35,864 nt of DNA from Spirochaetota bacterium (GTDB lineage: Bacteria > Spirochaetota > UBA4802 > UBA5550), in the NCBI GenBank assembly GCA_017999915.1, contig JAGNKX010000015.1:110376-146239 (forward strand), read 5' to 3'. The notes beneath the pieces are model-generated. The model saw nothing but the letters and a program-made list of their open reading frames with translations. It was not told where the DNA came from and searched no databases. Below are positions 1 to 35,864 of this stretch, one piece after another; the stretch's first letter is position 1, and the number at the start of each line of letters is the position of its first letter. A program made the translations under genes and the position numbers.

Positions 1-2
1 CA

Positions 3-3000
3 GTCGCGCCCCATGCGGGCGCGTGGATTGAAACTCGAGCCATTGCCAGACGTTCCCGGTCATATCATAGTCGCGCCCCATGCGGGCGCGTGGATTGAAA
101 CATCGAGATAACCAAGCTTGCCCAGGAGCGCCTCAGTCGCGCCCCATGCGGGCGCGTGGATTGAAACCTGAGAAACCTGTCACCAAAGTGAAGGTAGAGA
201 CGTCGCGCCCCATGCGGGCGCGTGGATTGAAACCAAGCGGGTTCCTATGTCACAATAGCAATTAAATTGTCGCGCCCCATGCGGGCGCGTGGATTGAAAC
301 AAGAAAACCTTGATATTACTGTTGGATTTGGAAAGTCGCGCCCCATGCGGGCGCGTGGATTGAAACCACGTCGGGGAGGTAGTCTTCGCCGTATAACTTA
401 CGTCGCGCCCCATGCGGGCGCGTGGATTGAAACTTTTCGCGGGCATTATAAAAGTATTGCCACAGCTGTCGCGCCCCATGCGGGCGCGTGGATTGAAACG
501 CTATAAATCGCCGCAAGCCAATTCATGACATCCTGTCGCGCCCCATGCGGGCGCGTGGATTGAAACGAGTCAGGAACAGCGGGAACAATTAAAACCAAAG
601 TCGCGCCCCATGCGGGCGCGTGGATTGAAACAGGGATATTGGAGATACTAAAAACCGCATTGTGATGGTCGCGCCCCATGCGGGCGCGTGGATTGAAACA
701 TGGTGCCTTTCGCCTGAATCTCCATTTCGCGAAGTCGCGCCCCATGCGGGCGCGTGGATTGAAACATATAATAATGCACTATACCACCACTATAATAATG
801 TCGCGCCCCATGCGGGCGCGTGGATTGAAACAAAACTACTTAAACCGAAAAAGATAATCGCTAAGTCGCGCCCCATGCGGGCGCGTGGATTGAAACTTCG
901 TAAAGGTATCGGGAGTAAAGATAGGAGAGAGTCGCGCCCCATGCGGGCGCGTGGATTGAAACAATATTTAAATTATTAGAGCAAATAACATTTATAGTCG
1001 CGCCCCATGCGGGCGCGTGGATTGAAACTTTTTCTTGACTTTCTTAAGATATAAAGATATATTGTCGCGCCCCATGCGGGCGCGTGGATTGAAACAAATG
1101 GTAAAATGGTATATATGTATGGTTGGACAGTCGCGCCCCATGCGGGCGCGTGGATTGAAACACTCGTGTAAAGTATCACTCTACCGATGTTATAAAAGTC
1201 GCGCCCCATGCGGGCGCGTGGATTGAAACCCGGAGTATAATATCCGCTCGTCGAGGTCCTTGTGTCGCGCCCCATGCGGGCGCGTGGATTGAAACTATAA
1301 TCCTTGTATACTGACCCACCCGGATCAAGTCGCGCCCCATGCGGGCGCGTGGATTGAAACAATGATATCATTGACCCCTTTGTCACCATACCCGGTCGCG
1401 CCCCATGCGGGCGCGTGGATTGAAACAAAAACTCCCCGGTAAAGCTGATCTTGTTCGCCGTCGCGCCCCATGCGGGCGCGTGGATTGAAACACTATTAGG
1501 TGTGATTGCGAGACTCCTACCGAGAGTCGCGCCCCATGCGGGCGCGTGGATTGAAACCTTCAATGGTCGCACACTTAACCGTGCCTGGGGCCGCGTCGCG
1601 CCCCATGCGGGCGCGTGGATTGAAACACCCGTTACGCTGACCTTGTGGCGATATTCCAGGAGTCGCGCCCCATGCGGGCGCGTGGATTGAAACTCAGCCC
1701 GGACTGTGAAGAACCGTCCCTGGGACAGTCGCGCCCCATGCGGGCGCGTGGATTGAAACGACGATGAACGGGAAACCGTGAAGACTATTCAGTGTCGCGC
1801 CCCATGCGGGCGCGTGGATTGAAACGCGGGTCTTAAAGTCCGTGTCATCGGTAAGCGGAAGTCGCGCCCCATGCGGGCGCGTGGATTGAAACTACGTCAG
1901 GGTCACCAATCTGACAATCGACGCATGTCGCGCCCCATGCGGGCGCGTGGATTGAAACAAGCAGCGCGACAACGATGTTTTTACGCGCCTGGTCGCGCCC
2001 CATGCGGGCGCGTGGATTGAAACTACTTGTGTGAAATATCACTCTACCGATGTTATAGTCGCGCCCCATGCGGGCGCGTGGATTGAAACTTTGTTATCCC
2101 TTGCAATGTAAAAAACAATTCAGATGTCGCGCCCCATGCGGGCGCGTGGATTGAAACCTGATAAATCCCGGCGCTGCTCGATGATCACCGGGAGTCGCGC
2201 CCCATGCGGGCGCGTGGATTGAAACTCAATAGTTCAACGGCTACCGCGGAGGCCCGGCAGTCGCGCCCCATGCGGGCGCGTGGATTGAAACTATACCCGT
2301 CCACTTGTTCAGTTACTACTGTTTGTCGCGCCCCATGCGGGCGCGTGGATTGAAACGCGGATAAGTGCGGAGATTCACAATTCGTCTGAGTCGCGCCCCA
2401 TGCGGGCGCGTGGATTGAAACATGATGGGCGGTATGCAGATCGCGCTCGGCACCTGTCGCGCCCCATGCGGGCGCGTGGATTGAAACAAGGAGATTATGG
2501 AGGGGGCCCGGGAAGTGCATCGTGTCGCGCCCCATGCGGGCGCGTGGATTGAAACAAATCTCGCCCCACCACCTGGATTATCTCCGGCGGTCGCGCCCCA
2601 TGCGGGCGCGTGGATTGAAACACGGCGGGTATCGGCGTCCAGGTGCAATTCGCGGTCGCGCCCCATGCGGGCGCGTGGATTGAAACCAGTACATAACACC
2701 AATTCCCGGACCGACCCCGGTCGCGCCCCATGCGGGCGCGTGGATTGAAACCCGGTATACAATGACGGTATATTTCCACGGCGATGGTCGCGCCCCATGC
2801 GGGCGCGTGGATTGAAACCCTAATATACTTAATTATTATTGTATTAAAGATAGTCGCGCCCCATGCGGGCGCGTGGATTGAAACGCCTCCCGCAGTTGCG
2901 CTTGCATGGCGTTTACTAGTCGCGCCCCATGCGGGCGCGTGGATTGAAACAAAATTGACCTGTGATACTGTCAGACCTAAATTGTCGCGCCCCATGCGGG

Positions 3001-4537
3001 CGCGTGGATTGAAACCGATAATATCCTATTATGTCACATACTGCATGGGATGTCGCGCCCCATGCGGGCGCGTGGATTGAAACTTTTGATTGTGCCGACA
3101 ATAAAGAGCGTATACAATGTCGCGCCCCATGCGGGCGCGTGGATTGAAACATCGCAGGTATAACTTGGGCGATAAGCACGATATGGTCGCGCCCCATGCG
3201 GGCGCGTGGATTGAAACGAAGATTTGGGCTTGCACAGGTGGTTGGGTGAAGTCGCGCCCCATGCGGGCGCGTGGATTGAAACATGGATGTCGCCGCCTAT
3301 CCGGTGCGGCTTGACCCGTCGCGCCCCATGCGGGCGCGTGGATTGAAACTGCAAAACAGATGCTTTAAAATCAGTAAGGTCGGGTCGCGCCCCATGCGGG
3401 CGCGTGGATTGAAACTGCCAGAGATGGCAAAGCACATTCCCGAGTAAAGGTCGCGCCCCATGCGGGCGCGTGGATTGAAACAATCATAGAAAAGGGTGAC
3501 CTGGTTATAATGACGTCGCGCCCCATGCGGGCGCGTGGATTGAAACAACACCCGGGGTTTGACTTGGAAACGCTACTGCTGTCGCGCCCCATGCGGGCGC
3601 GTGGATTGAAACAACACCCGGGGTTTGACTTGGAAACGCTACTGCTGTCGCGCCCCATGCGGGCGCGTGGATTGAAACATCGAAAATGGGATCATTAAAA
3701 CCGGACGTCAAGTCGCGCCCCATGCGGGCGCGTGGATTGAAACAAACCTGTTATTTGTAATAGGTTTTAAATTAAATGTCGCGCCCCATGCGGGCGCGTG
3801 GATTGAAACTCCGGTTATCATGGGTAGACGATTGCACAGCGCATGTCGCGCCCCATGCGGGCGCGTGGATTGAAACCTTCCTGATACGCTCCTGGTCTTT
3901 CTTGATGGTTGTCGCGCCCCATGCGGGCGCGTGGATTGAAACCAGTACTGATTGACGAACTGTTTCTCGCTGATCCCGTCGCGCCCCATGCGGGCGCGTG
4001 GATTGAAACCCTCGTCTTACGGTCGTAGTCTACAAGTAGAATGTCGCGCCCCATGCGGGCGCGTGGATTGAAACGCAAATCGATTGATTTGATATACCAC
4101 CGCCGCTTGTCGCGCCCCATGCGGGCGCGTGGATTGAAACTAAAAAACCTCGAATGCCATGGATGCGGGGTAATGTCGCGCCCCATGCGGGCGCGTGGAT
4201 TGAAACAGATGAGCAGAAGGCCCAGGTCCTACGCCTGCGGTCGGTCGCGCCCCATGCGGGCGCGTGGATTGAAACCTCAAACGTCTTGCGCGGCTGGTCC
4301 GGGTCGGGCGTCGCGCCCCATGCGGGCGCGTGGATTGAAACAAGTGCTTGTTCCTGAACCGTCCGCACCAGATGGTTGTCGCGCCCCATGCGGGCGCGTG
4401 GATTGAAACAGTGCCGCTATGCTCGCCGCCGTAGCTAATGCCGTCGCGCCCCATGCGGGCGCGTGGATTGAAACAAGGAACTTGTCGTCATCACCCGCGA
4501 CCTGCGGCGGTCGCGCCCCATGCGGGCGCGTGGATTG
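3..4537 (+). CRISPR. Large type I-C-like CRISPR array, distal part
   Basis: I count 69 copies of a 32-bp repeat that begins GTCGCGCCCC and ends TGGATTGAAAC, starting at 3, 70, 136 and so on to 4510, with a period of 65-69 bp. They enclose 68 complete spacers of 33-37 bp. The copies look identical except the last. Each repeat folds into a 7-bp stem (CGCGCCC/GGGCGCG) with a 5-nt loop (CATGC). The 11 nt after the stem (TGGATTGAAAC) match the 5' handle left by Cas5d processing in type I-C systems. The ATTGAAAC end marks the transcript's 3' side, so transcription runs left to right and the leader lies left of base 1. Bases 1-2 are the tail of another spacer, so the array continues outside. No cas gene is in the window; the type call rests on the repeat alone. 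Confidence 0.97.
4510..4537 (+). repeat. Terminal CRISPR repeat, 3' end lost
   Basis: The first 28 bases match the consensus repeat exactly. The last four (AAAC) are replaced by GACT, and the sequence then runs into unrelated DNA starting CTTCGACAAGCTCAGG. A decayed last repeat is typical of the leader-distal end, which agrees with the polarity from the repeat sequence. The break falls exactly after GGATTG, which matters for the short repeat-like copy at 4944. Confidence 0.9.
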
Positions 4538-4943
4538 GACTTCGACAAGCTCAGGCGCCGTAGTAGCAGTGTGCTGGTCGTGTCTTGTTGTGTGGCTTAT
4601 CTGTAGTCGCCGTGCACGACGCACGGCGTCGCGAGGATGGCCCAGGATGGGCCTTCCGGAGCGAAAGGAAGAAGACACTTAAGTCCATCGCCTTAAAACA
4701 AACAAAAAACACAAGCTTTCAAAAGCATATAAACCTGAAAAACGTAAAGGGCATTAGAAGTCAGCCTCCGCCGGCGATTGAGGCGGCGGGGAAAAGAGGA
4801 GCGCGAGGGGAAAGGGGCGCGGAGCCCCTGTCCCCTCGCAAAAATGCCGACCGTCTCACGGTCAAGCCCCTGCCCCTGGATAGGGGTGTCTCGATTTTGC
4901 CGAACTTCCGGCAAAACATAGAAAACCATGACCATAAGGGGGG
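4538..4943. other. Hairpin-rich non-coding region after the array
   Basis: I see no convincing gene here. Open frames exist but their translations are low-complexity and lack a ribosome site. The stretch holds at least five hairpins. Stems at 4617-4622/4626-4631 and 4639-4644/4648-4653 have 6 bp each. A 16-bp stem with one mismatch sits at 4803-4818/4824-4839. A 6-bp stem is at 4849-4854/4858-4863, and TTTTGCCG/CGGCAAAA pairs 4895-4902 with 4909-4916. Between them (about 4675-4765) is an A-rich tract. It could be an inserted repetitive element or a structured RNA. Confidence 0.6.
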
Positions 4944-4953
4944 GCGTGGATTG
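4944..4953 (+). repeat. Short copy of the CRISPR repeat 3' part
   Basis: GCGTGGATTG here matches the repeat's 3' part and stops at the same base (GGATTG) as the broken terminal repeat at 4537. With one mismatch the match extends to 12 bases (GGGCGTGGATTG against GCGCGTGGATTG). It is either a remnant of a further repeat or a target-site copy left by an insertion of 4538-4943. Confidence 0.4.
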
Positions 4954-4990
4954 TTTATATAATAAAGTAATTACAATTTATCAATAACAC

Positions 4991-5028
4991 TTGACTTCTA
5001 CGTGATAAATAATTATATTGTTACGTAA
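4991..5028 (+). promoter_or_regulatory. Promoter and probable operator of vapBC
   Basis: TTGACT at 4991-4996 and TATATT at 5014-5019 are separated by 17 bp, a near-ideal sigma-70 promoter. The -10 box is flanked by TACGTGA (4999-5005) and TACGTAA (5022-5028); the second lies inside the perfect palindrome TTACGTAA. Paired half-sites around the -10 box are what an autoregulating VapB antitoxin would need. A GAGG ribosome site follows at 5031-5034. Confidence 0.6.
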
Positions 5029-5043
5029 TAGAGGATTAAACCC

Positions 5044-5292
5044 ATGAATACAAAATTAACCCTTAATATTGATAAAAATATCATTAATAAAGCTAAAACC
5101 TATGCCTCAAACCAGCGCATCAGCCTATCCAAACTTGTCGAGGAGTATTTAAAGTCACTTTCCAGTGGTTCCAAAGAGGAATTCGTTGTTGCTCCTATTA
5201 CAAAAGAATTGAGCGGGATTATTAAGAAAAAAACCAAAATTGACTATAAAAGTACCGTTGAAGATTATTTAATTACTAAGCATATTAAATGA
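5044..5292 (+). CDS. VapB-type antitoxin (DUF6364-like)
   Basis: This 82-residue protein begins with a strand-forming segment (MNTKLTLNIDKNIINKAK) followed by two helices (ISLSKLVEEYLKSL). That is the ribbon-helix-helix pattern of antitoxins such as DUF6364. The RHH part should bind the promoter just upstream, and the charged C-terminal half (KKKTKIDYKSTVEDYLITKHIK) should wrap the toxin. A GAGG site lies 9 nt before the ATG. The stop overlaps the next start (ATGA), which implies coupled translation with the PIN toxin. The coding sequence is AT-rich compared with the rest of the window, which fits recent transfer. The family name comes from pattern recognition, without a database search. Confidence 0.8.
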   Translation: MNTKLTLNIDKNIINKAKTYASNQRISLSKLVEEYLKSLSSGSKEEFVVAPITKELSGIIKKKTKIDYKSTVEDYLITKHIK

Positions 5293-5732
5293 AAGATAAG
5301 CTATTCATTGACTCTGATATAATTCTTGATATTGCACTATCCCGCGATCCACATTTCCTTTCTTCTTCAATAATTTTCAGTCTTAGTGAGACAAAAGCGC
5401 TGGAAGGCTTTACTTCGTCGGTTGTTGTTTCTAATCTTTATTATATATTGAGAAAATTAGAATCGCATAAAGCGGCTATTGATTTTATATCAAAATTACG
5501 ATTAATTATAAAAATACTACCCGTAACTGATGAAATAATTAAATTGGCTCTTGAATCTAAATTTAAAGATTTTGAAGATTCATTACAATACTATGCAGCG
5601 TTAATAAATAATATTGAGTATTTAATTACTAGAAATGTAAAAGATTATTCACGTACAGAGATTAAAGTCCATACTCCTGACGAATTTATAAAAATAAAAA
5701 AAATAAAAAAGCATGTGGGCACCGGCGGCTAA
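5289..5732 (+). CDS. PIN-domain toxin (VapC-like ribonuclease)
   Basis: The 147-residue protein has the PIN-fold signature: an N-terminal LFIDSDIILD with the first metal-binding Asp (D8, D10), the central DFEDSLQYYAA motif with further acidic residues, and the late strand YLITRNVKDY. PIN toxins cut RNA, often tRNA or rRNA, using Mg2+ held by these acids. The start overlaps the antitoxin stop by four bases. Like its partner it is AT-rich. The last residues (HVGTGG) and the stop codon lie at the edge of a GC-rich palindrome whose composition differs sharply, so the C-terminus may have been altered when that sequence arrived. PF13470-like (PIN_3) is my best family guess. Confidence 0.82.
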   Translation: MKDKLFIDSDIILDIALSRDPHFLSSSIIFSLSETKALEGFTSSVVVSNLYYILRKLESHKAAIDFISKLRLIIKILPVTDEIIKLALESKFKDFEDSLQYYAALINNIEYLITRNVKDYSRTEIKVHTPDEFIKIKKIKKHVGTGG

Positions 5733-5850
5733 CCAAGCATGGCAGCTCCGCTTCTCGCTCGCTAAGGCTCGCTGCGGTGCTCGGCAAATCACTCAAGGGC
5801 GTTTGGCAATCTGGCTTCGCCGGTCTTCGGCCATGCCGGGAATGTTGTGC
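5727..5850 (+). repeat. attC-like imperfect palindrome
   Basis: GGCTAAC (5727-5733) overlaps the vapC stop codon, and GTTGTGC (5844-5850) closes the segment. Each differs by one base from the integron consensus RYYYAAC / GTTRRRY. Inside them GCATGGC (5737-5743) pairs with GCCATGC (5830-5836), like the inner L boxes of attC. The total length of 124 bp is within the attC range. A stop codon inside the first box, and a new gene starting soon after the second, are usual for gene cassettes. No integrase is in the window and no second site follows the next gene, so this is only a candidate. Confidence 0.35.
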
Positions 5851-5892
5851 GAAATGTTTTTTAATTTTCCTGGACTACACGGAGGGAACTTT

Positions 5893-6273
5893 ATGGCGAA
5901 ATCGACTCAATTTAAATCAATTGATGAATATATTGATCGACAACCTGAAGAAGCGCGGAGATTGTTACAAGACCTGCGCTCCGCGATTTTAAAGGCGGTT
6001 CCCAACGCGACGGAATTATTCAATTATGGTGTCCCAGCCTTTTCTCTCATTGAGGGAGGGAAAAGGGAAGATCAAATAATGATAGCCGGATTTAAAAATC
6101 ATGTCGGCCTGTATCCTCATCCGACTACCATTGAACATTTTGCCAGGGAGCTTGAAAGATACAAACAGGGCAAGGGATCCATTCAGTTTCCATTCAATAC
6201 TTCTATACCCAAAAGTCTTGTTACAAAAATGATAAAATACAGAAAATCACTTATTGAAGGAAAAAATAAATAA
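5893..6273 (+). CDS. DUF1801 / YdhG-like protein
   Basis: The 126-residue product contains the DUF1801 (PF08818) pattern: an early acidic helix (IDEYIDRQPEEARRLLQDLRSAIL), the core PNATELFNYGVPAFSL, the segment HVGLYPHPTTIEHF, and a terminal KGSIQFPFNTSIPKSLVTKMIKYR. Members are small soluble proteins found widely, sometimes annotated as iron chaperones, without a settled role. I chose the ATG at 5893 because GGAGGG lies 6 nt upstream and the domain begins here. The frame stays open back to 5713, but those codons belong to the palindromic region and look non-coding. Together with vapBC it forms a group of small mobile-type genes beside the CRISPR array. Confidence 0.8.
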   Translation: MAKSTQFKSIDEYIDRQPEEARRLLQDLRSAILKAVPNATELFNYGVPAFSLIEGGKREDQIMIAGFKNHVGLYPHPTTIEHFARELERYKQGKGSIQFPFNTSIPKSLVTKMIKYRKSLIEGKNK

Positions 6274-6387
6274 AAAGCGCATCATGCGGCAGGGCATATC
6301 GGCTTTTACTGGTCCTTTCACTACGGTCGTAGTCAGCCAACTGAACAGAATGCACGACGTCAGTGATGGGTTGTAGGCTCTTGGCCA

Positions 6388-8118
6388 TCAGAAACGTATC
6401 ATGATCCTGGTGCCGGCCGTTGAATCTATCCGCATATCTCCCTTCAGCTGGGTGACCAGGCTCCGCACCAGGATCATCCCGAGGGAGGTGCCGGAGCCCG
6501 TGTCCTCGACGCCGCCCACCCCGTCATCCGCCACGGTGAGCTCGTAGCGGCCGCCGTCCGTTCCGTTCATCAGCACTTCGATCCGTCCCACGCGCCCGTC
6601 GGGAAATCCGTGCTTGACGGAGTTGGAAACCAGCTCGTTTATAATGAGCCCGCACGGAATGGCCCTGTCGATGTCCAGGCGGACGTCCTGGATCCGCACG
6701 TCGGTCGTGATGCGCACTCCCGCGGGATACATGGTCATGATGCCGCCGACGAGGCTTCTGGTGTATTCGCCGAAATCTATTTCAGCGAGATTCTCCGACA
6801 GGTAAAGGTGCTCGTGGATGAGGGCCATCGATTTCACTCGGTTCTGGCTCGCGCTGAAAGCGTCGTGGACCGCAGGGTCCTTGAGCGCGTCCGCCTGCAG
6901 GCTCATCAGGCTGGATATGATCTGCATGTTGTTCTTGACGCGGTGGTGGATCTCCTTGAGGAGCACCTCCTTCTCCGCGAGACCCTTTTTCAACAGCTCC
7001 TCGGCGCGCTTTCGCTCGGTGATGTCCGAGTAAACGCCGAAGGCCGCGATAATGGCGCCCGACCGGTCGATGATAGGCTTTCCGGAAGCCAGGGCCCAGC
7101 GGAGGCTCCCATCGGCGCGCTGAAAACAGACTTCCGCGCCTTCGACCGTTTTACCCCGAAACGCCTGAAATGCCGGCATTTGTTCAAGGTCTGTTTCCCG
7201 GCCATCCTGCATGAGGTAGCGCCAGGTGCGTATTTCGCTGACTTTGTCCAGTGTCAGACCGACATATATCGACACGTTTTCCGCTCCAATCAGGTCGCGC
7301 ATGGCCTGATTCAAGTACCGTAAGGTTTCCTCCGGTTTTTCGTACACGACCATGGCGACAGGGGATTGCTCGATGATTGATTCCAGGAGTAACCGGGTTT
7401 TTTCCAGCTCGGCGGCGATTTCAGCCAGCTCCGCGTTTTCCCTGCGCGATTGCTGATGGCGGAGCATCGCCACGACTGCAAAGAGCAGGATCACTGTCAA
7501 ACCGGTTATCGCGATCGGCGTAATCAATCGGGAGACGACATACATGCGCCAATCCGCCGCGTCGAAATCCATACCGAAAACGGCAAGCAACCCGCCCTGT
7601 TCGTCGGTAATGGGAATCAACGCGCTGATCCAGGTTCCCCAGCGATCGGTAAAAGGCGGGCTTATCATTCCCTTTTTTGCGGTAAGCACTGATTTCAATG
7701 TGGGGGAATCTTCATAGTATACGGTGCCCGGAGGAGTGTAATCCGGCGAACCATCCGGCGCCGTTCCCATGAAGAAGAAAGGATCCGAGCCGGGCCGCCG
7801 TCCCATCAGATACAGGTAGCGGTACCGGGGATTGGCCTCGCGTATCCGCATCAACTTGTCGCGCAAATAACGGTAATCGGGCGATTGTACGTCCTTTCCC
7901 GTGCCGGTCAGCCGTTTGATGACGGCTACGTCCAGGGCCCTGGCCAGCATCTGCGCTTCGCTCATCATGACGGTGCGCATAAACGCATCGGCCGAGCGGG
8001 ACTCAAACCACGTAGCCAGGGCCCCCAGAACCAGGAATAAAAGGGTCAACACAATCACAAGGCGATGATTGATAACGCTGGTTCTGCTGGCTTTTCTGGT
8101 AGGCGGTATAGTGGTCAT
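6388..8118 (-). CDS. Membrane sensor histidine kinase with PAS domain (HisKA_2 class)
   Basis: The 576-residue kinase has a membrane helix at about 20-38, an extracytoplasmic sensing domain (about 40-195), and a second helix at about 198-219. A short coiled coil (222-248) leads to a PAS domain (about 245-370, ending [10 protein letters not shown]). The phospho-acceptor region [16 protein letters not shown] (H391/H392) is diagnostic of the HisKA_2 group. The ATPase domain shows the N box [13 protein letters not shown] (492-505), the G1 box DDGVGG (531-536) and the lid [10 protein letters not shown]. HisKA_2 kinases often feed output proteins other than classical OmpR-type regulators. No response regulator is adjacent, so it is an orphan here. 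The ligand is unknown. Confidence 0.9.
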
Positions 8119-8225
8119 TTTTTGAGAGCCATACTAATCAACTCAACGGTTTCAGTATAAGGTCATACTGGCTATTTTTTTACGTTAAGCGTACGCCTGT
8201 ACGTAGCGGTAATCTCCATCCCGGG

Positions 8226-8345
8226 GTGAAGCCTTCCCAACTGTTTTATAATGTGCTTAAAAAATACGAAGGAGTCAACATATTTATTTCAGGCCTCATT
8301 CATAAATTCATTCCCGGCGTACCGATAGATGAAAATGAACGGTAA
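8226..8345 (+). CDS. Possible 39-residue protein, or gene relic
   Basis: A GTG at 8226 opens a 39-codon frame. Its translation looks protein-like (hydrophobic stretch NIFISGLIHKFIPGVPI, then DENER) and ends at a TAA directly joined to a strong terminator hairpin. The frame has no stop back to 8112, which would include a further aromatic segment (SYWLFFYVKR), so a longer protein or a decayed gene is possible. No good ribosome site precedes the GTG. I do not recognise the sequence. It lies between the divergently placed sensor kinase and convergent mltG. Confidence 0.3.
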   Translation: MKPSQLFYNVLKKYEGVNIFISGLIHKFIPGVPIDENER

Positions 8346-8385
8346 ACTTCGAAGGCCGGGATGCGCATTCCCGCCTTCGAAGTTT
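8344..8385. terminator. Bidirectional terminator hairpin
   Basis: AAACTTCGAAGGC-C-GGGA (8344-8361) pairs with TCCCGCCTTCGAAGTTT (8369-8385), 17 bp with one bulged C and a 7-nt loop. The plus side runs into TTTATTTTCCCC. The minus-strand mltG stop codon lies in the outer stem. It serves mltG, and possibly the small plus-strand frame ending at 8345. Confidence 0.8.
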
Positions 8386-9349
8386 ATTTTCCCCTCTGGT
8401 ACTTCCGCACCGCCTCGTTATGCTCCTTCAGCGTCCTGGAAAAATGATGGGACCCGTCGTTCTTTGCCACGAAGTAGAGGTAGTCCGATTTCATGGGATA
8501 CATGGCCGCCAGGATCGACTCCCGGCCCGGCGAGCAGATGGGCGTGGGGGGCAGGCCGGTCCGGCGGTAGGTGTTGTAGGGCGAGTCGGACCTGAGGTCG
8601 CTCACGGTTATGGGGCCGGTGAATTTTCTCACCGCGTACCGCACCGTCGGATCGCAATCGAGCCTCATGTTTTTCCGGAGCCGGTTGTGGAAGACCGATG
8701 ATATGAATTCGCGCTCGTTGTAGACCTTCGCCTCCTTCTCCACCAGGGACGCCATGGTCAGGATCTCCCTTGCGGTCATGCCGGGACCGTAGGCCGGCCG
8801 GTCGCCCAGGACGGTCATCATTTTCTTCTGTATGATGCCGATGATATCCCGTGGGTCGGAGCCCTCGGGAAAGACATAGGTGTCCGGGAAGAGGTACCCC
8901 TCGGCCGTGGGGGAATCGACGCCCAGCGTTTTCAGGAAGGTCTCGTCAAAGGCGTGATCGAGGAAGGCGTTGTAATCGCAGACGCGGTTGGCCTCCAGGC
9001 GTTCCGCGATCTGGTAGAGGTTGAATCCCTCGGGGATGGTGACCTTCCGCGATAGGATATCGCCGCGGGTAAGCTTTCTCAGGATCTCCAGGGAATTCAT
9101 GCCGGCGAAGATCCTGTAGGTGCCGGCGCGCACATGGCGCCGGTCGGCGATATACGAGGAGTAAACAAAAAAATCGCCGCTGCGGATCAGGCCGCTCTTC
9201 TTTAAATTACCGGCGATGCGGCGCATCGAGTCGCCGTAGGAGACGGTAAAGGCGCTCTCCCGCATGCCGGGAGGGGCCGAGTTAAGGTACAGGAGCAGGG
9301 CTATCCCCGCCAGCGCCGGGACCAATACCGCGATGAATAATTTTTTCAT
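8384..9349 (-). CDS. mltG: Endolytic murein transglycosylase MltG
   Basis: The 321-residue protein starts with a single N-terminal membrane anchor (residues about 3-21), then a LysM-like region (about 30-100). The YceG catalytic domain follows, with the active-site motif SLVEKEAK (E204), DCDPTVRYA, SDSPYNTYRRTGLPPTPI and YFVAKNDGSHHFS. MltG cleaves nascent peptidoglycan strands at the outer face of the inner membrane and sets glycan length, often with cell-division and elongation machinery. The length is normal for the family. It sits 4 bp after the end of the DprA-like gene, so the two are very likely co-transcribed. The operon ends at the hairpin at 8344-8385. Confidence 0.95.
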   Translation of the reverse strand: MKKLFIAVLVPALAGIALLLYLNSAPPGMRESAFTVSYGDSMRRIAGNLKKSGLIRSGDFFVYSSYIADRRHVRAGTYRIFAGMNSLEILRKLTRGDILSRKVTIPEGFNLYQIAERLEANRVCDYNAFLDHAFDETFLKTLGVDSPTAEGYLFPDTYVFPEGSDPRDIIGIIQKKMMTVLGDRPAYGPGMTAREILTMASLVEKEAKVYNEREFISSVFHNRLRKNMRLDCDPTVRYAVRKFTGPITVSDLRSDSPYNTYRRTGLPPTPICSPGRESILAAMYPMKSDYLYFVAKNDGSHHFSRTLKEHNEAVRKYQRGK

Positions 9350-9353
9350 GATC

Positions 9354-10304
9354 CTATCCGAATTTCGCCATTCCTATGATGCGGTCCATGTTGGGGACCA
9401 CCATGCCGTTTTCCATCCTTCCCATCACCGCCAGGCCGCCCAGGTTATCCATTATAATCTTGTTGCCGTCGGCGTTTTTCGGATACTCGCCATATTGGGT
9501 CGTGAAGAGGGGGACCTTCAGGTTGTGGGCCGACTTGGCCGCCTCGAAGATGCCGCCTTCGGCCGGGGCCTCGACGATATACACGGCGTAGGAAAGGGCG
9601 CAGATGATCTTGTTCCTGATAAAGGCGTTGAACCTGTTCGGCTCCCTGGCCGGGTAGAAGGGCGAGACGACGGCCATGGTGTCCGGGTTCATGACATCGC
9701 GGAGCATTTCCGGCACCGTGAGGTGGAACATGCCGTAGGGCACCAGGGCGATCGTGCCGCCGCCGTTGAAGATGGCGGAGCGGTGCGCGACCAGGTCGGC
9801 TCCCCGGGCATACCCGCTGATGACCGGGATCCCGTGCTTCGCCAGCTCCCGGGCCGCCTCGAAGGCGATCATCTCCCCCTTGTCGCTCACGTCCTTGTCG
9901 CCGAGGATGGCGACGCCTTTCCGCTTGAGCAGTTTCACGTTCCCGTAAACATACAGGAGGGGAGGGATCGCGTTCCCCAGGGTCTCCCTGAGCCTGGCCG
10001 GGTAAGAATCGGAAAAGAACGTGATCACGTCTATTCCCGACTCGAGGAGCCTGAAATAATCCTCCTCTATTTTGGGAAGGGCATCCTCCATGGCGGCGAC
10101 CGCCTCGGCGATCTTATCCGGGAAGCGGAATTCATTCCTGATCTCCTCCGCGGAGAGGCCGCACAGGTCCGCCACCGAAAGGCCCTGCTTTTCCAGCGCC
10201 TCATGTATCTCCATCAGGTGGGCGGGGCCGATGCCGTGGGTCTGCTCAAGGGCTATCCAGTATTTTGTGCTGTTCATAATGTTTAATAGTGCGAGCCGGG
10301 GCAT
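9354..10304 (-). CDS. Divergent DprA/Smf-family protein
   Basis: The 316-residue protein has the DprA layout. A helical N-terminus contains a helix-hairpin-like TKYWIALEQTHGIGP. A Rossmann-like core carries SDSYPARLRETLGNAIPPLLYVYGN, then VISGYARGADLVAHRSAIFNGG, FIRNKIICALSYAVYIVEA and the late FTTQYGE. DprA binds single-stranded DNA and loads RecA during uptake of DNA. Here the usual GTRR motif is GDKDVS and the usual SGSLITA is EGGIFEA, and there is no C-terminal winged helix. A standard DprA is encoded 3 kb away at 13313, so this copy has probably taken another role. The ATG at 10304 has GGGGAG only 2 nt away; a second ATG at 10277 is possible. Confidence 0.8.
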   Translation of the reverse strand: MPRLALLNIMNSTKYWIALEQTHGIGPAHLMEIHEALEKQGLSVADLCGLSAEEIRNEFRFPDKIAEAVAAMEDALPKIEEDYFRLLESGIDVITFFSDSYPARLRETLGNAIPPLLYVYGNVKLLKRKGVAILGDKDVSDKGEMIAFEAARELAKHGIPVISGYARGADLVAHRSAIFNGGGTIALVPYGMFHLTVPEMLRDVMNPDTMAVVSPFYPAREPNRFNAFIRNKIICALSYAVYIVEAPAEGGIFEAAKSAHNLKVPLFTTQYGEYPKNADGNKIIMDNLGGLAVMGRMENGMVVPNMDRIIGMAKFG

Positions 10305-10416
10305 GGCTCCCCGACGGACATGGTATGCGACATTAGCGGGATATGATTAAAAAGTCAATAAAATCCTTTCATTAAAAATCCTTGAAAAAAACGTGAAAAA
10401 TCCCCATATTGGAACC

Positions 10417-10779
10417 ATGGAAGGCGATATAAACATCAGCGACGACCATGGCCTCCTGGTAATCGAGATCATGGTCGAGAAATTCGATTTCTTTCTCATA
10501 TCCGACCATGCGGACCGGCTCCGGGACCTCCTGGCAGGACGGAGCTATCCCCCAGCTATTTTTGATCTTACCAGGGTCAAGGTCATAGATTCCAGCGTTT
10601 TCGGCTTTCTCCTGGAAATACGCAATACCATGAAAAAAAAGGGCCGTGAGATAGCGGTCGTGTGCGTTGACCCTGAAGCCCTCCACGTGATGGAAATGCT
10701 CAAGGTACCGCGGTTTATCCGGGTCTTCCAATCACGGGACGGGGCCGGTGAATATTTAAACAGTTTGGGAGTTCTGTGA
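10417..10779 (+). CDS. STAS-domain protein (anti-anti-sigma-like)
   Basis: The product is about 120 residues and is a single STAS domain. A beta strand (GLLVIEIMVEKFDFFL) and a helix (HADRLRDLLAG) precede the conserved core IFDLTRVKVIDSSVFGFLLEIRNTMKKKG. In this core the DSS site is where RsbW-like kinases phosphorylate SpoIIAA-type proteins. Such proteins control sigma factors or scaffold signalling by partner switching. No partner kinase or phosphatase is adjacent, although a SpoIIE-type phosphatase lies at 32862. The ATG at 10417 begins where the domain does. A GTG at 10393 is in frame, and neither has a strong ribosome site. It is divergent from the DprA-like gene, with about 110 bp between them. 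Confidence 0.85.
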   Translation: MEGDINISDDHGLLVIEIMVEKFDFFLISDHADRLRDLLAGRSYPPAIFDLTRVKVIDSSVFGFLLEIRNTMKKKGREIAVVCVDPEALHVMEMLKVPRFIRVFQSRDGAGEYLNSLGVL

Positions 10780-11147
10780 AATAATCCGACGCCGGATTGA
10801 CCCTCCGGAAGGGACGGTCTGTTTCGTCCATCCGATATACAATATTCATCCTCCGTCTAACCTCGGTATCGTAACAGGCCGCTAATCATCAATGCCAATA
10901 AAAATTGGCTGAAATCCAATTAATTCCGTTGACAGATAATTCACAGCTTTTATTTTTAAAAGAGGTAAAATTTGTATATCAATACAATTTATAGCTTGAC
11001 CTGATAGATGGCAAAGCGAATTTTAGATCAGGTTAGCACACGGTTTCAGCGGCATGGCCCCATCGAGCCCTGGGATCCGGTCAACCATGATTATTTCTAT
11101 CTTTTCGGGCAGTAAACTAATTAAACACAAATAAGAGGAGGTTCCTA
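10780..11147 (+). other. Regulatory region before the acyl-CoA dehydrogenase
   Basis: The stretch carries no long gene. A possible sigma-70 promoter is TTGACA (10929-10934), 16 bp, TATTTT (10951-10956). Next come TTGTAT-atca-ATACAA (10972-10987) and a pair of 7-bp inverted arms ACCTGAT (10999-11005) / ATCAGGT (11027-11033), both candidate regulator sites in the leader. A 35-codon frame occupies 11008-11115. The ribosome site AGGAGG at 11136-11141 belongs to the dehydrogenase. Confidence 0.5.
11008..11115 (+). CDS. Possible 35-residue leader peptide or small protein
   Basis: An ATG frame of 35 codons encodes a peptide starting MAKRILDQVSTRFQRHG, followed by PIEPWDPVNHDYFYLFGQ. Its stop is 32 nt before the acyl-CoA dehydrogenase ATG, so it would be first in the same transcript. 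Composition is protein-like (charged front, aromatic tail), but there is no obvious ribosome site and I do not recognise it. It overlaps the inverted arms at 10999-11033. Confidence 0.3.
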   Translation: MAKRILDQVSTRFQRHGPIEPWDPVNHDYFYLFGQ

Positions 11148-13022
11148 ATGGCATTAAATACCTTGATTGATTCCAGAGACGTACGTTTCATTCTCTTCGA
11201 ACAGCTGGAACTGGACAAATTCTGCGCCAAGTATCCCCGCTATGCCGATTTTGACAAGGATACGCTGGAAAGCACGCTCGATCTCGCCGAAAAGCTGGCT
11301 GTCGAGAAAATCTATCCTACCTACAAGGATGGAGACAGGGAAGGATGTACCTTCGTTCCCGATACCAAAGCGGTAAAGATCCCCAAATGCTACAAACCGG
11401 CCCTGGATGCGTATTACGAGTCCGGCTTTATCGGCACCATGGAAGACGCCGAGATCGGCGGCATGGGAATGCCGGCCCTGATGTACATGACCGTTAACGA
11501 ATTCCTCTGCGCCGCCAACTATAACATCATGATGTATCCCGGCCTCTCCCACGGCGCCATGGGTATGATTCACACCCACGGGACCCAGGAGCAGAAGGAT
11601 ACGTATATCCCGAAGATGATTTCCGGGGAATGGGGCGGCACCATGTGTCTGACCGAGCCCGATGCCGGTTCCGATGTCGGCGCCCTGAAGACCAAGGCCG
11701 TCAAGCAGGCCGACGGTTCATACAAGATCACCGGCCAGAAGATATTCATCTCCTCCGGCGACAACGACTATTACAAGAACATAATCCACCCTGTCCTTGC
11801 GCGGATCGAAGGCGACCCGGCGGGCACAAAGGGTATCTCCATTTTCATCGTTCCCAAGTTCCTGGTCAACAAGGACGGATCCCTCGGCGCCCACAATGAC
11901 GTGAACTGCGCCGGCATCGAGCACAAGATGGGGATCAAGGGTTCCGCGACCTGTACCCTGAGCTTCGGCGACAACGGGACCTGCAAGGGCTTCCTCCTCG
12001 GCGAAGAGCGGAAAGGCATGAAGATCATGTTCCAGATGATGAACGAAGCCCGTCTGGGCGTCGGCATGCAGGGCCTGTCGTTGGCCAGCGCCGCCTACAT
12101 GCACTCCGCCACCTACGCGAAGAATCGTATCCAGGGCGCCCATGTCACCCAGATGCTGAATCCCGAAGCCAAGGGCGTCAATATCAGCCAGCACCCCGAC
12201 GTCAAGCGGATGCTCCTCTGGATGAAGTCCCATGTCGAGGGAATGCGGTTCATCACCTACTACCTGACCCACGCGCTTAACGTTGCCGCGGTCGCCGAGG
12301 GCGAAGAGGCCAAGGAAGCCCTGGCCATTGCCGAGATCATGGTCCCGATCAACAAGGCCGGCAACACCGACAAGTCCGTTGAGATCACATCCGAGGCGAT
12401 GCAGGTATACGGCGGATACGGATTCTGCCAGGAGTATCCGGTCGAGCAGATGATGAGGGACTCCAAGATCACGGCGATCTACGAGGGAACCAACGGCATC
12501 CAGTCGATGGACCTGACCATGCGGAAGATCCTCATGAACCCCGAGCAGTACAACTACCAGATCCTCAAAAAACGGATCGCCGAAGCCGTCAAGAAGGCCA
12601 AGGGCATCGTCGATGACAAGTATATCGCCCTCGTCGAGCGCGGCGTTCAGAAGCTCGACGAAGTCATCACCATGATGAAGGACCAGATGGCGAAGGGCCA
12701 GTTCCTGCACCTGTTCATGAACGCGACGCCGCTGCAGCAGGCGATGTTCATGCTCTGCATGGCCTGGGGCCACATCTCCTCCCTGACCATCACCCAGCCC
12801 AAGATGAAAGAGCTGGTGGGCGACAAGAAAGGCGAAGAGCGCGAAAAGCTCCTCAAGGAAAACGCAGATGCAGCGTTCTACACCGGCAAGGTCCTCGCGT
12901 CGCAGTTCTACCTCGGCGCCGAGTTCCCCAAATACTTCGGCAAGATCGAGGCCCTTATGTTCGGCGAATCGGCCGTCATCAAGGCGTCGGATCCCATCTT
13001 CACCGGGATGCTCGAGCAGTAA
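11148..13022 (+). CDS. Acyl-CoA dehydrogenase, long (about 600-residue) class
   Basis: The 624-residue flavoenzyme carries the FAD/substrate motif CLTEPDAGSDVGALKTKA, the GQKIFISSGDND segment, and the catalytic-loop motif YGGYGFCQEYPVEQMMRDSKITAIYEGTNGIQSMDL. It also has the extra C-terminal helical domain (about 470-624) of the FadE5/DmdC-like group. These enzymes oxidise acyl-CoA thioesters to 2-enoyl-CoA and pass electrons to ETF; chain length cannot be read from the sequence. The ATG has an ideal AGGAGG 6 nt upstream. It is transcribed alone: promoter-like boxes precede it and a strong terminator follows. Together with the acyl-CoA ligase at 30920 it suggests fatty or carboxylic acid degradation. 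Confidence 0.93.
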   Translation: MALNTLIDSRDVRFILFEQLELDKFCAKYPRYADFDKDTLESTLDLAEKLAVEKIYPTYKDGDREGCTFVPDTKAVKIPKCYKPALDAYYESGFIGTMEDAEIGGMGMPALMYMTVNEFLCAANYNIMMYPGLSHGAMGMIHTHGTQEQKDTYIPKMISGEWGGTMCLTEPDAGSDVGALKTKAVKQADGSYKITGQKIFISSGDNDYYKNIIHPVLARIEGDPAGTKGISIFIVPKFLVNKDGSLGAHNDVNCAGIEHKMGIKGSATCTLSFGDNGTCKGFLLGEERKGMKIMFQMMNEARLGVGMQGLSLASAAYMHSATYAKNRIQGAHVTQMLNPEAKGVNISQHPDVKRMLLWMKSHVEGMRFITYYLTHALNVAAVAEGEEAKEALAIAEIMVPINKAGNTDKSVEITSEAMQVYGGYGFCQEYPVEQMMRDSKITAIYEGTNGIQSMDLTMRKILMNPEQYNYQILKKRIAEAVKKAKGIVDDKYIALVERGVQKLDEVITMMKDQMAKGQFLHLFMNATPLQQAMFMLCMAWGHISSLTITQPKMKELVGDKKGEEREKLLKENADAAFYTGKVLASQFYLGAEFPKYFGKIEALMFGESAVIKASDPIFTGMLEQ

Positions 13023-13045
13023 CAGACAGTATAAACGAGAATCGC

Positions 13046-13078
13046 AAAAGGCCGTCCTTCATGGACGGCCTTTTTTTT
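13046..13078 (+). terminator. Rho-independent terminator of the acyl-CoA dehydrogenase
   Basis: The stem AAGGCCGTCC / GGACGGCCTT with loop TTCAT is followed by a run of eight T, 24 bases after the dehydrogenase stop codon. It is a textbook intrinsic terminator. Confidence 0.93.
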
Positions 13079-13118
13079 GACGACGAAGGCGGGGTCACGT
13101 GACCCCGCCTTCGTCGTC
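13079..13118. repeat. Perfect 40-bp palindrome
   Basis: Bases 13079-13098 and 13099-13118 are exact reverse complements with no loop (centre GTCAC|GTGAC). It starts directly after the T run of the terminator. It shares CCCGCCTTCG with the hairpin at 8344-8385. It may be a second terminator, a protein-binding site or a short repeat-family member. Confidence 0.9.
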
Positions 13119-13312
13119 GATGGGACAAAATACTTTCCAACATTTAATAACAAAAAATTAAATTTATATTGATAAAAAATATATAGTGTACATATTTATG
13201 TCACATTAGAATTAATTGCCAATAATTGCTGAAAATGATGAATAATTTTTACAAAGGGCGGTCCCTGTTCGTTACCAGCTATGACAAGACCTTGAACAGG
13301 AGAAAACCGATA

Positions 13313-14482
13313 GTGAAGCAGGGAATGTTATTCATGCCTCCCGAGCCGCATCTAGCCGCCGCGCCCCTGACCGATGACGAGCGGATTCATGCTGTCGCCC
13401 TTTCCATACTATCTTCTCCCGGGGCGAACAGGGTATGGTCGATAGGCGCTTCGCGCAGGCCCGATGAGGCGTACCGGATGATCAGCGCAGGCTGCGTTCC
13501 ATCGACCCAGGCCTATCTCGCCGAGGTTTATCCCGCCGATCCCATCGCGGCGGCCTGGGTTATCGCGCGGAAGGCAGAAGAACAATCGATCAGGATACTC
13601 ACCTGCTGGGACCGTGAGTATCCGCCCCTGCTGAAGGAGATCCAATGCCCGCCCCTGGTCCTGTACCTCAAGGGATCGCTTCCGGAAGGACCGGCCGTAG
13701 CCGTCGTGGGCACGAGAAGGGCGGACCCCAGGTCTTCGGCCGCGGCTCGGCGCCTGTCCCGTGAGCTCGCGGGACAGGGCTTCGTCATCGTGAGCGGCAT
13801 GGCCGTGGGGATCGACCGGGAAGCCCACCTGGGGGCCCTCGACGCCGGAGGGCGGACCGTCGGCGTCCTGGCCAATGGAATCGATATTCTCTATCCCTCG
13901 CCCAACCGTGACCTGTACCGCTTGCTGGAATCGGCCGGGGGCTCGGCCCTGGTCTCCGAATATCCGCCCGGGATCTTCGCCGGCCGCTGGACCTTCGTGC
14001 GGAGGAACCGTATCATCAGCGGCCTCTGCGCCGGCACCGTGGTGGTCAAGGCGGGGGAGCGGAGCGGCGCCCTCATAACGGCGCGTCACGCCATGGAGCA
14101 GAACCGCGAGGTCTTCGCCTGTGCGGGGGGGCCCTTCGAAGGGGATTACGCGGGATGCCATCGCCTCATCAGGGACGGGGCCGTCCTGGTTTCGCGCACG
14201 GAAGACATCATCGCGGAGCTGATGCGCGTTCCCGTCGAGGCGATTGCGAACATGGCCGGCGCCGCCATGGGAGCGGAAGGGAAGGGCCGGGATGCCGTGG
14301 AAGAGCCTCTCCCGGATTCGCTGGAGGGGAGTATACTGGGCCTCCTCTCGCAGGGGGAACGCGATATAGATTCCATTATCAGGGACCTGGCCGTTCCGGC
14401 CGGCGAGGTCAACGAGGCCGTCATTTCCCTCGAGCTGGAGGGGAGGATCAGGCGGAACGGCAACACCGTCGCGCGGGCCTGA
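13313..14482 (+). CDS. dprA: DNA-processing protein DprA
   Basis: This is the standard DprA (about 389 residues from this start). It has an N-terminal SAM-like helical region (ERIHAVALSILSSPGANRV), then the Rossmann core with YPPLLKEIQCPPLVLYLKG, VGTRRADPRSSAAARRLSRELA, VSGMAVGIDREAH, RNRIISGLCAGTVVVKAGERSGALITARHA and the late FACAGGPF. The C-terminal winged helix (about the last 60 residues) is present. It protects incoming ssDNA and loads RecA. The start is uncertain. GTG at 13313 has AGGAG 10 nt upstream. The frame is open to a TTG at 13226 with ATGs at 13235, 13238 and 13325, but the residues before 13313 do not resemble DprA. It opens the dprA - haem protein - topA - xerC group. Confidence 0.92.
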   Translation: MKQGMLFMPPEPHLAAAPLTDDERIHAVALSILSSPGANRVWSIGASRRPDEAYRMISAGCVPSTQAYLAEVYPADPIAAAWVIARKAEEQSIRILTCWDREYPPLLKEIQCPPLVLYLKGSLPEGPAVAVVGTRRADPRSSAAARRLSRELAGQGFVIVSGMAVGIDREAHLGALDAGGRTVGVLANGIDILYPSPNRDLYRLLESAGGSALVSEYPPGIFAGRWTFVRRNRIISGLCAGTVVVKAGERSGALITARHAMEQNREVFACAGGPFEGDYAGCHRLIRDGAVLVSRTEDIIAELMRVPVEAIANMAGAAMGAEGKGRDAVEEPLPDSLEGSILGLLSQGERDIDSIIRDLAVPAGEVNEAVISLELEGRIRRNGNTVARA

Positions 14483-14523
14483 GGAGCGGCGCGATCCGTG
14501 TCATCATCATTCAGGGTGCGGTT

Positions 14524-15135
14524 ATGAAAGTAAAGATCATTTTTATCGTTCTGATATCCGTCCTCATGGCGATATCGGCCTCGCAGATATTCACGATACC
14601 TCCCTATGCCGGGGACATCTTCCCCGTGTACAGGTCGGGCTACTTCAGCGAGCTCGACCGGGGGTTCGGCGTTATCGCCGACGCCTTCGTCGGCATCAAG
14701 TCGATGGCGAAGCCCGAGTACGCGTGGATATTCCTCGCCGATACCGGCATCGCCCATGACATGACCATCAAGGTCTACGACTACCGCGGCCGCCTGGTGA
14801 CGGCTCCGGGGGAGAAGAGCGCCAGGCAGGACAAGAAAATATACGGCATCATCAACCGGATCAAGCCGTCGATCCATTCGGAAATACGGGGCGGCAGGTA
14901 TTTCTCCGTGATACCGATGAAGTCGCGGGGCGAATGCGCTTTCTGCCACACCCGCGTAAACCGGCGCGACGTGATCGGCGCCCTCAGCTTCGAGAGGCCC
15001 TATGACGCGCATATCTATTATTCATCGGAGCGCATTATCATATTCATTCTCATCACCATGGCGCTCGGCGCGCTCCTCTACCCGGTGGCGCGCTGGAACC
15101 CGGGGAAGAATATAAAAGAATTATTTGACAAATAA
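14524..15135 (+). CDS. Membrane-anchored monohaem protein (DUF3365/Tll0287-like)
   Basis: The 203-residue protein has an N-terminal membrane helix or signal (about 4-20), an extracytoplasmic domain and a C-terminal helix (about 170-187, IIIFILITMALGALLYPVA). A single c-type haem site CAFCH occurs at about residue 140. The domain pattern, ending in a CxxCH that closes a PAS-like fold, resembles the DUF3365/Tll0287 haem sensors and redox proteins. With two membrane segments and no kinase or cyclase attached, it may be a stand-alone redox or gas sensor subunit. It starts 41 bp after dprA, with AGGGTG as a weak ribosome site, and is followed by topA; a link with either neighbour is not evident. 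Confidence 0.65.
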   Translation: MKVKIIFIVLISVLMAISASQIFTIPPYAGDIFPVYRSGYFSELDRGFGVIADAFVGIKSMAKPEYAWIFLADTGIAHDMTIKVYDYRGRLVTAPGEKSARQDKKIYGIINRIKPSIHSEIRGGRYFSVIPMKSRGECAFCHTRVNRRDVIGALSFERPYDAHIYYSSERIIIFILITMALGALLYPVARWNPGKNIKELFDK

Positions 15136-15208
15136 TAACATATATTTCCAGTTGTTATGAAGCGGCGGAAACGCACCGTGATGGCTGAATCAAAGACGGG
15201 GATTGATA

Positions 15209-17365
15209 ATGAATAAAAGGAACAGCAACAAGGGCGGGACTCTGGTTATCGTCGAGTCGCCGTCCAAGGCGAAGACCATTCATAAATATCTGGGCGATGA
15301 TTACGTCATATCATCCTCGGTGGGCCATATCATCGACCTGCCCAAGTCGAGGCTCGCCATCGACGTCGGAAACGATTTCAAGCCCGAGTACATCACGATA
15401 CGGGGCAAGGCGAAGATCCTCAACGAGCTGAAGAAGCAGGCCGCCGCCGCCAACAGCGTCCTCCTGGCGACTGACCCGGACCGCGAGGGGGAGGCCATCT
15501 CGTGGCACCTCTCCAACGCCCTGGCGGGCAAGAACACCGACATCAAGCGCATCGAATTCAACGAGATCACCGAGCACGCGGTGAAGGACGCCGTCTCCCA
15601 TCCTCGGGAGATTAACATGGACCTCGTCAACGCGCAGCAGGCGCGGCGCGTCCTCGACCGTATCGTCGGCTATTCCATCAGCCCCATCCTATGGAAAAAG
15701 GTGAAGAAGGGCCTCTCGGCGGGACGGGTGCAGTCCGTGGCCCTCAAGGTCATCAGCGACCGCGAGCGCGAGATCGATAATTTCATCCCGGAAGAATACT
15801 GGACCATCGAGGCGGAGCTCGCCCACAAGTCGAAAGCCTTCAGGGCGCAGATGGCGGCGTTCCGCGGCGAGAAGATCAGGATACGCTCCCGGGCCGAGGT
15901 CGATTCGATCCTTGACTATCTGAAAGAGAAGCCGATGACGATCAAAGACGTGAAGGTGCAGGAGCGGAAGCGCAAACCCGTGGCCCCCTTTATCACGAGC
16001 AAGCTGCAACAAGACGCCGCGAACAGGCTCGGCTTCACCTCTCAGAAGACGATGATCATCGCGCAGCAGCTCTACGAGGGGATCGATCTCACCGGCGAGG
16101 GTCCCACGGGCCTCATCACCTACATGAGAACCGACTCCACCCGTGTCGCCGATTCAGCGCTCCAGGCCGTGAGGAAGTACATCACGGATAACTTCGACAA
16201 GGAATATCTCCCTGAAAACATAAATTATTATTCCAACAAGAAAGGGGCCCAGGACGCCCACGAGGCGATACGGCCCACCGACGTGTTCCATACCCCTGAA
16301 TCCCTGAAAGGAGACCTGACGCGGGACCAGTACAAGATCTACGATCTTATCTGGAAGCGCTTTGTCGCGTCCCAGATGACGCCGGAGGTCTCGGAAACGA
16401 CCACCGTGAGCATCGAGGCGGGGGAGTACCTCTTCAGGGCAAACGGGAGCAGGGTCCTCTTCAAGGGGTTCACGGCCGTGGACAAGACCGACAAATCGGA
16501 GCGCTCGACCCTGCCGCACCTCACCGTCGGCGAGCAGGTCGCCGTCCACGAGTTCTTCCCCGAACAGCATTTCACCACGCCGCCTCCGCGGTATAACGAG
16601 GCCTCACTGGTCAAGTTCCTGGAGGAGTCCGGCATCGGCCGGCCGTCGACCTATGCGCCCACGATCAACACCCTGGTGAAGCGCTATTACGTGACCAGGT
16701 CGGGCAGGCAGCTGGTCCCCACCATCCTGGGGAAGCTGGTCAACGACATCATGGGGAAGCATTTCGCCTCACTGGTTTCGATCGATTTCACCGCCAACAT
16801 GGAAGACCGGCTGGACCATGTCGAGGACGCGAAGACCGACTGGATCAGGATGCTCCACGAGTTCTACGGCCCCTTTAAAGACACCGTGGACCAGGCCGAG
16901 CTCAATATTGAGGAGATGAAGGGGATTCTCGACGTCGAGACCGATATCGTATGCGAGCAGTGCGGACGCAAGATGGTGAAGAAGCTGGGAAAGTTCGGCT
17001 TCTTCCTGGCATGCCCCGGTTTTCCCGAGTGCCGGAATTCGAAGCCCCTTCCCCTGGGGAAATGCCCGCGCTGCGAAAGCGGGGACGTGGTCAAGCGCTC
17101 CTCCAAGAAGGGACGGGGCGGCACCTTCTACGCCTGCACCAATTACCCCACCTGCGAGTTCTTTACCAGGGACAACCCGGCTGAAAAGCCCTGCCCGCGC
17201 TGCGGCAGGCTCCTGTTCAAGAAGATGATAAAGCACAAGGGGGAGAAGCTTATCTGCCTCAATGAATCGTGCAATTACCAGGTGGAGCTTCTCGACGAGT
17301 CGCAGCCCTCGAACGGCGGCGGCAACGGCCAGACCGGCAACGGCACCGAGCGGCAGGAGGAATGA
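15209..17365 (+). CDS. topA: DNA topoisomerase I
   Basis: This type IA topoisomerase (719 codons including stop) relaxes negative supercoils by a 5'-phosphotyrosine intermediate. The TOPRIM domain starts at LVIVESPSKAKTI and contains DPDREGEAISWHL. The catalytic tyrosine is in GLITYMRTDST (Y305). Further motifs are AHEAIRPTD and EESGIGRPSTYAPTI. Three C4 zinc ribbons end the protein: CEQCGRKM...CPGFPEC, CPRCESGD...CTNYPTC and CPRCGRLL...CLNESC. I chose the ATG at 15209, which has GGGGA about 7 nt upstream; TTG at 15203 is also in frame. Its stop overlaps the xerC start by ATGA, so the two are translationally coupled, as in many dprA-topA-xerC clusters. Confidence 0.97.
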   Translation: MNKRNSNKGGTLVIVESPSKAKTIHKYLGDDYVISSSVGHIIDLPKSRLAIDVGNDFKPEYITIRGKAKILNELKKQAAAANSVLLATDPDREGEAISWHLSNALAGKNTDIKRIEFNEITEHAVKDAVSHPREINMDLVNAQQARRVLDRIVGYSISPILWKKVKKGLSAGRVQSVALKVISDREREIDNFIPEEYWTIEAELAHKSKAFRAQMAAFRGEKIRIRSRAEVDSILDYLKEKPMTIKDVKVQERKRKPVAPFITSKLQQDAANRLGFTSQKTMIIAQQLYEGIDLTGEGPTGLITYMRTDSTRVADSALQAVRKYITDNFDKEYLPENINYYSNKKGAQDAHEAIRPTDVFHTPESLKGDLTRDQYKIYDLIWKRFVASQMTPEVSETTTVSIEAGEYLFRANGSRVLFKGFTAVDKTDKSERSTLPHLTVGEQVAVHEFFPEQHFTTPPPRYNEASLVKFLEESGIGRPSTYAPTINTLVKRYYVTRSGRQLVPTILGKLVNDIMGKHFASLVSIDFTANMEDRLDHVEDAKTDWIRMLHEFYGPFKDTVDQAELNIEEMKGILDVETDIVCEQCGRKMVKKLGKFGFFLACPGFPECRNSKPLPLGKCPRCESGDVVKRSSKKGRGGTFYACTNYPTCEFFTRDNPAEKPCPRCGRLLFKKMIKHKGEKLICLNESCNYQVELLDESQPSNGGGNGQTGNGTERQEE

Positions 17366-18312
17366 CGGCCGAAATTGAACAATTCATGCAGTATCTCGGC
17401 AGCGAGAAGAACTCGTCCGCCAAGACCCTGGAGGCGTACAACAGGGACCTGCAGCGATTCTACCTGTTCCTCTGCGGCGATTCCGGCGATGGGGCGCGGG
17501 AGAAGTACGAGGTGCGCGCCGCCGTTGTCGATGATGACGTTCCCATCCTGTCGATAACCGCCGAAGATATAACGGCCTTTATCGAATATTCCTACGACCT
17601 CGGTATGAAGCGCTCCAGCATCGAGCGCAGGATAGCGACGATCAGGTCATTTTTTACGTTCCTTTATAATAAGAGCTATATCGAAAAGAATCCGGCTGTA
17701 AAGATCGGCTACCCCAAAAAGGAATCGCGCCTCCCCAAGTTCCTGCACCTTAACCAGATAGAGGATCTGCTCGATTTCGATCTCGCGACGTTCATCGATT
17801 TTCGGGACCGCGCCGTCCTGGAGGCCTTCTATTCAACCGGGGCCCGGGTGGCGGAGCTCTGCGCCGCCGATGTCGCGGACATCGATTTTGAATCGAAGAG
17901 GCTCAAGGTTACCGGCAAGGGGGCGGAGGACCGCATTGTCTTCATCACCGAGGGGACTGCGGCCATGCTGAAGAGGTATTTTGCCGAGCGAATACGCAAG
18001 TTCGGTGCCCTTGGAGAGCCCCTTTTCATCAACAATCGCGGGGGCAGGATCACCGTCAGGGGCGTTTACGACATCGTCGTGAAGCGGGCCAGGGCCGCGG
18101 GCATCCTGGAGCGGGTATCTCCCCATACGCTGCGGCACAGCTTTGCCACGGAGCTGCTGGACCGCGGGGCCGATATCCGGGCAGTCCAGGAAATGCTGGG
18201 CCACAAGAACCTCTCCACCACGCAGGTCTATACCCACACCACGAAGGAGCGCCTCAGGAAGGTCTTTGAGAAGTTCCATCCCCATTCGGGCGGGCCCAAG
18301 GACGGCAAGTGA
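17362..18312 (+). CDS. xerC: Tyrosine recombinase XerC/XerD
   Basis: The 316-residue recombinase has the N-terminal SAM-like core-binding domain (about 1-110) and the catalytic domain with all key residues: R162 in STGARVAELC, K186 in VTGKGAEDR, H255 and R258 in HTLRHSFATELL, H281 in MLGHKNLS and Y290 in TTQVYTHT. It resolves chromosome dimers at dif during division. It starts inside the topA stop (ATGA), with AGGAGG at 17355-17360, and ends the cluster. Position after topA favours XerC over XerD, but sequence alone does not separate them. Confidence 0.93.
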   Translation: MTAEIEQFMQYLGSEKNSSAKTLEAYNRDLQRFYLFLCGDSGDGAREKYEVRAAVVDDDVPILSITAEDITAFIEYSYDLGMKRSSIERRIATIRSFFTFLYNKSYIEKNPAVKIGYPKKESRLPKFLHLNQIEDLLDFDLATFIDFRDRAVLEAFYSTGARVAELCAADVADIDFESKRLKVTGKGAEDRIVFITEGTAAMLKRYFAERIRKFGALGEPLFINNRGGRITVRGVYDIVVKRARAAGILERVSPHTLRHSFATELLDRGADIRAVQEMLGHKNLSTTQVYTHTTKERLRKVFEKFHPHSGGPKDGK

Positions 18313-18352
18313 TTATCCGGGGTTCGAAATGAAAAATCTTCAAGCTATTGAC

Positions 18353-19306
18353 CTATCGGCCGTTAACAGGTAATATCCGCACCGACCTGGCCAGGGGCAG
18401 GGTCCTGACCGTGAAATCTGATCTGTAGCGCCCGGCTGCTTCGCAGAATTCGTTGAAGTTGATCGAGGCGGGCAGGAACGACATGCCCTCCCCGATGGGC
18501 TTAAAGAAGTTGTCGATATGCACCGGTATCACCGTCTTCGCCTTTACCCGCAGCGGCACTTCCTCCAGGTATTTCTCCGTGTCGCCCCTGCCGGCAATTC
18601 CCAGCAGAACGATGTCGGCTCTGACCCCTTGATACATGCCGGGGATGAAGCCCGCGCTTCCGTGGTGCAGGATGGTCCCGGCCGGGTGGGATATGAGGAC
18701 GCCGAAGACGCCCCCCAGCCGGTAGTCCTTCGCCCGGGCCGGCTGCGCCAGGGGCCTGCCTATGGCGCCGGGGTAGGGCACCTTGCCGAACACCGGCCCA
18801 TGGGCGCTCTCAATAAACCGGATGGTGAAATGGCCGATAGTTATCGCCTGGCCCGGACTGACCAGGTTCAATTCATCTTCACGGAGGCCCGCTCCTCGGC
18901 CGATGTTGAGGGTGCTCTCGGTGCCTACCAGGGGCGCCCCGGCCTCGCGCGCGAAAAAGGGGGCGTCGACCGAATGGTCGAAATGTGAATGGCTCACAAT
19001 GATGGCCTGGATTTCCGCCTTCCCCAATTTTTCCGTCCATTGCCGGATAAGTTCTTTCTTCGGCTCCAGGGGCCTGCCGAAAAAAACCCTCGCCATGCCG
19101 AACCTGCTCACGTAGGGGTCGATGAGGATGCCCGTGCGGCCGTCAGTGATGTGGACGCCGGCCGTGCCGAGCCATGTGACGGTAACTCCTCCTTTCACGA
19201 TCGGCATATTGCCGATGATCATGGTGTTGTACGTATCCATGCCCGAGCAGCGGGCGGCGGTGAGAGGTAGGATCAACAGTAATGATAATAATTTCATTTT
19301 TGTCAT
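18353..19306 (-). CDS. Secreted metallo-beta-lactamase-fold hydrolase (UlaG-like)
   Basis: From the ATG at 19306 the product has 317 residues. It begins with a hydrophobic leader (MKLLSLLLILPLTAARCSG); the Cys after Arg could be a loose lipobox. The MBL core follows: VTWLGTAGVHITDG, LIDPYV, the metal site HSHFDHS, ESAHGPVFG, the later ILHHGSAGF and PVHIDNF. The arrangement resembles the UlaG/YtnP-like branch that hydrolyses lactones or phosphodiesters; the substrate is not known. A GAGG lies 9 nt before this ATG; an ATG at 19342 would add 12 residues that do not look like a signal. It is convergent with xerC with only 40 bp between them, and no clear terminator. Confidence 0.85.
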   Translation of the reverse strand: MTKMKLLSLLLILPLTAARCSGMDTYNTMIIGNMPIVKGGVTVTWLGTAGVHITDGRTGILIDPYVSRFGMARVFFGRPLEPKKELIRQWTEKLGKAEIQAIIVSHSHFDHSVDAPFFAREAGAPLVGTESTLNIGRGAGLREDELNLVSPGQAITIGHFTIRFIESAHGPVFGKVPYPGAIGRPLAQPARAKDYRLGGVFGVLISHPAGTILHHGSAGFIPGMYQGVRADIVLLGIAGRGDTEKYLEEVPLRVKAKTVIPVHIDNFFKPIGEGMSFLPASINFNEFCEAAGRYRSDFTVRTLPLARSVRILPVNGR

Positions 19307-19351
19307 TATGAATGCCTCACAGTCTACGAAGAGATTGGTCACATAATATTA

Positions 19352-19532
19352 GCTGGATATGCCTGTTCATTGCTCCGTTTGATCGTGAGCAATTCACGAT
19401 TGTTGTTTTGCTGCGGAAGGTTCATCCTGAACCATCCTCGCTTCACGCAAAACATCCCTGTTTTGCTCGCTTGTAATGCTGATTGTTTACTTGTTATTCA
19501 ATGCCACATCGCACTAACCAGGCATATCCAGC
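19352..19532. repeat. 181-bp structured element with 14-bp terminal inverted repeats
   Basis: GCTGGATATGCCTG (19352-19365) is repeated inverted and exactly at 19519-19532. Inside are three hairpins: ATCGTGA/TCACGAT (19382-19400, 5-nt loop), GGTTCA/TGAACC (19419-19433, 3-nt loop) and GCAAAACA/TGTTTTGC (19447-19466, 4-nt loop). ATTGCTC (19369-19375) can pair with GAGCAAT (19387-19393) and would exclude the first hairpin. There is no open frame of note. It lies between the mnmA 3' end and the MBL gene. It looks like a MITE or a structured RNA. Confidence 0.7.
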
Positions 19533-19546
19533 CTTTTATGCACTAT

Positions 19547-20605
19547 TCACCGTACGATGGTTCCGCCGCCGAGGACTTCCATCTCCTCGTTGTAAAATAC
19601 GGCAGCCTGGCCCGGCGATATGCCGATCTGCGGCTCCTCGAAGCTCACGGTGATGCCGCCCGCTTCCTCTGTCAGCTTGGCCCGCACCGGGACCTGGGTA
19701 GAGCGCGTTTTCACCAGGACCTGCCTGCCTCCCAGTGATGTTTCCTTCATGTAGTGTATCTCGTCGGCGAAAAGGGAGCCGGCCTCGAGGTCTTCCCGGT
19801 ATCCCGCGACTACGACGTTGCGGGCCGCGTCGATCCTGACGACGTAGAGGGGGCGCGGCGCAGCTATGCCGAGGCCGCGTCGCTGGCCGATGGTGTAGCG
19901 GTGGATTCCCCGGTGCCTGCCGATTACCGCGCCTGTTGTGCTCTCAATGTCTCCGGGGGGCGGCGACTGTCCCGCGGCGCGGGCTATGAACTCATCGTAG
20001 CGGTTGTCCGGGATGAAGCATATCTCCTGGCTCTCGGGCCGTTCCGCCACGGCAAGGCGGCGCTCCACTGCCATCTGACGTACCTCCTCCTTGGTGAAGC
20101 CGCCGAGGGGAAAGATGATGTCCCGCAGGCTCTCCTGCGAAAGCCTGAAGAGAAAGTATGACTGATCCTTCACGATTTCCCTGCCCCGGGCGATGAAATA
20201 GCGGCCCCGGTCCGTATTCCGCACCATGGCGTAATGACCGGTGGCTATGGCGTCGCAGCCGATGGATCGGGCGTACTGGAGGAGGAGGCCGAACTTGATT
20301 GCGGCGTTGCAGCGGACGCAGGGATTGGGCGTTACGCCCCGCAGGTATTCGGCGCAGAAGGGCTCCACCACGAGTCTCTGAAAATCCTCTTCGAGGTCGA
20401 CCACGTGGAGGGGAAATCCATGGGCGTCAGCCAGGGCCCGCGCCGAGTCAAGGGCGTTCGACGCCGCCGGGGACCCGTAGTGGCGCGCGATGATGCCGGC
20501 GGAGAGCTCCGCGGTGACGCCGATCACCGCGTGGCCGGCCTCTTTCAGGAGAAGCGCCGCCATCGAGGAATCGACGCCGCCGCTCATGGCTACGGCAATG
20601 TTCAT
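19547..20605 (-). CDS. mnmA: tRNA-specific 2-thiouridylase MnmA
   Basis: The 352-residue enzyme activates U34 of tRNA Lys/Glu/Gln by adenylation and inserts sulfur. The PP-loop motif AVAMSGGVDSS is at residues 4-14. The two catalytic cysteines are C96 (NPCVRCN) and C196 (ESQEICF). The tRNA-contact segment FLFRLSQE and the C-terminal beta barrel (GQRRGLGI, PLYVVRID, FEEPQIGISPGQAAVFY) follow. I place the start at the ATG at 20605; the in-frame GTG at 20614 overlaps the previous gene's stop. It is the last gene of the amidase - radical SAM - mnmA operon. Confidence 0.96.
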   Translation of the reverse strand: MNIAVAMSGGVDSSMAALLLKEAGHAVIGVTAELSAGIIARHYGSPAASNALDSARALADAHGFPLHVVDLEEDFQRLVVEPFCAEYLRGVTPNPCVRCNAAIKFGLLLQYARSIGCDAIATGHYAMVRNTDRGRYFIARGREIVKDQSYFLFRLSQESLRDIIFPLGGFTKEEVRQMAVERRLAVAERPESQEICFIPDNRYDEFIARAAGQSPPPGDIESTTGAVIGRHRGIHRYTIGQRRGLGIAAPRPLYVVRIDAARNVVVAGYREDLEAGSLFADEIHYMKETSLGGRQVLVKTRSTQVPVRAKLTEEAGGITVSFEEPQIGISPGQAAVFYNEEMEVLGGGTIVR

Positions 20606-20610
20606 ATCAG

Positions 20611-21573
20611 TCACCAGCCCGAATCATATAGGAAACCGTGGAAGGACCCCCGGCGGCCGAATTCGTCCTCGACGGCTTTCATGACAGTGCCCTTGTGAAG
20701 GCCCCACCGGGGCGCAACAAGGGTGTTCTCCTCGCGGTCACCGGAGAGACGGTGGATGAGGACCTCCGGCGACAACCGCTCGATGAAATCGCAGAGCAGG
20801 GAGACATATTCCTTCATCGTAAGCATCGGTATGAGGCCGTCCCTGAAGGATCGCTCCAGTGCGGTGCCGCTGATGACGTGGAGATGGTGGAACTTGACGC
20901 CGAGCACCGCCATGTCCCGCAGCGCGGCGGCGGTGTCCATCATGTCCCGCCACGTTTCGCCGGGGATGCCGAGGATGAGGTGCACGCATACCGGTATCTC
21001 CCTCTGGGCCGCCCTGCGCACCGCGTCGATCGTTGCGTCATTGGTATGGCCGCGGCGCAGAAATTCAAGGCTTTTATCATGGCTGCTCTGCATCCCTATC
21101 TCAAGCCACAGCTCGAAGCCGGGCTTCCGGTATGACGCGACAAGGTCAAGGACCTCGTCTGGGAGGCAGTCGGGCCGCGTCCCGATCATGAGGCCCATGA
21201 CGCCTTCCCGCGTTACGGCCCGGTCATAGATCCGCTTCAAGAGGGCAGGGGGGCCGTAGGTGTTGGTGAAGGCCTGGAAGTAGGCAATGTAACGAGTGTC
21301 CGGATCGGAGCGCTTGAAGCTTTTTTTCGCCAGCTCGATCTGATCGTCGATGGCCATGTCCGCGGTCATGCCCGGGGTCGCGGAGCCGTCCGGCGAGCAG
21401 AACACGCAGCCCTCGGAACCGACCGAGCCGTCCCGGTTGGGGCAGGTCAGGCCAGCGTTGATCGGTATCTTGAGTACGCGCCGGTTATACTTGTTCCAGA
21501 GGTAATCGCTGAATGAGTGATAGGGCTTGCCGAACCATTGCCCGGCCTTACAGGGATTTCTCTCTCGTGTCAT
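20611..21573 (-). CDS. Radical SAM protein, YhcC/TIGR01212 family
   Basis: The 320-residue protein has the TIGR01212 (YhcC) form. YNRRVLKIPINAGLTCPNRDG leads into the unusual cluster CPNRDGSVGSEGCVFC (C44, C56, C59), in which the first two cysteines are far apart. IAYFQAFTNTYGP and GLMIGTRPDCLPDEVL follow, then ELWLEIGMQSSHDKSL and HLILGIPGET. The family binds a 4Fe-4S cluster and S-adenosylmethionine; its substrate is not established, although it is often close to tRNA-modification genes, as here with mnmA. The start overlaps the end of the amidase gene by 26 bp, and the stop nearly touches mnmA, so the three are one operon. Confidence 0.93.
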   Translation of the reverse strand: MTRERNPCKAGQWFGKPYHSFSDYLWNKYNRRVLKIPINAGLTCPNRDGSVGSEGCVFCSPDGSATPGMTADMAIDDQIELAKKSFKRSDPDTRYIAYFQAFTNTYGPPALLKRIYDRAVTREGVMGLMIGTRPDCLPDEVLDLVASYRKPGFELWLEIGMQSSHDKSLEFLRRGHTNDATIDAVRRAAQREIPVCVHLILGIPGETWRDMMDTAAALRDMAVLGVKFHHLHVISGTALERSFRDGLIPMLTMKEYVSLLCDFIERLSPEVLIHRLSGDREENTLVAPRWGLHKGTVMKAVEDEFGRRGSFHGFLYDSGW

Positions 21574-23314
21574 GGGCGAAAAACGAGTTTTTCAGGTACT
21601 GCTCGTTCTGGTACAGGTTCGGATTGAGCGCCACGCTGTTGACATACCGGGCGCTGACAACGTTGCAGTTGCCGTCCAGCTGAACGATATAGATACCCGT
21701 CGAGAACCTGACCTTTTGGGCCTTTTCTTTCCAGCGGACGACCTTCCTTTTTTTCTTGTTTTTTGCAATATATTCGACGGCTTTCACCCTGCTTACATTA
21801 TGGGCGTTTTTGAAGGATTTGACCAGCTTTTTCAAAGTCTCCGGGTCAGCCGGGGAAAGTGCCAGTTCGACCGCTTTCTCGATGGTCTGGTTTCGCTCGA
21901 TGGGGAAGATGATGGTCCGCTTCATGGGGGCCTTCGCTATGAAGGACGAAAAATTGTAATTCTTGACCGGTGATATCTCAATGGCTGACGCCGGCCTGCT
22001 TTCCGCGGCGTGCTTCGTGGCGTCGAACTCGGTGCGGTAGCGTTCACGCATCTTCGCGAAGATGGGGGCGCGCAGCAGGTACTTCCGCGCGAGCCAGAAA
22101 TGCTTTCGCGCGAGCTTGTTCTTCTTCTGCCGCTTGTACTTGGCCGCGAGGTGATAATAGCGCGTGGAATTGACAAGGTTCATCTTCATGGTTGAAAAGA
22201 AGTTTGTGTACTCCGCGTATCTAGTGCCGGAATATTTCCTTTCCATCTCTTTAATGGCCTGGACGGCCTTGTTGGATTCAACGGACTGGATATAATATAT
22301 GGCGATTCGGGCCAGCTTGAGCAGCTCGATGCGCTCTTGAGAGGTCTCGCCGGCCTTCCGGACCGTGTACTCGGAGATATCGACGGAAAAAATATCTTTT
22401 ATCGTTTCAATGAGGGCATCGTACTGGTTCTGGACTATCGTGTTGATATGCTCCGGGTCTCTCAGCTTCTTTTCTTCCTCGGGGTTCGATATGAAGCCGG
22501 ATTCGTAAATGACCGACATGGGAAAATCGATGAAATAGCTGAAACGGGTGTCGCCCACGGCGCCGAAGTTCCAGCTATTCGGCTGCATGCCCTTCGCCAT
22601 GTGCATCTTTTTTAGCTTCAGCGCGTAATTCATGGAAAAACCGCTAGCGTCGACCCTGTTATAGAGGGTCAGGAAACCATCGTAGGTATCCCGCACGTAC
22701 TGGAGGACTTTCCAACCATTGCCGTTCCTGGTCACGTGGATGCCGGGCAGGTTGACCCTGCCGTCGGCCTTGTAGAGCACCGAGATGTTGTTCAGGTGCT
22801 CCGATATTATAATGAAGGCGCCCGCTTTTTCCGCGAGCTCGACGGTACGGGTGAAAGATATGTCGTTGTAGGTGTCGCTGGTTCCCCTGAGGACGGCCAT
22901 ATAGTCATCGGTGCTCTTCACTTCGATATGCCTGTTCCTGGAAAGCAGCTCGTACATTTTTCTCGAAAGGAGTATGGAGTAGTATTCCTCCGGCAGGCCC
23001 GTGCAGCTGGTGCGCCTGGTGGCGTCGCCGCCCTGCCACATGCCGTTGGGGAGCTTCCCGTGGGCCGGATCGAAAAAGATGACCATCTTTTTGCCCTGAT
23101 CGAGGTTCGCGTAAAGGTTCGCGTAGGTATTGTCTATGCGGTTCACAATCTCGTTGATCTTCTCCCTGTGGGCCCTGTCCTTTTCGGCGTTTAATATGTT
23201 CATGATCGATGGGGGCTGTTGCTTCGTGTTTTGCTGTTCCGGTGAGGAATATGCGGAGTTGGCCGTTAATAATAGTATGAATATCACTGCCTTAAGAAGA
23301 TGTCCCTTTCTCAT
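21548..23314 (-). CDS. N-acetylmuramoyl-L-alanine amidase with long C-terminal extension
   Basis: The product from this start has 588 residues. A signal peptide (about 1-24, HLLKAVIFILLLTANSAYSS) is followed by an Amidase_3 domain (about 75-340) with zinc ligands: MVIFFDPAHGK (H85), SEHLNN (H173) and the catalytic Glu in SVIYESGFISNPEEEKKL. The enzyme cuts the amide between muramic acid and the stem peptide in the periplasm. About 250 residues follow that I do not recognise, lysine- and arginine-rich with a helical look (YHLAAKYKRQKKNKLARKHF). The ATG at 23314 gives the signal peptide; an in-frame ATG at 23401 adds 29 residues without a ribosome site. It is the first gene of the operon with yhcC and mnmA. 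Confidence 0.88.
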   Translation of the reverse strand: MRKGHLLKAVIFILLLTANSAYSSPEQQNTKQQPPSIMNILNAEKDRAHREKINEIVNRIDNTYANLYANLDQGKKMVIFFDPAHGKLPNGMWQGGDATRRTSCTGLPEEYYSILLSRKMYELLSRNRHIEVKSTDDYMAVLRGTSDTYNDISFTRTVELAEKAGAFIIISEHLNNISVLYKADGRVNLPGIHVTRNGNGWKVLQYVRDTYDGFLTLYNRVDASGFSMNYALKLKKMHMAKGMQPNSWNFGAVGDTRFSYFIDFPMSVIYESGFISNPEEEKKLRDPEHINTIVQNQYDALIETIKDIFSVDISEYTVRKAGETSQERIELLKLARIAIYYIQSVESNKAVQAIKEMERKYSGTRYAEYTNFFSTMKMNLVNSTRYYHLAAKYKRQKKNKLARKHFWLARKYLLRAPIFAKMRERYRTEFDATKHAAESRPASAIEISPVKNYNFSSFIAKAPMKRTIIFPIERNQTIEKAVELALSPADPETLKKLVKSFKNAHNVSRVKAVEYIAKNKKKRKVVRWKEKAQKVRFSTGIYIVQLDGNCNVVSARYVNSVALNPNLYQNEQYLKNSFFAHDTREKSL

Positions 23315-23548
23315 TATCAGTTCTCTTGTGCGATATAATTTGGTTATTGCTCTGTTTTTTAATAGTTGATAAAAACCAACAGATCCACGATTATTGTCCA
23401 TGAAATAATGAATCTTAATAATAATATCGAATTATTTCAAGAAATTATTTGATTTTTATTTGTTTTAATTGAAAAAATTATGTGTTGTGCTATTAATGCA
23501 AGTGCCGTAGAATGAACATCAGCGGAAGAAAACACGGGGTGCGCCGGC

Positions 23549-24106
23549 ATGAAACATTCATTCATTAAATATGAAAAACTTTCCAGTGAGATCAAGCAGG
23601 AAATAAGCAAATATCACAACTCCGTTATTGCCGACACGAGCGAAGCCGTTTTTGACGAATCCATGGCGGAATGGTTCGAGAACAGGTTCGATGAATGGCT
23701 GTTAAATCGTTACAGCAGCGGTGACCAGCAGGGGAGGAGAAAGTTTTTCCGCCTTGAGGTTGAAATACCGATCCGCATTATCGATACCCTGATAGAGTCG
23801 TCCCGCGATGACAAGCATGCCATGGAGTTTATCGGGAAGATCGTCAATATCAGCCGCGGGGGATTATATTTCAAGTCCGATAACCCGATCGAGATTTCGT
23901 CGATTATTAAAGTGATTATCGATTTTTCCGGGGTCGACAAGGACCTGAACGAGGTCGAGGCCCTTGCCATGGTCATAAGGTGCGACAAGCTTCCGGAGGA
24001 CGATTACGGGATAGGAATCATGTTCAGCAGCATATACGAGGCCAATAAAGAGCGCCTCGATCTCTTTATCCTGAAAAACCTCTCGTATTATATTTACTCC
24101 GAATAA
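23549..24106 (+). CDS. PilZ-domain c-di-GMP receptor
   Basis: The 185-residue protein has an N-terminal helical part (about 1-58) and a PilZ domain. The c-di-GMP motif RRKFFR at 63-68 (RxxxR), the second motif NISRGG at 100-105 (D/NxSxxG), and the closing YGIGIMFSSI are all present. PilZ proteins change a partner's activity on binding c-di-GMP, for example in motility or envelope biogenesis. It stands alone on the plus strand after a 234-bp AT-rich gap, with minus-strand operons on each side. The ribosome site before the ATG is weak (GGGGTG). Confidence 0.9.
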   Translation: MKHSFIKYEKLSSEIKQEISKYHNSVIADTSEAVFDESMAEWFENRFDEWLLNRYSSGDQQGRRKFFRLEVEIPIRIIDTLIESSRDDKHAMEFIGKIVNISRGGLYFKSDNPIEISSIIKVIIDFSGVDKDLNEVEALAMVIRCDKLPEDDYGIGIMFSSIYEANKERLDLFILKNLSYYIYSE

Positions 24107-24126
24107 CCATTGGCGCCGGAGACATC

Positions 24127-24588
24127 CTATCTCTGTGACGCGATATTCTTCAGGTAGTTCTTCATGTTCTTCTTGGTTATGTCAAAATAGAACACGTTGT
24201 ATTTCCGGTGGTCGATATCCTTCATGTTGAGCTGCCCGTTGTTGTTGATAAGATTGATAATTTCTGCCTTGGTGTTCCGGTCGCAGGGGATATTGCTTCC
24301 GGCCAGGTTTTGCTCTATCGAAATGCGCGCCCTTTTCCTGGCCTTGTTCTGCACCGAGTCCATGTCGGTCGCTCCCGCCTCTTTCGGGGAGACGATGACG
24401 ACCCGGAACAGGTCGCTCGTTATGAAACCCTCGGCGAGGTATTTCTTCTCGATATCAACTCTGTCCAGGGATATGTCATTGTCCGGCGCGGGGCCGTTCT
24501 TTTTCGTCGTACCCTTTGAGCAGGACAGGGTTGTCGCCGCCATGGCAGCGACGAGTAGGATACCGCATGCAGACAATGCTTTTTTCAT
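24127..24588 (-). CDS. Lipoprotein, related to the next gene
   Basis: The 153-residue product has a lipoprotein signal: KKALSACGILLVAAMAATTLSC with the lipidated Cys at about 23. The mature part contains LAEGFITSDLFRVVIVSPKEAGATDMDSVQNKARKRARISIEQNL, a pattern seen in a family of small outer-membrane lipoproteins (LPP20-like), though I cannot assign it firmly. The gene upstream has the same order (GFIT, a strand, an acidic loop, a basic helix), so the two are probably ancient duplicates. They overlap by ATGA, and this gene ends the operon with the TPR proteins. Confidence 0.7.
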   Translation of the reverse strand: MKKALSACGILLVAAMAATTLSCSKGTTKKNGPAPDNDISLDRVDIEKKYLAEGFITSDLFRVVIVSPKEAGATDMDSVQNKARKRARISIEQNLAGSNIPCDRNTKAEIINLINNNGQLNMKDIDHRKYNVFYFDITKKNMKNYLKNIASQR

Positions 24589-25109
24589 GATTTTGCTCCT
24601 GGCGTTGTAATGGCTGCTTCCTGTTTTTCGTCAGACGGGGTGGCAATGACCTCGCCCAGCTTTTTCCTGAAGCCGAGCCTGAAAATGCGATAGCCGATTA
24701 TCATCGATCCCTTTTCATTGTAGTATACAAACGAGATGTTCCCGCCGATGACAAACCCTTTCAATTTCTTCGCGAGGCCGCTTTTGTATTCGGACGGATA
24801 AGCGCTGTTCTTGTTCTTATCCTTGACGCTGGTTTTAGTCTGGCTGTCAACGCAATAATTGACCAGGTTCTGGACCGCCAGGTCCTTCACGTTGACGTTC
24901 TTCGCCTTGAGATAGGCGCTTTCGCGTCTGGCCACGAGGCCCTTGGAGCCCTCTTCCGGCTCTATCTCAAGTATTGCCTGGTAGCAGTTGTCTGTTATGA
25001 ATCCATTGGTCTTTATTTCATGGGATTCCTTCACCGAGAGGCCGCAGGAGAGGCCTGCCAGGGCGGTGATCGCCATGAAAAGAATAATGCCGTATCTGAG
25101 TCTATGCAT
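24585..25109 (-). CDS. Lipoprotein, paralogue of the downstream gene
   Basis: The 174-residue product has a signal peptide with a lipobox (FMAITALAGLSC, Cys at about 22). Its mature region has HEIKTNGFITDNCYQAILEIEPEEGSKGLVARRESAYLKAKNVNVKDLAVQNLV, parallel to the neighbouring lipoprotein. A longer C-terminal part adds a strand-rich section (FVIGGNISFVYYNEKGSMIIGYRIF) and a polar tail. It lies 17 bp after the large TPR gene and overlaps the following gene by four bases, so it is transcribed with both. Its function is not known; a role in an envelope complex with the TPR proteins is an inference from the operon. Confidence 0.7.
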   Translation of the reverse strand: MHRLRYGIILFMAITALAGLSCGLSVKESHEIKTNGFITDNCYQAILEIEPEEGSKGLVARRESAYLKAKNVNVKDLAVQNLVNYCVDSQTKTSVKDKNKNSAYPSEYKSGLAKKLKGFVIGGNISFVYYNEKGSMIIGYRIFRLGFRKKLGEVIATPSDEKQEAAITTPGAKS

Positions 25110-25126
25110 CGTGTTCCACCGTGCGT

Positions 25127-27493
25127 TCAGTTGTTTTTGAGGGCATCGATGATCCTCCGGATCTCCGGGGCCCGTGGATGCCCCAGTTTGACAGAAAGCA
25201 GTTTTTCAAAATGCTGTAAAGCCTTTTCTTTGTTTTTTATCTTGCGGTAATAGATAATGCCCAGCTCTTCATGGGCGTCGTAGAGGGACCCGTCGAGGGC
25301 CAGGGCCTTTTCGAAGGAATGGGCCGCTTCGGCGTGGCTGCCGGCGTCGCGGTAGGCGAGGCCGAGAAAGAAATGGGTCTTCGCGTCCAGCGGCTTGAGC
25401 TGCAGCGCCTTCTTGTATTCGTCGATGGCCTGACCGTACAGCTTCGACTCCCGGTAGGCGTTGGCCAGATTGTGGTGAGCCGTGAAAGAATCGGGGTTCT
25501 GCTCGACGGCTTTCTTGTTTAGCTCGATGGCCTTGTCATATTGCTTGTTCTTGGAATAGATCTTCCCGAGGTTGATATAGGCCTTGGGATCCTTGGGATT
25601 GGCCTCTATGGCCTTGTTGTAGCATTCCAGAGCCTTTGCCTCGTTCTTCATGGCGTCGTACGATTTTCCCATTTCATAATACGATGCGAAATCGTTTTTC
25701 TTTATATGGGAGGACTTCTCGTACATATCGATCGATTTGGCGTAATCTCCCTTGATGGAATAGACAAGTCCGAGGTTGAAGTAGGACTGGTAGTTGTCCG
25801 GATCGAGCTCGATGGTCCGCTCATAGTATCGTATGGCGCTGGAATAGTCTTTCATCTCATGATAGGCCTCTCCCACCTTGAAGTTCGTGTCGGGGTTGTT
25901 GGGCCTGCGGTCCAGGTCCTTTTTGAAGTATTCCAGCGCCGTCTTGTAATCCTTGCTCTCGAAGTAGACGTCGCCGAGGTTGAAATAGGCCCTGTCGAGG
26001 GTGGGGTCCTGTTCCAGGGCCGTTTTAAAATCGATGATGGCGCCGGCCCTGTTCTTCAGCTGGAGGCGGGACAGTCCCCGTGAATAAAAGGCCTTGGCGA
26101 ACACGGGCTTGGCCGCGATGGCCCTGTCAAAGGCGTTGGAGGCCAGCTGGTATTTTTTCTGGATGTAGTACACCAGTCCCAAGTGATAATGAGCGTCTGC
26201 ATGCTTCGGGTTGGCCGCCACGGCCTTTTCGAAGGCATCGGCCGCCCTGGCGTACTTTTTCTGGCTGTAATAGATCCTGCCGAGCCAGTACCAGGAATGA
26301 TCGTCCCTGTCGTCCGCTTCCACGGCCTTCAGGTAGGCCTCGACGGCGCCGTCGTATTCCTTTTCCTTGCGGCGCTGGTCGCCGATGGCCCGCCAGTTGG
26401 TCTCGGATTTTTTCGGCTTTTCCGCTTCTGGCTCTTTCCTGGATACCTCGCTGGATGATTCTTTTTCAATGATCTCTACTTTTTTCCTGGCTGCCTGTTT
26501 CTCGGACACGGCCTCCTCCCTGGGCGCGGTCTTGCGGGAGGGCGTCTTTTCCCTGTCGAGCTTCTTCAGGGCATTCTCGTATTTCTTTCTCAGGTTCTGA
26601 TCCTTGCTGTTGTATTCCAGGGCGTTCTTAAAGTAGCTGGCGGCTTTTTGCCAGTCCGCCTTGACGGCGTGGATGTCGCCGAGGCGCTCGGCCGCCAGGG
26701 CGTCGGCGGGATCGGCCGCCAGGGCCTTTTCAAAAGAAGCGACGGCCTCATCGGTCCTGCCGAGCTTCAGCAGGGCTTCGGCCTCGCCCCGGTGGTATTT
26801 TGATTTTTTCGGGTTCTTCTGGACGGCCTTCCGGTAATTTGCGAGGGCTTCGTCATATTTTTTTATTTCGAAGGAGAGGTTCCCCAGGTTGTAGTATCCC
26901 TCGGCGTCGTCGGGGTTCGCCTTTATGCCGTCTTTGAGAATTTTCAGGGCGCCGTTGATATCGCCCTTGCGCTGGCGTTGCCGCGCCATGTTCCGGTAGC
27001 TCTCCTGGTCCTTGGGCGCGACCTTCCTCGCCTTTTTATACTCTTCAAGGGCCTTTTTTATCTTATCCTGGTTGTCGTATACGTTTCCAAGACGGTTGTA
27101 GGCCGAAGGATAGGCGGGGCGGTTCCGTTTCGCCAGTTCGAATACTTCAATGGCGCGGTCGTAATCATGCTTGAGGGCGTAGGCGTGGCCGAGCTCGTTC
27201 AGGGCGTCGTAATTGGCCGGGTCGACTTTCAGGGCCTTCTTATAGTAATCGATGGCCTTGTCGAGATCGCCAATGGACTTGTAAAGGGTCCCGATCTGAA
27301 TCATGGAGTTCACGTCAGTGGGATTGGCTTCCAGGACCCTGGCATAGGCCTCGATCTGCTTGAGGCGCTTGTCCTCGATATCGCCGGCCTTTTTCCGCGG
27401 GATCAGGGTCACCAGGAGGATCCCTGTAATGAGGAGCAGGATCAGGATGGCCCCACCGATAACGTACTTTCTCTTGTCATTGTAATAGTGCAT
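25127..27493 (-). CDS. Large membrane-anchored TPR protein
   Basis: The 788-residue protein has a short cytoplasmic N-terminus, one membrane helix (about 11-31) and long arrays of tetratricopeptide repeats on the other side. Two TPR blocks (about 45-310 and 370-785) are joined by a charged linker of low complexity (about 312-365, rich in Lys, Glu and Ser). Typical repeats read like YYNLGNLSFEIKKYDEALANYRKAV, with A8, A20 and P32 positions. I count at least fifteen repeats. TPR arrays bind partner proteins; likely partners are the three other proteins of the operon. The start follows the first TPR gene by 9 bp. Confidence 0.88.
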   Translation of the reverse strand: MHYYNDKRKYVIGGAILILLLITGILLVTLIPRKKAGDIEDKRLKQIEAYARVLEANPTDVNSMIQIGTLYKSIGDLDKAIDYYKKALKVDPANYDALNELGHAYALKHDYDRAIEVFELAKRNRPAYPSAYNRLGNVYDNQDKIKKALEEYKKARKVAPKDQESYRNMARQRQRKGDINGALKILKDGIKANPDDAEGYYNLGNLSFEIKKYDEALANYRKAVQKNPKKSKYHRGEAEALLKLGRTDEAVASFEKALAADPADALAAERLGDIHAVKADWQKAASYFKNALEYNSKDQNLRKKYENALKKLDREKTPSRKTAPREEAVSEKQAARKKVEIIEKESSSEVSRKEPEAEKPKKSETNWRAIGDQRRKEKEYDGAVEAYLKAVEADDRDDHSWYWLGRIYYSQKKYARAADAFEKAVAANPKHADAHYHLGLVYYIQKKYQLASNAFDRAIAAKPVFAKAFYSRGLSRLQLKNRAGAIIDFKTALEQDPTLDRAYFNLGDVYFESKDYKTALEYFKKDLDRRPNNPDTNFKVGEAYHEMKDYSSAIRYYERTIELDPDNYQSYFNLGLVYSIKGDYAKSIDMYEKSSHIKKNDFASYYEMGKSYDAMKNEAKALECYNKAIEANPKDPKAYINLGKIYSKNKQYDKAIELNKKAVEQNPDSFTAHHNLANAYRESKLYGQAIDEYKKALQLKPLDAKTHFFLGLAYRDAGSHAEAAHSFEKALALDGSLYDAHEELGIIYYRKIKNKEKALQHFEKLLSVKLGHPRAPEIRRIIDALKNN

Positions 27494-27502
27494 AGTGTCC
27501 TC

Positions 27503-28216
27503 TCACAGGTCGTCATCCATGTAAATGTCTTCAAGCTTGCGCTTCGTTTTTTTCGATTCGTGGCCGGCTTCCTTGTCCGTGGTCTTGTGGACCGTCCTGT
27601 CAATGGTCATGCCGCCCAGCATGAGGGCTTCCTCGATGGTCATCTCGCTCCCGGGAGGCGGCAACGTGAAATTTGGATCTTTTAAAAGCTCGATGGCCCT
27701 CTTGATCCGGTCGTACTGCGGGTCGTCCGGCGCGACCTTGATATACGTTTCCCAGTTGGTAATGGTGTTGTTCTTGTCGCGCAGGATCATCAGATGCGAG
27801 AGGCCGATATGATAGTAGGCGTAGGTGAGCTGCGGGTCGGTCTCGATGGCCTTCTTGAAATTCTCGACAGCCAGCTTCCCGTCCTTCTTGTAGTAGTATA
27901 TCTGGCCGATCCGGAAATAGTTTTCCGCAACCTTCGGATTTATCTCCACGCATTTCTGGTACAGCTCCAGGGCGCCGTCGTAGCGCTTCTTGATGAGGAA
28001 GATGTCGCCCAGGTAGGCGCAGGCCTGGGCATTGTCCGGGTTCCTCTCGATGATCTGCTGGAGGTACGACTCGGCCATGTCGAATTTTTTCTGGAAGAAA
28101 TAGCCCGCCGCTTTGCGGAGCAGCTCTTCCTCGTTCTCCTCCTGGGAGAAGGCGGGGAAGGGGAGCGCCGCGAGACAGGCCACAAGGATATGGAAGATCA
28201 CGCTGTTAGTTTTCAT
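27503..28216 (-). CDS. Periplasmic TPR protein
   Basis: The 237-residue product begins with a signal peptide (MKTNSVIFHILVACLAALPFPAFSQ) and then carries about four TPR units (for example YLQQIIERNPDNAQACAYLGDIFLIKKRYDGALELYQKCV). The C-terminal tail is charged (about the last 50 residues; KKTKRKLEDIYMDDDL). I chose the ATG at 28216 because it gives the signal peptide and has GGGGAGG 11 nt upstream; an ATG at 28255 would add 13 Cys-rich residues. It is the first gene of a four-gene operon (periplasmic TPR, anchored TPR, two lipoproteins). Confidence 0.85.
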   Translation of the reverse strand: MKTNSVIFHILVACLAALPFPAFSQEENEEELLRKAAGYFFQKKFDMAESYLQQIIERNPDNAQACAYLGDIFLIKKRYDGALELYQKCVEINPKVAENYFRIGQIYYYKKDGKLAVENFKKAIETDPQLTYAYYHIGLSHLMILRDKNNTITNWETYIKVAPDDPQYDRIKRAIELLKDPNFTLPPPGSEMTIEEALMLGGMTIDRTVHKTTDKEAGHESKKTKRKLEDIYMDDDL

Positions 28217-28425
28217 GGTGTTGCAAACCTCCCCGCACGGGCCACAGCTGCACACAGGAAGAATCAGCCGCGGGACCCGTATCCGTTTCCATGGGTGAGA
28301 CCATTAGTTAGACATTTTCCCGGTGAAACCGGTACAATTTTTTTGTTATCTTCGGGTTATTTCTCCGTTGATTGTTGCCCGTTTATGCCTTTAAGCAGCG
28401 TGCCATATCAGCGTCCGGGGCGCCT

Positions 28426-28884
28426 CTACTTTTTTCCGTTCCCTTCTATAATGATCAATTCCATGGCCGATTCCCTGATCATTTCTTCCGCCAAGGGGTC
28501 CTTGTAGGGAGATTTGCAGATGATTTTTCTTATGCCTGCGTTGATCAGCATCTTGGTGCATATCGAGCAGGGTTGGTGCGTTATATAGATGGAGGCGCCT
28601 TTAATGGACACGCCGTGGTAGGCCGCCTGGATGATCGCGTTCTGCTCCGCGTGGAGCCCGCGGCACAGCTCGTGACGCTCCCCCGAAGGCACGTTGAACT
28701 TTGTCCTGAGACAGGTCTCCTCGGTGCAGTGGGAGATGTCCGTGGGGGCGCCGTTGTATCCCGTGGAGAGTATGCGTTTCTCCTTGACGATGATGGCGCC
28801 GACGCTGCGCCTGATGCAGGTGGAGCGCGTCGACACGTCCTCCGCCAGCTTCATGAAGTATTCGTCCCAGTCCGGCCTGGTCAT
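28426..28884 (-). CDS. dCMP deaminase (ComEB-like)
   Basis: The 152-residue enzyme belongs to the deoxycytidylate deaminase family. The zinc site is HAEQN (H78, E80 as the proton shuttle) and PCSICTK (C106, C109). [22 protein letters not shown] contributes to the nucleotide pocket. It converts dCMP to dUMP for thymidylate synthesis. The length is typical. It overlaps the upstream gene by four bases (ATGA), so the two are translated together. Homologues are labelled ComEB because the gene sits in a competence operon in Bacillus; no such neighbours are here. Confidence 0.95.
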
Positions 28885-29504
28885 CGCGGATCAACCTCGA
28901 AATTGAATTGTAGCGCCGTCGATACCGGCTGGTCGGCGTGTATCCTGACCTCGGCGGTAAGGGGGATGTAGGGGCGCGCGCCGCCGAACAGCGACCTTCG
29001 AGGCGACACCACGTATTCGGGATGACCGTCGGTGTACACCTTCATCTCCGCGTAGTCAATGGTCGTTTTCTGAAGGTCCAGCTCGCCGGGTTTGAGGCGC
29101 AGGACCGACGTGCCTTTCCCAACCGGCAGTTTCACGAGAACCGTTGAGCCGTGGGAGATGATCAGGTCGGCGATGCCGTTGTTGAAGTATGTCGTCGTTT
29201 CCTTGCCGGCTGCGCCCTTCGTGGTCAGAGAGAAGATGTAATTGTTCGTGGATTTTTCCTTCATGAGCGAAAACCTGAACTGAAGGTCCCGGTAATTGAA
29301 GGTCGTTGACCGGTATTCGTTGCGGTTGTCGGACTCATTTTGGGCGAAGAACGCGTAAAGGGCCGCGATCATGACTATATTCACGATAAATATTATGGTG
29401 GATAATTTTTTCCTTTTAGCGGTTCTTTGAAGGCTTTCTTCGGACCGGTATCGCCTTATGGTCTGTTCCGCCCACGTTTCATGTTGTGGCTGCTGCTCGC
29501 TCAT
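28881..29504 (-). CDS. Membrane protein of unknown function
   Basis: I do not recognise this 207-residue protein. It has a polar cytoplasmic N-terminus (about 1-32), one membrane helix (about 34-54, [19 protein letters not shown]) and an extracytoplasmic domain rich in beta strands ([46 protein letters not shown]). This layout resembles single-pass beta-sandwich proteins. It starts the two-gene transcript with the dCMP deaminase and overlaps it by ATGA. Upstream lie a run of nine T on the plus strand and the palindrome at 29590-29605. Confidence 0.75.
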
Positions 29505-29589
29505 GGGTCTCGCCGTTGATTTCGTATTGAAAAAAAAACGTATGACTTATCAGTGCATACGCTTTGCGTCAATGTCAACAATTTTTAAT

Positions 29590-29605
29590 ACCCGGCATGC
29601 CGGGT
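29590..29605. repeat. Perfect 16-bp palindrome
   Basis: ACCCGGCATGCCGGGT is self-complementary. It sits 7 bp beyond the stop of the 47-codon gene and 85 bp before the membrane-protein gene, both on the minus strand. No T run follows on the minus strand, so it is a weak terminator candidate, or an operator. Confidence 0.6.
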
Positions 29606-29611
29606 TGGGAT

Positions 29612-29755
29612 CTAAAGGGACTTTTCCAGGTCCTCGATCCCTTTCAGGATTATCTTGTATTCCTTTGAATCGATATGAAAGGTGCTCAGGTATCTCTTGA
29701 AATAATCGAGCTGTTCACGTTTCCATTTATTTGTATCATGGCCATTGGTAATCAT
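29612..29755 (-). CDS. 47-residue protein of unknown function
   Basis: An ATG at 29755 is preceded by GGGAGG with a 9-nt gap and opens 47 codons ending in TAG at 29612. The sequence begins MITNGHDTNKWKREQLDYF and continues with KRYLSTFHIDSKEYKIILKGIEDLEKSL, mostly charged helix. The composition and the ribosome site make it a likely real gene, too short for ordinary size cut-offs. I do not recognise the family. It lies downstream of the TetR gene (29876) on the same strand, 120 bp away, and may be co-transcribed with it. Confidence 0.6.
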   Translation of the reverse strand: MITNGHDTNKWKREQLDYFKRYLSTFHIDSKEYKIILKGIEDLEKSL

Positions 29756-29875
29756 AACATGGGTCCTCCCGGGTAATTGTTATATATTTTACTATCGGTA
29801 TTATGGGGCATATACTTTAACGGAATTTATCGCCGTTCAATCGTTGCCGGTCATGTTAACGCTCCTGCGGTCCTG

Positions 29876-30526
29876 TCATTCGGCCGGTTCAAGGGTCACC
29901 AGGAATTTCTTGGCCGCGGTGCCGTTTTCCTTCCTGATGCCGCTTGTGACCAGATCGAAGAGGCTGTCCACGCTTTCCACCGGCTTGGACCTGTCGTCGG
30001 GGCACCCGTTCATGAGCCAGCGCACGACGACGAACTCGACGGTGCCGAGTATGACCGAGCGCACGAAATGAGGGTCGATGTCCTTCTTGAACTCGCCGGA
30101 ATCGATCCCCTCCTGTATGATATCGAGGATGATCCGGTAGTATTCCCGGAGGTATGTATAGGTGTCCGTTTCCATGAACTTCCTGTTGGTCTTCAGTATC
30201 ATCAGCGATATGGCGGCAAAATCGGCATTCTCCTGATAGTACGACATCAGGTGATAGATGAGCCCCCTGAGCTTGTTGGCCGCGCCCTTGATATAGACGA
30301 GGTGGTCATCCAGGATATTCTTGCTGTTCTCAATGTTCTCCCAGGGGATCGAGAAGAGAAGTTCCTCCTTGGAGGCGAAGTACTCATAGATCGTCGCGTC
30401 GGACACGCCGGCCTGTTTGGCCACATCGGAGATGGTTGAGCTCACGAAATCCTTTTTTGAGAAGACCTCTTCCGCCGCCTTGATGATCTGCTCCCGCCGG
30501 GTTTCCTTTTTTGTCTTCAGCTTCAT
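29876..30526 (-). CDS. TetR/AcrR-family transcriptional regulator
   Basis: The 216-residue regulator has an N-terminal helix-turn-helix (about 10-56: REQIIKAAEEVFSKKDF, ISDVAKQAGVSDATIYEYFASKEEL), very close to the TetR consensus. The helical ligand domain (about 60-200) resembles regulators of fatty-acid metabolism. It is divergent from an acyl-CoA ligase, with two identical palindromes in between, so it most likely represses that gene and itself, with an acyl-CoA as the effector. The effector is inferred from context only. Confidence 0.92.
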   Translation of the reverse strand: MKLKTKKETRREQIIKAAEEVFSKKDFVSSTISDVAKQAGVSDATIYEYFASKEELLFSIPWENIENSKNILDDHLVYIKGAANKLRGLIYHLMSYYQENADFAAISLMILKTNRKFMETDTYTYLREYYRIILDIIQEGIDSGEFKKDIDPHFVRSVILGTVEFVVVRWLMNGCPDDRSKPVESVDSLFDLVTSGIRKENGTAAKKFLVTLEPAE

Positions 30527-30601
30527 TGTTGCACCCTGTTTTTAGGTAATTGAGAGTCATTTCGACATTTTTCTCGGGGGCCCGTCAAGCCTAATTGTCG
30601 C

Positions 30602-30659
30602 ACCGATAGTTATCGGCAGATCCATGCTCTGACCCCATCTGACACCGATAGTTATCGGT
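30602..30659. promoter_or_regulatory. Twin palindromic operators (TetR sites)
   Basis: ACCGATAGTTATCGG occurs at 30602-30616 and again, as ACCGATAGTTATCGGT, at 30644-30659. Each has 7-bp arms around a GT centre. The two are 42 bp apart, four helical turns, so they face the same side of the DNA. They lie 76-133 bp upstream of the TetR start and about 260 bp upstream of the ligase start. This is a good match to operators of a TetR dimer. Confidence 0.75.
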
Positions 30660-30689
30660 ACCTTATCAGGAAAAATCACATCAGCATAT

Positions 30690-30871
30690 CTTTTTTATCG
30701 AGTGATAAAACAAATATCTCATCAAAATATTAATTATTATACAATATATTCTATAAAATTATATATAAAATATAAAAAATATATAAAAAAAATTATAAAT
30801 TATAAAAATAAAATCAAAATATCATATTATAAATAAAAAATTATGTTGTTATTTATAATTGTATTAAAATA
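30690..30871 (+). other. Very AT-rich promoter region
   Basis: About 180 bp of almost pure A and T lie between the operators and the ligase gene, with many A tracts. I see no gene in it. It contrasts with the surrounding sequence and may give curved, easily melted promoter DNA, or a site bound by a nucleoid protein. I cannot choose a single -10 box because TATAAT-like matches are too frequent. Confidence 0.6.
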
Positions 30872-30919
30872 ATGTCAAAAGAGGATAAAGAAGATCTTGT
30901 AAGGTCAGGAGATGAGACC

Positions 30920-32575
30920 ATGAAAAACATCAGCACGAACATGACGGATTACAACATAACCTACAACGGCTTCAAGTGGGAGGTGCCTGATCACTATAAT
31001 TTTGTCACCGACGATTTTGAAAAATGGGTCGAAGACAGGACAAAGACGGCGCTGATAACCGTATCAGAGGACGGTATGACCGCCTCGCGGCTATCCTTCA
31101 GGGACCTGTCGATACTGGCCAACAAGTTCGCCAACGTGCTGAAAAAAGCCGGACTGAATAAAGGCGACAGGGTATTCCTGATGCTGCCCCGCTCCGAGGA
31201 ATGGTATATCGCCGTCCTGGGCATGATAAAAGCGGGGATCGTGGCCATGCCGACTCCTAACCTGGTGACCGGCCATGACATCGATTACCGCATCAACAAC
31301 GCCGGGGCGGTCATGGCGATAACGGACGCCGAGGGCGCCCGCAAGGTCGACGCCGTTCGGGAGAAGATCCCCGGACTCCGGTATCGGATCATCACCGGCG
31401 CGACAAGGGAGGGGTGGGAGCCCTTCGAGCAGCTGATGCAGGACGCCCCCCGCCACTTTAATCCCGGCGACTTCGGCGGCAAGACGAAGAGCTCTGACCC
31501 CATGCTGATATACTTCACCTCGGGCACAACGGGCAATCCGAAAATGGTGCGTCATACCCAGGCCTATGCCATTTCACATATCGTGACGGCCCGGTACGTG
31601 CAGGACCTCCGCCCGACTGACATCATCTGGGTCCATGCCGACACCGGCTGGGCAAAGACGGCCTACGGGAAGATATTCGGCCAGTGGATCGTGGGCGCAA
31701 CAGTTATGCAGTGGAAGATGGGGGCCAAGTTCGAGCCGCGGTACATTCCGGAGATTATGGAGCGTTATGGTGTCACCGTGTTCTGCGCTCCCCCGACCGT
31801 ATATCGCCTGATGATAGGCCATATCGACCTGTCGAAATTTGACTGGAGCGAACTCCGGCATACTCTTTCCGCCGGCGAGCCGCTGAACCCGGAGGTCATC
31901 AAGGCGTGGAAGGATACGACCGGCCTCGGGATATACGACTATTACGGCCAGACAGAGACGATTCCCCTGGTGGCCAACTTCCGGTGCCTTACCATTCGCG
32001 AGGGAAGCATGGGAAAACCGACCCCGGGGCACATCGTTGAGATCCTCGACGACGACGGCAACCCGGTGCCTGCCAACGAGGAAGGCCACATCGCCGTGAA
32101 GGTGAAGCCCATCAACCCGCCCAGCGTGTTCCAGGGATACTGGAAGGCCGAAGAGAGCACCTCTTTCATCGGGGACTGGTATTTCACCGGCGACCGCGCC
32201 TACCGGGACGAGGACGGATATTTCTGGTTCGTGGGAAGAGCCGACGACCTGATTAAATCGAGCGGCTACCGCATAGGGCCTTTTGAGGTGGAAAGCGCCC
32301 TGCAGGAGCACGAAGCGGTGCTGGAGAACGCGGTCATCGGCGTGCCCGACGACCTGAAGGGCCAGATCGTCAAGGCCTTTGTGGTGTTGAAGGCTGGGTA
32401 CAAGCCGGGAGCGTCCCTGGTAAAAGAGCTCCAGGAGCATGTGAAGCGCGTGACCGCGCCGTACAAGTATCCGCGCGAAATAGAATTTGTCACGGAACTG
32501 CCGAAAACCATCAGCGGAAAGATCCGCCGCGTCGAGCTCAGGAAGATGGAAAAGGAAAAGGGCGCGAAGCGATAA
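30920..32575 (+). CDS. Acyl-CoA synthetase (AMP-forming; medium-chain/benzoate-CoA-ligase-like)
   Basis: From this start the product has 551 residues and shows the full adenylate-forming set: A3 YFTSGTTGNPKM, A4/A5 YDYYGQTETIPL, A7 WYFTGDRAYRDEDGY, A8 GRADDLIKSSGYRIGPFEVE and the catalytic lysine in KTISGKIRR. It joins a carboxylic acid to CoA through an acyl-AMP. Sequence style points to the medium-chain or aryl (ACSM/benzoate) branch; the substrate is not clear. I prefer the ATG at 30920, which has AGGAG 8 nt upstream; an ATG at 30872 adds 16 residues in an AT-rich setting. It stands alone, opposite the TetR gene, and could supply substrate to acyl-CoA dehydrogenases such as that at 11148. 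Confidence 0.93.
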   Translation: MKNISTNMTDYNITYNGFKWEVPDHYNFVTDDFEKWVEDRTKTALITVSEDGMTASRLSFRDLSILANKFANVLKKAGLNKGDRVFLMLPRSEEWYIAVLGMIKAGIVAMPTPNLVTGHDIDYRINNAGAVMAITDAEGARKVDAVREKIPGLRYRIITGATREGWEPFEQLMQDAPRHFNPGDFGGKTKSSDPMLIYFTSGTTGNPKMVRHTQAYAISHIVTARYVQDLRPTDIIWVHADTGWAKTAYGKIFGQWIVGATVMQWKMGAKFEPRYIPEIMERYGVTVFCAPPTVYRLMIGHIDLSKFDWSELRHTLSAGEPLNPEVIKAWKDTTGLGIYDYYGQTETIPLVANFRCLTIREGSMGKPTPGHIVEILDDDGNPVPANEEGHIAVKVKPINPPSVFQGYWKAEESTSFIGDWYFTGDRAYRDEDGYFWFVGRADDLIKSSGYRIGPFEVESALQEHEAVLENAVIGVPDDLKGQIVKAFVVLKAGYKPGASLVKELQEHVKRVTAPYKYPREIEFVTELPKTISGKIRRVELRKMEKEKGAKR

Positions 32576-32861
32576 TCATTACATCGGATAACGGACTCAT
32601 CGGCGCGCCGTTGCCCGCCACAATGGCGGGGATGGAAACATAACGGAGCGCCGGGACTCTTCGATCAGCTCCGGTTCATATCTTGCAGGGACCGGGAGAA
32701 TCCCTTGCGGACATAATTAAAAACATGGCGGGAGAAACGCTTTTTTTCTTGATTTAATGAGGGTTGCTGGATAGCTTCTAAAACGGCCTATGTCCATGAT
32801 GGACGCCGTTGAAGAACTTCATTCGACACACTTTACCCCAGAACAAAGCTGAGGAAAAAAA
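32576..32861 (+). other. Intergenic region with hairpins
   Basis: I see no gene. A hairpin CCCGCCA-caa-TGGCGGG spans 32614-32630 soon after the ligase stop and may end that transcript, though no T run follows. GTCCAT/ATGGAC flank a single base near 32791. The ribosome site GAGG before the next gene's GTG is at about 32851. Confidence 0.5.
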
Positions 32862-35015
32862 GTGAATCTACCTTTTCGCATTCCCTCGTTACTCATTATC
32901 GCGGTCCTTACCGTTTCCGCCTCTGCCTGTTCACCATCATATGACGGCAAAAATCAGCCTTTGGCCCGCAACGGGGTCCTTGACGTGCGGAACTGGGACT
33001 TTGACCGTGATGGTCCGGTGAGCCTGTCCGGGGAATGGCTGCTCTACCAGAACGAGATCCTCAAACCGGAAAACTGCAATGACGAGGGATGCGGCCGCAC
33101 CTCTGGTATCACCATGCTGCCGGCGGGCAGGAGCCGGCATTCGGTAGCCGGGCAGGTCCTTACGGCCAGTGGATCGGCGACCTATCGTCTCACGGTCCTC
33201 CTCAATGAGCGCTATGACCGGCGTATCTTAGCAATCAAGATATCGGAAATGAGATCGGCCAAGCGGTTTTATGTGAACAATTCCCTGGTGAGCTCCACGG
33301 GCGTAGTGGCCGGTAATGAAAAAGACGAACGGTTCGGAACCTCCGTGGCGGTGAAGAGCTTCGTGCCCGGCGCTTCCCGGCTGTCGATTCTTATGGCGAT
33401 CTCCAATCATACCTATTCATACGAGGGTCCTGAAAATCCGGTGCTCCTGGGCACTGAAGAGCAGATAACCGGCATCATGAAGGGAACGGTTTCCAAGGAC
33501 CTGTTCATCTTCGGGAGCCTCATGATGATATTCCTGTTTTATCTCAACATGTATATTCTGCGCCGGACGGAAAAATCCTTCCTGTATTTCAGCCTGTATT
33601 GCCTTGCCGTGGGGATATTCGGCATGACTACCGGCGATACCAATATACTTGTTTTCTTTCCGTCCCTTACGGCCGAGCAGATATATTTCCTGATACACGC
33701 GAGCTTTTATTGCTCCATACCGGTTTTTCTGCGCTTTCTCTTCTGGCTCTTTCCCGGCGTAATTCCGTTGACCTTTGCGAGGATCGTCGATCCCCTGCCG
33801 CTGCTTTTTCTCGCCGTGGAAGCGCTGCTGCCATACCGCCTGTATGCCACAACGGGATATATATACCAGCTGCTCTCCGTGGCGGTGGTCGCCGTGACCA
33901 TCTTTTTCCTGGTCAGGGCACTTTTAAAAGGGTACAAGGGGATGAGGGTATTCCTCTCCGGATTTGTGATTCTCATCGCGGCGTTTATAAATGATCTGCT
34001 ATTCTACAACAAGGTCATAATCACCGGGTATTTCATAACGCAGGGATTGATGCTCTTTATCATTTTCCAGTCGCTGATCCTGTCCTATCGCTTCACCAGG
34101 GCATACGCCACGGTGGAAACGCTCCATGGCGAACTCGCGGCCCTGAACGAGGACCTGGCGGAAAAAGTGAAGGAGCGAACCGAGGAGCTTGACGCCGCCC
34201 TCACCGAGATGGGAAGCATGAACGAAACCCTCGCCTCGGCAAACAAGTCCCTGGAAGAGGCCGGCCGGATTGCCGAGCGCGACATGCGAATGGCCACCTA
34301 CGTCCAGAACGCGATCATCTTCAAGGAACCGCCGCAGACCGGGGAGTGGGATGTCGCCTGCAGTTATCGTCCCATGGCCGGCGTGTCGGGGGATTTCTAC
34401 GATTTTTATACTTTAGGAGGCAGCCTGGCCGGCATAGCGATTTTCGACGTATCGGGCCATGGCATATCATCGGGCCTGGTCACCATGATAGCAAAGACCC
34501 TTCTGTTCAGGCTGTTTCGCGATTACCATGATTCTGAATTCAACTCTATTTTCAACAGGTTCAACCAGGACCTGTACTATGACATTGGGCGGGCGCATTA
34601 TTATCTAACCGGGTTGCTGCTCAAACTGGAGGGTAACGCTGTTCATTTCCTCAATGCAGGCCACCACGATATGCTGCTAAGGGATGCCGGTGGCGTCAAG
34701 CCGGCAAGTTGCAGCGAGCCCGACGGCCGATCCGGTTTCATCCTGGGCGTAAAACTTGAAGATTATACCTGCGATATGACGAGTATTACGTTGCAGGAGG
34801 GTGATGTGCTGGCCCTTTTCACGGATGGTATGGTCGAGGCCAGGAACGAGGATGAGGAGTTGTTCGATGTCAGTCGTATTTCAAAGGCCCTGGCCGAAGC
34901 GCCCGGGTCCTCTTCACGGGAGATCCTGGACCACATTCTCGAACGGTTCAATGAATTCACCGGGAATACGGCAATTAGGGACGACATTACGGTCATAATA
35001 ATGCGCCGCCGGTGA
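32862..35015 (+). CDS. 7TMR-DISM receptor with SpoIIE-type PP2C phosphatase
   Basis: The 717-residue protein starts with GTG, with GAGG 7 nt upstream. It has a signal or lipoprotein leader (SLLIIAVLTVSASAC) and an extracytoplasmic 7TMR-DISMED2-like domain (about 30-200; WDFDRDGPVSLSGEWLLYQNE). Seven membrane helices follow (about 208-405), then a coiled coil (about 410-472; LAALNEDLAEKVKERTEELDA). The SpoIIE/PP2C domain (about 480-717) contains YRPMAGVSGDFYDF, FDVSGHGISSGLVTMIAK, LNAGHHDMLL and the Asp-rich LALFTDGMVEARN and RDDITVIIM. It should dephosphorylate a STAS-type protein in response to an outside signal. Such receptors are common in Leptospira and other spirochaetes. A STAS protein at 10417 is a possible but distant partner. 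Confidence 0.92.
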   Translation: MNLPFRIPSLLIIAVLTVSASACSPSYDGKNQPLARNGVLDVRNWDFDRDGPVSLSGEWLLYQNEILKPENCNDEGCGRTSGITMLPAGRSRHSVAGQVLTASGSATYRLTVLLNERYDRRILAIKISEMRSAKRFYVNNSLVSSTGVVAGNEKDERFGTSVAVKSFVPGASRLSILMAISNHTYSYEGPENPVLLGTEEQITGIMKGTVSKDLFIFGSLMMIFLFYLNMYILRRTEKSFLYFSLYCLAVGIFGMTTGDTNILVFFPSLTAEQIYFLIHASFYCSIPVFLRFLFWLFPGVIPLTFARIVDPLPLLFLAVEALLPYRLYATTGYIYQLLSVAVVAVTIFFLVRALLKGYKGMRVFLSGFVILIAAFINDLLFYNKVIITGYFITQGLMLFIIFQSLILSYRFTRAYATVETLHGELAALNEDLAEKVKERTEELDAALTEMGSMNETLASANKSLEEAGRIAERDMRMATYVQNAIIFKEPPQTGEWDVACSYRPMAGVSGDFYDFYTLGGSLAGIAIFDVSGHGISSGLVTMIAKTLLFRLFRDYHDSEFNSIFNRFNQDLYYDIGRAHYYLTGLLLKLEGNAVHFLNAGHHDMLLRDAGGVKPASCSEPDGRSGFILGVKLEDYTCDMTSITLQEGDVLALFTDGMVEARNEDEELFDVSRISKALAEAPGSSSREILDHILERFNEFTGNTAIRDDITVIIMRRR

Positions 35016-35054
35016 TGCTGTGCCCATTGAGCGCTTCCCAGGGGGGAGGCACAA

Positions 35055-35068
35055 GGGGGTCAGAGCCT
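35055..35068. repeat. Left 14-bp inverted repeat, GGGGTCAGAGC family
   Basis: GGGGGTCAGAGCCT here is exactly inverted at 35740-35753, enclosing the ybaK-like relic. The core GGGGTCAGAGC also occurs inverted at 30626-30636. Confidence 0.85.
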
Positions 35069-35090
35069 CGCCTCTAAAAGGAGTCAGGGG

Positions 35091-35162
35091 ATGCGATCGG
35101 GTGCGAAAGAAAACAGGCATGCCTACAACATCCTGACACCATGGGACCTGGGGGAGGGTTAA
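35091..35162 (+). CDS. Possible 23-residue peptide
   Basis: An ATG at 35091 has AGGAG 7 nt upstream and opens 23 codons (MRSGAKENRHAYNILTPWD, then LGEG) ending in TAA. It overlaps the end of the ybaK-like gene tail to tail by four bases. I do not recognise it. The good ribosome site is the only reason to list it. Confidence 0.2.
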   Translation: MRSGAKENRHAYNILTPWDLGEG

Positions 35163-35631
35163 ATCAGATCAGCGAAGGCACCGTTGATAACATTTCTTAA
35201 ATCTTGGGGTGAAAGGGCTATCTGCATTCCACGCATACCCGGGCTGACATAAATCTCGTCATACAGCTGGGCACTTTCATCTATGAAGGTGGGGAAGAGC
35301 TTCTTCATGCCAATGGGCGAGCACCCGCCCCGTATATAGCCGGTGGTGGGCAGCAGATCCTTCATTTTTATCATTTCGATTTTTTTATTCCCGCTTGCTC
35401 TGGCTGCTTTCTTTAGGTCCAGCTCGCAGTTTCCGGGTATAACATAGACGGTATATCCCGTCTTATCGCCTGTCGTAACGAGCGTTTTAAAAACTTTTTC
35501 CGGTTCGACACCTATTTTTCGTGCGACAGTGACTGCATCCAGTTCATCTTCGTTACTTCGTAGGATGACATATGATACGCTATTCCCTTGGATTCCAGGA
35601 TTCTGATGGCATTTGTTTTAGTCATTTTCAT
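35159..35631 (-). pseudogene. YbaK/EbsC-type Cys-tRNA(Pro) deacylase, frameshifted
   Basis: From the ATG at 35631 the frame reads KTNAIRILESKGIAYHMSSYEV and then meets a stop after 40 codons. A one-base shift near 35555 restores NEDELDAVTVARKIGVEPEKVFKTLV, and the reading continues through TVYVIPGNCELDLKKAARASG, PTTGYIRGGCSPIGMKKLFPTFIDE and IYVSPGMRGMQIAL to the stop at 35159. These are the motifs of the YbaK/EbsC editing family (about 157 residues), which removes Cys mischarged on tRNA-Pro. One missing base separates the two parts. It may be a sequencing error or a recent pseudogene. It lies between 14-bp inverted repeats. Confidence 0.85.
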
Positions 35632-35737
35632 TATGACCTAGTATCAGGGCTCGTTTCATTTTCATCCGGTTAGCAGTATCCTGTCCACCATTTAATAACT
35701 GGGAATCGTTGAAATCGGATTGGTCTGTGACGGTAAG

Positions 35738-35864
35738 TCAGGCTCTGACCCCCTGGCCTGCATTCCAAAAATATATTGCCAGCCTCTTCCGATAGGCCTC
35801 CTCGTAAAAGAGAAACTTTTTAACACGCTCCTCAAATGAGTCCCCCAGTTTAAGGAAAAAATAA
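35738..35864 (-). CDS. C-terminal end of an unidentified protein, cut by the window edge
   Basis: The minus strand is open from the right edge for 41 codons, with plausible coding composition (GDSFEERVKKFLFYEEAY, RKRLAIYFWNAGQ), and stops at 35738-35740. The last residues (GVRA) are encoded by the right inverted repeat. I cannot name the family from this piece. Confidence 0.4.
   Translation of the reverse strand, partial: YFFLKLGDSFEERVKKFLFYEEAYRKRLAIYFWNAGQGVRA
35740..35753. repeat. Right 14-bp inverted repeat, GGGGTCAGAGC family
   Basis: AGGCTCTGACCCCC is the exact reverse complement of 35055-35068. Together they bound a 699-bp segment. This copy overlaps the last codons of the gene running in from the right edge, so the repeat may have been inserted into that gene's end. 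Confidence 0.85.

Follow-up and report, generated by a model that had tools for sequence, protein, structure and literature searches.

Two sister spacers in a Spirochaetota type I-C CRISPR array, most likely derived from a single PF23790-type gene site of two related phages

Near the start of the window (the whole 35,864-nt stretch of Spirochaetota DNA analysed here), a CRISPR array carries two near-twin spacers, A and B (Table 1), that are genuine sister spacers and whose most likely source is the same PF23790-type gene site, sampled from two related phages. We infer phage sources and independent acquisitions: the type I-C system would twice have taken a spacer at a single site, for which we propose the conserved V[RK]YHxTDV[VI] motif in a gene of the PF23790/phrog_554 type, and its source phages would have been related, not identical. 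The three differences between the spacers would then be ordinary divergence between these source phages—two of them silent and the third in the variable residue before the motif.

Table 1. Coordinates of the CRISPR features, in window positions
Feature	Position	Strand	Description
CRISPR array (part within the window), type I-C	3..4541	+	32-nt repeats GTCGCGCCCCATGCGGGCGCGTGGATTGAAAC; spacers 33-37 nt
Spacer A, newer sister	1162..1197	+	36 nt, ACTCGTGTAAAGTATCACTCTACCGATGTTATAAAA; plus frame TRVKYHSTDVIK
Spacer B, older sister	2024..2057	+	34 nt, TACTTGTGTGAAATATCACTCTACCGATGTTATA; plus frame from second base, TCVKYHSTDVI
Degenerate terminal repeat, distal (oldest) array end	4510..4541	+	three mismatches, GTCGCGCCCCATGCGGGCGCGTGGATTGGACT

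Results

The Array Belongs to a Type I-C System

From left to right on the contig (G000:C15), cas genes are followed by a leader and then by 70 exact copies of the 32-nt repeat; the window starts inside this array, so that the leader end lies to its left. The upstream genes run cas3-cas5c-cas8c-cas7c-cas4-cas1c-cas2 (L003), with NCBIfam matches above cut-off for cas5c, cas8c, cas7c, cas1c, cas4 and the Cas3 domains, and with cas2 assigned by size and position, as a Cas2-sized ORF directly 3' of cas1. This gene set and an array of ~32-nt repeats of the form GTCGC...GGATTGAAAC place the system in type I-C, and it is apparently intact. With the repeat ending in ATTGAAAC and the 5' side of each spacer towards the PAM, the orientation is the usual one for type I-C; the initial annotation had supposed a type I system in this orientation, rightly, and the subtype can now be added. 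For the PAM itself we adopted 5'-TTC-3', the type I-C PAM in the system studied in PMC7913775. The degenerate last repeat (Table 1) indicates that the right end of the array is old and the left end new.

Several further features accompany the locus. A run of ~100 N interrupts the array left of the window (G000:C15:110183-110409), and the spacers to its left repeat those to its right (window 35 and 102); the gap is therefore probably a junction of overlapping contig ends, which leaves the spacer count at the leader end uncertain. Between cas7c and cas4, also left of the window, a toxin-antitoxin pair (PF09720 antitoxin and PF05016 ParE-like toxin; L003:16454-17034) separates the effector genes from the adaptation genes inside the type I-C operon. 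Just past the old end of the array, genes for a DUF6364 protein and then a PIN_3-domain protein overlap by 4 bases (window 5044-5732) and look like a second toxin-antitoxin pair. Two genomes of family f24 (L125 and L152) have a repeat identical to that of a Treponema saccharophilum plasmid (L161), which suggests Spirochaetota as the host phylum.

Spacers A and B Are Sisters

Spacers A and B align without gaps over 33 bases, as first annotated; they differ by transitions at positions 4, 9, and 12, and the 21 bases from 13 to 33 are identical. Their ends had been described as offset by one base, which is true of the 5' end, where B is one base longer, and fails at the 3' end, where A is three bases longer. 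When the window's 67 spacers were compared all against all on both strands, this pair scored 24, far above the best score among 40 shuffled arrays (14), which supports the original reading of sister spacers from variants of one site. The next-best pair scored 10, and the only one to score higher than A/B was an exact tandem duplicate (3547-3580 and 3613-3646), which leaves A/B as the sole variant pair in the array and the duplicate as its only other related pair. The duplicate consists of adjacent, identical 34-nt spacers (AACACCCGGGGTTTGACTTGGAAACGCTACTGCT; window 3547-3646). Spacers A and B thus share strand and register and resemble each other beyond chance, while differing in length and standing among unrelated neighbours. 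That B is the older of the two, as had been proposed, is borne out by the leader and cas genes to the left and the degenerate terminal repeat to the right; twelve other retained acquisitions separate them in the array.

All three differences fall within the first 12 of the 33 bases, for which the chance probability is P = 0.04 at that end (one-tailed) and 0.08 at either end, so that the clustering is by itself weak. The usual type I seed comprises the first eight bases. The differences had been said to lie exactly in the seed; numbered on A they are at 4, 9, and 12 and numbered on B at 5, 10, and 13, which puts one of the three within the first eight bases.

The Plus Strand Matches a Phage Family Motif

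On the plus strand both spacers read T(R/C)VKYHSTDVI(K), which matches V[RK]YHxTDV[VI], the signature of a family of unknown function that is widespread in phages and is listed as PF23790 (Kyano_Gp96) in Pfam and as phrog_554 in PHROGs. The resemblance was recognised after the peptide had been seen and was then tested. It lends indirect support to the earlier proposal that the target is a coding gene, though probably on the other strand from the one proposed. The minus-strand peptide of the initial annotation, YNIGRVI(L/F)(Y/H)TS, is a correct translation but is unsupported as the target frame, where the plus frame fits a phage family; in IMG/VR, the one contig found to contain the minus-strand motif has it antisense to an ORF of no relation. 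The minus frame is open in both spacers and makes one of the three differences silent, versus two of three in the plus frame, where the third swaps R and C in the variable column before the motif. As judged from these translations, the minus-strand peptide probably represents the wrong strand.

A scan of IMG/VR with the pattern V-x-Y-H-x-T-D-V-V returned 20 contigs, 16 of which carry one family and four a different, unrelated protein; the 16 continue after the motif with GGW.T.TTK.RMNQ or close variants, and a single family member used as a tblastn query matched 183 phage records. Across 28 distinct members the motif residues V, Y, H, T, D, and V are invariant (the search required them), and the spacers match every one of these, with K at the R/K column. 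The neighbouring columns agree as well: directly before the invariant V the family has C in five members and R in two, the same two residues as the spacers; two columns before it T is commonest (10/28); and K follows the motif in 5/28. The phage contig L057 encodes DMTCVKYHWTDVV and shares the codons ACT TGT with spacer B, and another family member (L072) has I at the VV/VI position, as do the spacers. The invariant V-x-Y-H-x-T-D-V motif is present in the plus frame, in a comparison limited to the 11–12 residues that the spacers cover.

Against a profile of the family, the plus-frame peptides score 16.9 and 15.7 bits, values that are inflated because the profile members were collected by the motif; every other spacer of the array scores ≤1.4 bits, and the highest score among 19,800 shuffled spacers is 7.4. 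A profile built from cyanophage members only recognised neither A nor B, the cyanophage motif being different (e.g., VYLHGNKIA). X-padded 12-mers gave 0 matches against PHROGs, in a search in which HMMER filters drop most such short matches. The arrays of three relatives held no further spacer with the motif, and a scan of the genome contigs yielded two chance ORFs only.

Protospacer Searches

Searches of IMG/VR with the core 21-mer, an 18-mer, and degenerate patterns in the plus and minus frames recovered no protospacer of A or B, the pattern matches being chance hits or distant family members only. Nothing convincing emerged when the array spacers, N-joined and with a few AT-rich low-complexity ones left out, were compared by BLAST with 50,697 phage records, when spacer A alone was compared with the phage records at E up to 10, or when spacer B was compared with plasmids. 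A search for the 33-mer with ≤3 mismatches, run over 98 relatives and over 393 genomes from the phylum, found only the array itself. With no protospacer found, we infer the target gene from the 11–12 residues described above.

Sister Spacers Are Common in Type I-C Arrays

A discovery set of type I-C arrays located beside cas1c genes in the same phylum (33 arrays and 1,434 spacers) contained 13 same-register variant pairs, A/B included, in six arrays. With A/B left out, the differences in this set lean to the PAM-proximal half (+9/-2; sign-flip p = 0.009). The test of PAM-proximal bias was written down before further arrays were gathered, and the replication set consisted of 31 such arrays with 819 spacers, partly from other phyla and including plasmid-borne systems of Nitratidesulfovibrio, Thermus, Zymomonas, Deinococcus, and others. 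Its nine pairs did not reproduce the PAM-proximal excess (+3/-4, p = 0.43), and a general seed bias is accordingly not established. Two arrays were re-oriented by cas gene strand and the GGATTGAAAC end of the repeat, a change made before the replication test and after the first pair listing had been seen; one replication pair (L135 #37/#45) probably has an indel, so that the ungapped rule over-counts it, in the hypothesis's direction. Both sets combined, again leaving A/B aside, give p = 0.044 by sum and 0.12 by sign.

A same-register variant pair is present in 12 of the 64 type I-C arrays, and any related pair in 21, which makes sister spacers common. The offset within variant pairs is 0 in 17/22 and one base, as in A/B, in three. 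Among the individual pairs, L087 #7/#32, from a family relative (G008), has an offset of one base and six differences in 33, and codes on the minus strand for KIYPTGE(E/A)(S/N)VF with several silent changes. In two other arrays (L117 and L104), blocks of several spacers are repeated in the same order, which is evidence of segmental duplication.

Discussion

How A and B Arose

Duplication within the array followed by mutation of one copy would also yield near-twin spacers, and exact spacer duplicates do exist in this array (the tandem pair above) and in others. We rejected this origin, and consider it very improbable, because B extends farther at the 5' end and A at the 3' end, and mutating a copied spacer does not produce such differences in length; moreover, no neighbouring spacers were duplicated alongside them, and one spacer would have had to gather three changes while 70 repeats stayed identical. 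It is also unlikely, to our judgement, that the target was another, unsampled gene, possibly on the minus strand, and that the plus-strand resemblance to PF23790 is coincidental. Such a reading draws on the shortness of the match, on the absence of a protospacer from the phage, plasmid, IMG/VR, and phylum searches, and on the minus frame being open in both spacers. It would, however, leave to coincidence the agreement at all six invariant residues and the R/K column, the common family residues in the neighbouring columns, and the larger share of silent differences in the plus frame, and the pattern in question leads to the PF23790/phrog_554 family in 16 of 20 contigs and to an unrelated protein in the other four.

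Escape from the older spacer B possibly lies behind the second acquisition. The full account has a phage evading B by means of PAM-proximal changes and the host next acquiring A from that escape lineage, perhaps with priming by B; it fits the array order and the confinement of the differences to the first 12 bases. It gains as well from B's first base, a T (if TTC was strict in both acquisitions, the A-type phage lacked B's PAM), from the 5'-half excess in the first 33 arrays surveyed, with this array left out, and from a precedent in Legionella, where the same scenario was proposed for a type I-C array with two overlapping spacer pairs (PMC5071653). We nevertheless regard it as rather unlikely: a single difference lies in the eight-base seed, three changes in 33 bases exceed what a one-step escape needs, and the pre-specified replication in 31 other arrays gave no 5' excess. 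That two of the three changes are silent further suggests that strains of phage had diverged in the ordinary way, and not that a mutant had escaped in a single step. The reading that we prefer, two acquisitions at the same position in a PF23790-type gene, from two related phages, has its own difficulty in that 21 identical bases, silent positions among them, adjoin a 12-base stretch with three changes.

What Sister Spacers May Record

Near-twin spacers show repeated encounters between a host and related phages at a single site, and by comparing the two copies one can ask whether escape by phages can be read back from CRISPR arrays. The 12 of 64 arrays with variant pairs provide a first base rate for sister spacers in type I-C systems. 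If such spacers were a fossil record of escape, with the second copy tending to be kept when the variant differs PAM-proximally, both the seed and the succession of escapes could be read from arrays by themselves; we find this general claim doubtful, and the PAM-proximal excess that appeared in one array set and failed in the next cautions against reading single pairs as escape events.

Comparison With Known Systems

The A/B pair is a new example of a known phenomenon and ordinary in kind. The idea of a pair formed by escape and re-acquisition is already known from the 2016 study of Legionella pneumophila Toronto-2005 (PMC5071653), in whose type I-C array two overlapping spacer pairs target the element LME-1; in these pairs the element is matched by the newer spacer, while changes in PAM or seed defeat the older one, and the study proposes that primed acquisition followed upon escape. 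Like A/B, the Legionella pairs combine newer and older spacers over overlapping target sequence in a type I-C system, but there the element is known and the PAM or seed mismatch of the older spacer can be read from it, whereas A and B are known from the spacers alone. In Pseudomonas aeruginosa PaLML1, likewise type I-C with the PAM 5'-TTC-3', escapers carry PAM-proximal point mutations at +2 and +3 (PMC7913775), while the A/B differences lie farther in, at 4, 9, and 12 (or 5, 10, and 13), and two are silent.

With the PF23790/phrog_554 family the translated spacers share the motif V[RK]YHxTDV[VI] and the flanking T, C, R, and K, the likeness extending over 11–12 residues, with the GGW.T.TTK.RMNQ part outside the spacers. 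Further parallels are pairs in other surveyed type I-C arrays (among them L087 #7/#32, L111 #19/#24, and those of L097, L107, L117, and L135), which resemble A/B in having the same strand, a site within 0–2 bases and few substitutions, although the positions of their differences vary and most have an offset of 0, where A/B has an offset of 1.
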